A program made the position numbers and the translations under genes. A stretch of 24,720 bases of DNA from positions 1-24,720 of IMG/VR virus record IMGVR_UViG_3300003324_000164. One strand, 5' to 3'. The notes beneath the pieces were generated by a model that was not told the DNA's origin, did not search any database, and saw only the letters and a list, made by a program, of their open reading frames with translations. Shown here one piece after another: positions 1-24,720 of the stretch. The first letter of the stretch is position 1; the number at the start of each line of letters is the position of its first letter. Origin of the DNA: a virus.

Positions 1-1080
1 GACCGTCGCCTGCGCCATGTCGGCGAGCTTCGTGTTGTCCACGACGTTCGGCTGGATCGTCGTCGTGTTGTTGTTCTGCAGCGCGACGACGTCGCCGCTC
101 AGCGCCTCGCGGACGAACGTCTTCCCCGTGCTCTCGTAAACGATGCTGGGGCTCGCCAGCGAGCCCAAATCCGTATAGCTCGGGCGCGCCGTCGCCCCCG
201 AGATGTTGCCGAGAAACCGGTTGTCGCTCATCTGCGGCATGTCGACGAGCGTCCAGGGCCGCCACTGGATGCCGAGGCGCGTGCTCGCCACGCGCAGGAA
301 CACGCTCTCGCCCGTGAACGTCCCCGTGCCCGGCACGTCGATGCCGGCAACGTGGGTGCCGAGCACGCCCGCGCGCCCGAGCACCGACAGGTCATTGAGC
401 GCGATCGCCGTCGGCGCTGCCGTGCTGCTCGTGGGGTTGCCGAGGACGCTCTCGGCCGCAATCGGCGTGAGCGACCCCGCCGGCACGGTCGTCCCCGTGC
501 TCGCGACGCCCGGGATGAAGCTCATGACCAGGCCGCCGCCGCTCACGAACGGATCGTCGTGGCTCGACTCGATGAGCGTCACCCCGAGGTCCCAATAGGT
601 CCCCTGATCCACCATGGTGTTCAGGTCGAACCGGAGGAAGCGGGCGGGGTTGACGGCGTCGCCGAGCGTCACGACGCCAAGCGGCGTCGTCGAGCCGCCC
701 GCCATCACCTCGAGCCACGGGCGCGCGTCGCCGAGCCGCGCGTTCGTCTCGCTCACCCGGATCGTGGTCGCCGTCGCCTGGGGGCTCGCGTCGAGCCGAA
801 TGAACCCGGCGGTGGGGTCCGCGTTCGTGGTGTCGGTCGAAAAATAATACTGAAGCGGGTTCGCGCTCGGGGCGTTGTCCGCGACGGGTAGGTAAATGTC
901 GTTGACCGCGTCGCGCGTCGCGCGCAGCGCCGGCACCATCTCGCGATTGATGTAGTCGAGGAGATTCGGCAGCGTCGGAGAGCCGCGGAACGGGCGAATC
1001 GCCCGCTGAATGCCGGTGCGCTGGTTCTGGTATCCGGCGACGCGCTGCGCCTCGGTCAGCTGCCGATCGTCACATGCCAT
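1..1080 (-). CDS. Tail fibre protein, N-terminal part (runs off the window)
   Basis: The frame stays open for 360 codons from an ATG at 1080 to the window edge, so the C-terminus is missing. The start overlaps the previous stop as TGATG. The protein begins MACDDRQLTEAQRVAGYQNQ. Residues 60-200 look like a beta-rich, discoidin-like module (PTAGFIRLDASP, ATTIRVSETNARLGDARPW). Near residues 280-300 is MPQMSDNRFLGNISGATARP, and near 330-345 is NNNTTTIQPNVVDNTKLADM. Such 'RFLGNISG' and 'I.PN.V.N.KLA.M' stretches are common just before receptor-binding regions of phage tail fibres. As the last visible gene of the virion operon, it sits where a podophage fibre is expected. The fibre call rests on motif style and position, not on a matched homolog. 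Confidence 0.7.
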   Translation of the reverse strand, partial: MACDDRQLTEAQRVAGYQNQRTGIQRAIRPFRGSPTLPNLLDYINREMVPALRATRDAVNDIYLPVADNAPSANPLQYYFSTDTTNADPTAGFIRLDASPQATATTIRVSETNARLGDARPWLEVMAGGSTTPLGVVTLGDAVNPARFLRFDLNTMVDQGTYWDLGVTLIESSHDDPFVSGGGLVMSFIPGVASTGTTVPAGSLTPIAAESVLGNPTSSTAAPTAIALNDLSVLGRAGVLGTHVAGIDVPGTGTFTGESVFLRVASTRLGIQWRPWTLVDMPQMSDNRFLGNISGATARPSYTDLGSLASPSIVYESTGKTFVREALSGDVVALQNNNTTTIQPNVVDNTKLADMAQATV

Positions 1081-1418
1081 CAGTAAACCTCGGTCGCACT
1101 CACCCCCGAATGCCGAACGAACTGCGTATCTTGCTGCGCCTGATAGACCGTGCCCGTACCGACCCAGAACCCCGTGTGGCGCTCGGGCTTACGCGACACC
1201 CACGCGAGCGCGTAGGCGCCGGTCGCGCTCTTCGTGATGGGGTTTGCGCCAACCGGGTAGTGCGTCCCCGCCACCGGGGAGGCGTTGTACGTCCACGACA
1301 GCTCGGTCCCGTCCACTCCCTCGCGGAGGAAGAATTGCACGGTCGTCGGGTCCGTTGCCGTGCCCGACGAGTTTTCGAACAGCACCGAATAGGTCAGCGT
1401 GTCGCCAATTGACGCCAT
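1080..1418 (-). CDS. Small Ig-like beta-rich virion protein (112 aa)
   Basis: It starts at ATG 1418, three bases after the previous stop, and its TGA overlaps the fibre start. The protein contains DPTTVQFFLREG (about residues 23-34), ITKSATGAYAL and a Trp/Gly stretch HTGFWVGTGTVYQAQQDTQF. This layout (DPTTV, then K..TG.Y, then G.W.GTG.V.A) is familiar from small single-domain, immunoglobulin-like phage proteins found near tail fibre and neck genes. Their role is poorly defined and may be decoration or fibre attachment. No signal peptide or membrane segment is visible. Coding is well supported by the overlapping gene chain; the function is inference. Confidence 0.75.
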   Translation of the reverse strand: MASIGDTLTYSVLFENSSGTATDPTTVQFFLREGVDGTELSWTYNASPVAGTHYPVGANPITKSATGAYALAWVSRKPERHTGFWVGTGTVYQAQQDTQFVRHSGVSATEVY

Positions 1419-1421
1419 CGT

Positions 1422-1859
1422 TCACGCGAGCGTGATGCTCGCCTCCAGGCTGAGGACACCGGTCGCGCCCATGCGAATCACGAACGAGTTGAGCCGTTGC
1501 GTCGTCGCCGCCGTGACCGTCGTACTCGGCGTGACGAGGTCGCCGCCGCCGCCGACCGCGCTCACCGTGCCGCTCAGCGCGGTGGCGGAGCTCTGGTTGA
1601 CGATCACGAACCGGTTGGCGTGCCCCGCGACCGCGGTCCCGGTATTCGACACGGGCGCGCCGAGCGTCGAGCTGAGCGTGAGCGAGTCGTTGATGCCGGA
1701 GCCGAACGGCGTCCCCGTGCTCACGACGCCGAGATTCCACACGACGAGCGCCGTGTCGCCCTGGTAGAGCGTCAGCGTCGCCTGCCCCGAGCCCGAGATC
1801 ATGAATGTCTCGATCCCGTCGAGCATCGAGGCGCGCAGCGCCGTAGCGATCGTAATCAT
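1422..1859 (-). CDS. Hypothetical beta-rich virion protein (145 aa)
   Basis: The start is ATG 1859, which overlaps the upstream TGA as ATGA. A longer frame reaching further upstream would lie inside the previous gene and is unlikely. The sequence is rich in Thr, Ser, Gly and Val, with alternating hydrophobic residues typical of beta structure (QATLTLYQGDTALVVWNLG, NRFVIVNQSS, LNSFVIRMGATGVLSLEA). No catalytic motif is visible. It lies between two similar small beta-rich proteins and upstream of the fibre, so a structural role at the tail or fibre base is plausible. I do not recognise the family. Confidence 0.7.
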   Translation of the reverse strand: MITIATALRASMLDGIETFMISGSGQATLTLYQGDTALVVWNLGVVSTGTPFGSGINDSLTLSSTLGAPVSNTGTAVAGHANRFVIVNQSSATALSGTVSAVGGGGDLVTPSTTVTAATTQRLNSFVIRMGATGVLSLEASITLA

Positions 1860-2281
1860 CCGTCCACCATGAGCGCGCCCGTCGGCGCCTTGCTCGTCGC
1901 CTTCCAATGATTGAGGGCGAGGTTCACCTGGAAGACGGTCGGCACCTCTCCGGCGTTCGTGTACTGAAAGCGGATATCGCGGTACATGCCGACATACACC
2001 TCGTCCTCCGTCGTGAGTGGCGTCGCCGTCACGGCGTCGCTAATCGCCTTCGAATAGAAGGTGCGCCAGGTCGTCCCCTTGTCGTCGCTGAACGCGCCAA
2101 CGAGCGTGCCGCTCGCGCCGTCTGCGGCCGAGGCGAGCGTGACGGAGTATTGAAACCACTGCTGCCCGAGCAGGTGGAAGCTGCCGCCCGGCGGGAACGC
2201 CGTGACAGAGTTGAAGAGCGTGACGGTGCCGGTGATGGTCGGCGTGCCGCCTGCGTACGTGATGATGGTTTGCCCGTTCAT
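1856..2281 (-). CDS. Hypothetical beta-rich virion protein (141 aa)
   Basis: It starts at ATG 2281, overlapping the TGA of the previous gene (ATGA), and its own stop overlaps the next start in the same way. The N-terminus is MNGQTIITYAGGTPTITGTV. The middle holds SFHLLGQQWFQYSVTLASA and GAFSDDKGTTWRTFYSK, and the C-terminal half has VYVGMYRDIRFQYTNAGEV. The 'F..D.G.TW' pattern and the aromatic beta strands suggest a carbohydrate-binding or jelly-roll type domain, as in tail accessory proteins, but no specific family is identified. It belongs to the trio of small beta-rich proteins before the tail fibre. Confidence 0.7.
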   Translation of the reverse strand: MNGQTIITYAGGTPTITGTVTLFNSVTAFPPGGSFHLLGQQWFQYSVTLASAADGASGTLVGAFSDDKGTTWRTFYSKAISDAVTATPLTTEDEVYVGMYRDIRFQYTNAGEVPTVFQVNLALNHWKATSKAPTGALMVDG

Positions 2282-3654
2282 TCGTCAGTCTCCTTGCGGC
2301 GAACCTTTTTCTCGGTGTCCCGCACTCGGCGCTTCTTCTTGGCGGTCGCGGTGTGCCCCTCGGCACGCTGCCGCTTCGTCGCGGCGGCGTAAGATTTCTT
2401 CCCCTCGCTCTCGCGCTGTTCGCGGCGCGCCTCCGCGGCCCGGTCGCTCGTCTCGATGCCAGCGAGCCGCCCCGTGTCACCCCGGCGGATGCCCTTCGAT
2501 TTCTGGATGCCGCGATACAGGGGATATCCGACGCGCAGATTCGTCTGATCGAACGCGCTCGTTGGCGACCACGGCGCCCGCACCTTACCGAGCTCGCCCT
2601 GGCTGATGCGGGTGTTGAGCCGTTCGAGCGGGTCGAGCGTGCGCGCGTTCTTGAGCGTCTCGGCGACGCCTGCGCGCTCGGCCATCGCTTTGACCGCGGC
2701 GAGGTCTTTGCTCTGCCCGGTGCGCACCTTGCTCACTCGCTCGATGGCGCGGTACGTCCCGTCGGGTCTGCCCACCGGGGCGACGCGGCGCACGGTGTCT
2801 TTGGCGGCGTCGATGGCCTTCTCGTGCGCGGCCTGCAGCGCCGACCACCCGCCGGGCTTGCCGTCGAGCGGGCGCGCGTCGCGGTCGCGAAGCGCCGCGT
2901 GGTGGAGCTGTTTCAGGTCCCGGTCGTTCTGGCTCTCGGCACTCTTCTTCCGGAGCATCCGGATCGCCGTCTCGTGGTGCTGCGCGTCGTAGCGCCGGGG
3001 CGTCACCCAGATCTCTCGCCCCTTGAGCGAGGTGGCGATCTGCTCGCCGCCGGCCTCGATGTCCGCCGGGTCGAGCTCGCGGGCCCCGCCCTTGTTGGCG
3101 GGCGCGGCCGACGGTCGCCCCTGAGCCTTGCCGGTGCGCACGGCGCGCAGGGCCTGGCGCTTCCACATCGGGTCGAGAAACGCCTGCGCCTCCTCCGGCG
3201 ACAGCCGAATCGCGCCCTTGCTCTCGGTCGTGCTCACGGCCTGGATGTTGGAGTTGAAGACGCCCTTGACCGGGTTGTGCGCGTTGGGGACGCCGACGCT
3301 GCGCGCCGCCTTGCCGGGCTTGTCGCTCGTCATGCGCTGCCGAAGCAGGTCGAGCGACGTGTTCGTGAGGTTCTCCGCCGGCAGCTTGAGCTGCCCCTCG
3401 CGGCTCTTGTACACGGCCGCGTTCTCACTCTTGACCTGGAGCTTCACCTCTTGGTCCCGGGCCTGGGTCGCTTCCCGGATGGGCTTCTCCATCCGCTCGG
3501 CGAGCACGTCGAGGGGCTTCACCCCGCGCTGCGCCGCCTCCTCGGTCGCCTGCTTGACGGCCTGGTTGGGCACGAACCCTCGCCCGAATTGCGATTCGAC
3601 CCCGAGCTCCTCGAGCTGGCGGGGCAGGCCCTGGTAGCGCCGCCCCTCGCGCAC
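2278..3654 (-). CDS. Large ejection-type protein, C-terminal half after an in-frame amber (458 aa)
   Basis: The first usable start after the upstream TAG is GTG 3654, giving 458 aa. It lacks a visible ribosome site. The frame is the same as that of the 445-aa gene to its right. The 21 codons between TAG 3718-3720 and this GTG are open, Ala-rich and GC at nearly every third position, so the true product may be one protein of 925 codons. The sequence is hydrophilic and helical. It ends in a very basic tail (KKKRRVRDTEKKVRRKETDE), suitable for DNA contact inside the virion. Placed after the transglycosylase gene, it is probably an internal virion (ejection) protein. No enzyme motif is seen. The independent start is uncertain; the coding frame is not. 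Confidence 0.7.
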   Translation of the reverse strand: MREGRRYQGLPRQLEELGVESQFGRGFVPNQAVKQATEEAAQRGVKPLDVLAERMEKPIREATQARDQEVKLQVKSENAAVYKSREGQLKLPAENLTNTSLDLLRQRMTSDKPGKAARSVGVPNAHNPVKGVFNSNIQAVSTTESKGAIRLSPEEAQAFLDPMWKRQALRAVRTGKAQGRPSAAPANKGGARELDPADIEAGGEQIATSLKGREIWVTPRRYDAQHHETAIRMLRKKSAESQNDRDLKQLHHAALRDRDARPLDGKPGGWSALQAAHEKAIDAAKDTVRRVAPVGRPDGTYRAIERVSKVRTGQSKDLAAVKAMAERAGVAETLKNARTLDPLERLNTRISQGELGKVRAPWSPTSAFDQTNLRVGYPLYRGIQKSKGIRRGDTGRLAGIETSDRAAEARREQRESEGKKSYAAATKRQRAEGHTATAKKKRRVRDTEKKVRRKETDE

Positions 3655-3717
3655 CGTGTTCGCGGCGAGGTTCGCCCCGCCCTGCAGCGCCGCGACCGGC
3701 GCCGTAGCGAGCGCGCC

Positions 3718-5055
3718 CTACTTGGCGGCGTCGAGCACCCGGCGCGACGCGCCCGAGACGGTCGAGCCCGTGTCTCCCGTGGTCGCGAGCTCGACGCCCG
3801 CCTTGACCGCCTCGTTGCCGAGCTGGTGGGCGCCCGCGGCGACCGCGCCCTGGGCCGTCGTGCGCGCCGCGCCGAGCATCGAAGCGCCGACCCCGCCCGG
3901 GACGGCCGTAGGCGTCTTGCTCGTTACCCACTCCCACAGGCTGTTTGCGGGGTTCCAATGGCTGAGCGCCTCGAGGCCACGGCCCGCCGCCGCCTCCACG
4001 CCTTCTGCTGCGGCCTTGGCAGCGGGCGCGAGCGCGCCCACCACCTTGGCGCCGCCCTTGGCGAGGAGCTTGCCGCCCGCCTCGACGGCGCCCGGCACGG
4101 CGCCCACGACCTGGCCCGCCTTGACCGCGACGGGATGCTCTTCCCGAATCGCGTCCATGTCGTCGGCGTAATCGTCCGAGCCGATGCCCCCGACCATCTC
4201 GTCGTTGCCGCCGCCCATGGGCTTGGCGCCGGGGATGGCGGTCGGCCGCGGCGGGTAGTTCTTCGCGTTCTCGGCCTTCTTCTGCTTCGTGTACTCGTCG
4301 TCGTCGAACGCGCCCGAGCGCGCCACTTGGGAGGCGAGCCCGAAGTTGGCGAGCTCGTCGACCCCCATCACGTACGCGGTCGCCGTCTCGGCCGCCGGCA
4401 TGGCGCCCGCCTTGAGCTTGGTTCCGAGCGTGTCGAGCACCCCCGACGCGCCGCCGCTCTGCATCCACGGCGCCTTGCTGTAGCGGTACGGGGTCTTGCC
4501 CGCCTTGACTCCGGCGTCGGCGACCTGGCGCCACATATAATCGTTGTAGGCCTGATGGATCGAGTCGCCCGACTGGATGTTCATGACCGCGTCGGGCGTG
4601 AGCGGCATGTCGTAACCGAGCGCCTTGAGGATCTGCGGATCCTCCATGATCTTCTGGCGCACGGTCTGCGCGGGCGCGTCGTAGACGACCACGAGCCCGT
4701 TCGGGTTACTGAGCTCGCCCCGGATCCATTCGTCCTTCGCGGCCTGGTCGCCCTGCGGGTGCGTCGTCGAGGGCTGGATACTGAGCACCTGGGGCTGCAC
4801 CGGCAGACTCGGGTCGAGCTTGCGCTTGACGTCGTTCGCGAGTGAGTCGGCCGTGACCTGGGGGCCCTGGCTGATGACCTGCAGCTGGTCGCCCTCGGGG
4901 CGCGGCTGCCCGGCGCCGACGCCCTTGGCGAGGAACTGGTTCTCGAATTCCGTGACCGCGGCGAGCGCCTTCTCGCGCACCTCCGGCGACAGCTCGGCGC
5001 CCTGTTCCGCCAGGCGCTTTTTGACCCGTTCGTACTGCTGGGCGCTAATCGTCAT
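3718..5055 (-). CDS. Large ejection-type protein, N-terminal half ending at amber TAG (445 aa)
   Basis: It starts at ATG 5055, overlapping the transglycosylase gene stop as ATGA, and ends at TAG 3718-3720. It is the only gene from terminase leftward that ends in TAG, and the frame stays open after it. Residues 1-45 are helical and charged (MTISAQQYERVKKRLAEQGA). The middle has a Pro/Gly-rich stretch. The last third (about residues 305-445) has several Ala/Gly/Val-rich segments (VKAGQVVGAVPGAVEAGGKL, GAKVVGALAPAAKAAAEG) that could be amphipathic or membrane-seeking, as expected of proteins that form a DNA conduit across the cell envelope. The ejection role is inferred from position and composition. 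A nonsense mutation, a sequencing error or readthrough are all possible. Confidence 0.75.
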   Translation of the reverse strand: MTISAQQYERVKKRLAEQGAELSPEVREKALAAVTEFENQFLAKGVGAGQPRPEGDQLQVISQGPQVTADSLANDVKRKLDPSLPVQPQVLSIQPSTTHPQGDQAAKDEWIRGELSNPNGLVVVYDAPAQTVRQKIMEDPQILKALGYDMPLTPDAVMNIQSGDSIHQAYNDYMWRQVADAGVKAGKTPYRYSKAPWMQSGGASGVLDTLGTKLKAGAMPAAETATAYVMGVDELANFGLASQVARSGAFDDDEYTKQKKAENAKNYPPRPTAIPGAKPMGGGNDEMVGGIGSDDYADDMDAIREEHPVAVKAGQVVGAVPGAVEAGGKLLAKGGAKVVGALAPAAKAAAEGVEAAAGRGLEALSHWNPANSLWEWVTSKTPTAVPGGVGASMLGAARTTAQGAVAAGAHQLGNEAVKAGVELATTGDTGSTVSGASRRVLDAAK

Positions 5056-7292
5056 TGCTCCCCCAAATCGCGCAGCATGTCGTCATCGGCCGTGCTCGCG
5101 CCCTTACGCTTGGCTTCGCGCTCTTTCTGCAGCTTGAGCGCTGGGCTATCTGGGGCCTTCTTGGCGGCGGGCTTCTTCTCCCCTCCGCGGTAAAACGCCT
5201 TAATCGAGCCGACCGTGATCTCGCCGCCGTCGGCCGGGATCCACCCCGGGTTCTGCTGGCGAACCTTGTCGCCCCGCTTCGTGCCCGAGCGATACTGCTT
5301 AATCTCCGTGTCGTCGGGGCGCCCGACGTACGCCGGGGCGGCGTTGGCGATCGCGTAATCATCGCGCGTGCTCTTCGCGTCGAGCCCGAGCGCCTTGAAG
5401 CGCCGGATGCCGAGCTCGATCTGCTTCTTCGCGGGCAGCGCCCGATACTCGGCGGCGTTCTTCAGGCCGTACGCTTTCGCCGTCTCGTCCGTGAATTGGA
5501 AGATGCCGCTCGCGCTCGACCCCATGCGGTTGACCGCCGAGGGGTCGCCGCCGCTCTCGGTGCTCACGAGCGGGCGGAGCTGCTTGACGTCGAGCCCCGC
5601 TGCCTTGGCCTGCCGGGCGAGCTCGCGGTCGACGTCGTCCGGGTCAGCGTCGGGCTCGGCGTCGTTCGGCTCTCCCGCGTCGTCCATGTCCGCGTCGGGC
5701 TCCGCCTCCGCCGGGTCGGCTTCCTCGTCCACGTCGGTCGGGTCGTACTGCGCGCCGCCCTGCGTCTCGGGGTCGATGCCTTTGTCCTCGAGCCAGGCGT
5801 CGCGGTACTTCTTCGGCACGTTGCGCGCCGCGTAGGCGCGCAGGCCTCGCGCCGTGTCGGGGTCTTGCGTCGTGCTCGCGCTCTCCTCGATCGCGTCGAG
5901 GAAGTCGTAAACGAGGTTGTCGTCCTTGGCGACCCGATCGTTGATGATGCTGAGCAAGTCCTCCTTTCGGAGGTCGGAGAACCCGCCCTTGATGATGTTC
6001 GTGACGCGGTCGACGATCTGATCGACCGTGCTCATCGCGTCGAGGCCGAGCGCGACCGCGAGGTCCTTGTTCGACTGGGCGCCCTTGCTCCCGAGCATGT
6101 TGGGCAGCTCGAACGCGATTGCGAGGTCGTTGCCGGGGCGGTCGTCGGTGAGGACCTGGACGATGCTCGCCGCCGCCTTGCTCCGGGTAAACACGCCCGA
6201 GATGTCCTGATTGTCGAACGTCTCCTTGGCGTACGCCTCGCCGTCCTTGGCGAGGAGCGCGACGTCCTTGCGCGTGAGCGGCTTGGGCTCGCGCGCGGCC
6301 TGCTGCTTGGCGGCTTCCTGCTCGTCCTGAAACTGCTGGTTCATGGCCGCGTCGGGCCCGGCGCGCAGGCTCTTGGCGAGCTCGAGCCCCTTCGTCGCGG
6401 GCAGCCCCATCGCCGCCGCCGCCGCGTTCGTCTCCCCGACGCTCTCCTGCATGCGGTCGGGGTAGGCGCGCTGCAGCGCGCCGAGCGCAGGGTCGAGCCG
6501 GCGCCGGATGCTCTCTTGCTGGGCGCCGAAGTCGATGACGTTCTTGGGGACGCCGCCCATGATGTCGGGCGCGTCGGGCCCGCGCGTGGGCAGCTTGTCG
6601 CCGGGGGTGCCGTAGGTGGCCGCCACCCGATCGGCGACGGATTGCCCGCTCGCGTCGAGCTGGTCGCTGCCCGAGATGCCGCCCTCGTCGAGCGTCCCCC
6701 GGTCGAGCCCCGGGTAGCCGAGCGCCCCGAGCCGATCGAGCGATTGCGCCGCCGACTCCCCCGCCGGTGGCGCGCCGTACGCCTCCTCCATCGAGCCGTA
6801 GGCGCCGGCCGGCGCCTCTTCCCCGTAGGGCGAGGCCTGGGCCATGCGCTGCGCTTCCTGCTGCTGCGCCTCCGGCCCGTTCCAATCGATTTGGAAGCTC
6901 GGCAGCCCGTACTCGTCCTCGCCGAGATAGTCCATGTTCATGCCCGCCGCCTGCATGGCGGGCACGAGCCCGTGAATGCCCTCGACGTCGCCCGCGTCGC
7001 GGTACTTCTGAAACTCGCCCATCAGGGCGCGCTTCTGCGCTTCCTGCTGGGCTGCCGCCTCCGCCGCCGCCTTCTCGCGCTGCTGCTGCAGCTGCATCTC
7101 TTGGCGACGCGCCGCCCCCGCCTCCTCCATCCGGCGGAGCTCCTCGTCGACCTGATTGCGGCGCTTCGTCTCGGCAAACTGCTCTTGCATCAGCTTGAGC
7201 TTGTCGAGGCCGTACGGGTCATCGCCCCCGCCGAAGTCGATGGGGCGAATCGGGCTGAGCTGAAGCAGCGTGCTCGCGGCGTTAATCGGCAT
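5052..7292 (-). CDS. Internal virion protein with C-terminal lytic transglycosylase (SLT) domain (746 aa)
   Basis: This is likely an ejection protein that cuts peptidoglycan so that DNA can cross the wall. Residues 28-100 form a charged Gln/Glu/Arg-rich helix or coiled coil. Residues 100-330 are Gly/Ala/Pro-rich. Residues about 513-556 form an acidic linker rich in Asp, Glu, Pro and Ala. The SLT fold follows at about 570-660: LVSTESGGDPSAVN with the predicted catalytic Glu579, then GSSASGIFQFTDETAKAYGL (GIFQF at 596-600), and a late NAAPAYVG segment at 650-657 that matches the family's NAGP-type motif. The C-terminal tail is Lys-rich. The start ATG 7292 has GAGGT just upstream. The previous gene ends 6 bases before, and the next start overlaps the stop (ATGA). 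The SLT call is strong; the ejection role follows from context. Confidence 0.88.
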   Translation of the reverse strand: MPINAASTLLQLSPIRPIDFGGGDDPYGLDKLKLMQEQFAETKRRNQVDEELRRMEEAGAARRQEMQLQQQREKAAAEAAAQQEAQKRALMGEFQKYRDAGDVEGIHGLVPAMQAAGMNMDYLGEDEYGLPSFQIDWNGPEAQQQEAQRMAQASPYGEEAPAGAYGSMEEAYGAPPAGESAAQSLDRLGALGYPGLDRGTLDEGGISGSDQLDASGQSVADRVAATYGTPGDKLPTRGPDAPDIMGGVPKNVIDFGAQQESIRRRLDPALGALQRAYPDRMQESVGETNAAAAAMGLPATKGLELAKSLRAGPDAAMNQQFQDEQEAAKQQAAREPKPLTRKDVALLAKDGEAYAKETFDNQDISGVFTRSKAAASIVQVLTDDRPGNDLAIAFELPNMLGSKGAQSNKDLAVALGLDAMSTVDQIVDRVTNIIKGGFSDLRKEDLLSIINDRVAKDDNLVYDFLDAIEESASTTQDPDTARGLRAYAARNVPKKYRDAWLEDKGIDPETQGGAQYDPTDVDEEADPAEAEPDADMDDAGEPNDAEPDADPDDVDRELARQAKAAGLDVKQLRPLVSTESGGDPSAVNRMGSSASGIFQFTDETAKAYGLKNAAEYRALPAKKQIELGIRRFKALGLDAKSTRDDYAIANAAPAYVGRPDDTEIKQYRSGTKRGDKVRQQNPGWIPADGGEITVGSIKAFYRGGEKKPAAKKAPDSPALKLQKEREAKRKGASTADDDMLRDLGEQ

Positions 7293-7298
7293 GGAACC

Positions 7299-9632
7299 TC
7301 ACTTCGTGGTCGGCTGCTTGCGGACGGCTTGCACGGCAGAGCCGAGGTCGGCGCGGATGCGGTCGATCTCCTGCTGTTCGAGGCCAGCCGCCTGCAGGCT
7401 CGGGGCGAGCGTCGCTTGGAAATAGTTGTCGAAGTCCTGCGAGCCGCTCGACGCGAAGTCGCTGAACGCCTTGCTGAGCATGTTTTGCATGTCCGACGAC
7501 AGGTTACGAACCGAGTCGAGCTTGGCGATCTGCCGCGCCTGGCGCTGCGCCTCCGCCCCTTGCGCCGTGTTGTTGAAGGCGTTGAGCCGCGCCAGATCCT
7601 GGTTCGACATTTGCGCCGCGATGTCGGAGGCCTGCCGGTTGCGATCGAGCCCGAGGCTTGCGGCTTGCTGCGCCGCACTCATGCTCTGCGTGTAGTCGGC
7701 GCGCTTGCTGTCGTCGCCGCGGAACGCCATGTCGGCGCCCGTCGAGAGGCGGTCGAGCGCGGTCCGGTCCGCGGCGTTCATGGCGTTGGTTGTCGCCGTG
7801 TACCGGTTCGTCTCCGCATTGTCGGCGGCGGAGGCGATGTTGCCGAACGCATTGAGGCCGCTGACGCGCGCGTTCTGCGCCGCCGTCGCCTGGCTGTCGG
7901 CGCTGTTCGCCAGGTCGCCGAGCAGGCGGTTGCGGTCGAGCTCGGTTCCGGCGAGCTGGTTATTGATGTTGGCGTACGTCTGCGCGCCCTCGAGGTTCGC
8001 CCGGAATGCATCCGTCGCCGACAGGTCGGCGTTGCGGCTCATGTTGCCGAGCAGCTCGTTGCGGCCGAGCTCGAGGTTGCCCTGCATGTTGTTCACGTTC
8101 GCGAACGTGTCGACGCCGCGCAGGTTCGAGTTGAACGCATCGAGCGCGGTCTGGTCGGCGGAGCGGGCCTGGTTACCGAGCATCGTCTGCTGGTTGAGCG
8201 TCTGGTTGCCGGCCATGTTCGCGAGGTTGCCGTACGTTTCGAGGCCCGACAGGTTCGCCCCGAATGCGGCGAGGCTCGACAGGTCGCCCATGCGCGCCTG
8301 CTCGCCGAGCAGCTGCTGCCGCGCGCGCTGTTCTTGCGCCCGTTGCATCTCGGCATCAAACGAGCGGTTGGCGCGCTGCGCGTTCAAGTCGGCGATGATG
8401 TTGCCGACCCCGCTCAGCGCCTCGCTCGACCCGTACACGCCGCGCCCGGCGCTCTGCCGGTTGTAGTCTTGGGTGCCGAGCTGGATGGCCCGGTCGTAGA
8501 ACGGATCGAAGTTGGCGATCGGCAGGTCGCCAAACGCCTGCTGGGTCTGCGCGTACTGCCCAGCGGCGAGGTTCGGATCGTTGTACTGCCCCATCGAGCC
8601 GTAGGAGCCTTTGACCTGGTCGTAAAACTGCTGCCCAGCGAGCGGCCCATACGAGGCGTTCTGCTGGTATTGGCTCATCGCCTGATTGCCGCCCTGGTAC
8701 TGGCCGAGCTGGCCGTACATGCCCGCGAGCTGCCCGAGCCCCTGCTCGCCCTGCGTCCCGTTGGCGAGGCTCGCCGCGCTCTGGTTGTACTGACCGAGCG
8801 CGTTGTTCGCGCCGTTATAGGTGCCGTTCTGCGCGTAGCCGCTCGCAATCCCGGCGAGGCCCTGCTCGCCGCGACTGCCGTTGGCGAGGGATGCGGAGCT
8901 CTGGTTGTATTGGCCCTGAGTGTTCTGCCCGCCCTGGTAGTTGACGAACGAGCCGTAGTCCCCCATCGCCTGGTTGTAGAAGGCGGAGGCCGGGCCCTGA
9001 GCGCCGAAGTTCTGCGTTGCCTGGCGCGCGTACTGCTCGCCGGCGAACGGGTCCATGAACTGACCCTGGACCTGGTTCCAGTACTGCTCGCCGTAACCCG
9101 GGCCGTCGAGCGACCCGAGGTTTTGGTTCATGTACGCTTCGCCCGCGCTCGGGTTCTGCAGGTTGTTGTACTGCTGTTGCAGCATCCCCGCGCTCGGGTC
9201 TTCGAGCAGCCGGTTCTGCGTGTATTCGAACGCCTGTTCGCCGTACCCCGGATTCGTCAGGTTGTTGCCGGGGCTTTGCATGGGGCCAGAGCCCGACACG
9301 CCGCTGCCCGAGCCGCCGCTCGACGGGAAGGGGACGCCGCTCTCGCGGTAGTCCATCTGCCCGAAGGCGTCCGGGGTCTGCCCACCGCGCGTCTGCATCG
9401 GCGTCCCCGAGAGGCCCGACGAGTAGGGGCTCGGCATGGCCACCGGCGTTCGGCGCGCGAGCGCCGCCTGCTGGCGCGCCTGCTGGTCGAGCGCCTGCTG
9501 GATCTTGGCTTGCTCGGCGGGCGACTTGGGCAGCGCGCTGACCGACGGCGAGCCGCGCACGGGCGCGGCCGCCGGCACGCTATCGTCTTGCCAGACCTGG
9601 TAACCGGTGAGCGGATCGACTTGCCAGCCCAT
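7299..9632 (-). CDS. Repeat-rich Gln/Asn/Gly internal virion protein (777 aa)
   Basis: The start ATG 9632 overlaps the upstream TAA as TAATG; a longer upstream frame would lie inside the previous gene. Three repeat blocks can be seen. Residues about 128-222 hold several short units of about 17 residues around P-x-A/Y-G-E-Q. Residues 240-319 hold two near-identical 40-residue units (GQYNQSSASLANG and GQYNQSAASLANG). Residues 442-613 hold four consecutive units of exactly 43 residues. The 43-residue block is helical and Asn/Ala-rich. The C-terminal 150 residues are ordinary helical sequence. Between a small Gln-rich protein and the transglycosylase protein, it is probably one of the ejection proteins. 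No enzyme motif is seen, and I do not recognise a named family. Confidence 0.78.
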   Translation of the reverse strand: MGWQVDPLTGYQVWQDDSVPAAAPVRGSPSVSALPKSPAEQAKIQQALDQQARQQAALARRTPVAMPSPYSSGLSGTPMQTRGGQTPDAFGQMDYRESGVPFPSSGGSGSGVSGSGPMQSPGNNLTNPGYGEQAFEYTQNRLLEDPSAGMLQQQYNNLQNPSAGEAYMNQNLGSLDGPGYGEQYWNQVQGQFMDPFAGEQYARQATQNFGAQGPASAFYNQAMGDYGSFVNYQGGQNTQGQYNQSSASLANGSRGEQGLAGIASGYAQNGTYNGANNALGQYNQSAASLANGTQGEQGLGQLAGMYGQLGQYQGGNQAMSQYQQNASYGPLAGQQFYDQVKGSYGSMGQYNDPNLAAGQYAQTQQAFGDLPIANFDPFYDRAIQLGTQDYNRQSAGRGVYGSSEALSGVGNIIADLNAQRANRSFDAEMQRAQEQRARQQLLGEQARMGDLSSLAAFGANLSGLETYGNLANMAGNQTLNQQTMLGNQARSADQTALDAFNSNLRGVDTFANVNNMQGNLELGRNELLGNMSRNADLSATDAFRANLEGAQTYANINNQLAGTELDRNRLLGDLANSADSQATAAQNARVSGLNAFGNIASAADNAETNRYTATTNAMNAADRTALDRLSTGADMAFRGDDSKRADYTQSMSAAQQAASLGLDRNRQASDIAAQMSNQDLARLNAFNNTAQGAEAQRQARQIAKLDSVRNLSSDMQNMLSKAFSDFASSGSQDFDNYFQATLAPSLQAAGLEQQEIDRIRADLGSAVQAVRKQPTTK
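7794..8309 (-). repeat. Four tandem 129-base (43-residue) coding repeats
   Basis: Residues 442-484, 485-527, 528-570 and 571-613 of the 777-aa protein align without gaps. Each begins with Leu-Gly (LGEQAR, LGNQAR, LGNMSR, LGDLAN). Each carries a central A/L-rich segment ending in ETYGN, DTFAN, QTYAN or NAFGN at the same offset, and then an Asn/Gln-rich stretch. A weaker fifth copy may follow. The copies differ at many positions, so they are old duplications. Confidence 0.85.
8676..8915 (-). repeat. Two tandem 120-base (40-residue) coding repeats
   Basis: Residues 240-279 and 280-319 of the 777-aa protein share GQYNQSxASLANG, then GEQGL and a Tyr/Gly/Gln-rich tail. A third partial copy (SQYQQNAS) starts right after. 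The spacing is exactly 40 residues, which points to in-frame duplication. Confidence 0.8.
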
Positions 9633-10138
9633 TAGTAACGCCGTCCTTGCTGCGGCATCGGGAGCGAGATCGGCTGCGGCTGTTGGGGCAGCGGGCGGAG
9701 CCCTTGCTGCAGCATCGCTTGGCGCTGCTGCTCCTGCTGCCGGCGGAGCACCTGATCTTTGCGCTCCTGATCGGTGCCCGTGCCCCACTGCTGTTGCGGC
9801 CGTGGGTCGGCGGCCATTTGCTGCATCTGCTGCGGGTTGAACGCCGCTTCGGGGCCGAACATCTGGGCCACGGCTTGGTTGTACGGGTTGAACGCCAACA
9901 TCTGCTGGCCGAGCGCGTTCATGCGCATCTGCGCGTTGCGCTCGCGCTGCTTGGCGGTCTCCTCGGCGAGGCGCTTCTGCGTCTCGGCGAGCTGCTTGGT
10001 AGCGTCACCCTGGGCGCCGAGCAGCGGTCCGAGCAGCGGAACCTTGCTCATGGTGTCCTCGCCCACGACGGCGCTCAGACCCATGCCGATCGGTCCGAGC
10101 AGGCCGAGGCCTTTGGCGGAGAAGGGGTTGAAGCCCAT
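9632..10138 (-). CDS. Small Gln-rich internal virion protein candidate (168 aa)
   Basis: It starts at ATG 10138, overlapping the tail-hub stop as TAATG, and stops at TAA 9632-9634, overlapping the next ATG. The N-terminus has a short hydrophobic Gly/Leu segment (residues 9-26, KGLGLLGPIGMGLSAVVG), followed by a charged helix (QLAETQKRLAEETAKQRERN) and a Gln/Pro/Met-rich tail. Size, hydrophobic N-terminus and position right after the tail hub recall small ejection proteins such as T7 gp14 or P22 gp7, but no sequence match is claimed. It is the first of four genes that look like the DNA-ejection set. Confidence 0.72.
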   Translation of the reverse strand: MGFNPFSAKGLGLLGPIGMGLSAVVGEDTMSKVPLLGPLLGAQGDATKQLAETQKRLAEETAKQRERNAQMRMNALGQQMLAFNPYNQAVAQMFGPEAAFNPQQMQQMAADPRPQQQWGTGTDQERKDQVLRRQQEQQRQAMLQQGLRPLPQQPQPISLPMPQQGRRY

Positions 10139-11748
10139 TAGCTGTCCTCCAGCGTGGTGAAATGTTCGGTGACGCGAACGAGGTAGAGCTCCGCCTCGTC
10201 CGGGAATCGGAAACGCCACTGCCGGCGCCGATAGACGCCAAGCGAGCGGATGGTGACGACCGGGTTCATGTCTCCGTCGTCGACCGAGAGCTCGATAGGC
10301 ACCGTCTCCCACTCGTCGGTGAGCGAGTCGCGGTAATCGAGGTAACAGACCACGTCGCGGCTGAGCGCCGCCGTGCGCTTGAACGTGAGGTGGACCGCCT
10401 GGCAGTGTTTGCGGTTGTCGGTGTCGCGGTCGAGAAAGCCGCTCTTGACGTAGGCGACGATGGGCGCGCCGAGGTCGGTGGTGAAGTCGAACGAGAGCAG
10501 CCGCACCGTGCCGTCATCGAGCCCGACGACGTTCAGCCCGCCGTCGGAGCGCAGGTGATGGCTGCACACCGGGAACAGCGAGAAGTCGTCCGTGGTCGAG
10601 CTATGCAGCGCCCACCGGCCCCAGCCGATGCCGGGCTGCAGGACGAGCGTCTCCTGGTCCGTCTCGAACCGGAAGACGATCGCCTCGAGGAACCCGTCGC
10701 TGACCCGATAGGCGTAGCAGTCAGACGGCGTCGTGAGCTCGTCGAGCGTGCGCTGGATGGGCTCGCCGATGTCCTGCACCTCGCGGCCGTCGCTGATGAC
10801 GATGCGCGTCAGGTGATCGAGCCAAGCGAACTTCTCGTCGAGCTTGACCGGCGAATACGGCGCGAGACACCCCACCTCTTTCGTGATGCTCGGCGCGAAC
10901 GTCACGGAGGTGTCGGGCGCGAACAGCTGCAGGCTCGTCCGCCCAAACAGATAGAGGTCGTTCGTATTCTCGGCGATCGCCACGATGCTGTCTGCGCGCG
11001 CCTCCGCGGTGAAGAAGCCGGCAGCGCCCGGGCTCGGCGTCCACGTCTCGTGCCCGGTCGTGTCGGTGATGCCCTGGGTGATGTCCGAGTACCGGACCTT
11101 GGTTTGATCGAGCTGGGTGTCGTTGGCGAGGATGCGCGAGCTGTTCGGAATGACGTGGGAGGCGAGCGGAGGGCAGCCCCCGAGAAACGCCATCTCGTGG
11201 TAGTCGGGATTCGGGTTCGTGAAATTCGGCGCGCTGAACGTCTCCGGCCGAATGTCAATCTTGCCAATCTCGGCGCCCCCGGCGATCACGAGGAGTGCCT
11301 CTGTTTCGGCGAACGTTGGCCGGGGGAATCGCGTCGTTGCGATGGCTGCAGGCGTGGCCAGACGATCCTCGTCCGCCGTCCCCGTCCCTACGAGCGTGGC
11401 GCTGCCGCCTGCGATTCGGTAAACGTTCCGGCCGCGATTGTGCCCTCCACCCGAGGCGTTTACGGTGGCGCCTACCGCGTACAGCACGCCGGGGTGCGTC
11501 CCCGAGACAGTGGCTGTGCCCGTGGTGTGGGCTACTCGCTCTTCCGTGAGGTACAGCCCGAGCACCCCCGCCGCGTCGATTGAAGTATCGGGAGCGACAC
11601 CCGTGTAGGCGCCAATGCCGGGTCGCTTTCGGAGGACGCCTCGGCTGTCGAGGACGACGTTGTAAGCCTCGGGCGAGGCCCCGCTGAGCTCCTCGCTGCT
11701 CGTCTCGAGGAGCGGCGCGAAAGGGATCGGTTGGACGGCAGTGGACAC
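10138..11748 (-). CDS. P22 gp10-like tail hub / DNA stabilisation protein (536 aa)
   Basis: It resembles the P22 gp10 type of protein, which closes the neck and connects head adaptor to tail needle or fibres. Matching features are an early 'R.VLRKRPGI' segment (P22 has a similar LRSFPGI), then RYSDI and TW, a DLYLFGRTSLQLF segment (P22: FIVCFGSSTIEYF), a KEVGC turn, and FAWLDHLTRIVISDGREVQD before an EPIQR helix. Such proteins are beta-propeller-like. GTG 11748 is chosen because a GGGGG run lies 8 bases upstream and its N-terminus (STAVQPIPF) fits the family. GTG 11775 would add 9 residues but has no ribosome site. The stop TAA overlaps the next ATG. Length is close to P22 gp10 (about 470 aa). 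Confidence 0.75.
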   Translation of the reverse strand: MSTAVQPIPFAPLLETSSEELSGASPEAYNVVLDSRGVLRKRPGIGAYTGVAPDTSIDAAGVLGLYLTEERVAHTTGTATVSGTHPGVLYAVGATVNASGGGHNRGRNVYRIAGGSATLVGTGTADEDRLATPAAIATTRFPRPTFAETEALLVIAGGAEIGKIDIRPETFSAPNFTNPNPDYHEMAFLGGCPPLASHVIPNSSRILANDTQLDQTKVRYSDITQGITDTTGHETWTPSPGAAGFFTAEARADSIVAIAENTNDLYLFGRTSLQLFAPDTSVTFAPSITKEVGCLAPYSPVKLDEKFAWLDHLTRIVISDGREVQDIGEPIQRTLDELTTPSDCYAYRVSDGFLEAIVFRFETDQETLVLQPGIGWGRWALHSSTTDDFSLFPVCSHHLRSDGGLNVVGLDDGTVRLLSFDFTTDLGAPIVAYVKSGFLDRDTDNRKHCQAVHLTFKRTAALSRDVVCYLDYRDSLTDEWETVPIELSVDDGDMNPVVTIRSLGVYRRRQWRFRFPDEAELYLVRVTEHFTTLEDS

Positions 11749-11811
11749 GTTACGAGCCCCCGGTTCTGGAGGCACGATCCACAGCGGTCAGTCCAAAAGC
11801 CCGCCATCGCA

Positions 11812-12540
11812 TCACGGGCTCCACTGGGTGGAATACGCGAGCATCGCCTGCGTGCTCGTGTTCTCCATCGAGTAACGGATACACGCCTTCTTCTTCGTCT
11901 CGGCCATCGCGGCGAGGAAGCTCACCTTGTCGCTCGGCATGCTCGAATCGATCGCGAAATACCAAGCGAGCAGCCACACGATCGCGTCGAACCAGAAGCG
12001 TTCGAGGTCTGGCTGATTGCGGCCGTCGGCGTTCGACCCGAGCAAGCGAACGGTCTTCATCCGCATCGTCCCGGCCTCGCTCGGCACGGGCCAGAACTTC
12101 AGCTGAACGGTCGCGCCCTGCCGAAACGCGGCGTACATCGTCGGCCGCGTCGAGCTCGACCCCTTGGTCGTGATGAGCTGCCAGGTCGTGACGTCGACCT
12201 GTTTGCAGACGAGCTCGCCAGTCGTGTTTTTCGTGTCGTGGTTCTCGCTCGGCACGAACATCGCGTCCTCGAACACATCGAGGATGGTGTCGGGCAGCGT
12301 GTACGCGCTCTCGCCCCCGAGGATCGGCAGGTCGTAAAACTGCGTGGTGCGCGCCATGAAGCCCTCGACGGCCAGGGCGTCGACGATGAGATCGAGCAGC
12401 TGCCGGCCGTGCTCGAGGCGCGCCGTCATGTTCGCGCCGGACAGGCGCGCCTCGACCGGCACGATCCCGGCGCGCTTGAGCGCGAGCAGGATCAAGGTGT
12501 TGATGCTGACCGGAGCGGAGGGCGCGGACGCAATCGCCAT
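11812..12540 (-). CDS. Head-tail adaptor, P22 gp4-like (242 aa)
   Basis: The layout fits the gp4-type adaptor that docks under the portal ring. There are an N-terminal helical region (residues 14-62, INTLILLALKRAGI and GRQLLDLIVDALAVEGFMAR), a beta segment with SAYTLPDTILDVFEDAMFVP (about 80-99), a late LKFWPVPSEAGTMRMKTVRL strand pair, and C-terminal helices. The 'SYTLP' and 'WPVP' motifs are typical. It lies directly upstream of the gp10-like gene, the same order as in P22. The start ATG 12540 overlaps the previous TGA as TGATG. At 242 aa it is longer than P22 gp4 (166 aa). The call rests on remembered family features. Confidence 0.65.
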   Translation of the reverse strand: MAIASAPSAPVSINTLILLALKRAGIVPVEARLSGANMTARLEHGRQLLDLIVDALAVEGFMARTTQFYDLPILGGESAYTLPDTILDVFEDAMFVPSENHDTKNTTGELVCKQVDVTTWQLITTKGSSSTRPTMYAAFRQGATVQLKFWPVPSEAGTMRMKTVRLLGSNADGRNQPDLERFWFDAIVWLLAWYFAIDSSMPSDKVSFLAAMAETKKKACIRYSMENTSTQAMLAYSTQWSP

Positions 12541-12908
12541 CAGAACTGCCTATCGCCGGTGTTGCCGGTGCTGCCCCAGGAGGTGGAGTAGTAGACGTCG
12601 GCCGCGGTCGTGCGCCGCACCGGGCCGACGTAGCTCGACGACGAGCTCGGGTTTCCGTCGCTGTCGACGTCGGGTCGAGCCCCGTCGGCAGGGGTGACGA
12701 GGCTCGCCTTGCTGGCGAGCGCCGCCGCCCGAGCCGCCGTGATCTCGCTCAGCGTGAGCGCGTCGCGCCCGGCGCGATCGTTCTCACAACGAAGCAGTCC
12801 GTCTCGTCCACGGGTCAGGGCCGAGCGTAACCACATGACGCCGCACACGTCGCATTGCGACAGGTGCTCGCCCTTGCGGTCGACGTTGCGCGGTACGCTT
12901 CGGCCCAT
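12540..12908 (-). CDS. Small protein with incomplete zinc knuckle (122 aa)
   Basis: ATG 12908 follows the beta-helix gene stop by 7 bases, with a GGGAG run immediately upstream. The N-terminal third has C19-x2-C22 and C41. A fourth Cys expected near residue 44 is replaced (CEND), so the site looks incomplete. The middle is helical (LTLSEITAARAAALASKASL) and the C-terminus is Ser/Gly-rich. Small zinc-knuckle proteins of this type occur among phage head and neck genes, with unknown function. It is transcribed between the beta-helix and gp4-like genes, so a head-completion accessory role is possible but unproven. Confidence 0.65.
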   Translation of the reverse strand: MGRSVPRNVDRKGEHLSQCDVCGVMWLRSALTRGRDGLLRCENDRAGRDALTLSEITAARAAALASKASLVTPADGARPDVDSDGNPSSSSSYVGPVRRTTAADVYYSTSWGSTGNTGDRQF

Positions 12909-12915
12909 ACTCCCA

Positions 12916-13803
12916 TCACGCGCCCGTAACCAAGAGGCTCGCGGCCGCCGTCTCTTCGCCGCCGTAGTTCTCGTGGTTGCCCACCGTGGTGATGGTGGCC
13001 GCCCCGAGGACGATGACGCCAGCGCCGCCCGTCGAGGTAACCGCCGTCTTGAAGAAGTTGCCCGCGTAGTGCCCCGAGATGCCGCTCGTGTTCGCCGTCG
13101 AGGAGAACCCGCCGCCGCTCGTCGCCTGCGCCTGGCGGGCGATGTTGTTGAGCACGAGGAAATTCGTGCTCGCCGCGCCCGTGATGGCAATCATCGTCGC
13201 GGTCGAATCCGCCACGATGTTGTTGCCGACGATCGAGCACGTCGCCGCGCCGGTGACCGCGATCGGAGAGTTGGCGCCGAGGGCGAACCCGCCGAAGTTC
13301 AGGAAGTTGCCCGCGAGGGTGCAGCCCGCTCCGGTGATCACGATCGATGCCGTGGCCGCCGCGACGCCGCCCACGATGTTGAACCCCGCGAGCGTGACGT
13401 TCGCGACGTTCAGCGCGATGCTGGCGCCCGTGTGGGTCAGGTTGATGGTCGGCGCGTTCGTCGACCCCGGCACGCCGCAGCCGAGGATCTGCGCCCCGGC
13501 AACGAGGTTGGCCCAGACCGCGCCCGTGGTCGAGTACGTCTCGGTGTGACCCGGCAGAACGTACACGATGTCATTCTGCCCGCTACGGCAGCGCTTCAGG
13601 CCCTCGTTGATGGTCGCGACCAGCAGTCCCGAGGCAGCGAAATGATCCTCGCCGTCCTGAGCGCCCGTGCTCCGGACGTACGCCGCGACGCGCCCGCCGG
13701 GCTTGACGAGCGTGCCCCAGGGGGCACCGACGGCGGGGTAGTTCGAGAGGAACGGGGCGGCGTTGCCGAGGAAGTTGCCGGCAAAGTTGGGTACGGTGCT
13801 CAT
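12916..13803 (-). CDS. Parallel beta-helix virion protein beside capsid gene (295 aa)
   Basis: ATG 13803 overlaps the TAA of the 22-aa gene (TAATG). After an N-terminal region (RVAAYVRSTGAQDGEDH) comes DIVYVLPGHTETYSTTGAVW. Rungs of beta structure follow, with repeating hydrophobic, Gly, Asn and Thr positions (IALNVANVTLAGFNIVGG, GCTLAGNFLNFGG, TCSIVGNNIVADST). This is typical of right-handed parallel beta-helix proteins. Relatives with the 'VYVLPGHTET' opening are often coded next to phage capsid genes and are thought to be capsid decoration or spike proteins. A tail-associated role is the alternative. No catalytic residues are identified. Confidence 0.78.
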   Translation of the reverse strand: MSTVPNFAGNFLGNAAPFLSNYPAVGAPWGTLVKPGGRVAAYVRSTGAQDGEDHFAASGLLVATINEGLKRCRSGQNDIVYVLPGHTETYSTTGAVWANLVAGAQILGCGVPGSTNAPTINLTHTGASIALNVANVTLAGFNIVGGVAAATASIVITGAGCTLAGNFLNFGGFALGANSPIAVTGAATCSIVGNNIVADSTATMIAITGAASTNFLVLNNIARQAQATSGGGFSSTANTSGISGHYAGNFFKTAVTSTGGAGVIVLGAATITTVGNHENYGGEETAAASLLVTGA

Positions 13804-13871
13804 TAGCAGCCCTTGCCCTTCTTCACCGGCGGCATCGGCGCCGGCTTCGGCTTTGGCTTGGTTTTGGCCAT
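13803..13871 (-). CDS. 22-aa Lys/Pro-rich microprotein after the capsid gene
   Basis: ATG 13871 has an excellent ribosome site (TGAGGTG, partly made of the capsid stop codon) about 4 bases upstream. The frame encodes MAKTKPKPKPAPMPPVKKGK followed by Gly-Cys, then TAA, whose last base is shared with the next ATG (TAATG). The 22 residues include 7 Lys and 7 Pro and are strongly basic. The strong site and exact coupling make translation likely. The peptide may be a product, for instance a capsid-binding or DNA-binding peptide, or simply a coupling leader that sets expression of the beta-helix gene. Confidence 0.6.
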   Translation of the reverse strand: MAKTKPKPKPAPMPPVKKGKGC

Positions 13872-13878
13872 GGTCACC

Positions 13879-14790
13879 TCACGCATTGCTGAACAGGATG
13901 CAGCGGGGGTTGACCCAGCCGCGCGTCCACCGCGCCGTAATGGCGTAGTTCATCATCGTCTTGTCCTCGGTCACCCACGTGTTCGATTTGGGCTTGCGCC
14001 GCCAGAACCACATCAGGCCGAGGTCGGCGTCCGTGATGAGTGCCCAGTTCGTGGTCGTGTTCGTCCAGTACTTGACCGGCACGCCCTGAATGCTGAGATC
14101 ACGGTTGATGACGTTGATCGCGTTGAACGCGCCCGGGGTCGGGTCGTTCGAGCTGCCGAGCACCTCGCGCCAGACGCCCCACTGCTGCACGGGGTAAACG
14201 GCCTTCTTCGCTTCCACGCCGTCGATGAGGCCGTCGTGCCCAACCTGCTGCATGAGCTGAGCGTTGGCGATGACGAGCGCCGCCTTGCTCGGGCTCATGG
14301 CGGTGGCGAGCATGTTCGAATACGTGCCGCCACCGGGCAGCACGTGCGAGGTCGACGCGAGCGGCTGCCCGTCGCCGCCCACGAACGAGCTGCTCGTGGC
14401 GCGCACGAGAATCAGCGTCGCGTCGAAGTCGGCAAGCTTCCACAGCGACCGGCTGTTGCGCTTGGCCGCCATGATGACCTTGTCGTACTTCATGTCTTCG
14501 AGAGCCTCGTCGCTCACGATCATGCGCTGGCCGTAGGTGCGCGCATTGAACCGGGTGAGCGGGCCCTCGTAGATCGTCCCGACGGGGATACTCTCGCCTT
14601 CGGGCTTTTCACCCGCGAGGCCCGAGCCTGCGATCTCGTAGAACTCGACATAGTTGTCGGCCATGCTCTTGACGGTCATCCACTTGGTGAAAACCGCTTT
14701 CGAGCCGTCCGATCCGCTGTCGTCGGTGTCGATGTCCTCGAGCGTCTGCTTGAGCGCGAGGGCCGCTGTGCTGGTGAAAACTTCACTCAT
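13879..14790 (-). CDS. Major capsid protein, HK97 fold (303 aa)
   Basis: It builds the icosahedral shell. The N-arm (residues 1-40: VFTSTAALALKQTLEDI, then FTKW at 34-37) is followed by an E-loop-like region (about 45-80), the spine segment RMIVSDEALEDMKYDKVIMA (about 88-108), and an A-domain with NVINRDLSIQGVPVKYW. The end has WALITDADLGLMWFWRR, then ITARWTRGWVNPRCILF. The late R.RW..GW.nPR pattern is typical of HK97-type capsid proteins. About 300 aa is normal when a separate scaffold exists, and one lies upstream. ATG 14790 has TGAGGA upstream, spaced about 7. The gap to the previous gene is 10 bases. No protease gene is visible, so maturation cleavage is not indicated. Confidence 0.85.
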   Translation of the reverse strand: MSEVFTSTAALALKQTLEDIDTDDSGSDGSKAVFTKWMTVKSMADNYVEFYEIAGSGLAGEKPEGESIPVGTIYEGPLTRFNARTYGQRMIVSDEALEDMKYDKVIMAAKRNSRSLWKLADFDATLILVRATSSSFVGGDGQPLASTSHVLPGGGTYSNMLATAMSPSKAALVIANAQLMQQVGHDGLIDGVEAKKAVYPVQQWGVWREVLGSSNDPTPGAFNAINVINRDLSIQGVPVKYWTNTTTNWALITDADLGLMWFWRRKPKSNTWVTEDKTMMNYAITARWTRGWVNPRCILFSNA

Positions 14791-14800
14791 TGGTCATTCC

Positions 14801-15502
14801 TCACTCGACGTTCGCGCCGAAGATCGACGGGTCGCCTTGCTGCGGCATATCGAGCGCCGTGCACTGGACTTGGAACGTCACGTTGGTGCTGGCGAAGTCC
14901 ATCGAGTCGCCCGCCTTGCCGAGCCCGAGCACCGCGAGCTGCAGCTGGTTGGCGCCGCCCGCGGCGAGATCCGCCACGTTGAGCAAGGGGTTCGCCTTGG
15001 GCTGACCGGTGCCGGTCGTCAGCACGCTATAGGCGATGCGCGCGGTCTGCCCGACGACGGCGAGACACGCGCTCTTGGTGCCGGCGCCGACGACGGCGTT
15101 GGCGTCGATCTCGAAAATGTTCCCCGCGGCGGGGATGACCGAGACGAGCGGGGCCGTGTCGCTGCCGATGCCGCCCGAGTAGGTGGTGCCGGTCGTGTAG
15201 AACGACCCGGGGCGCGGGAAGCCGCCGACGATGACGCGCGGGAAGCCGACGATGACGCCGAACACGAAGTCGTCCGAGTCGGTGTTCGCGCCCGAGCTGT
15301 CCTGCCCGGTCTGAACGAGATCGATCGTGCCGTCCTCGCGGAGCTTGACGGGGTCGCCGATGTTGAGGTTCACGCTCGTGCCGGCGCCGATCACGGTCGT
15401 CGGAGCCAAGCCCGTGACGAGCGGGAACGTGAAGATTTGCGGCGTATCGTTGCCGCTGATGCTGCGGACGAACCGCATCCCGTACCGGTGGGTATTTGCC
15501 AA
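14801..15502 (-). CDS. Unassigned head protein upstream of capsid (233 aa)
   Basis: The start is TTG 15502, supported by AAGGA at a 6-base spacing; the protein begins M(TTG)ANTHRYGMRFVRSISG. It is beta-rich with conserved-looking turns (VNLNIGDPVKLREDGTIDLV, DDFVFGVIVGFPRVIVGGFP). A C-terminal half contains NIFEIDANAVVG and MDFASTNVTFQVQ. The 'GDPVKL..DG' and 'G.i.GV' elements recall capsid-stabilising or decoration proteins with a small beta-tulip or beta-barrel fold that lie next to phage capsid genes. That assignment is tentative. The gap to the capsid gene is only 10 bases, so both are probably made together in large amounts. Confidence 0.72.
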   Translation of the reverse strand: MANTHRYGMRFVRSISGNDTPQIFTFPLVTGLAPTTVIGAGTSVNLNIGDPVKLREDGTIDLVQTGQDSSGANTDSDDFVFGVIVGFPRVIVGGFPRPGSFYTTGTTYSGGIGSDTAPLVSVIPAAGNIFEIDANAVVGAGTKSACLAVVGQTARIAYSVLTTGTGQPKANPLLNVADLAAGGANQLQLAVLGLGKAGDSMDFASTNVTFQVQCTALDMPQQGDPSIFGANVE

Positions 15503-15536
15503 GGTCGATCCTTATTCGTGAAGGGTCATGCCCCGG

Positions 15537-16004
15537 TCAGAACTGCCACTTGCGGCGGTCGTCCTGCTCGGTGCGTACGCTCGTGATTCCGCGGAAACTC
15601 CGCCGCTCCTCTGCTGAGAGCGGGTCGACTTCGCGGTTACGGATCGTGTCCTCGATCTCGGAGGCACGATCCCAGCCCTGTTTATCGAGCGCCGCTTTGC
15701 GCTCGACAGAGCACTCCATCAGCACCATGCCCATCGATTTGATGGGGTCCCCTTGGGCGAACTTGTTGTAGCCGAGCGTCGGCCGCGCCTCGTCCGGATC
15801 GAACTGCGCGATCTTGTAACCGAGGTGCTCGTAGTACCCGATGTTGATCGTCGGATCGTTGATCTCGGCGACCCAGACGTAGTGCTTGGTTGGGTCGGCT
15901 CCCTGCAGGTAGCCGCGATTGGCGAGCTGCTCTACCGGGCGCGGCGGAGGGTCCTCACGCTTGATGCCCTTGGGTTTGCTCGCCTGAGTCTGCTCGTCTG
16001 CCAA
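15537..16004 (-). CDS. Unassigned head-module protein (155 aa)
   Basis: The only suitable start is TTG 16004 (M(TTG)ADEQTQASKPKG). A strong hairpin ends 5 bases upstream of it. The N-terminal 30 residues are charged and Pro-rich, and the core is HYVWVAEINDPTINIGYYEH followed by LGYKIAQFDPDEA. A second core segment, GDPIKSMGMVLMECSVERKA, is followed by a charged helical C-terminus. The 'YVW..., GY, ... G...LM.C..E' layout occurs in small unnamed phage proteins coded just upstream of capsid genes. No catalytic site is visible. Location between scaffold and capsid supports a head-assembly role; nothing more specific is justified. Confidence 0.7.
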   Translation of the reverse strand: MADEQTQASKPKGIKREDPPPRPVEQLANRGYLQGADPTKHYVWVAEINDPTINIGYYEHLGYKIAQFDPDEARPTLGYNKFAQGDPIKSMGMVLMECSVERKAALDKQGWDRASEIEDTIRNREVDPLSAEERRSFRGITSVRTEQDDRRKWQF

Positions 16005-16009
16005 CGCTG

Positions 16010-16035
16010 CGCCTGAGACCCACCGGGTTCAGGCG
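16010..16035 (-). promoter_or_regulatory. RNA hairpin just before the TTG start of the 155-aa gene
   Basis: CGCCTGA (16010-16016) pairs with TCAGGCG (16029-16035), and inner ACCC (16018-16021) pairs with GGGT (16025-16028), leaving one bulged G and a three-base loop. No U-run follows in either direction, so a classic intrinsic terminator is unlikely. In the leftward mRNA the hairpin ends five bases before the start codon and covers the only ribosome-site-like bases. It may therefore regulate translation or act as an mRNA processing or stabilising element. Confidence 0.5.
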
Positions 16036-16165
16036 CGCCATGCGTGGGAAGCAGGGCCACCGACAAATTGGGTGCGCTCACTCCCCAAGGACACGCCCTA
16101 GGGAGCGAACGCAGCAATCAGGGAAGCAGAGACCGGGCTGTCAGTCAAGTGTCAGGATTTGGGCG
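16036..16165 (-). promoter_or_regulatory. Longest gap in the virion operon; possible promoter or operator
   Basis: With the hairpin, this is the only gap over 100 bases inside the leftward virion operon. Read leftward it contains TTGACT (16143-16148 on the complement), close to a -35 box, but the hexamer 17 bases on (TTCCCT) is a poor -10. Two direct copies of TGTCAG (16139-16144 and 16150-16155) sit 11 bases apart, one helical turn. The same TGTCA element recurs near 24572-24592. No convincing gene is seen. It could drive extra transcription of the capsid genes; confidence is low. Confidence 0.3.
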
Positions 16166-17068
16166 TCACAAAACCTTCTTCTCTCGCAGCCGTTTTCCCG
16201 AGCCATTCACCCACTTTTTGATCGCGTCCGCCTCCGAGAGGTCGCTGTACGCGGCGATCGCCATGCGCCGGAGCTCGGGCGTCAGCGTGATGCCGTCGGC
16301 GCCGCGCGACGAGCTGCCCGAATTACCTCCAGCGCTCACGCCCGAGAGGCGGCTCTTCTCGCTCGCGGTCGGCGCCGTCTTGGGGCCGAGCTTGAACGTG
16401 GTCATCGCTTCGCGCATCACCTCGTCCACGAGCTCGTTCGTCACGGCGTCGCCCATCGCCTGCCGGCGCCGGAACGTCGCCTCGGCGTACTGATAGGCGC
16501 GCTGATTGCCGTACACCTCCGGGTAACGGTTGACCCACACCTGTTGCGCGGATTCTGCGCGCCGATTCTGCGCGTCGCGCGCGATGCCCGCCTGGATGTG
16601 GATCTTGGTCTTCTCGGCCTCGATGTCGCGCGCGACTTTCTCGTAGTAGCGCTGCCGCTCCTCCGTCCAGGTGCCCGCCTTGATCTCGGCTTGCGCAGCC
16701 TGGTAGGCGTGGCCCTGCTTTTCATACACGGCGTCGAGCGCGGCCTCGTACGGGTCTTTCCCGTCTGCCGGGGGCGCCGGGGGCGGCGGCTGGTTCACGC
16801 GGGCGCGCAGCTCGGCGAGCTCGCGTTCGAGCGTGCTCTGTTTCTCGCGGAGGGTCTTTACCTCCTCGCCGTTCTTGCGCCCCTCGTCGAGCAGGCGCTT
16901 GGTTCGTTCGTCTTTCTTGCGCTGCCGGGTGAGGCGCTCCTCGGGGCTCGCCGTCGCTGGCAGCTCGTCGAAGGCGTCGTCTTTCTCGGCGCTCTCTTTG
17001 TCGTCGTCCGAGAAGGGGATCGCACTCGACTGGCGATCGGGGTCGCCCTGCATGAAGTCACCGCTCAT
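16166..17068 (-). CDS. Scaffolding protein candidate (300 aa)
   Basis: The protein is acidic, helical and lacks Cys, as many phage scaffolds do. Residues 1-45 are acidic (FSDDDKESAEKDDAFDELPA). Residues about 45-95 form a coiled coil (ERLTRQRKKDERTKRLLDEG, LREKQSTLERELAELRARV). A Pro-rich hinge, NQPPPPAPPADG, follows, then a long helical region. The C-terminus is basic (WVNGSGKRLREKKVL), matching the common arrangement in which a basic C-terminal helix binds the coat protein. It lies between portal and capsid genes. ATG 17068 is 3 bases after the GroES-like gene stop. The call comes from composition and order, not from a sequence match. Confidence 0.75.
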   Translation of the reverse strand: MSGDFMQGDPDRQSSAIPFSDDDKESAEKDDAFDELPATASPEERLTRQRKKDERTKRLLDEGRKNGEEVKTLREKQSTLERELAELRARVNQPPPPAPPADGKDPYEAALDAVYEKQGHAYQAAQAEIKAGTWTEERQRYYEKVARDIEAEKTKIHIQAGIARDAQNRRAESAQQVWVNRYPEVYGNQRAYQYAEATFRRRQAMGDAVTNELVDEVMREAMTTFKLGPKTAPTASEKSRLSGVSAGGNSGSSSRGADGITLTPELRRMAIAAYSDLSEADAIKKWVNGSGKRLREKKVL

Positions 17069-17071
17069 AGA

Positions 17072-17749
17072 TCACCATGTGTCGTTGATGTAGACGCTTT
17101 GCTTTTTGCGGATCCCGTCGATGATCTTGTCCTCGCCCATGTCCGCAACCTGGTGTTGGTAGCCGTCGATGCCGCAATCGATGATGCGGCACTGGCCCGC
17201 GCGGATGCGCTCCATCAGCGACTCGTCGCTCGCCAAGTCTGCCTCGCGCATCACGAGATAGAACATGGTGAAGTTGCTGAGCTCCTCGCAGCGCCGCGCA
17301 AACGGCACGTTCTTGTTCGTGACCACGATGTCGCCGAGCTCGACGCCGTGGCTCATGAGGCGATCCATCGCCGTGAGCCCTGCGCTGATGAGCACGCCGC
17401 GATTGCCTTCCTGCTTGTCTTTGAGCTTTGTCGTGGTCGGCTTGATGATGCCGCCCGTCGTCTTCTCGACCGCCTCCCCCTCGCCGTGGTCGATGGGGAA
17501 AACGTGGATGCGGTCGAACAGCGCCTGACTCGCAAACGCCCCGTCGGGGATCCCGTACTTGAGCCGGTGCTTTTCGAGCAGTGGCGGCAGCCCGAGCGCG
17601 CCGGGCGGGCTCATGCGCGACTTGATGAGCTCGGTTCGGCGCTTGGCCGCCTCGAGCTCGTGGTCGACGAGCTCGATCTTCTCGCCGGGAGACGACCACG
17701 CCGAGGTTTTCTCGATCTGCGTGGGGAACGAATAAATCGTCTTGGTCAC
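17072..17749 (-). CDS. Protein with central GroES-like co-chaperonin domain (225 aa)
   Basis: Residues about 78-152 follow the GroES pattern: LFDRIHVFPID (strand 1), a loop EAVEKTTGGIIKP (mobile-loop equivalent, GGIIK at 99-103), then KQEGNRGVLISAG (GroES: RGEVLAVG) and HGVELGDIVVTNKN (GroES: VKVGDIVIFND). GroES caps GroEL through the mobile-loop tripeptide IVL; here it is I-I-K, so binding may differ. Extensions of about 77 residues before and 73 after the domain have no recognised motif. GTG 17749 overlaps the previous TGA as GTGA. T4 gp31 is a known phage co-chaperonin needed to fold its capsid protein, and this gene sits in the head module, so a similar role is a reasonable inference. Confidence 0.7.
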   Translation of the reverse strand: MTKTIYSFPTQIEKTSAWSSPGEKIELVDHELEAAKRRTELIKSRMSPPGALGLPPLLEKHRLKYGIPDGAFASQALFDRIHVFPIDHGEGEAVEKTTGGIIKPTTTKLKDKQEGNRGVLISAGLTAMDRLMSHGVELGDIVVTNKNVPFARRCEELSNFTMFYLVMREADLASDESLMERIRAGQCRIIDCGIDGYQHQVADMGEDKIIDGIRKKQSVYINDTW

Positions 17750-17961
17750 TTGAGGTACTCCTTGATGAATTGCCCCGGGTCCGCGTTCAGCGCGCGCAGG
17801 GCCACAATCACGCGCTCGACGAGCTCCGCCTCACACGCCGTCGTGCGCACGTGGAGCAAGTCGTCGAGCTCTTGCGCTGCGAGAGCTTGGCGGTGCCCGC
17901 GCTGAAGGAGCTCTTGCCGGAGCCCGATCAGGTACTGCTCGAACAGCGCGAGCTCACGCAT
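17746..17961 (-). CDS. Small helical hypothetical protein (71 aa)
   Basis: ATG 17961 overlaps the previous TGA by one base (TGATG), and the stop overlaps the next GTG (GTGA). The sequence is nearly all helix-forming: MRELALFEQYLIGLRQELLQ, then a charged Leu/Ala-rich second half ending in FIKEYLK. No motif is recognised. The exact coupling on both sides and the unbroken coding bias support a real gene. Its place between portal and the GroES-like gene suggests an accessory role in head assembly. Confidence 0.65.
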   Translation of the reverse strand: MRELALFEQYLIGLRQELLQRGHRQALAAQELDDLLHVRTTACEAELVERVIVALRALNADPGQFIKEYLK

Positions 17962-18158
17962 CAGGTTTGCGGTGGGTTATTGTCGCGCGTCGCTTGCGTG
18001 CGCACGATCACGAGGTTGTCGCCCTCGACGTAAAAGGCCCACGTCGCCCCGGCCGTGATCTGCCCCTGCGCGAGCAGCTGGGGCAGGGCGTCGGAGAGCA
18101 GGATCTCGAAATAGTCGTCGTCGGTGCGCTGCGCGCGGCGCCGTCGTGCGTTTGCCAT
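17961..18158 (-). CDS. Small hypothetical protein (65 aa)
   Basis: ATG 18158 follows the portal TAA with no gap (TAAATG). The N-terminus is basic (MANARRRRAQRTDDDYFEIL), then there is a helical segment and a short beta-like part (TWAFYVEGDNLVIVRTQ). The stop overlaps the next ATG. Reinitiation after the portal would suit such a spacing. The family is not recognised. Confidence 0.65.
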   Translation of the reverse strand: MANARRRRAQRTDDDYFEILLSDALPQLLAQGQITAGATWAFYVEGDNLVIVRTQATRDNNPPQT

Positions 18159-20360
18159 TTACGCGGCCTTGGGTGGGGGTTGTGGGCGAGCCGGTGGCTT
18201 GCCGTTGTCGTTGCCAGGCTTGGGGGCTCCGCCCGGAGGCGGGGGGCCGCCCGGAGGCGCCATGCCGGGGGGCGGCATGGGCGGGGTCGTCGGCATGCCG
18301 AACATCTGGGGCGGCTGGGGGGGCTGCCCCATCAGGTTGATGAGGTCGAAGCGGTTACGCGCCTCGAGGCTCTTGCTAATCACGGCATGCTTGAACGCGA
18401 AGTTGGCGGCGAGCTCGGGGACGGCGTTCGGCATCTGCACGAGCGCGTCGGCCTCGCTGATGCGCTGGCTCGTGCTCGTGAACTTCAGGTCGGCGCTGAT
18501 CTCGACGTCGTAGGGGCGATCGTACATCTCGCGGCCCACGCTGAAAACTTGGCGCCCCATGGGGCCGAGCATCGGGTCATGGTTGTTGACCGAGAAAAAC
18601 TCCGCGTCATCGAGGAAGATGGCGTTGAGCGCCGCGTTGTTTTCGAGCACCTGAGAGAGGAAGTCGGCGTATTTGCCCGTCGGGACCGAGAGCATCTTGG
18701 TTGCCTGCTCGATGCGCGCCGACAGGCCTTGCGCCGTTTCGCCGCTCTTGCCCGATTCGCCGCTCAGCACTTCGGGGGTGTTGCTCACGGTGTTGCCGTA
18801 GCGGACGAACGACTCGATGAGGCTCAGGAGCTGCGGGTTCGCCTCCCCGAAGTCGAGCGGCATCAGATCCTTCTGCAGGTCGACCGCGCCCTCCACCTTG
18901 ATGAAGCCGCCCGGCTTGATCTGAAACTTCTCGGGCAGTCGGAGCTCGCCCTTGGCGAGGAACTGCTTGAAGTTGGCGAGAAACGCCTGATCGATGAAGG
19001 CCTGCAGCGCGACGTTCGCGGCGCGGTTCAGGTCGGCGTGAATGAGGCCCGTGCCCATGCCGAGGATGCCTTGAATGGGCTCGATGTTGACGCCGTGCGC
19101 GAACATCTGAATCGGCCGCGTCTCGGGCGGGCGCGGCTGAGCGTTGGGGTTGCCCTGCATCCACTCCGGCATCTGCGGCTCGGGCGGGGGCGGCATCTCC
19201 TCGACGGCGCGCGCCATGATGATGGCTTGCGCCGGGCCGTCGCCCGTCGGATCCATCGAGTGGCCCATACTGAGCGCCTCGCGCTTGGTAGCCTCCTGCT
19301 GCTGCATGAACTGCTGCTGCTGCGCGAGCCCCTGCTGGTACTGCTGCAGCTGCCCCATCTCGAACTCGTAGCGGCGCTTGTCGTAGGGGTCGACGCGCTC
19401 GTGGATGTTGAGCGCCATGACCGTTTTCGTCTGCCGGTCGATGATCACCTTGCAGTAGCGATCGCGCGGCTCGTTGGGCTCACCGTTGGGGCCCTTCTCG
19501 GTCGACGGCGGCAGGTTGATCCATCCCTCGTACTGGATGAGCTCGTACGCGCTCGCCTTGTACGCGGAGGAGTCGACGCCGAGCGCCTTGTCGACCGTTT
19601 CGCGCATCTCCTGGCTCACGCCCTCGTCCCACGCGGGCGGCATGTGCTTGAGCACCGTCCCGACGTCTTCCCACGTGCCGTCCTGCCCGCGCAGCTCGTG
19701 GCCGTCCATCTTGATGATCTTGGCGACCCACGACACGTCCGAGTAATCCGGCATGGTCGAGACGTGCGCGTTGGCGCACACGAACTCGTTTGCGGTCAGG
19801 ATCTCGTGTCGGTTGTACCGTCGCTTAGGATCCCAGTACGAGTGGCACGTAACGTCCCCGAACAGGTCGAAGATGAGCAGACCGCGATGGCCGAGCTGCC
19901 GTTTGAAGTCTTTGATTCGCTTGCGAATCTGCCAATTGCCGTGAAGCGACAGCAGTTTCGCGACTCGTTCGTCATCAGGTCCGATAGGAGTAACGCCAAA
20001 GACATTGGTCCAGTTCCCAAACAGCTCGTAGGCTTGCCGGAACACCATCCGGATCGTGTTCTCCATCAGGATGGGCACGTGCGCGTTGCTCATCTTGTCG
20101 AGCGGCGGATCCTTCGGGTCGAGCGTGCCCGAAAAGATCTTCCACACGTCGCTCATGTTCTTGCGGAACTTGCCCGTCGCCTCCCACGCCGCATCGAAAT
20201 CGGTCATGCATTTCATCCCGATGCGCTTGATCGCGGCCTGCCCCTCGGGGTGCTTCTTGAAGTCGGCGACGAGGTTGATCGCCTCCTCGTCGTACGAAAA
20301 CGGCTCTTCCGCTTTCGTCTCTTGCCCGAGCTCGAACACGGTCTCTTCAGGTTCGTCCAT
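18159..20360 (-). CDS. Portal protein (733 aa)
   Basis: The portal ring at one vertex is the channel for DNA packaging and ejection. Support: it follows the large terminase and precedes scaffold and capsid, and has the size of large podophage portals (P22 gp1 about 725 aa). Residues 60-140 hold DAAWEATGKFRKNMSDVWKI and SNAHVPILMENTIRMVFRQA. Residues about 430-500 hold GILGMGTGLIHADLNRAANV followed by a helix (QAFIDQAFLANFKQFL), typical of the wing/stem helices. A Gln-rich insert (YQQGLAQQQQFMQQQ) lies near residue 330. The last 50 residues are Pro/Gly-rich low complexity. ATG 20360 has GAGG upstream. Fold-level assignment rests on context and helix pattern. Confidence 0.8.
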   Translation of the reverse strand: MDEPEETVFELGQETKAEEPFSYDEEAINLVADFKKHPEGQAAIKRIGMKCMTDFDAAWEATGKFRKNMSDVWKIFSGTLDPKDPPLDKMSNAHVPILMENTIRMVFRQAYELFGNWTNVFGVTPIGPDDERVAKLLSLHGNWQIRKRIKDFKRQLGHRGLLIFDLFGDVTCHSYWDPKRRYNRHEILTANEFVCANAHVSTMPDYSDVSWVAKIIKMDGHELRGQDGTWEDVGTVLKHMPPAWDEGVSQEMRETVDKALGVDSSAYKASAYELIQYEGWINLPPSTEKGPNGEPNEPRDRYCKVIIDRQTKTVMALNIHERVDPYDKRRYEFEMGQLQQYQQGLAQQQQFMQQQEATKREALSMGHSMDPTGDGPAQAIIMARAVEEMPPPPEPQMPEWMQGNPNAQPRPPETRPIQMFAHGVNIEPIQGILGMGTGLIHADLNRAANVALQAFIDQAFLANFKQFLAKGELRLPEKFQIKPGGFIKVEGAVDLQKDLMPLDFGEANPQLLSLIESFVRYGNTVSNTPEVLSGESGKSGETAQGLSARIEQATKMLSVPTGKYADFLSQVLENNAALNAIFLDDAEFFSVNNHDPMLGPMGRQVFSVGREMYDRPYDVEISADLKFTSTSQRISEADALVQMPNAVPELAANFAFKHAVISKSLEARNRFDLINLMGQPPQPPQMFGMPTTPPMPPPGMAPPGGPPPPGGAPKPGNDNGKPPARPQPPPKAA

Positions 20361-20366
20361 GGTGCC

Positions 20367-20558
20367 TCAAATGTCGTCGACGCACTCTTGTCGGCACGCA
20401 TCGCAGCAATCGCAGAGCGTCGTCTCGTCGCCGTAAATGTCGGCCTTGTACGGGCAGACGTGCAGAGGGTTGGCGAGGTTTTTCTGCCAGCGAATCGAAC
20501 AGAGGTGGCCGCTGCACTTCGGCATCCGCTGCTCCTCGATCGGAAGCTCGTCGCTCAT
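20367..20558 (-). CDS. Cys-rich small protein (63 aa) between MCP-like fragment and portal
   Basis: ATG 20558 overlaps the previous TGA (ATGA). Eight Cys occur in 63 residues, at 15, 20, 35, 49, 51, 52, 55 and 59, with a dense C-terminal cluster CDCCDACRQEC. This looks like a metal-binding or disulphide-linked miniprotein. The spacing (C15-x4-C20, then C49-x-C51-C52-x2-C55-x3-C59) does not match a named zinc finger I recognise. The portal start lies 6 bases beyond its stop. It could be a DNA-contact accessory of packaging, but function is unknown. Confidence 0.62.
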   Translation of the reverse strand: MSDELPIEEQRMPKCSGHLCSIRWQKNLANPLHVCPYKADIYGDETTLCDCCDACRQECVDDI

Positions 20559-20911
20559 GTCAGATCACACCAGTCCGAGTGACCGCCGCCGACGCTCGCG
20601 CCGCCGCACGTGCAGCGCTTCACCGCAGCGACGGGCCGCGTGCACTTCATGAGCTCCTCCGGCATCGGGTTGAGCTTCTCGTCGTGCTGCGGCGGCACCT
20701 GCCAGATCCCGCCGCCGAGATAGGCCCAGTTGGCCTGGGTCGCGGCCTGCTGATGGGTGAGGATTTCCCCGCTGGTCGTGGTCGTGGTCGTCAGCAGCCA
20801 ACGCGGGAACGCCTGTGTGGCGCTCGCGAGATATTGCTGCTGGTCGACGCGCGTCATGTCGTCGAGCGTGGCCTTCAAGGCGTGTGCCGCCGTGCTGCTG
20901 AAAACGGTCAT
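20555..20911 (-). CDS. Small protein with MCP-like N-terminus and Cys/His cluster (118 aa)
   Basis: ATG 20911 overlaps the large terminase stop as ATGA. Residues 3-19 (VFSSTAAHALKATLDDM) match capsid residues 4-20 (VFTSTAALALKQTLEDI) at 12 of 17 positions, and FPRW at 35-38 parallels capsid FTKW at 34-37. The coding DNA over the matching 16 codons is also similar (37 of 48 bases by my count). Downstream the proteins diverge. The C-terminus has C90, C100, C102, H111 and C115, a possible zinc-binding site. So it looks like a partial duplication of the 5' end of the capsid gene that gained a new C-terminus. It may interact with capsid, scaffold or portal; no function is known. Confidence 0.75.
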   Translation of the reverse strand: MTVFSSTAAHALKATLDDMTRVDQQQYLASATQAFPRWLLTTTTTTSGEILTHQQAATQANWAYLGGGIWQVPPQHDEKLNPMPEELMKCTRPVAAVKRCTCGGASVGGGHSDWCDLT

Positions 20912-22413
20912 GTTCCGTACCCAAATCCGCTCGCTTGCCGCGGCGGCTCCTCGTCGTTGTCGTTCTCCGGTCGATCGAATTCGTGCGCCTGCATGTAGAC
21001 GCTGCCCCGGCCGCGCGAGGCGCGAGCAGCGGCGTAGGCGAGCATGTCGAACCAGTGCTTGAGCGGGCTCTTCTTGTCCGGCACCGTCGAGTCGTTCTCA
21101 TCGACGGCGATACCGGCGAGCATCTCGGCCGTCTTGCGGCAATCGCGAAACAGCATCAGCCCGGGGGGCTTGTCGCGGTCGTAATCGCGCAGCCGCTCGC
21201 TGATGCGCTCGGCGTTACGCGCGATCGAGGCCTTGTCGGCGGGCTGCCAGTAGATGCCCATCGACGCGAACACGGCGGCTTTGCTCTTGCCGCTGTCGCC
21301 GCGCTCTTCCCACAGTTGCGTGTCTGCAACACCGGTGAGGCGGCTCTTGTTTTCGCGCTTGTCCCAAAACCCGAATTGCTGTTCGAGCTCCCGCACGCGC
21401 GCCGCAACCTCCGCGTCGCGCATCAGGCGGAAGTTGAACTCGTAGAACTGATACAGGTTTTCGTCGGGGTCGAGCGCGAACCAGCCGATGACGCCGGGCG
21501 CCTTGAAGCCCCAGTCCATCGCGCGGAACTTCGGCCAATCGCGCGGGATCTTGAACGGGTCGATGAGGTGAACCGTCGGGTTGTAGTCGTCCTCGAAAAA
21601 CCCGCCCTCGACGCTGTTCCAATCGCCGTACAGGTAACGCGCGCGCATGTGCGCGGGCTTACTGAGCAGGCGGATCTTGTACTGCGCGACGAACGCCTTG
21701 TCGGGGTTGTCGTCGAGCAGCGCCGGCAGAAAGAGCCGCGTGCGGTAAGCGACGCTGCCCGTCGCCGGGTCGTGCACGCGCTGCCGGAGCAGCACGTTCC
21801 CCTTGGGCTCGGGGTCGACGAACCGCGTTTTGAGCCAGCCCGGCGCGGGGTTACTCATCAGCCGCGTGCGAAGCAGCAAGCTCAGGATCGGATCGGCGGA
21901 GCGAACGCGCCCGTCGAGCTCGTCGAGCTGAAACTCCTCGAACTGATACGCCTCGTCGAGCGCGAGGTGCGTGTACTGCTTGGAGAGGTAGTCCTGATGG
22001 CTGTCGTGCTCGCGGCAGTGGCCAAACGTGAACTTGTACCCGCTCTCGAACGTCCAGCAGTGCCGCTCCTTCGAATAGACCGCGTTAGGGTCGAACTTCG
22101 GGAACATCCGCATCGAGCGATCGATGTTTTCGAGCAGCTGGGGCATCGAACGGCGCAAATGCAGCGCGTGGCCTTCCGATTCGCCGCGACGAATGGGATA
22201 CTTGCGGCAGAGGTCGGCGATCCACTCCGGCAGCTCGTCGAGCAGCTGCCCCGTGCAGCGCGCGTGCTCGATGATCGCCTGCGTGACGATCGGATCCCAC
22301 AGCAGGGTGAGGCTCTTGCCGGGGCCAGCGCTTCCGCCGCCCAAAACCTCATCAGCCGTCGTCTGGTGGAATTTCGAGCTCCACGGAGACGGGGTGTAGA
22401 TGCTCCGATCCAA
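20908..22413 (-). CDS. terL: Terminase large subunit (501 aa)
   Basis: ATPase and nuclease of the packaging motor. Walker A is GSAGPGKS (27-34) and Walker B is HLALDEA (149-155, with acidic D153/E154). LDDNP (233-237) and LYGDWNSVEGGFF (261-273) are conserved linker features of the family. The RNase H-like nuclease has D300 in RAMDWGF, D364 in GVADTQLW and H453/D456 in KHWFDML. The start is TTG 22413: an in-frame TAG lies four codons upstream and no other start lies before Walker A, so the unusual start is nearly forced. A GGGGGG run 7 bases upstream may serve as ribosome site. The stop overlaps the next ATG. Length is in the normal range for TerL. Confidence 0.93.
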   Translation of the reverse strand: MDRSIYTPSPWSSKFHQTTADEVLGGGSAGPGKSLTLLWDPIVTQAIIEHARCTGQLLDELPEWIADLCRKYPIRRGESEGHALHLRRSMPQLLENIDRSMRMFPKFDPNAVYSKERHCWTFESGYKFTFGHCREHDSHQDYLSKQYTHLALDEAYQFEEFQLDELDGRVRSADPILSLLLRTRLMSNPAPGWLKTRFVDPEPKGNVLLRQRVHDPATGSVAYRTRLFLPALLDDNPDKAFVAQYKIRLLSKPAHMRARYLYGDWNSVEGGFFEDDYNPTVHLIDPFKIPRDWPKFRAMDWGFKAPGVIGWFALDPDENLYQFYEFNFRLMRDAEVAARVRELEQQFGFWDKRENKSRLTGVADTQLWEERGDSGKSKAAVFASMGIYWQPADKASIARNAERISERLRDYDRDKPPGLMLFRDCRKTAEMLAGIAVDENDSTVPDKKSPLKHWFDMLAYAAARASRGRGSVYMQAHEFDRPENDNDEEPPRQASGFGYGT

Positions 22414-22448
22414 AACGCGGCCCCCCTAGCCAGCGTTTTTTGTCTCGT

Positions 22449-22820
22449 CTACTCGTTTGTGGGTTTGGCGCGTTCGAGCTCGCGCCGAGACAGGTAAGTG
22501 AGGATGGCGACGACGAGCTCGTTGTCGTAGGGCTCATCGCTCAGCTTCGGCAGCTCCCAAAACTTGAGCGGCTCGTTCTTCTCGTACGCGCGCAGCGCTT
22601 TATCGGCGTGGAGAGCGATCAGAAACTTCTCTTCGGCGCGCAGCGGCATCGGCAGCGGCTCGGCGCTCACCCAGCGCTCGTTACGCGAGCCGATGCGCCG
22701 TTCGCCGCGATCCATGTACACGACGCGCTTCTCGGGGATCTCCGTCCCCGGCAGGATCACGAGCTCGACGGTGCCGACCGTGCCGTCGTCGAGCCTGAGC
22801 ATGCGCTCGCCGATTTTCAT
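22449..22820 (-). CDS. Hypothetical protein upstream of terminase (123 aa)
   Basis: ATG 22820 overlaps the previous TGA as ATGA; the gene ends with TAG. Residues 1-55 look beta-rich (MKIGERMLRLDDGTVGTVEL, then EKRVVYMDRGERRIGSRNER) and could be a small SH3-like barrel. The second half is helical (RAEEKFLIALHADKALRAYE), followed by ELVVAILTYLSRRELERAK. No clear HTH is seen. Its position directly before terL makes a packaging accessory role possible, but there is no motif proof. Confidence 0.65.
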   Translation of the reverse strand: MKIGERMLRLDDGTVGTVELVILPGTEIPEKRVVYMDRGERRIGSRNERWVSAEPLPMPLRAEEKFLIALHADKALRAYEKNEPLKFWELPKLSDEPYDNELVVAILTYLSRRELERAKPTNE

Positions 22821-23005
22821 TCGGTCCCCGGATACGGGGCTGTCCCGTCGAAATCGCACCACTGGCAGAGCAGACCCGCGCCGGTCTCGTTGCAGCTGCA
22901 CAGGTCGTAATCAAACTCTGGGCAAAAGTGGTATCCCTGGCGCCACTCCTCTTCGGTGAGCCCGCCCCCCTTGCGCGCAACCTCGAGGTACCGCTCGGGG
23001 GTCAC
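22817..23005 (-). CDS. Small Cys-rich protein (62 aa)
   Basis: The start is GTG 23005, overlapping the previous TGA as GTGA, and the stop overlaps the next ATG as ATGA. The precise couplings on both sides decide the start. After a helical N-terminus (TPERYLEVARKGGGLTEEEW) come H26, C28, C36, C38, C47 and C50. The cluster C-x-C-x8-C-x-W-C-D-F resembles the C-x-C-x8-H-x2-W-C-D-L end of the 118-aa protein just beyond terL. A small zinc-binding fold is plausible. The function is unknown. Confidence 0.65.
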   Translation of the reverse strand: MTPERYLEVARKGGGLTEEEWRQGYHFCPEFDYDLCSCNETGAGLLCQWCDFDGTAPYPGTE

Positions 23006-23427
23006 TCGTCGAGGTCTTTCGTCTCGTACACGACGGGGCCCGGATGCTCGCGACTCGTCGGTGCCGGCAACACGAGTTTGACGTTCAGGTTGTTCTGCGT
23101 GAGGCTCGTCTTGTGCGCGCGAGAGCGGCTGATGCCGGTCATCATCTTCACGGCGTGATTGACGGCCGTGGGCGAGTGACTCGGGGGAAGCCACCCCGAT
23201 CGGGCGACGGCCAGGCGCTGCCGCGCAGCCTCCAGCCCGTATTCGGCGATCCACGAGGCGGGCGGCTCGGACTGGTCGGGATTCACCTCGTGAAACGCGA
23301 ACAGCGCCTCGACAATCCCGGCAGCAGTCTCGAAAACGCGGTTTTCGAGCTCCTCGATCCGGGCCATTCGCTGGATCTTGAGATTTTCGTCGGCGAGCTC
23401 TTGGCGGAGAGCGAACCCCTTGGTCAT
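23002..23427 (-). CDS. Unassigned protein, possible small terminase by position (141 aa)
   Basis: Residues 1-45 are helical and charged (MTKGFALRQELADENLKIQR, then EELENRVFETAAGIVEALFA), consistent with an oligomerising coiled coil. The centre has GLEAARQRLAVARSGWLPPS, followed by a helix (AVNHAVKMMTGISRSRA). The end has NLNVKLVLPAPTSREHPGPV, which looks like a late beta strand. No terminal HTH is evident. It is the first large gene before terL, which is where small terminases often lie, so TerS is possible but unproven. The start ATG 23427 lacks a clear ribosome site; TTG/GTG-like alternatives or ATG 23367 cannot be excluded. Its start faces the rightward gene only 10 bases away. Confidence 0.6.
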   Translation of the reverse strand: MTKGFALRQELADENLKIQRMARIEELENRVFETAAGIVEALFAFHEVNPDQSEPPASWIAEYGLEAARQRLAVARSGWLPPSHSPTAVNHAVKMMTGISRSRAHKTSLTQNNLNVKLVLPAPTSREHPGPVVYETKDLDE

Positions 23428-23437
23428 GGAGGTCAGG

Positions 23438-23848
23438 ATGGCACGCCGGCCGAGCCGTGACGAGCCAATACCACTGGGCAAAGACGCAGGTACGACGAAA
23501 GACCGCGTTTTTGTGAAGGATTTGGCGCGTTATCTGCGGATTTCGTGCGGCGCCCTGAAGAAATGGGCCGACGATCGCGGCATTTTGTACCGAGTGAGCC
23601 GGGGCGCCTGCTTTGAGCCCATCCCCTACGTCACTGAACAGACGGCTATGCGCGCGATCGGCCACTTCCGCGCGAAACAGGGGGCGGAATGCATGAAAAA
23701 CCGCAGATTCTTTGAGGAAAAAGAGCAAGAGCGGCTGGCGATGGCGCGTCGGCGGGCGCTGAAGGGGGCCAAAGCCCCCACAAATGGGGGCCTGACCCCC
23801 CAACTCCCTCTTGCAAATCCTCGGGCCGGCACAGAGGATGAGCCCTAG
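23438..23848 (+). CDS. HTH-like DNA-binding protein, rightward (136 aa)
   Basis: ATG 23438 has GGAGG (23428-23432) at a 5-base spacing, the best ribosome site in the region; a further upstream frame is ignored. Residues about 23-50 (RVFVKDLARYLRISCGALKK) look like a helix-turn-helix of the MerR/excisionase type, followed by a wing-like part (YRVSRGACFEPIPYVTEQTA) and a second helix. The C-terminus is basic and then Pro/Gly-rich. It ends in TAG. The gene runs against the leftward operon and is probably a regulator; small terminases also carry HTH domains, so that role is an alternative. Its 3' end contains strong G/C hairpins. Confidence 0.65.
   Translation: MARRPSRDEPIPLGKDAGTTKDRVFVKDLARYLRISCGALKKWADDRGILYRVSRGACFEPIPYVTEQTAMRAIGHFRAKQGAECMKNRRFFEEKEQERLAMARRRALKGAKAPTNGGLTPQLPLANPRAGTEDEP
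23764..23800. terminator. Tandem G/C hairpins in the 3' end of the rightward gene
   Basis: GGGGGC (23764-23769) pairs with GCCCCC (23774-23779) around a CAAA loop, and GGGGG (23786-23790) pairs with CCCCC (23796-23800) around CCTGA. No U-run follows on either strand, so classic intrinsic termination is uncertain. These could slow polymerase, terminate with help, or block leftward readthrough into the divergent region. Confidence 0.35.
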
Positions 23849-23914
23849 CGGCGCAAGCGCCAGCAGGAAAGGGCAGGCGATATCAGTCGCCGAAACCGCG
23901 GCGGTGTCTCCCTC
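23849..23914. terminator. Convergent intergenic spacer with two hairpins
   Basis: The rightward HTH gene and the leftward 69-aa gene end facing each other across 66 bases. GGCGC-AA-GCGCC (23850-23861) and GGCGA-TATCAG-TCGCC (23876-23891) can fold on both strands. A two-way terminator is expected in such a place. No U-run is present, so the assignment is tentative. Confidence 0.35.
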
Positions 23915-24124
23915 CTATCTGGTCCGTTCGTAGAGCTCTCGCAGCTCCGGACGGCGCTTGAATATGAGCTCTCGCGTCTCGTCTCCGGCGAGCTCGAGCA
24001 CGTTCAGGATCTGATCCTCGATCGCGGCGACGCGCTCCATCAGGTAGACGGCCTTTGCCTCGGGGAAAGGCATGCTGTCGAGCATCTGGCGCATGCTGCG
24101 GCGGGGTTTGCGGGCGGAACTCAC
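23915..24124 (-). CDS. Small helical basic protein (69 aa)
   Basis: GTG 24124 is chosen because GAGG lies just upstream and because third-position GC supports this frame only from here leftward. Upstream of it (24121-24180) a different frame carries the coding bias, so starts at ATG 24178 or GTG 24184 seem too long. The protein is basic at its N-terminus (SSARKPRRSMRQML), then helical (PEAKAVYLMERVAAIEDQIL) and charged at the end. It ends in TAG. No domain is recognised; a DNA-binding or regulatory small protein is possible. It is the most upstream leftward gene visible. Confidence 0.55.
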   Translation of the reverse strand: MSSARKPRRSMRQMLDSMPFPEAKAVYLMERVAAIEDQILNVLELAGDETRELIFKRRPELRELYERTR

Positions 24125-24305
24125 TCGTCCTCGTGCGGCGTCGTCAGCTTCGCGACGTAATCGCGCTCGGTTAGCCATCCGCACGCCGTAATCCGAGCTC
24201 GGGGGTGCGCGCTAGTTTTGTGATTTTTGCAGGTGGCCCCAAGGGGGTCGCTAATTCCCGCCTCGCCGGTATGCCCGGCGGATGCGCTTACACCACAGGG
24301 GCCGA

Positions 24306-24329
24306 GTCCCGGCTTACCAGGTCCCGGCT
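24306..24329. repeat. 9-base direct repeat GTCCCGGCT, 15 bases apart
   Basis: GTCCCGGCT occurs at 24306-24314 and again at 24321-24329. The 15-base offset equals the spacing of the CAGTG array further right, which hints at a common arrangement of binding sites. Two copies alone could be chance. Confidence 0.5.
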
Positions 24330-24452
24330 GGGATTGTGATCTATGTGGGGTGGCGGGGGGCGAACGCGGCCCCTGGTCGCCGCCCCTGGGGGTACCCGGT
24401 ACCTGTTCAGGGTGCGGCTGAGCAGTGCGAGATCGGTACACTCGAGGCTGTT

Positions 24453-24520
24453 CAGCAGCGCGCGCGCAGTGTGCGCGTGCGCAGTGGTGGCGCGTTCAGT
24501 GGTGCGCTCGAGCAGTGCGA
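24453..24520 (+). repeat. CAGTG direct-repeat array at about 15-base spacing
   Basis: CAGTG starts at 24467, 24482, 24497 and 24513, with a related CAGCAG at 24453. Most copies are followed by G/C-alternating bases (TGCGCG, GTGGCGCG, GTGCGC). GAGCAGTGCGA occurs at 24510-24520 and also at 24420-24430. Regular spacing of about one and a half helical turns suggests iterons for a replication initiator or operators for a repressor. No AT-rich melting segment lies next to it, which argues against a simple origin. Confidence 0.45.
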
Positions 24521-24559
24521 AAGCGGGGCAGAATTCGACACCACGCCGCGATTAGCGCC

Positions 24560-24592
24560 TTGACGGCTAGTTGTCAGGGGGCTACCTTGACA
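24560..24592 (+). promoter_or_regulatory. Possible rightward promoter overlapped by TGTCA/TGACA sites
   Basis: TTGACG (24560-24565) is followed after 17 bases by TACCTT (24583-24588), a weak -35/-10 pair. A perfect -35 hexamer TTGACA (24587-24592) has no good -10 at the right distance. TGACG, TGTCA and TGACA at 24561, 24572 and 24588 form an inverted-repeat set (TGTCA-N11-TGACA), like an operator. A promoter here would serve the gene starting at 24692. Confidence 0.3.
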
Positions 24593-24691
24593 GTGGGGGG
24601 CAGCGAGAGACAACGCGAGCCCCCCATATAGCCCACCCCTATCACCCCGACGCGGCCAACGCCGGCCGCCCTATCAGAGAGAGAAGAGCCA

Positions 24692-24720
24692 ATGACCGCC
24701 ACCCGCCAAGCCGCTTGCCT
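24692..24720 (+). CDS. Start of a rightward gene, cut by the window edge
   Basis: ATG 24692 is preceded by purine-rich GAGAGAGAAGAG at a suitable distance. Nine full codons (MTATRQAAC) are visible with no stop. It is the first gene of a likely rightward operon that diverges from the virion operon. Nothing can be said about function. Confidence 0.4.

Follow-up and report, generated by a model that had tools for sequence, protein, structure and literature searches.

In P22, 80alpha and SPP1, the scaffolding protein grips an N-terminal helix of the coat protein. The C-terminal helix-loop-helix of the P22 scaffold binds the coat N-arm, R293/K296 pairing with D14/E15/E18 (PMC9965877); in 80alpha, helix alpha1 of the N-arm is packed by the C-terminal helix of the scaffold (PMC5644958); and in SPP1, the N-terminal helix of the major capsid protein (MCP) is held by the scaffold until release (PMC6813328). 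Small proteins are also known to act at this interface. SaPI1 CpmB and the CpmB-like Rcm copy the contact element of one of the two partners (PMC5644958, PMC12409344), and Ccm of SaPIbov5 is a second protein derived from the capsid protein that alters capsid assembly (PMC8569155). This report concerns a small protein, encoded between the terminase large subunit (TerL) and portal genes of a viral contig, that begins with a segment resembling the N-arm of the MCP of the same genome. The window is the whole 24,720-nucleotide stretch analysed (IMG/VR record IMGVR_UViG_3300003324_000164, positions 1 to 24,720).

Resemblance of a small slot protein to the capsid N-arm

The features considered are collected in Table 1. 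An earlier note, made from the sequence alone, had placed a 118-aa open reading frame (ORF) at 20911-20555 on the minus strand, and its coordinates, strand and frame are all correct. The ORF starts with ATG, overlaps both TerL upstream and a 63-aa ORF downstream by ATGA, and has a GC content by codon position (0.60/0.54/0.87) that fits the neighbouring genes; judged from this gene context, it is real. The protein had no family match in Pfam, PHROGs, NCBIfam or PADLOC, and tblastn against 50,697 phage records returned chance-level matches only. The Cys/His cluster described earlier at its C terminus is present (C100, C102, H111 and C115) and, judged by sequence, could possibly form a zinc or other metal site.

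Table 1. Coordinates of features in the window and, where a locus is named, in related loci
Feature	Coordinates	Strand	Basis
Small slot protein (N-arm-like segment, body domain, Cys/His tail)	20555..20911	-	118 aa; ORF list; L001 twin, 96%
N-arm copy, residues 3-19 (VFSSTAAHALKATLDDM)	20855..20905	-	Identity to MCP residues 4-20 at 12/17 positions; decoy and profile scores
Probable weaker N-arm extension, residues 20-41, ending AFPRWLLT	20789..20854	-	P 0.001 (MCP consensus of relatives) and 0.11 (MCP of this genome); 2-residue gap required
Body domain, residues 53-95	20627..20755	-	GGxYxVxPxHxExL...TRP pattern; similar stretches in L008 and L101, weaker in L013
Cys/His cluster, residues 100-118 (CTCGGASVGGGHSDWCDLT), possible metal site	20558..20614	-	Sequence only
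TerL, upstream border of slot	20908..22413	-	phrog_979, E 1.3e-23
Portal protein, downstream border of slot	18159..20360	-	phrog_1216, E 5e-8
Presumed scaffolding protein, 300 aa, C terminus ..RRMAIAAYSDLSEADAIKKWVNGSGKRLREKKVL	16166..17068	-	Three genes before MCP; conserved basic C terminus
MCP (N-arm, residues 1-37)	13879..14790	-	Pfam PF25209 Phage_capsid_4, slightly below cut-off; annotated capsid homology; 28 relatives aligned
Original N-arm segment in MCP, residues 4-20 (VFTSTAALALKQTLEDI)	14731..14781	-	Alignment, N-arm profile, relatives
First slot ORFs with leader MTESVTPPDPPLVDPETGETPPLSPP (starts)	L016 3459; L023 1820; L101 5680; L020 3817; L008 4215		

Alignment of V3-M19 of the small protein with V4-I20 of the capsid protein gave identity at 12/17 residues and 37/48 bases, reproducing both counts of the earlier note, and the separation of about 6 kb between the two genes is 6121 bases from start to start. 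The F-x2-W motif said to follow in register is present but requires a 2-residue gap to align. This extension of the match (..AVFPKWM vs ..AFPRWL) had a P value of 0.001 against the capsid consensus of the relatives and of 0.11 against the MCP of the same genome; because both comparisons were tried, it is treated as supporting evidence only.

A shuffled-sequence test, proposed earlier as a possible refutation, showed that the match beats chance: of 20,000 sequences obtained by shuffling the small protein over its whole length, 2 reached its local score of 60 with the MCP. A capsid N-arm profile scored the small protein at 17.2 bits (E 0.0016, for about 1 million residues), or 17.2-17.3 bits counting its twin in the related locus L001, with the best of 161,240 shuffled decoys at 12.4 bits. 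With clear MCPs set aside, its matches in the 8062 six-frame ORFs of the window and loci were a pair of distant MCPs (20.2 bits) and the small protein of the window and L001, after which the next real ORF scored 6.8 bits; no other non-capsid ORF in this set matched convincingly. Its ungapped 17-mer score of 55 compares with 43 for the true distant capsid orthologues of L038/L039, and no other non-capsid ORF reached 35. The N-terminal resemblance between the small protein and the MCP is not due to chance.

The copy retains the hydrophobic F, A, A, L and L and an acidic pair (DD; ED in the MCP), and has His at the nearly invariant L11 of the MCP. Net charge over the N-terminal 29 residues is -1 in the small protein vs -6 in the MCP, and the acidic face is therefore weaker in the copy. 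Structure models predict a helix in both proteins (small protein, residues 7-18; MCP, 7-19) at low confidence (mean pLDDT 37 for each), for which reason both models were excluded from fold searches. An MCP profile had no match among PDB sequences.

Measured against known classes, the protein carries the N-arm segment of the MCP of this phage group (17.2 bits) and is not a full-length capsid domain (about 300 aa), having 118 aa and a similarity that ends by residue about 40. Nor does it have a capsomer-forming HK97 fold of the Ccm type, the N-arm alone being in common, and it is not satellite encoded, its gene lying inside the phage head operon in overlap with TerL and the 63-aa ORF. Position between TerL and portal, together with body-domain similarity (35% over 40 aa with the L008 protein), places it among the GGxYxVxPxH cargo of that slot.

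Origin of the copy in a variable slot

Loci with related MCPs numbered 41, of which 21 have both TerL and portal. Between these two genes the N-arm copy occurs in L001 only and is absent in the other 20, and no further copies were found in 40 full relative records, in five distant annotated phages (compared with their own N termini) or in L038; the copy is confined to one lineage of uncultured tailed phage. The L001 twin (118 aa, 96% identity) lies on a near-identical contig and differs by 5 silent and 5 amino-acid-changing codons, leaving the first 30 codons untouched; the 11 changes all fall beyond those codons (P 0.04, for one lineage and two near-identical contigs).

The slot itself is variable. 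It holds HNH_3 endonucleases in L014, L020, L030 and L035, DUF3310 proteins in L013 and L035, and a Cys-rich protein of the 63-aa type in the window, L001, L007 and L009, and is almost empty in L028. In the window the Cys-rich protein occupies 20367-20558 on the minus strand (CSGHLC..CPYKADI..CDCCDACRQEC), with a possible Cys-rich variant in L017. A 171-aa slot ORF of L033 (3771-4286) looks RuvC-like by eye (MICGLDLSLTASAIV..) and has no Pfam match. In phage DSL-LC04 (L099), a large gene annotated as a PcfJ-like protein (3644-6121) stands at the TerL-portal position; the slot therefore holds cargo in distant relatives too.

Residues of about 42-95 of the small protein match the product of L008 4215-4586 at 35% over 40 aa, with an E value of 1e-5 in the pairwise comparison and of 0.0015 when the records were searched. 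A related body in L101 (5680-5955) was found via the L008 match, the relation to L013 is weak, and a search with alignment A4 for more body-domain proteins returned L001 only. Body-domain homologues whose N terminus lacks capsid resemblance thus exist (L008, L101 and probably L013); the earlier note had named homologues of this kind as grounds for refuting its reading, which they do in part, and the N-arm is therefore a lineage-specific add-on. As the body domain bears other N termini in other slot proteins, the small protein is, on sequence comparison, a mosaic of N-arm, slot body and Cys/His tail built in the variable TerL-portal cargo slot. Elsewhere in the slot, the first ORF joins the leader MTESVTPPDPPLVDPETGETPPLSPP to differing bodies (in full in L016, L023 and L101; in part in L020 and L008), which suggests N-terminal module swapping.

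In the earlier note, part of the capsid gene was taken to have been duplicated and fused to a metal-binding tail. An N-arm-like segment is indeed fused to an unrelated body with a Cys/His tail, but duplication is not demonstrated by the DNA (P 0.06-0.29). At the 12 identical residues, 8/12 codons are the same vs 6.0 expected from codon usage (P 0.19), whole-base identity under back-translation simulation gave P values of 0.29 and 0.06, and true MCP pairs within the group have a comparable proportion of identical codons. Base similarity starts at codon 3, excluding the start region and the upstream sequence. The DNA of the copy matches its own MCP at 37/48 bases and the MCPs of L023/L024 best, at 39/48. 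A recent in-place duplication was therefore rejected as unproven: base identity is explained by the amino acids and codon usage, and the own capsid gene is not the best match. Given the peptide, the copy likely descends from a capsid gene; the resemblance may go back to an ancient shared ancestor, to uptake from a different phage or to convergence.

Possible functions of the copy

The MCP N-arm is strongly conserved in the group (28 relatives aligned) and acidic after the helix. The presumed scaffold had no family match, so we infer its assignment from position and from the character of its C terminus, the last 40 aa of which have a pI of 10, with the basic end conserved across loci. In the distant L038, the N-arm still carries KETLEE and the scaffold-like end is still basic. 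A GroES-like co-chaperonin gene (window 17072-17749, minus strand; phrog_3188 E 0.002, NCBIfam GroES E 0.0018) lies between portal and presumed scaffold, and annotated GroES genes occupy the equivalent place in the distant phages L095-L099. Locus L085, whose contig was binned in a Polyangiaceae MAG, has a gene for an MCP of 88% identity (5365-6273) as well as scaffold, GroES-like and portal genes; this binning is possibly a host hint and possibly misbinning.

By analogy with P22, where coat D14/E18 receive the scaffold, the N-arm helix of the small protein may imitate the scaffold-docking site of the coat. The protein would then dock at low copy on the scaffold, or wherever a capsid N-arm is ordinarily bound, and would in this way be taken into the procapsid or adjust the assembly of scaffold and coat. 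Assembly control, as proposed earlier, is plausible because coat N-arms dock the scaffold in P22, 80alpha and SPP1. Speaking for docking are the exclusion of chance, the occurrence in viral contigs of the motif STAAxALKxTL[DE] at capsid N termini of the group, in the twin gene and in one unrelated family, the conservation in the group of both the N-arm and the basic C terminus of the presumed scaffold, the hydrophobic positions and acidic pair kept by the copy, the helix predicted at low confidence in both proteins, and the unchanged first 30 codons. The single lineage, the 20 relatives without a copy, the weaker acidic face, the His in place of MCP L11 and a scaffold assigned by position and C-terminal character speak against it. 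We therefore put docking on scaffold or capsid sites forward tentatively; it is the likeliest single function, with a neutral mosaic ranked close behind. If docking is true, a separate copy of the coat N-arm would serve the phage in regulating or loading its own procapsid. The N-arm would then be a portable address tag, the copy would offer a natural peptide with which to probe the contact between scaffold and coat, and it would become clear how a variable slot could supply the head with different bodies.

Slot recombination may instead have set the start of a capsid gene before a cargo body, leaving a segment with no capsid role or merely a tolerated N terminus. This neutral origin is a possible reading, which we hold with slightly less confidence than docking. 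It agrees with the modularity and high variability of the slot (HNH endonucleases, DUF3310 proteins, the Cys-rich family and the leader MTESVTPPDPPLVDPETGET.. on differing bodies), with body homologues bearing other N termini, and with the limitation of the copy to one lineage. Set against it are the 12/17 residues kept in frame at the extreme N terminus despite silent sites that look randomised (8/12 codons); the silent sites imply that the event was not very recent, and the persisting identity thus favours some constraint. Even a neutral mosaic would be a clear reuse of a capsid-gene start in a hypervariable slot.

It is unlikely that the copy serves as a decoy, drawing off some foreign protein directed at the capsid N-arm, for example a defence protein that senses capsids or a satellite's capsid remodeller. 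Precedents come from SaPI1 CpmB, which competes with the scaffold at the coat (PMC5644958), from Rcm, proposed to compete likewise (PMC12409344), and from CapRel, described as directly sensing a capsid protein (PMC9712102), and lineage-specific cargo in the slot would suit such a role. No satellite or defence partner of this phage is known, however, the small protein has no PADLOC match, and recognition by CapRel is not tied to the N-arm in the part of that account drawn on here (PMC9712102).

Independent rise of an alanine-rich amphipathic helix that matches by general helix preference is similarly improbable. Helices rich in Ala, Leu, Lys and Thr are common, and descent is unsupported by DNA similarity. 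A scan of 2.9 million viral contigs for STAAxALKxTL[DE] found 41 stretches, comprising the MCP N termini of the group, the L001 twin gene and one unrelated family with GSTAANALKSTLD inside a large protein. Against convergence, none of the 161,240 decoys reached the score of the small protein, both matching segments are N-terminal and within one genome, and P was 0.001 for the FP[KR]W extension against the group consensus. In 84,980 genomes, the same pattern gave mostly transmembrane segments (EamA-like by eye), along with a single unrelated Bifidobacterium stretch and one MCP on a Polyangiaceae MAG contig; none of these matches was an N-arm mimic.

That the GroES-like co-chaperonin/GroEL machinery recognises the N-arm, and that the small protein borrows this tag for folding, is very improbable: a GroES-like gene does lie in the head module and in the same place in distant relatives, but relatives without the copy keep it too, and nothing in this analysis ties the N-arm itself to a chaperonin.

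Comparison with known systems

A limited literature search, which is not proof of absence, found no other case of a detached coat N-arm in a slot protein. The slot proteins of L008, L101 and L013 share the equivalent position and a related body domain with the small protein, but lack a matching Cys/His tail, and their N termini (e.g. MTESVTPPDPPLVDPETGETAPLSPP) differ and do not resemble the capsid protein. In P22, 80alpha and SPP1, the helix gripped by the scaffold is part of the coat itself and not of a separate small protein. None of CpmB, Rcm and Ccm corresponds to an N-arm that stands apart from the coat in a slot protein of the phage itself. Like SaPIbov5 Ccm, the small protein appears to draw on a capsid protein, but Ccm is a full HK97-fold homologue that builds pentamers, whereas here only the first 17-40 residues are common and the rest is unrelated. 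CpmB, which is satellite encoded, and Rcm act on the scaffold side, whereas here the coat N-arm side would be imitated by a gene in the phage's own head operon. It is conceivable, though doubtful, that the small protein is a phage-encoded mimic of its own coat's scaffold-docking arm, carried on a swappable and possibly metal-binding body as competitor or passenger; if so, it would be the mirror image of CpmB, the satellite protein whose competition is on the side of the scaffold.
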